From: Rhodospirillales bacterium
GTDB lineage: Bacteria > Pseudomonadota > Alphaproteobacteria > Acetobacterales > Acetobacteraceae
NCBI GenBank assembly: GCA_015654825.1
Contig: JAATGE010000402.1
Location: 1-10,138 of the forward strand
Reading direction: 5' to 3'
DNA: 10,138 bases
A program made the position numbers and the translations under genes. This document shows positions 1 through 10,138 of the stretch, one piece after another (position 1 is the stretch's first letter; each line of letters starts with the position of its first letter). Under the pieces are notes generated by a model that was not told the DNA's origin, did no database searches, and saw only the letters and a list, made by a program, of their open reading frames with translations.

Positions 1-528
1 CATGCCGATCGGCGCCACCAGATCGATCACCCGCGGCGTGAAATCCTTTTGCGGCCCCTTCGCGACGCTCTGGAAATTCTCCATTTCCATCTTCAACCGA
101 CGGTCGGGATAAAGCGGCGTCAAATTGTCGAAATTGATGCGGTGCTTGACCGCCTCGGGATTTTCGAAGTTGACCGCATCGACTTTCAGCAGCGCGAAGT
201 AGCGCTCGCCGTCCTTCGGCGCGCGGATCTGGCCTTCCACCGTATCGCCGGTGCGCAATCCGTGGCGGCGCACCTGGTTCGGGCTGACATAGATATCGTC
301 GGGGCCGGGAAGGTAGTTGCTCTGCGGATTGCGCAGGAAGCCGAACCCATCGGGCAATATTTCCAGTGTGCCGTCGCTGTGAATGGCCTGGTCGCTTTCC
401 GCCAGGTTCTTCAGGATGGCGAACATCATGTCCTGCTTGCGCAAGGACGACGCATTTTCAACCTGGAGGGATTCGGCAAAGCTGAGCAGGTCGGCGGGGG
501 ATTTGGCCTTGAGTTCGGCAAGATGCAT
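1..528 (-). CDS. rho: Transcription termination factor Rho, N-terminal part (gene runs off the left edge)
   Basis: Rho is the hexameric RNA-dependent ATPase that binds C-rich nascent RNA and releases RNA polymerase. The 176 visible residues cover the N-terminal helical Rho_N domain (about 1-45, [15 protein letters not shown] and [12 protein letters not shown]) and the cold-shock-like RNA-binding domain (about 50-125, with GFGFLR at 61-66, GPDDIYVSP at 75-83, RTGD at 92-95 and [10 protein letters not shown] at 107-116). The frame leaves the window at ...VAPIGM, just before the Walker A segment expected in the family, so no catalytic residue can be checked. The start is the ATG at 528-526: it matches the family N-terminus, and the next upstream in-frame codons contain no start. 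Only a weak AGGG lies upstream. rho beside hemJ and hemE is a familiar alphaproteobacterial arrangement. The 301-bp gap before it suggests its own promoter. Confidence 0.97.
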
Positions 529-829
529 GTAGGACGGCCCTAAATGATGAAATGGGGGACGTGCCGGTGGCTCATCAAACCCGAACGCGCGACACGCGAC
601 GGATAACGTCCCAGTGAGAGATGGTCCGCGGCACCAAGGCAGGCCGCCGGAATCCGGGGAGGGCGCAGGGCGGAGAAACCGCTTGCGGGTCGTGACGTGG
701 CACAGCCCGCCTGGTGTTTCAAGAGGGCCCCACGATGTTTCAAGAGGTTCGGCCGGGAATCTCCCGCGGCGGCGCGCCCCATGTGGCGTTCCGGTCGCAA
801 CGCCGCCCGCCGCGGCCGCTGCCTCCGCT
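529..829 (-). promoter_or_regulatory. hemJ-rho gap: probable hemJ termination region and rho leader
   Basis: No convincing gene lies here. Read on the minus strand, the hemJ-proximal end holds a possible stem-loop at 804-785 (GGCGTT / AACGCC, 8-nt loop) without a T-run. Next come two copies of a 12-bp direct repeat (747-736 and 726-715), annotated separately. Then there is about 140 nt in which I see no clear -35/-10 pair. Immediately before rho is an 11-codon open frame (575-540, [11 protein letters not shown], stop TAG) ending 11 nt upstream of the rho start. Escherichia coli rho is autogenously attenuated in a long leader, so a leader with a short peptide is plausible. The peptide lacks a good Shine-Dalgarno site and may be chance. 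Confidence 0.4.
715..747 (-). repeat. Two 12-bp direct repeats (CCTCTTGAAACA), 21-bp period
   Basis: TGTTTCAAGAGG occurs exactly at 715-726 and again at 736-747 on the plus strand. On the minus strand, the direction of rho transcription, it reads CCTCTTGAAACA. The 21-bp period is two helical turns, so a protein could contact both copies on one face of the DNA. Each copy contains TTGAAA, which resembles a -35 hexamer, and the CTTGAAA form is also reminiscent of heat-shock sigma-32 -35 elements. I find no matching -10 element at the right distance from either copy. A tandem operator upstream of rho is inference. Confidence 0.5.
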
Positions 830-1279
830 TCAGAACGGCCGCACCACCACCATCACCACCGCGACCACCATCAGCAGCGTCGGCACTTCATTTACTATTC
901 GGAAAAACCTTTGTGTGCGTGCGTTTCGATCGTGCAGGAAATCCCGCCGCCAGCGTCCCAGCGCGCCATGCACGCCCGCCAGGCTCAATCCCGCCGCCAG
1001 CTTTACGTAGAACCAGCCCCGGTCCCACTCCACCGCGCCCGGCGTCAGTGCCAGCATGATGCCGAATACGAATGTAGCGGTCATCGCCGGCAGCAATATC
1101 TGCTTGTAGAGCCGCCGCTCCATGACCTTGAAGCGCTCGCTGCTTTCGGACCCCGGCTTCGTTTCGCAATGATAGACATACAGCCGCGGCAGGTACAGCA
1201 TCGCCGCCATCCAGGCGATCACCGCGACGATGTGCAGCGCCTTGGTCCACGGATACAGCGCCAGCAGCACCGCGCTCAT
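830..1279 (-). CDS. hemJ: Protoporphyrinogen IX oxidase HemJ (UPF0093 membrane protein)
   Basis: HemJ is the membrane-bound, oxygen-independent enzyme that oxidises protoporphyrinogen IX to protoporphyrin IX in many alphaproteobacteria and cyanobacteria that lack HemG and HemY. The 149-residue product has about four hydrophobic segments (roughly 10-32, 60-80, 90-112, 130-147). Family signatures are visible: [20 protein letters not shown] with His16, then [22 protein letters not shown], and YVKLAAG with Lys93. His16 and Lys93 correspond by eye to conserved, functionally important residues of the family. An upstream in-frame start (1399) exists, but the extension is Arg-rich, unlike HemJ, and lies inside the preceding gene. 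The ATG at 1279 overlaps that gene's TGA as ATGA, which supports it. HemJ feeds HemH, encoded two genes upstream. I am confident of the family; the activity is inferred from it. Confidence 0.93.
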
Positions 1280-1950
1280 GCCCTGCGTCCGCGCCGGGGG
1301 ACATCGAACAGCGTCGGCAGCGCCGCCAGCGCCCGCAACGGCCATGCCCCGAGCTCGGCAAACTCCGTCCCGTCGCCGCTCGGAACATAGGCGACGCAAG
1401 CCATGCCCGCGGCGATCGCGGCCAGCACCCCCGGCCGCGAATCCTCCACCACCAGGCAGGCCCCGGGTGAAACGCCCTCGGCCGCCGCGGCCGCCAGGAA
1501 CAGGTCGGGCGCCGGTTTTCCGATGCCGACATCCTGCGCGCTATGCACCCGCCCTGCCACCAGCCGCGACAATCCGGTCACCGCGAACTTGATCGCCATC
1601 TCCTGGTGGCTGGAGTTGCTGGCAATCCGATAGGGAACTCCGGACGCCGCGGTCCCCTTCAGCGCCAGATCCGCGCCCGGGATCAGGCTCACGCTCTCCG
1701 GCAGGATGGCAATCAGGTTCGCCTGCATCATGGCCGGCCAATTGGCGGGCAGGGCACGGCCGGACCCCAGTTCGAACACCGCCCGCAAATCATGAAACCG
1801 ACGCCCGACAAACGCGTCGGCCTCCGCCTCGGTCGGCCGCCATCCCAAACGCGCCGCCTCCTCCGTCAGCACGCGCTGCGCCGCCGCCTCACTGTCCACC
1901 AGCACACCGTCGCAGTCGAAAATCACCAGCTCCAGCGGTTCCGGCGTCAT
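1276..1950 (-). CDS. HAD-superfamily phosphatase, phosphoglycolate phosphatase / beta-phosphoglucomutase-like
   Basis: A 224-residue HAD hydrolase with all four motifs. Motif I is DCDGVLVDSE (12-21; nucleophile Asp12, acid-base Asp14), motif II is ASNSS (Ser111), motif III is GKPAPD (Lys145), and motif IV is VVEDS (Glu169, Asp170). Residues about 22-90 form the helical C1 cap typical of the Gph/PgmB group. It should be a soluble, Mg2+-dependent phosphomonoesterase or phosphomutase. The substrate cannot be told from sequence: phosphoglycolate, a sugar phosphate or a nucleotide are all possible. The start ATG at 1950-1948 overlaps the hemH stop as ATGA, and its own TGA overlaps the hemJ start the same way, so it is co-translated with heme genes although no heme step is known to need such an enzyme. 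No residues look missing. Confidence 0.9.
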   Translation of the reverse strand: MTPEPLELVIFDCDGVLVDSEAAAQRVLTEEAARLGWRPTEAEADAFVGRRFHDLRAVFELGSGRALPANWPAMMQANLIAILPESVSLIPGADLALKGTAASGVPYRIASNSSHQEMAIKFAVTGLSRLVAGRVHSAQDVGIGKPAPDLFLAAAAAEGVSPGACLVVEDSRPGVLAAIAAGMACVAYVPSGDGTEFAELGAWPLRALAALPTLFDVPRRGRRA

Positions 1951-2990
1951 GACAACGGTAACGGACAGTCGGTGTGGCGCGCCGGGCAAACCCGACCGCC
2001 GGAAAAACTGCACAGGCCCGGCCCGCGTCCGCGCCCCGTCACCACCAGGTCGGCCAGTGCCGCGATGAACCCGCCGTCGCTGTTCTGCGCCGGCGCCCTG
2101 AAATACCCCGGCACGCCAAGCTTCTCCGCCAGCTCCCGGTACTCGATGTCGAGCTCCACCAGCGTTTCCGAATGGTCGGAGACAAACGCGATCGGCACCA
2201 CCAGCACGGCAACCTTGTCGTTCGCCGCCTGCTCGATCGCCGCCTCGGTCGAAGGTTCGAGCCATTTCACCGGCGTCACCCGCGACTGGTAGCAGACAAC
2301 GTGATCGAGCCCCGGCTCGCCCAGCGCCGCCACGATTTTCGCGGCCGTTCCCTCCACCTGGTACTGGTAGGGGTCGCCCTTCAACACGATCGATTCCGGC
2401 AACCCATGGGCCGAAAACAGCACCCGCAACGGCGCCGGCCCGGCCGCCCGTGCCCGCTCCAGCGCGCCCCGAACGATCGACGCCGTCGCCGCCACATAGC
2501 CGCCATCGGCAAAAAAACAGCACAGCGTCGTGACCGGCCTGGCCAGCCCGGCGCGCGCCGCCGCCTCCCGCCAGTTCTTCAGCGAGCTGCCCGTCGTGGT
2601 GCTGGAATATTGCGGATACAGCGGCAGCAGCACCACCTCGTCCGGGTCCCACGAACGCACTTCCCGGGCGGTTTCCAGCGCGAACGGATGCCAGTAGCGC
2701 ATGGCGACAAACGCCCGCGCCCCGATCCCCCGTTCGGCCAGCGCCCTCTCCAGCGCCCGCCCCTGCGCCTGTGTAAGCTCCAGCAGCGGCGACTTGCCGC
2801 CGATCCGCGCATAGATCTCCGCCGCCGGCCCAGCCCGCCCACGCGCGATCACCCATGCCAGCAAAGGGCGCACAAAGAACGGCACCCGCAGAATGGCCGG
2901 ATCGCGAAACAGGTTCAGCAGGAACGGCTTGACGGCTTGCGGGCTGTCGGGCCCGCCCAGATTGAACAGAACAACCGCGAGTTTTTTCAT
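1947..2990 (-). CDS. hemH: Ferrochelatase HemH, with a cysteine-bearing C-terminal tail
   Basis: HemH inserts Fe2+ into protoporphyrin IX, the last step of protoheme synthesis, usually at the inner face of the cytoplasmic membrane. The 347 residues show the family landmarks: VVLFNLGGPD (6-15), PLYPQYSSTTTGSS (123-136), LFSAHGLPES (191-200) with catalytic His195, GDPYQYQ (205-211), CYQSRVTPVKWLEPST (233-248) and FVSDHSETLVELDIEY (269-284) with catalytic Glu275. The tail after residue 315 holds Cys327, Cys335 and Cys342. There is also a Cys157-Cys158 pair inside the protein. Some bacterial ferrochelatases, including those of Caulobacter and Mycobacterium tuberculosis, bind a [2Fe-2S] cluster through four cysteines, and this tail could do so. 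The ATG at 2990 overlaps the hemE TGA by 4 nt. Length is normal for tailed forms. Confidence 0.97.
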   Translation of the reverse strand: MKKLAVVLFNLGGPDSPQAVKPFLLNLFRDPAILRVPFFVRPLLAWVIARGRAGPAAEIYARIGGKSPLLELTQAQGRALERALAERGIGARAFVAMRYWHPFALETAREVRSWDPDEVVLLPLYPQYSSTTTGSSLKNWREAAARAGLARPVTTLCCFFADGGYVAATASIVRGALERARAAGPAPLRVLFSAHGLPESIVLKGDPYQYQVEGTAAKIVAALGEPGLDHVVCYQSRVTPVKWLEPSTEAAIEQAANDKVAVLVVPIAFVSDHSETLVELDIEYRELAEKLGVPGYFRAPAQNSDGGFIAALADLVVTGRGRGPGLCSFSGGRVCPARHTDCPLPLS

Positions 2991-4015
2991 GCGACCTGTC
3001 GAAGTGCGTCCACCAGGTCCGCAACGTGCCCGGGCGGCGTCTGCGGCAAGATACCGTGACCAAGATTGAATATATGGGGTCGCCCCCGCAGCGCGTCACG
3101 AATGCGCCCGGTTTCCTCGCGCAGCGCATCGCCGCCGGCAATCAGCAGCATCGGATCCAGGTTGCCCTGCACGGCCACGGTCTCCGGCAGCCCGGCGGCA
3201 ATGCCCGCGGCATCCACACCGGTATCCAGCCCCACGCAATCCACCCCGGTCTGCTCCACATAATCCGCCACCAGCGTGCCGGCCAGGCGCGGAAAGCCGA
3301 TGATCTTCACGCCCGGAAACCGCTGGTTCAGCGCGGCCACGATCGCCGCGGTCGGCGCGATCACCCGGCTCGCGAACTGCCGCGGCGGCAGGATCCCCGC
3401 CCAACTGTCGAACAGCATCACCGCATCGGCGCCCGCCTCGATCTGCGCCGCCAGGTACTCCACCGTGCCTTGCACCAGCAGCTCGATCAGCCGATCGAAA
3501 AACACCGGGTGGCTGTAGGACAGCGTGCGCGTCGCCGCGAAATCGCGCGATCCGCCTCCCTCCACCATATAGCAGGCAACGGTAAACGGACCGCCTGCAA
3601 ACCCTAGCAGCGTGCAGGCTGGCGGCAGCGCCGCCCGCACCCGGCGCACCGTCTCCATGACCGGCGCCGTGCGCTCCGGCGCCCGCGCGATCTCCAGGCT
3701 CCCCAGCGCCGCCACATCCCGCACCGGCGCCATCACCGGCCCTTCGCCGTCGACAAAATTCAGCTCCTGACCCATCGCCCAGGGCAGGATCAGGATATCG
3801 CTGAACAGGATCGCCGCATCCATGCCGAAACGACGCACCGGCTGCAGCGTGATCTCCGTCGCCAGGTCGGGCGTCGTGCAGCGCGCGATAAAGCCGCCCT
3901 CCTGCCTGATCGCCTGGTATTCCGGCAGATAGCGCCCGGCCTGGCGCATCAGCCAGACAGGCGGCGGCCAAACCGGATCGCCGGCGAGAACGCGCAACAC
4001 AGGTTTTTCGGTCAT
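2987..4015 (-). CDS. hemE: Uroporphyrinogen III decarboxylase HemE
   Basis: HemE removes four carboxyl groups from uroporphyrinogen III to give coproporphyrinogen III in the cytoplasm. The 342 residues match the usual length and carry both signatures: PPVWLMRQAGRYLPEY (18-33, with Arg24 and Arg28 for substrate carboxylates) and GFAGGPFTVACYMVEG (138-153, Tyr149). Other landmarks are FSDILILP (71-78, with the central catalytic-pocket Asp73), LFDSWAG (201-207), GNLDP (284-288) and NLGHGILPQTPP (317-328, with His320). The ATG at 4015 has AGGA about 10 nt upstream. It is the first gene of the hemE-hemH-HAD-hemJ operon, and its promoter must lie in the 313-bp gap shared with the divergent DUF299 gene. 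In Caulobacter the hemE promoter region lies inside the chromosomal origin. Confidence 0.98.
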   Translation of the reverse strand: MTEKPVLRVLAGDPVWPPPVWLMRQAGRYLPEYQAIRQEGGFIARCTTPDLATEITLQPVRRFGMDAAILFSDILILPWAMGQELNFVDGEGPVMAPVRDVAALGSLEIARAPERTAPVMETVRRVRAALPPACTLLGFAGGPFTVACYMVEGGGSRDFAATRTLSYSHPVFFDRLIELLVQGTVEYLAAQIEAGADAVMLFDSWAGILPPRQFASRVIAPTAAIVAALNQRFPGVKIIGFPRLAGTLVADYVEQTGVDCVGLDTGVDAAGIAAGLPETVAVQGNLDPMLLIAGGDALREETGRIRDALRGRPHIFNLGHGILPQTPPGHVADLVDALRQVA

Positions 4016-4328
4016 CTGGCGTCCTGAGGAGCGGTATCCCCCGCCCCCTCTTCCTAGAAAGGATTCTTATTTAGTTAAATAGGAGCGGTAGTAGGGGCTG
4101 TGCGAAACGGGGTACCCGGAACCCGCGCCCGCCGCACCTTTCTGTCCACCGCCGGCCCCGCCGCCAACTCCTTGGCATACCACCCTTTCTTCCACTTATC
4201 CGGAAGCGCCGGACGATGCCTCGATTCCATCCGCCGAATTTGGCGCCGCACCTCTTATCCCCGCTCACCCGCCGCCACCCGACCGAAACAGGCTGGCACC
4301 CCCGGTTATCCCCGCTATCCTCGCTCCC
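4016..4328. other. hemE / DUF299 divergent gap: candidate chromosomal replication origin (oriC) and hemE promoter region
   Basis: No gene is visible in these 313 bp. Next to hemE is an A+T-rich patch (4055-4081) in a GC-rich setting, containing ATTTA-GT-TAAAT (4069-4080); on the minus strand it includes TTAACTAA, a weak likeness to a CtrA half-site. TATCC cores lie in one orientation at 4035-4039, 4196-4204 (TTATCCGGA), 4255-4263 and 4306-4314 (both TTATCCCCG) and 4315-4323 (CTATCCTCG). The three TTATCC sites match the DnaA box TTATCCACA at 7 of 9 positions and the other two at about 6. None is perfect. Known context: the RP001-hemE-hemH-RP883 cluster marks the origin in Caulobacter and the putative origin in Rickettsia, and Caulobacter's lies beside hemE. 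Against an origin: no clear GC-skew switch, and the gap is short. The sites could instead be operators or promoter elements. Confidence 0.5.
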
Positions 4329-5201
4329 ATGACCCAGGACCGGATCAACCTCCACCTCGTCTCCGACGCGACCGGCGAAACCCTGAACTCGATCGCGCGC
4401 GCAACCGTCGCGCAGTTCGAGCCGGCACGCTTCATCTATCATCGCTGGAGCCTGATCCGCACCCGCTTCCAGCTGCATCGCGTGCTGGAAGGCATCGAGG
4501 CGGAGCCCGGCCCCGTGCTCTCGACCGTCGTCGACCGCGCCCTGCGCACCGACCTCGAATCGACCTGCCAGCGCCTCGGCGTCACCGTGGTGAACGTCCT
4601 CGATCCGGTCCTGGCCATGCTGCAGGAACAGCTCGGCGCCGCCGCCACCGCGCGTCCCGGCAAGCAATACGTGCTGGATGCGGATTATTTCCGCCGCATC
4701 GATGCCATTCATTTCGTGCTCGCCCACGATGATGGCCAGGCCCAGGCCGGCATCGCCGAAGCCGACGTCATCCTCGTCGGCCACTCCCGCAGCAGCAAAA
4801 CGCCGACCAGCTTCTATCTGGCCAACCGCGGCGTCAAAGCCGCGAACGTGCCTCTGGTGCCAGGCACACCCGATCCCCCCGGCCTCGAAAATCCGCACTG
4901 CCCGGTCATCGGTCTTTCGATCGATGCCGAATCGCTGATCGAAATCCGCCGCCATCGCCTGAAACTGATCGCCCAGGGCCAGGGCGCCGGTCAACACATC
5001 CGCCACGACACCGGCGATTACGTCGACCTCGATGCCGTCAAGGCGGAATTGCTCTGGGCCCGCCGCCTCTGCACCCGCCGCGGCTGGCCAGTCGTCGACG
5101 TCACCCGCCGCTCCATCGAAGAAACCGCGGCGACGGTGCTGCAACTGATGCAAGCCTGGGAAACCCGCCGTAGCCGTAACGTGGCACGGGTGGTGGAGTA
5201 G
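4329..5201 (+). CDS. Pyruvate phosphate dikinase / PEP synthase regulatory protein (DUF299 bifunctional kinase-pyrophosphorylase)
   Basis: This family controls pyruvate phosphate dikinase or PEP synthase by ADP-dependent phosphorylation of an active-site threonine and Pi-dependent removal of that phosphate, switching pyruvate-to-PEP flux. The 290 residues show [16 protein letters not shown] (6-21), the P-loop-like [18 protein letters not shown] (151-168), [10 protein letters not shown] (174-183) and the C-terminal [12 protein letters not shown] (257-268). The second P-loop residue is His (GHSR), where I expect a small aliphatic residue. The ATG at 4329 gives the family N-terminus. It has no Shine-Dalgarno site: the leader is C/T-rich and includes TTATCCCCGCTATCC. 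It is the counterpart of RP001 beside hemE. In many alphaproteobacteria maf, aroE and coaE follow it; here a repeat and convergent mnmA follow, so synteny breaks. The target enzyme is not in the window. Confidence 0.95.
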
Positions 5202-5212
5202 CAAAGGATAGG

Positions 5213-5392
5213 AGAAGGCCAGGGGCTCTGCCCCTGGACCCCGCTGGGGCCAGTAGGCCCCAGACCCCATTTCATTGCGGGGAACGGCGAAGCCTGGAAA
5301 CCTATGGATTTTCTGGCTTCGCCGTCTCCCCCCAGTATCGGGGGTCTGGGGCCTCAGGCCCCAGCGTGTCCAGGGCAGAGCCCTGGCCTTAT
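5213..5392. repeat. Nested palindromic element: two inverted REP-like units around an inner inverted repeat (REPIN/MITE-like)
   Basis: The left unit (about 5215-5268) holds two hairpins: CCAGGGGC-TCT-GCCCCTGG (5219-5237) and CTGGGGCC-AGTA-GGCCCCAG (5244-5263), followed by ACCCC. The right unit (about 5341-5390) is its near-exact reverse complement: CTGGGGCC-TCA-GGCCCCAG (5346-5364) and CCAGGGC-AGA-GCCCTGG (5370-5386). Between them is a third inverted repeat, ACGGCGAAGCC (5284-5294) / GGCTTCGCCGT (5315-5325), with GGGG and CCCC just outside. The whole can fold into one long cruciform or RNA stem. It sits between converging genes, a usual place for REP-type repeats. No transposase and no clear target-site duplication are visible. 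A singlet copy of the outer core is at 6683-6710. The REPIN class is inferred from structure. Confidence 0.85.
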
Positions 5393-5513
5393 TTCTGGAA
5401 CCTAAAGTTCTTGTGATCACAAAATACTTGCCCGCATGCGGCTCATGCGTTACGCGCTCGGCACCCAAGGTATTTAAATGCCAGCGCGGGGCTCTCTTGG
5501 GCCCCGTTTTTTT
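5393..5513 (+). ncRNA. Possible small RNA ending in an intrinsic terminator
   Basis: This stretch is A+T-richer than its surroundings and carries no credible ORF. It contains the perfect 12-bp palindrome TTGTGATCACAA (5411-5422), the palindrome CCGCATGCGG (5432-5441), and the near-palindrome GGTATTTAAATGCC (5469-5482, one mismatched pair). It ends in the strong plus-strand terminator at 5487-5513. A structured stretch ending in a terminator and separated from the nearest plus-strand gene by a 180-bp repeat is the layout of an independent small RNA. I cannot place a good -35/-10 pair, and I do not recognise an Rfam family. The alternative is that it is simply the trailer of the DUF299 mRNA, or an operator region around TTGTGATCACAA. 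Confidence 0.25.
5487..5513 (+). terminator. Rho-independent terminator (plus strand)
   Basis: A stem CGGGGC (5487-5492) / GCCCCG (5501-5506) with an 8-nt loop is followed by seven T residues (5507-5513). This is a textbook intrinsic terminator for plus-strand transcripts. On the minus strand the hairpin has A residues before it and no T-run after it, so it does not serve mnmA, whose stop is at 5531-5529. It ends either the DUF299 transcript, about 290 nt from its stop codon, or a small RNA from the preceding stretch. Confidence 0.85.
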
Positions 5514-5528
5514 GTCCTCAGCCGCGCA

Positions 5529-6590
5529 TCAATCCGCTGCGCGGATGATCCCGCCGCCCAGCACGCGGCTTCCGGCATAGAACACACACGCCTGCCCCGG
5601 CGCCGGCAGGGCCGCTTCGGCCAGCGTAACCATGGCGCCATCGGCCGTTGCGCGAACGTTCGCCGGGCGCAGCCGGTCGCGCGCCCGCAACCGCACCGTG
5701 CACTCAAGCCCCTCCGGCAGCGCATCGATCAGCCAGTTCACCGCGCGCAGCTTCACCTGCGTCGTGCCGCGATCGCGCGGCGCCACGACAACGCGGCGCG
5801 TCGTCGCATCCAGCGCCACCACCGCCAGCCGCTGCCCGCCGCCTTGCAACCCCAGCCGCTTGGACTGGCCCACCGTGTAGTGCGCGATGCCGCGATGCCG
5901 CCCCAGCACGGCACCCGTTTCGCTGACGATATCGCCCGGCACCGCGGCGTCGGGCCGCACCCGCGTCACCAGGTCGGCATAGCTGCCGGAGGGAACGAAG
6001 CAGATATCCTGGCTGTCCGGCTTTTCCGCGACCGGCAGCGCGAGCCGTGCGGCATGCCCGCGCACGGTGCCCTTATCCGGCATTGCGCCCAGCGGAAACC
6101 GGCAGAAATCGAGCTGATCGCGCGTGGTGGCGTAAAGAAACCAGCTCTGGTCGCGCGCCGCATCGGCCGCCGCATGCAGCTCCGCCCCGCCGGCGCCGTC
6201 CTCTCGCCGCACATAGTGCCCGGTCGCAAGTGCCGCCGCGCCCAGATCCCGCGCCAGGCCGAGCAGGTCGGTAAACTTCACACCCTGGTTGCAGCTGATG
6301 CACGGCACCGGCGTTTCGCCGGCGGCATAACTATCGGCAAACGGCTGGATGACGGTGGCGCGGAACCGCTCCTCGGCATTGATCACGTAATGCGGAATGC
6401 CGAGCCGATCGGCCACATTGCGCGCGTCATGGATATCCTGTCCCGCACAGCACGCACCGCGCCGCGCCGAGGCCGCCCCATGGTCGTACAGCTGCAGCGT
6501 AACGCCGATCACCTCGTGACCGGCCTCGGCCAGCAGCCCGGCCGTCACCGAACTATCGACGCCCCCCGACATGGCAACAACGATACGCAC
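5529..6590 (-). CDS. mnmA: tRNA-specific 2-thiouridylase MnmA
   Basis: MnmA thiolates U34 of tRNA-Lys, -Glu and -Gln, using ATP to adenylate the base and a persulfide sulfur relayed to its own cysteine. The 353 residues carry the PP-loop [10 protein letters not shown] (6-15), the catalytic Cys100 in [11 protein letters not shown] (96-106), LATGHY (121-126), and the second catalytic Cys197 in [18 protein letters not shown] (190-207). The tail half ([12 protein letters not shown] onward) matches the central and beta-barrel domains. Length is normal. The start is the GTG at 6590, which gives the family N-terminus [10 protein letters not shown]; an in-frame TGA lies 10 nt upstream, and the only ATG alternative (6572) would cut into the PP-loop. 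AGGAG lies about 13 nt before the GTG, a long spacing. A weak promoter-like pair (TTGGCT at 6681-6676, TTACAT at 6657-6652) lies upstream. Confidence 0.97.
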
Positions 6591-6682
6591 GGCGTAATTT
6601 CATCTCCTGCGGCAGCGGCCGGCCCCGGAACCTGGGAACGGCCAACGAGCGATGTAACCCGCGTAGTAAGTAATCAGCCAAG

Positions 6683-6710
6683 AAAGGCCAGGGCTCTGCC
6701 CTGGCCTTTT
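6683..6710. terminator. Perfect palindrome with flanking A/T runs: terminator built on the REP core
   Basis: AAAGGCCAGGGC (6683-6694), loop TCT, GCCCTGGCCTTT (6698-6709) form a perfect 12-bp stem. The 21 bases 6684-6704 are identical to the reverse complement of 5370-5390 at the end of the large palindromic element, so this is a singlet copy of that repeat. It lies 13 nt beyond the stop of the 107-residue gene, which reads leftward into it. On the minus strand the stem is followed by TTTCTT, giving a plausible terminator. The plus strand also ends in TTTT. It therefore probably separates that gene from mnmA and may work in both directions. Confidence 0.7.
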
Positions 6711-6722
6711 CCTTACGCCGAC

Positions 6723-7046
6723 CTACCCGCGCGTCCGTGTCCGCCTAGGCGACTCGGTCGGCGTTGACAGGCTCACCGACACCCCCGCCGACACCAGCCC
6801 CAGCGAAAACGGAATGAGCCAAACCGGCCGCACCAGCAGCGGCATGAACGCGTGGCTCCACGCCCCCGCCCCCAGCACATGCTGCACGAAGTGCCGCATA
6901 TGCCCCACCAGCGCCGGGTTGAACTCCGCCAGCGCCAGGTCGAGCGTCATGCCATCCGGCATGAGCACCAGCAGCCCGAATGCGCCCACCAGCAGGGCGG
7001 CCGCCAACACGGCGAAGATGCGAAATGCAAGCACGGTAACTGCCAT
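6723..7046 (-). CDS. Small membrane protein of unknown function, two predicted transmembrane helices
   Basis: I do not recognise a family. The 107 residues have an N-terminal hydrophobic helix (about 8-29, FRIFAVLAAALLVGAFGLLV) and a second one (about 70-92, LLVRPVWLIPFSLGLVSAGV). They are joined by a loop with a polar, His-containing segment (GHMRHFVQHVLGAGAWSHAF, 48-67). The short C-terminal tail is Ser/Thr/Arg-rich and probably cytoplasmic. The first helix could be a signal anchor; no cleavage site is evident. Codon use is like the neighbours, and the frame gives a sensible two-helix protein, so I think it is real. The Shine-Dalgarno signal before the ATG at 7046 is weak. It sits downstream of chrA, separated by a stem-loop, and ends at a terminator. 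A link to chromate transport is possible only by position. Confidence 0.65.
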   Translation of the reverse strand: MAVTVLAFRIFAVLAAALLVGAFGLLVLMPDGMTLDLALAEFNPALVGHMRHFVQHVLGAGAWSHAFMPLLVRPVWLIPFSLGLVSAGVSVSLSTPTESPRRTRTRG

Positions 7047-7057
7047 TCTGCGGCCCT

Positions 7058-7084
7058 ATCGCGGGCGATGTCCACGCCCGCGAT
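7058..7084 (-). terminator. 10-bp perfect stem-loop between chrA and the small membrane gene
   Basis: ATCGCGGGCG (7058-7067) and CGCCCGCGAT (7075-7084) are perfect inverted repeats around a 7-nt loop. The structure starts 41 nt past the chrA stop codon and ends 11 nt before the ATG of the 107-residue gene. There is no T-run on either strand, so it is not a standard intrinsic terminator. It could end or stabilise the chrBA mRNA, or attenuate readthrough into the small gene. Folding would also place a stem next to that gene's ribosome-binding region. Confidence 0.4.
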
Positions 7085-7125
7085 GTGTCTTAGCAGGTCT
7101 TATGGTAACTTCATCGCCGATCGCT

Positions 7126-8496
7126 TCACGCCAGCCTCAGCGCCAGCCCCAGCAAGGCGCAAACCCCCAGCACCACCGGCACGCTTTGCCGCAGCCGAAA
7201 GATCAGCACCACCGCCACCACGGCCACCGCGGCCGCCGGCACGACAAGGCTTGAAACCACCGGCAGTTCCAGCGCGGCGGGCCCGGCGCGCAGCGTCACG
7301 GTCGCCGCGAACAGCGCATGCAGCGCGAACCACAGCGCCAGGTTCGCAATCACCCCCACCACGCTCGCCGTCACCGCCGCCAGCGCCGCCGCCAGCCGCC
7401 GGTTTTCCGCCAGCCGCTCCACCAGCGGCGCGCCCAGGAACACGAACGTGAAGCACGGCAGGAACGTCACCCAAAGCGTCAGCACGCTGGCCGCCACCCC
7501 GCCCGCAATGCCGTGCAGCGGCCCCGGCGCCCGATACCCCGCGAGAAACCCGACGAACTGCAGCACCAGGATCAGCGGCCCCGGCGTGGTTTCCGCCAGC
7601 CCCAGCCCGGCCAGCATCTCGGCGGGAGATACCCAGTGGTACGCATGCACCGCGTCCTGCGCCACATAAGCCAGCACCGCGTAGGCGCCGCCGACGGTCA
7701 CCACGGCCATCTTGGAGAAAAACCACGCCACGTCGGCATAAGTCCCCGGCGCGAATGCCGCCAGCAGCCCCACCGGCGCCAACCACAGCACCAGCGCCAG
7801 CATTCCGGCCCGCCGCGCCGCCGCCGCCTGCCGCGCCAGCCGCCCCGGATGGATCGCCAGCACCCGCTCGATCAGCCCCGGCGCATCGCCATGCGCGCCG
7901 CCATGCGAAGCGGCCCTGAACCAGCCCGCCCGCGCATACCCGACCAGCCCCGCCGCCACGACGACCAGCGGAAACGGCACCGCGAACACATACAGCGCCA
8001 CGAACGCCGCCCCCGCCACCGCCCACGACGCCCGCGTCTTCAGCGCCCGCCGACCGATCCGCAGCACCGCCTGCAGCACGATCGCCAGCACCGCGCACTT
8101 CAACCCGAAGAAAATGCCGTCCACCGCCGGCACCTGCCCCAGCGTCGCGTACAGCACCGAAAGCCCCAGCAGCACCACGGCGCCCGGCAGCACGAACAAC
8201 GTCCCCGCCGCGACGCCCCCGGCCGCGCCGTGTATGACCCAGCCCAGATACGTCGCCAGCTGCTGCGCCTCCGGCCCCGGCAGCAGCGAGCAAAAACTCA
8301 GCGCATGCAGAAACCGCCGCTCCCCCAGCCAGTGCCGCTCCTCGACGATCTCCCGATGCATCATGGCGATCTGTCCGGCCGGCCCGCCGAACGACAGCAC
8401 CCCGATTTTTAGCCACACCGCCAGTGTCGCCCAGAACCCGGGCAGCAGCGGCAGCTCCGTCCCCAGCGGGACGGAGAATTCCGCCGCGTCGTTCAT
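7126..8496 (-). CDS. chrA: Chromate transporter ChrA, long-chain (two-domain) form
   Basis: ChrA (CHR family) exports chromate from the cytoplasm across the inner membrane and gives chromate resistance. The 456 residues contain the two homologous CHR halves. The N-terminal half has WLKIGVLSFGGPAGQIAMMH (28-47, FGGP at 36-39) and LLPGPEAQQLATYLGW (71-86). The C-terminal half has FFSKMAVVTVGGAYAVLAYV (259-278) and ETTPGPLILVLQFVGF (302-317). About ten or more hydrophobic segments are spread over the length, with a polar, basic, His-containing linker (about 188-230) between the halves. The frame is open far upstream, but the start is the ATG at 8496, which overlaps the chrB TGA as ATGA and gives the normal N-terminus. 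Transport may instead serve sulfate or another oxyanion, so the substrate is inferred from the family and the chrB partner. Confidence 0.95.
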   Translation of the reverse strand: MNDAAEFSVPLGTELPLLPGFWATLAVWLKIGVLSFGGPAGQIAMMHREIVEERHWLGERRFLHALSFCSLLPGPEAQQLATYLGWVIHGAAGGVAAGTLFVLPGAVVLLGLSVLYATLGQVPAVDGIFFGLKCAVLAIVLQAVLRIGRRALKTRASWAVAGAAFVALYVFAVPFPLVVVAAGLVGYARAGWFRAASHGGAHGDAPGLIERVLAIHPGRLARQAAAARRAGMLALVLWLAPVGLLAAFAPGTYADVAWFFSKMAVVTVGGAYAVLAYVAQDAVHAYHWVSPAEMLAGLGLAETTPGPLILVLQFVGFLAGYRAPGPLHGIAGGVAASVLTLWVTFLPCFTFVFLGAPLVERLAENRRLAAALAAVTASVVGVIANLALWFALHALFAATVTLRAGPAALELPVVSSLVVPAAAVAVVAVVLIFRLRQSVPVVLGVCALLGLALRLA

Positions 8497-9335
8497 ACCG
8501 CCGGCTCCGCGGCCGCCTTCTCGCCCCGCGCCGGGCCAGGCCAGGTATGCGTCTCCGCCAGCGCGTCCCGGCTCCACCGCCAGAACGCGTCGTACAGCGA
8601 CAGCCCGACCTCGAGCTGCGCCAGATCGTCCCGGAACATGCGCGAAAGCCCGAGCGACGCCGCCAGCAGCCCCGCGCACTGCGGCGCCAGGTCCAGCCGC
8701 GCCGTATCCGCCCCGCGCACGATGACCGCGAGCCGCGACAACCCCGCGACACCCCCCAGCCCGAACTCCTGGATCATGACGTCGAAGGTGCATTGCTCGC
8801 CGCGGTGGCTCCAGAAGCAATCCTCGATGTCGAACGGCGTGGCGCCAAATCGCGCGGCCGTGCCCGCCACCTCCCCCGGCGCCACGAACAGGAACACCGC
8901 GCCGGGATCGACGAACCGCCGGATCAGCCAGGGGCAGGCGACCCGGTCCACTTTCGGCCGCGCCCGCGTCACCCACACCGTGCGCCCGCGCGCATCCGGC
9001 GGCGGCACCGCACTCGCGTTCAGCAGCGGTCCCCGTGCACCGCGCCACGCCGCCAGGCCCCCCTCCAGCACCTCTGCGGCAATTCCCGCATGCCGCAACC
9101 AGGCCGCCACCCCCGCGCTCAGGCCGCCGTCCGCGCAGACGACCACGGCCGCGCGCCCGGCCAGCGGAGCCGCCCAAACCTCCATTTGCCCCGCATCGCG
9201 CCGCACCGCGCCCGGCACCAGGAACGGTTCCGCCGAGCGCTCCGGATCGTTGCGAACATCGATAATGGCGGGCGCGTCGTGCGTCCCGATCAGCCGCATC
9301 AGGTGCGCGGCCGTCAGCGTCGAAGGAGCCGGCAT
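8493..9335 (-). CDS. chrB: Rhodanese-ChrB fusion: sulfurtransferase / chromate resistance protein
   Basis: The 280 residues join two domains. Residues about 5-105 form a rhodanese domain with IIDVRNDPE (24-32), FLVPGAVR (38-45), and the active-site loop CADGGLS (67-73) whose Cys67 would carry the persulfide. Residues about 118-270 form a ChrB C-terminal domain: WVTRARPKVDRVACPWLIRR (121-140), FDIEDCFWSHRGEQCTFD (168-185) and WPGPARGEK near the end. The N-terminal DNA-binding part of classical ChrB regulators is absent, so it is probably not a repressor of the usual kind. The ATG at 9335 fits the domain edge, with AAGGG upstream. It is the first gene of the chrB-chrA pair. The rhodanese half could handle thiols or sulfur during chromate stress, which is inference. 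Symbol by homology of the C-terminal half only. Confidence 0.88.
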   Translation of the reverse strand: MPAPSTLTAAHLMRLIGTHDAPAIIDVRNDPERSAEPFLVPGAVRRDAGQMEVWAAPLAGRAAVVVCADGGLSAGVAAWLRHAGIAAEVLEGGLAAWRGARGPLLNASAVPPPDARGRTVWVTRARPKVDRVACPWLIRRFVDPGAVFLFVAPGEVAGTAARFGATPFDIEDCFWSHRGEQCTFDVMIQEFGLGGVAGLSRLAVIVRGADTARLDLAPQCAGLLAASLGLSRMFRDDLAQLEVGLSLYDAFWRWSRDALAETHTWPGPARGEKAAAEPAV

Positions 9336-9729
9336 GGTCCCAATCCCTTAATCGCAGGAAGGACGCGATGCTTCGGCTGTCGCCTCACGGGGCGATCGCA
9401 CCACCCCTCGCCCGCACGGTGGCGAACCAATCCAGCCGCTGTCAAGCGCCGGCAGCCCAATCCGCCAGGCAATCGCATTTGAAAACCGCCACCGCCCGCT
9501 CCAACTGGCGTCGGCGAACAAGGAACAAGTAACAAAAGTTTTTGCTTCTTTTTTCAAAAAGAAGTACTTGTTCTTTTTTGAAAAAAAGAACCAAAAAACT
9601 TTTGTTAATTTGGCTTTCGTTTCGGGTCGAAGCGTCCGGCTCGAATGTCGTGCCAAGAAAATTCCAAATGCGATTCCCCTCGCTGCCCGCCTTGCCGCCC
9701 CGCCTGCCCCGGTGTACCGCCCGCCACCC
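9336..9729. promoter_or_regulatory. Divergent gap between chrB and the glycosyltransferase gene
   Basis: The 394-bp gap holds no convincing gene. Near chrB is a short imperfect hairpin (TCGCC / GGCGA around 9379-9394). A TTGACA hexamer on the minus strand (9445-9440), about 105 nt from the chrB start, is the best -35 candidate, but I see no good -10 element after it. The middle is taken up by the A+T-rich palindrome at 9530-9607, annotated separately. The stretch 9608-9729 before the glycosyltransferase is C/T-rich and shows no Shine-Dalgarno site or clear promoter. Confidence 0.45.
9530..9607. repeat. 78-bp A+T-rich palindrome with an outer stem and two inner hairpins
   Basis: The outer arms TAACAAAAGTTTTTG (9530-9544) and CAAAAAACTTTTGTTA (9592-9607) are inverted repeats with one extra A. 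Inside are two side-by-side hairpins: CTTCTTTTT / AAAAAGAAG (9545-9553, 9556-9564) and GTTCTTTTTT / AAAAAAGAAC (9570-9579, 9582-9591). The whole can fold into a three-way junction. Base composition is far more A+T-rich than anything else in the window. I recall similar runs often found between genes in Acetobacteraceae, so it is probably a member of a dispersed repeat family; this is recollection and was not searched. Its T-runs could also give bidirectional termination. Confidence 0.8.
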
Positions 9730-10138
9730 ATGCCCCCCCTTCTCTCGGTGGTCGTCCCCGCAAAAAACGAGGCGCCGAACATCGCCCCCCTGATTGCCGA
9801 AATCCGCGCCAACCTGGCCGGCATCGCGCACGAAATCGTCTACGTCGACGACGGCAGCACCGACGGCACCGCCTTGGCCCTCGCCGCCGCCGCGGCCGAA
9901 GCGCCCCTCACCCGCCGCCGCCACCGCACCAGTTGCGGCCAAAGCGCCGCCATCCTCACCGGCGTCCGCGCCGCCTCCGGCACCTGGATCGCTACCCTCG
10001 ACGGCGACGGCCAGAACGATCCCGCCGATATCCCCGCCCTGCTCGCCCGCGCCCAGTCGGAGCCCGGCCTCGTCCTCATCGCCGGCCCCCGCACCCAGCG
10101 CCGCGACAGCGCCGTGAAACGCCTTTCGCCACGCATCC
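9730..10138 (+). CDS. Family-2 glycosyltransferase, polyprenyl-phosphate sugar synthase type, N-terminal part
   Basis: The 136 visible residues are the GT-A fold of a GT2 enzyme: LLSVVVPAKNEAPNIAPL (4-21) for nucleotide binding, EIVYVDDGSTDGT (35-47), and IATLDGDGQNDPADIP (87-102) with the metal-binding acidic motif DGDGQNDP. CGQSAAILTGVRAA between them fits the branch related to dolichol- or undecaprenyl-phosphate mannosyl/glucosyl transferases (DPM1, GtrB, ArnC-like). These load a sugar on a lipid carrier at the cytoplasmic face of the membrane for cell-envelope glycosylation. The 3' end lies outside the window, so C-terminal membrane helices cannot be judged. The ATG at 9730 is chosen because it starts five codons before the first strand of the fold; a GTG at 9712 is the only near alternative. 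No Shine-Dalgarno sequence precedes it. Confidence 0.9.
   Translation, partial: MPPLLSVVVPAKNEAPNIAPLIAEIRANLAGIAHEIVYVDDGSTDGTALALAAAAAEAPLTRRRHRTSCGQSAAILTGVRAASGTWIATLDGDGQNDPADIPALLARAQSEPGLVLIAGPRTQRRDSAVKRLSPRI

Follow-up and report, generated by a model that had tools for sequence, protein, structure and literature searches.

In Caulobacter crescentus, the chromosomal origin of replication (Cori) lies between hemE and CC0001, a gene of the COG1806 family, and comprises an A+T-rich region and several DnaA sites (PMC1914354). It also has five CtrA sites and an IHF site, and weak G- and W-box sites have been reported there (PMC4468827). The putative origin of Rickettsia prowazekii has the same border genes, hemE and COG1806 (PMC1914354), and is likewise reported to contain CtrA and IHF sites. 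In the basal unwinding system, the DnaA-trio has the consensus 3'-GAT-5' (PMC8287927). An initial annotation of the DNA studied here, a stretch of 10,138 nucleotides that we call the window, proposed the gap between hemE and a DUF299 gene as oriC or a relic of it and referred to the cluster at the Caulobacter and Rickettsia origins, a reference that the published description confirms (PMC1914354). The location of the origin was already known from those two organisms, and the architecture that we describe for the family of the host appears to be undescribed: among the matches listed in a literature search on the oriC of Acetobacteraceae and on GTAC at origins, with subscription journals mostly outside its reach, no title describes the element.

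The hemE-ppsR Gap and its Setting

The window is one contig (C160) of a host assembly of 680 contigs that is 66% complete; the host is a soil bacterium. Its ppsR gene is 84-87% identical to the best five named matches, whose contigs are labeled Acetobacteraceae (three), Rhodospirillales and Acidobacteria. The gene order is as follows:

1-528, minus strand: rho fragment (Pfam)
830-1279, minus strand: hemJ (Pfam)
1276-1950, minus strand: HAD hydrolase (Pfam)
1947-2990, minus strand: hemH (Pfam)
2987-4015, minus strand: hemE, left border gene of the gap (PF01208; TIGR01464 above its cut-off)
4016-4328, no strand: candidate oriC, the gap element of 313 bp (match to sequence model R2, described below, at 4080-4325, E=1e-28)
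4329-5201, plus strand: ppsR (DUF299/COG1806 family), right border gene (PF03618; NF003742)
5529-6590, minus strand: mnmA, right of ppsR
Right of mnmA, in this order: chrA, chrB and a glycosyltransferase fragment

Matches to Pfam and TIGR01464 agree with the divergent arrangement of hemE and DUF299 around the 313-bp gap, and Pfam backs the order rho-hemJ-HAD-hemH-hemE/ppsR. The sequence observations made earlier inside the gap were also reproduced. Three TTATCC sites start at 4196, 4255 and 4306 and five TATCC cores at 4035, 4197, 4256, 4307 and 4316, all of them on the plus strand; at least three TTATCC on the same strand arose in two of 2000 dinucleotide shuffles of the gap, and five TATCC in none of the 2000. 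The three TTATCC sites agree with TTATCCACA at seven of nine positions, and, as had been noted, no box is perfect: every site in the gap differs from TTATCCACA at two or more positions. The A+T-rich patch (4055-4081, 27 bases) reaches 81% A+T vs 32% for the window; 12 other 27-mers of the window are equally A+T-rich, all inside 9534-9611, and the gap as a whole has merely 36% A+T vs 32%. A scan of the gap with Rfam found no RNA. From left to right, the element is made up of these parts:

4055-4081: A+T-rich patch, the probable unwinding element; 81% A+T, coinciding with A-rich columns in the alignments of relatives
4089-4094, plus strand: TAGTAG, putatively DnaA-trio-like from its sequence; G-rich GGGC separates it from the left DnaA-box slot
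4099-4107, minus strand: left DnaA-box slot; most relatives have a TGTGGATAA-like box, the window the degenerate TTTCGCACA, with three mismatches
4109-4117: GGGGTACCC, a strongly conserved palindrome adjoining the left box; 48 of the 66 gaps that could be anchored have GGTACC here, the choice of anchor itself favoring TGTGGA and GGTAC
4142-4150, plus strand: CTGTCCACC, at about -185 from ppsR; a copy of the conserved TCCACA box that has diverged
4196-4204, plus strand: TTATCCGGA, a DnaA-box-like site
4255-4263, plus strand: TTATCCCCG, DnaA-box-like, in a conserved slot at about -70
4306-4314, plus strand: TTATCCCCG, which opens the conserved right tandem pair
4315-4323, plus strand: CTATCCTCG, which abuts the previous site and completes the right pair, ending 5 bp before the start of ppsR

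The window thus shares with Cori the gene pair, an A+T-rich region and several DnaA sites, a likeness that, as for R. prowazekii, was drawn by description only; the published passages on Cori that we cite make no mention of the box arrangement of the family or of GGGGTACCC. The CtrA and IHF sites reported for both organisms are unmatched here: the gap holds no CtrA-like site with up to one mismatch and one with two, and no IHF-like site with up to one mismatch from the consensus. Control of the window's origin by CtrA is accordingly unsupported. We do not count the lack of CtrA sites as excluding an origin of the Cori type because members without them have been described in the same source (PMC1914354). 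The basal unwinding system offers a further possible parallel, as the box slot, the G-rich spacer, TAGTAG and the A+T-rich patch follow one another in the same order; unlike in that system, the box of the window is degenerate, and the resemblance of TAGTAG to the trio consensus (PMC8287927) is one without a chance baseline.

The Element Is Conserved in the Family

Relatives were fetched by their ppsR, and 85 gaps of 150-700 bp between hemE and ppsR were collected; with 10 identical or duplicate gaps discarded, 75 remained. Neither L064 (1235 bp) nor loci without hemE entered the set. The gap measures 280-345 bp in 65 of the 75, with a median of 304 bp. When motif totals over the 75 gaps were compared with those of 40 shuffled sets, the conservation of TTATCC that the initial annotation had named as a check was evident, with 135 copies on the plus strand vs 7.3 in shuffles. 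Perfect DnaA boxes numbered 31 vs 0.1, boxes with up to one mismatch 123 vs 3.8, GANTC 178 vs 101, and CtrA-like sites 10 vs 3.6; an IHF-like site (up to one mismatch from the consensus) occurs in 19 of the 75 gaps, a count without a shuffle baseline. The right tandem pair stands out, as CCCCG.TATCC is present in 47 of the 75 gaps vs a Markov mean of 0.18.

The aligned gaps have a common order of parts. Starting at the hemE side, an A-rich tract gives way to a stretch that is rich in G and poor in C; next come a DnaA box pointing left, with GGGGTACCC after it, a TCCACA box pointing right and one TTATCCCCG, and the tandem TTATCCCCG-CTATCCTC stands immediately before ppsR. In the window the right tandem pair is intact, as are the -70 box and GGGGTACCC; the aligned same-genus and closest-kin gaps retain the right pair and GGTACCC. 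The same-genus gap also retains TAGTAG, and its left box is imperfect too. Slots could be anchored in all but nine of the 75 gaps; over the 66 anchored ones the offsets of TAG/TAA are scattered, an observation without a chance baseline.

By analogy with the basal unwinding system (PMC8287927), this order of parts suggests how an origin of this type may work. DnaA would load on two sets of sites, the TTATCC copies that point right and the box slot that points left (4099-4107), and its oligomer would then extend across the G-rich spacer and the TAGTAG tract into the A+T-rich patch (4055-4081), which would open for the helicase.

Two sequence models were built, R1 from 40 gaps and R2 from 37, hand-chosen among 64 of similar length. 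Because the training set of R1 contained the window, the window was withheld from R2, together with the same-genus locus and L033-L036; R2 still matched the window with the E value given above, the next-best match in 113 kb of host sequence having E=0.009. R1, whose training set includes many relatives besides the window and which was run with stricter filters in the family search, has matches at E<=0.001 in 269 of 299 family genomes, one per genome in all but four of these, and is without a match in the other 30. The origin linked to hemE is thereby extended to most of the family as sampled, and a searchable model of the family oriC is provided. In the class, R2 matches 7 of 190 genomes, two of which belong to the host's own family; three of the remaining five matches adjoin hemE and ppsR and two do not. 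With so few matches, and three of five of those outside the family lying at hemE and ppsR, it is the location and not the sequence that is shared.

For the location within genomes, 22 genomes of 1-30 contigs were searched (12 of them single-contig), and 13, of 1-9 contigs each, gave a match at E<=1e-6. The element lies upstream of hemE in all 13, and in seven of them ppsR is missing from the 1.5 kb examined on that side, which argues against a mere promoter of ppsR. Among 17 weaker loci, 3 adjoin hemE and 14 do not. The motif GTGGATANCGGGGTACC was tried on its own as a marker and rejected as unspecific: with up to two mismatches its 26 matches in 20 genomes included 11 at the element, while a backward control gave 71; with one mismatch, 7 of 8 matches are at the element.

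parS, GC Skew and dnaA in Related Genomes

We then considered independent signs of an origin in relatives. Of the 13 genomes with a strong match, 11 have a parS-like site, defined as one with up to one mismatch from the consensus, at a distance of 8 to about 100 kb from the element, and the other two (G070 and G087) have none. The sites are exact in nine genomes, for which the product of the chances of such closeness is about 4e-15 if the positions are taken as independent and uniform (some lengths were rounded). Stray additional parS-like sites occur in G238, G172, G315 and G023. In four outgroups from the class, ppsR lies 6-17 kb from parS. The host's own parS-like sites are on contigs other than that of the window.

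GC skew was sampled in six genomes at 20 stretches of 20 kb per chromosome and fitted with the terminus set opposite the origin. The best-fit origin falls 30 kb from the element in G014, 33 kb in G087, 58 kb in G238 and 85 kb in G026, and far from it in the other two (411 kb in G259 and 554 kb in G239). Positions that outscored the element, of 200, numbered 0 in G014, G087 and G026, 10 in G238, 47 in G259 and 37 in G239. G014, a strongly skewed genome, gives a clean picture, with the switch within a few kb of the element: all nine samples 30-110 kb to the left are negative and all five samples 22-80 kb to the right are positive, and the flanking 20 kb have mean skews of -0.042 and +0.039. The flanks in G087, a genome of four contigs in which ppsR is present, give -0.026 and +0.022. 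In G026 both 20-kb flanks are G-rich and the switch is some 30-45 kb off the element, and for G238 a free two-arm fit prefers a place other than the element. Third-position skew corrected for gene strand agrees for G087 and roughly for G026, gives no signal for G239, and shifts the optimum of G259 to 1.55-1.75 Mb, the element being at 0.74 Mb; it yields no fit for G238, where one sampled stretch had no genes. In a local comparison of 37 relatives with enough flanking sequence (means -0.008 and +0.014), 27 were more G-rich to the right of the element than to its left, which is weak evidence either way because the means are small and several loci are strongly one-sided. The proposal that the gap is oriC or a relic of it is supported by the closeness of parS, by the conservation of TTATCC and by the skew, which in four of the six chromosomes sampled switches at the element or close to it.

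Between dnaA and the element there are 34 kb in G087 and 908-1749 kb in the other five sampled genomes. In G014 (C1:1964900-1966336) and G026 (C1:601711-603066) dnaA is near the switch from plus to minus skew, that is, the terminus, and in the five sampled genomes that have parS it is at least 0.9 Mb from parS. With dnaA near the terminus in two of the six, these data suggest that using dnaA as the anchor may misplace the origin in some members of the family.

GTAC Sites in the Probable Origins of the Family

The palindrome next to the left box is itself a family trait, as GGTACC occurs in 51 of the 75 gaps vs a Markov mean of 4.7. Over the same gaps GTAC occurs 101 times vs 42 in the Markov model, and 43 copies are left after the conserved slot is removed. 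In seven origins without an adjacent ppsR (G238, G026, G023, G172, G071, G150 and G014) GTAC occurs 7-13 times in 360 bp, a count that, for three of them, was reached by 1, 0 and 0 of 6560 stretches sampled from their genomes; the six origins with ppsR adjacent have 0 or 1. Among 20 further origins, from 30 genomes hand-picked as likely members of the array-bearing branch and hence a non-random sample, 18 hold 8-15 GTAC, each above all 200 Markov versions, with 6 in G124 and none in G120. Overall, 25 of 27 selected origins (L118, L121, L123, L124, L125, L127, L129 and L311-L330, 20 of them hand-picked) carry 7-15 GTAC in 360-380 bp; the window carries one. The branch with the array presumably corresponds to the acetic acid bacteria.

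In E. coli, oriC carries an array of GATC sites with SeqA. The origins of some relatives resemble it in holding dense short palindromes, with the difference that the palindrome is GTAC, of which the window holds a single copy. We tentatively propose, at somewhat less than even chances, that a factor reading GTAC, either a binding protein or a methyl mark with its sensor, might control the origins of the family, with the one site GGGGTACCC in the window multiplied to an array of 7-15 sites in the branch; by analogy, this array could be a functional parallel of the GATC/SeqA array. The array in some relatives is a concrete and testable lead to an undescribed control of initiation.

Is the Gap an Active Origin in the Host?

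The plus strand had been said to look C-rich on both sides of the gap, and this proved stronger than claimed, with skews of -0.120 on the left, -0.179 on the right and -0.159 over the whole window. At third codon positions nine of the ten genes of the window have a negative plus-strand skew (-0.13 to -0.57), whichever side of the gap they lie on and whichever strand encodes them, the rho fragment alone being positive (+0.09); no skew switch was found within the window. For comparison, 13 other host contigs, chosen for carrying the palindromic repeat described below, range from -0.093 to +0.131. A long-established origin should show a change of sign at the gap. A recent inversion, or an origin shifted by tens of kb as the skew of G026 suggests, would explain what is seen. 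As there is no local switch, activity in the host organism is something that we infer. Strong skew of the same sign on both sides of the element also occurs in L038, L040 and L099 (positive) and in L110 (negative).

The right side of the locus differs from that of relatives. At 5215-5390, the window has an imperfect palindromic repeat of about 180 bp, which gives 86 match rows in the host genome, many places being counted on both strands. The gene order departs from that of relatives directly after this repeat, right of ppsR, and mnmA, which follows there, is found at this place in no other fetched locus.

On balance it is likely that the gap is a DnaA-dependent oriC inherited at the hemE/DUF299 position of the Alphaproteobacteria, and in the broader sense it is very probably an oriC or the direct descendant of one, in a genome of the Acetobacteraceae type. 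The most serious competitor holds that the gap is an ancestral oriC from which initiation has moved by tens of kb in the host lineage, leaving boxes that decay. The one-sided skew of the whole window, the eroded left box, the break in synteny at the palindromic repeat, the displaced switch in G026 and the same-sign loci L038, L040, L099 and L110 all fit such a relic, but decay is hard to reconcile with a right pair, a -70 box and GGGGTACCC that are intact, with the right pair and GGTACCC kept in the same genus and in the closest kin, and with a right flank more G-rich than the left in most of the 37 relatives; we consider this reading improbable.

Two other explanations carry far less weight. 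Divergent genes, and a right pair that stops 5 bp short of the start of ppsR, are what a shared promoter or regulatory region would look like, with the TATCC motifs as transcription factor sites that have no part in replication. Such a region should not be expected to stay at hemE where no ppsR adjoins it, as the element does in seven of 13 genomes, nor to hold perfect DnaA boxes 31 times in 75 gaps vs 0.1 in shuffles, nor to have parS and skew switches clustering at it, and we regard it as very unlikely. No more credible, and rated slightly lower still, is an oriC at dnaA, near which the origin of the acetic acid bacterium Acetobacter pasteurianus 386B was predicted in its published account (PMC3751514). 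In G087, where dnaA and the element are 34 kb apart, the two places are not separated; the terminus-like switch near dnaA in G014 and G026, and the distance between dnaA and parS wherever parS is present (five sampled genomes), speak against dnaA, A. pasteurianus 386B being outside this sample. We therefore retain the inherited hemE-linked oriC as the reading of the gap.

Apart from the candidate origin, the window contains, at 9333-9412 on the minus strand, a chrB-a RNA (Rfam RF03078) just upstream of chrB (8493-9335, PF09828) and chrA.
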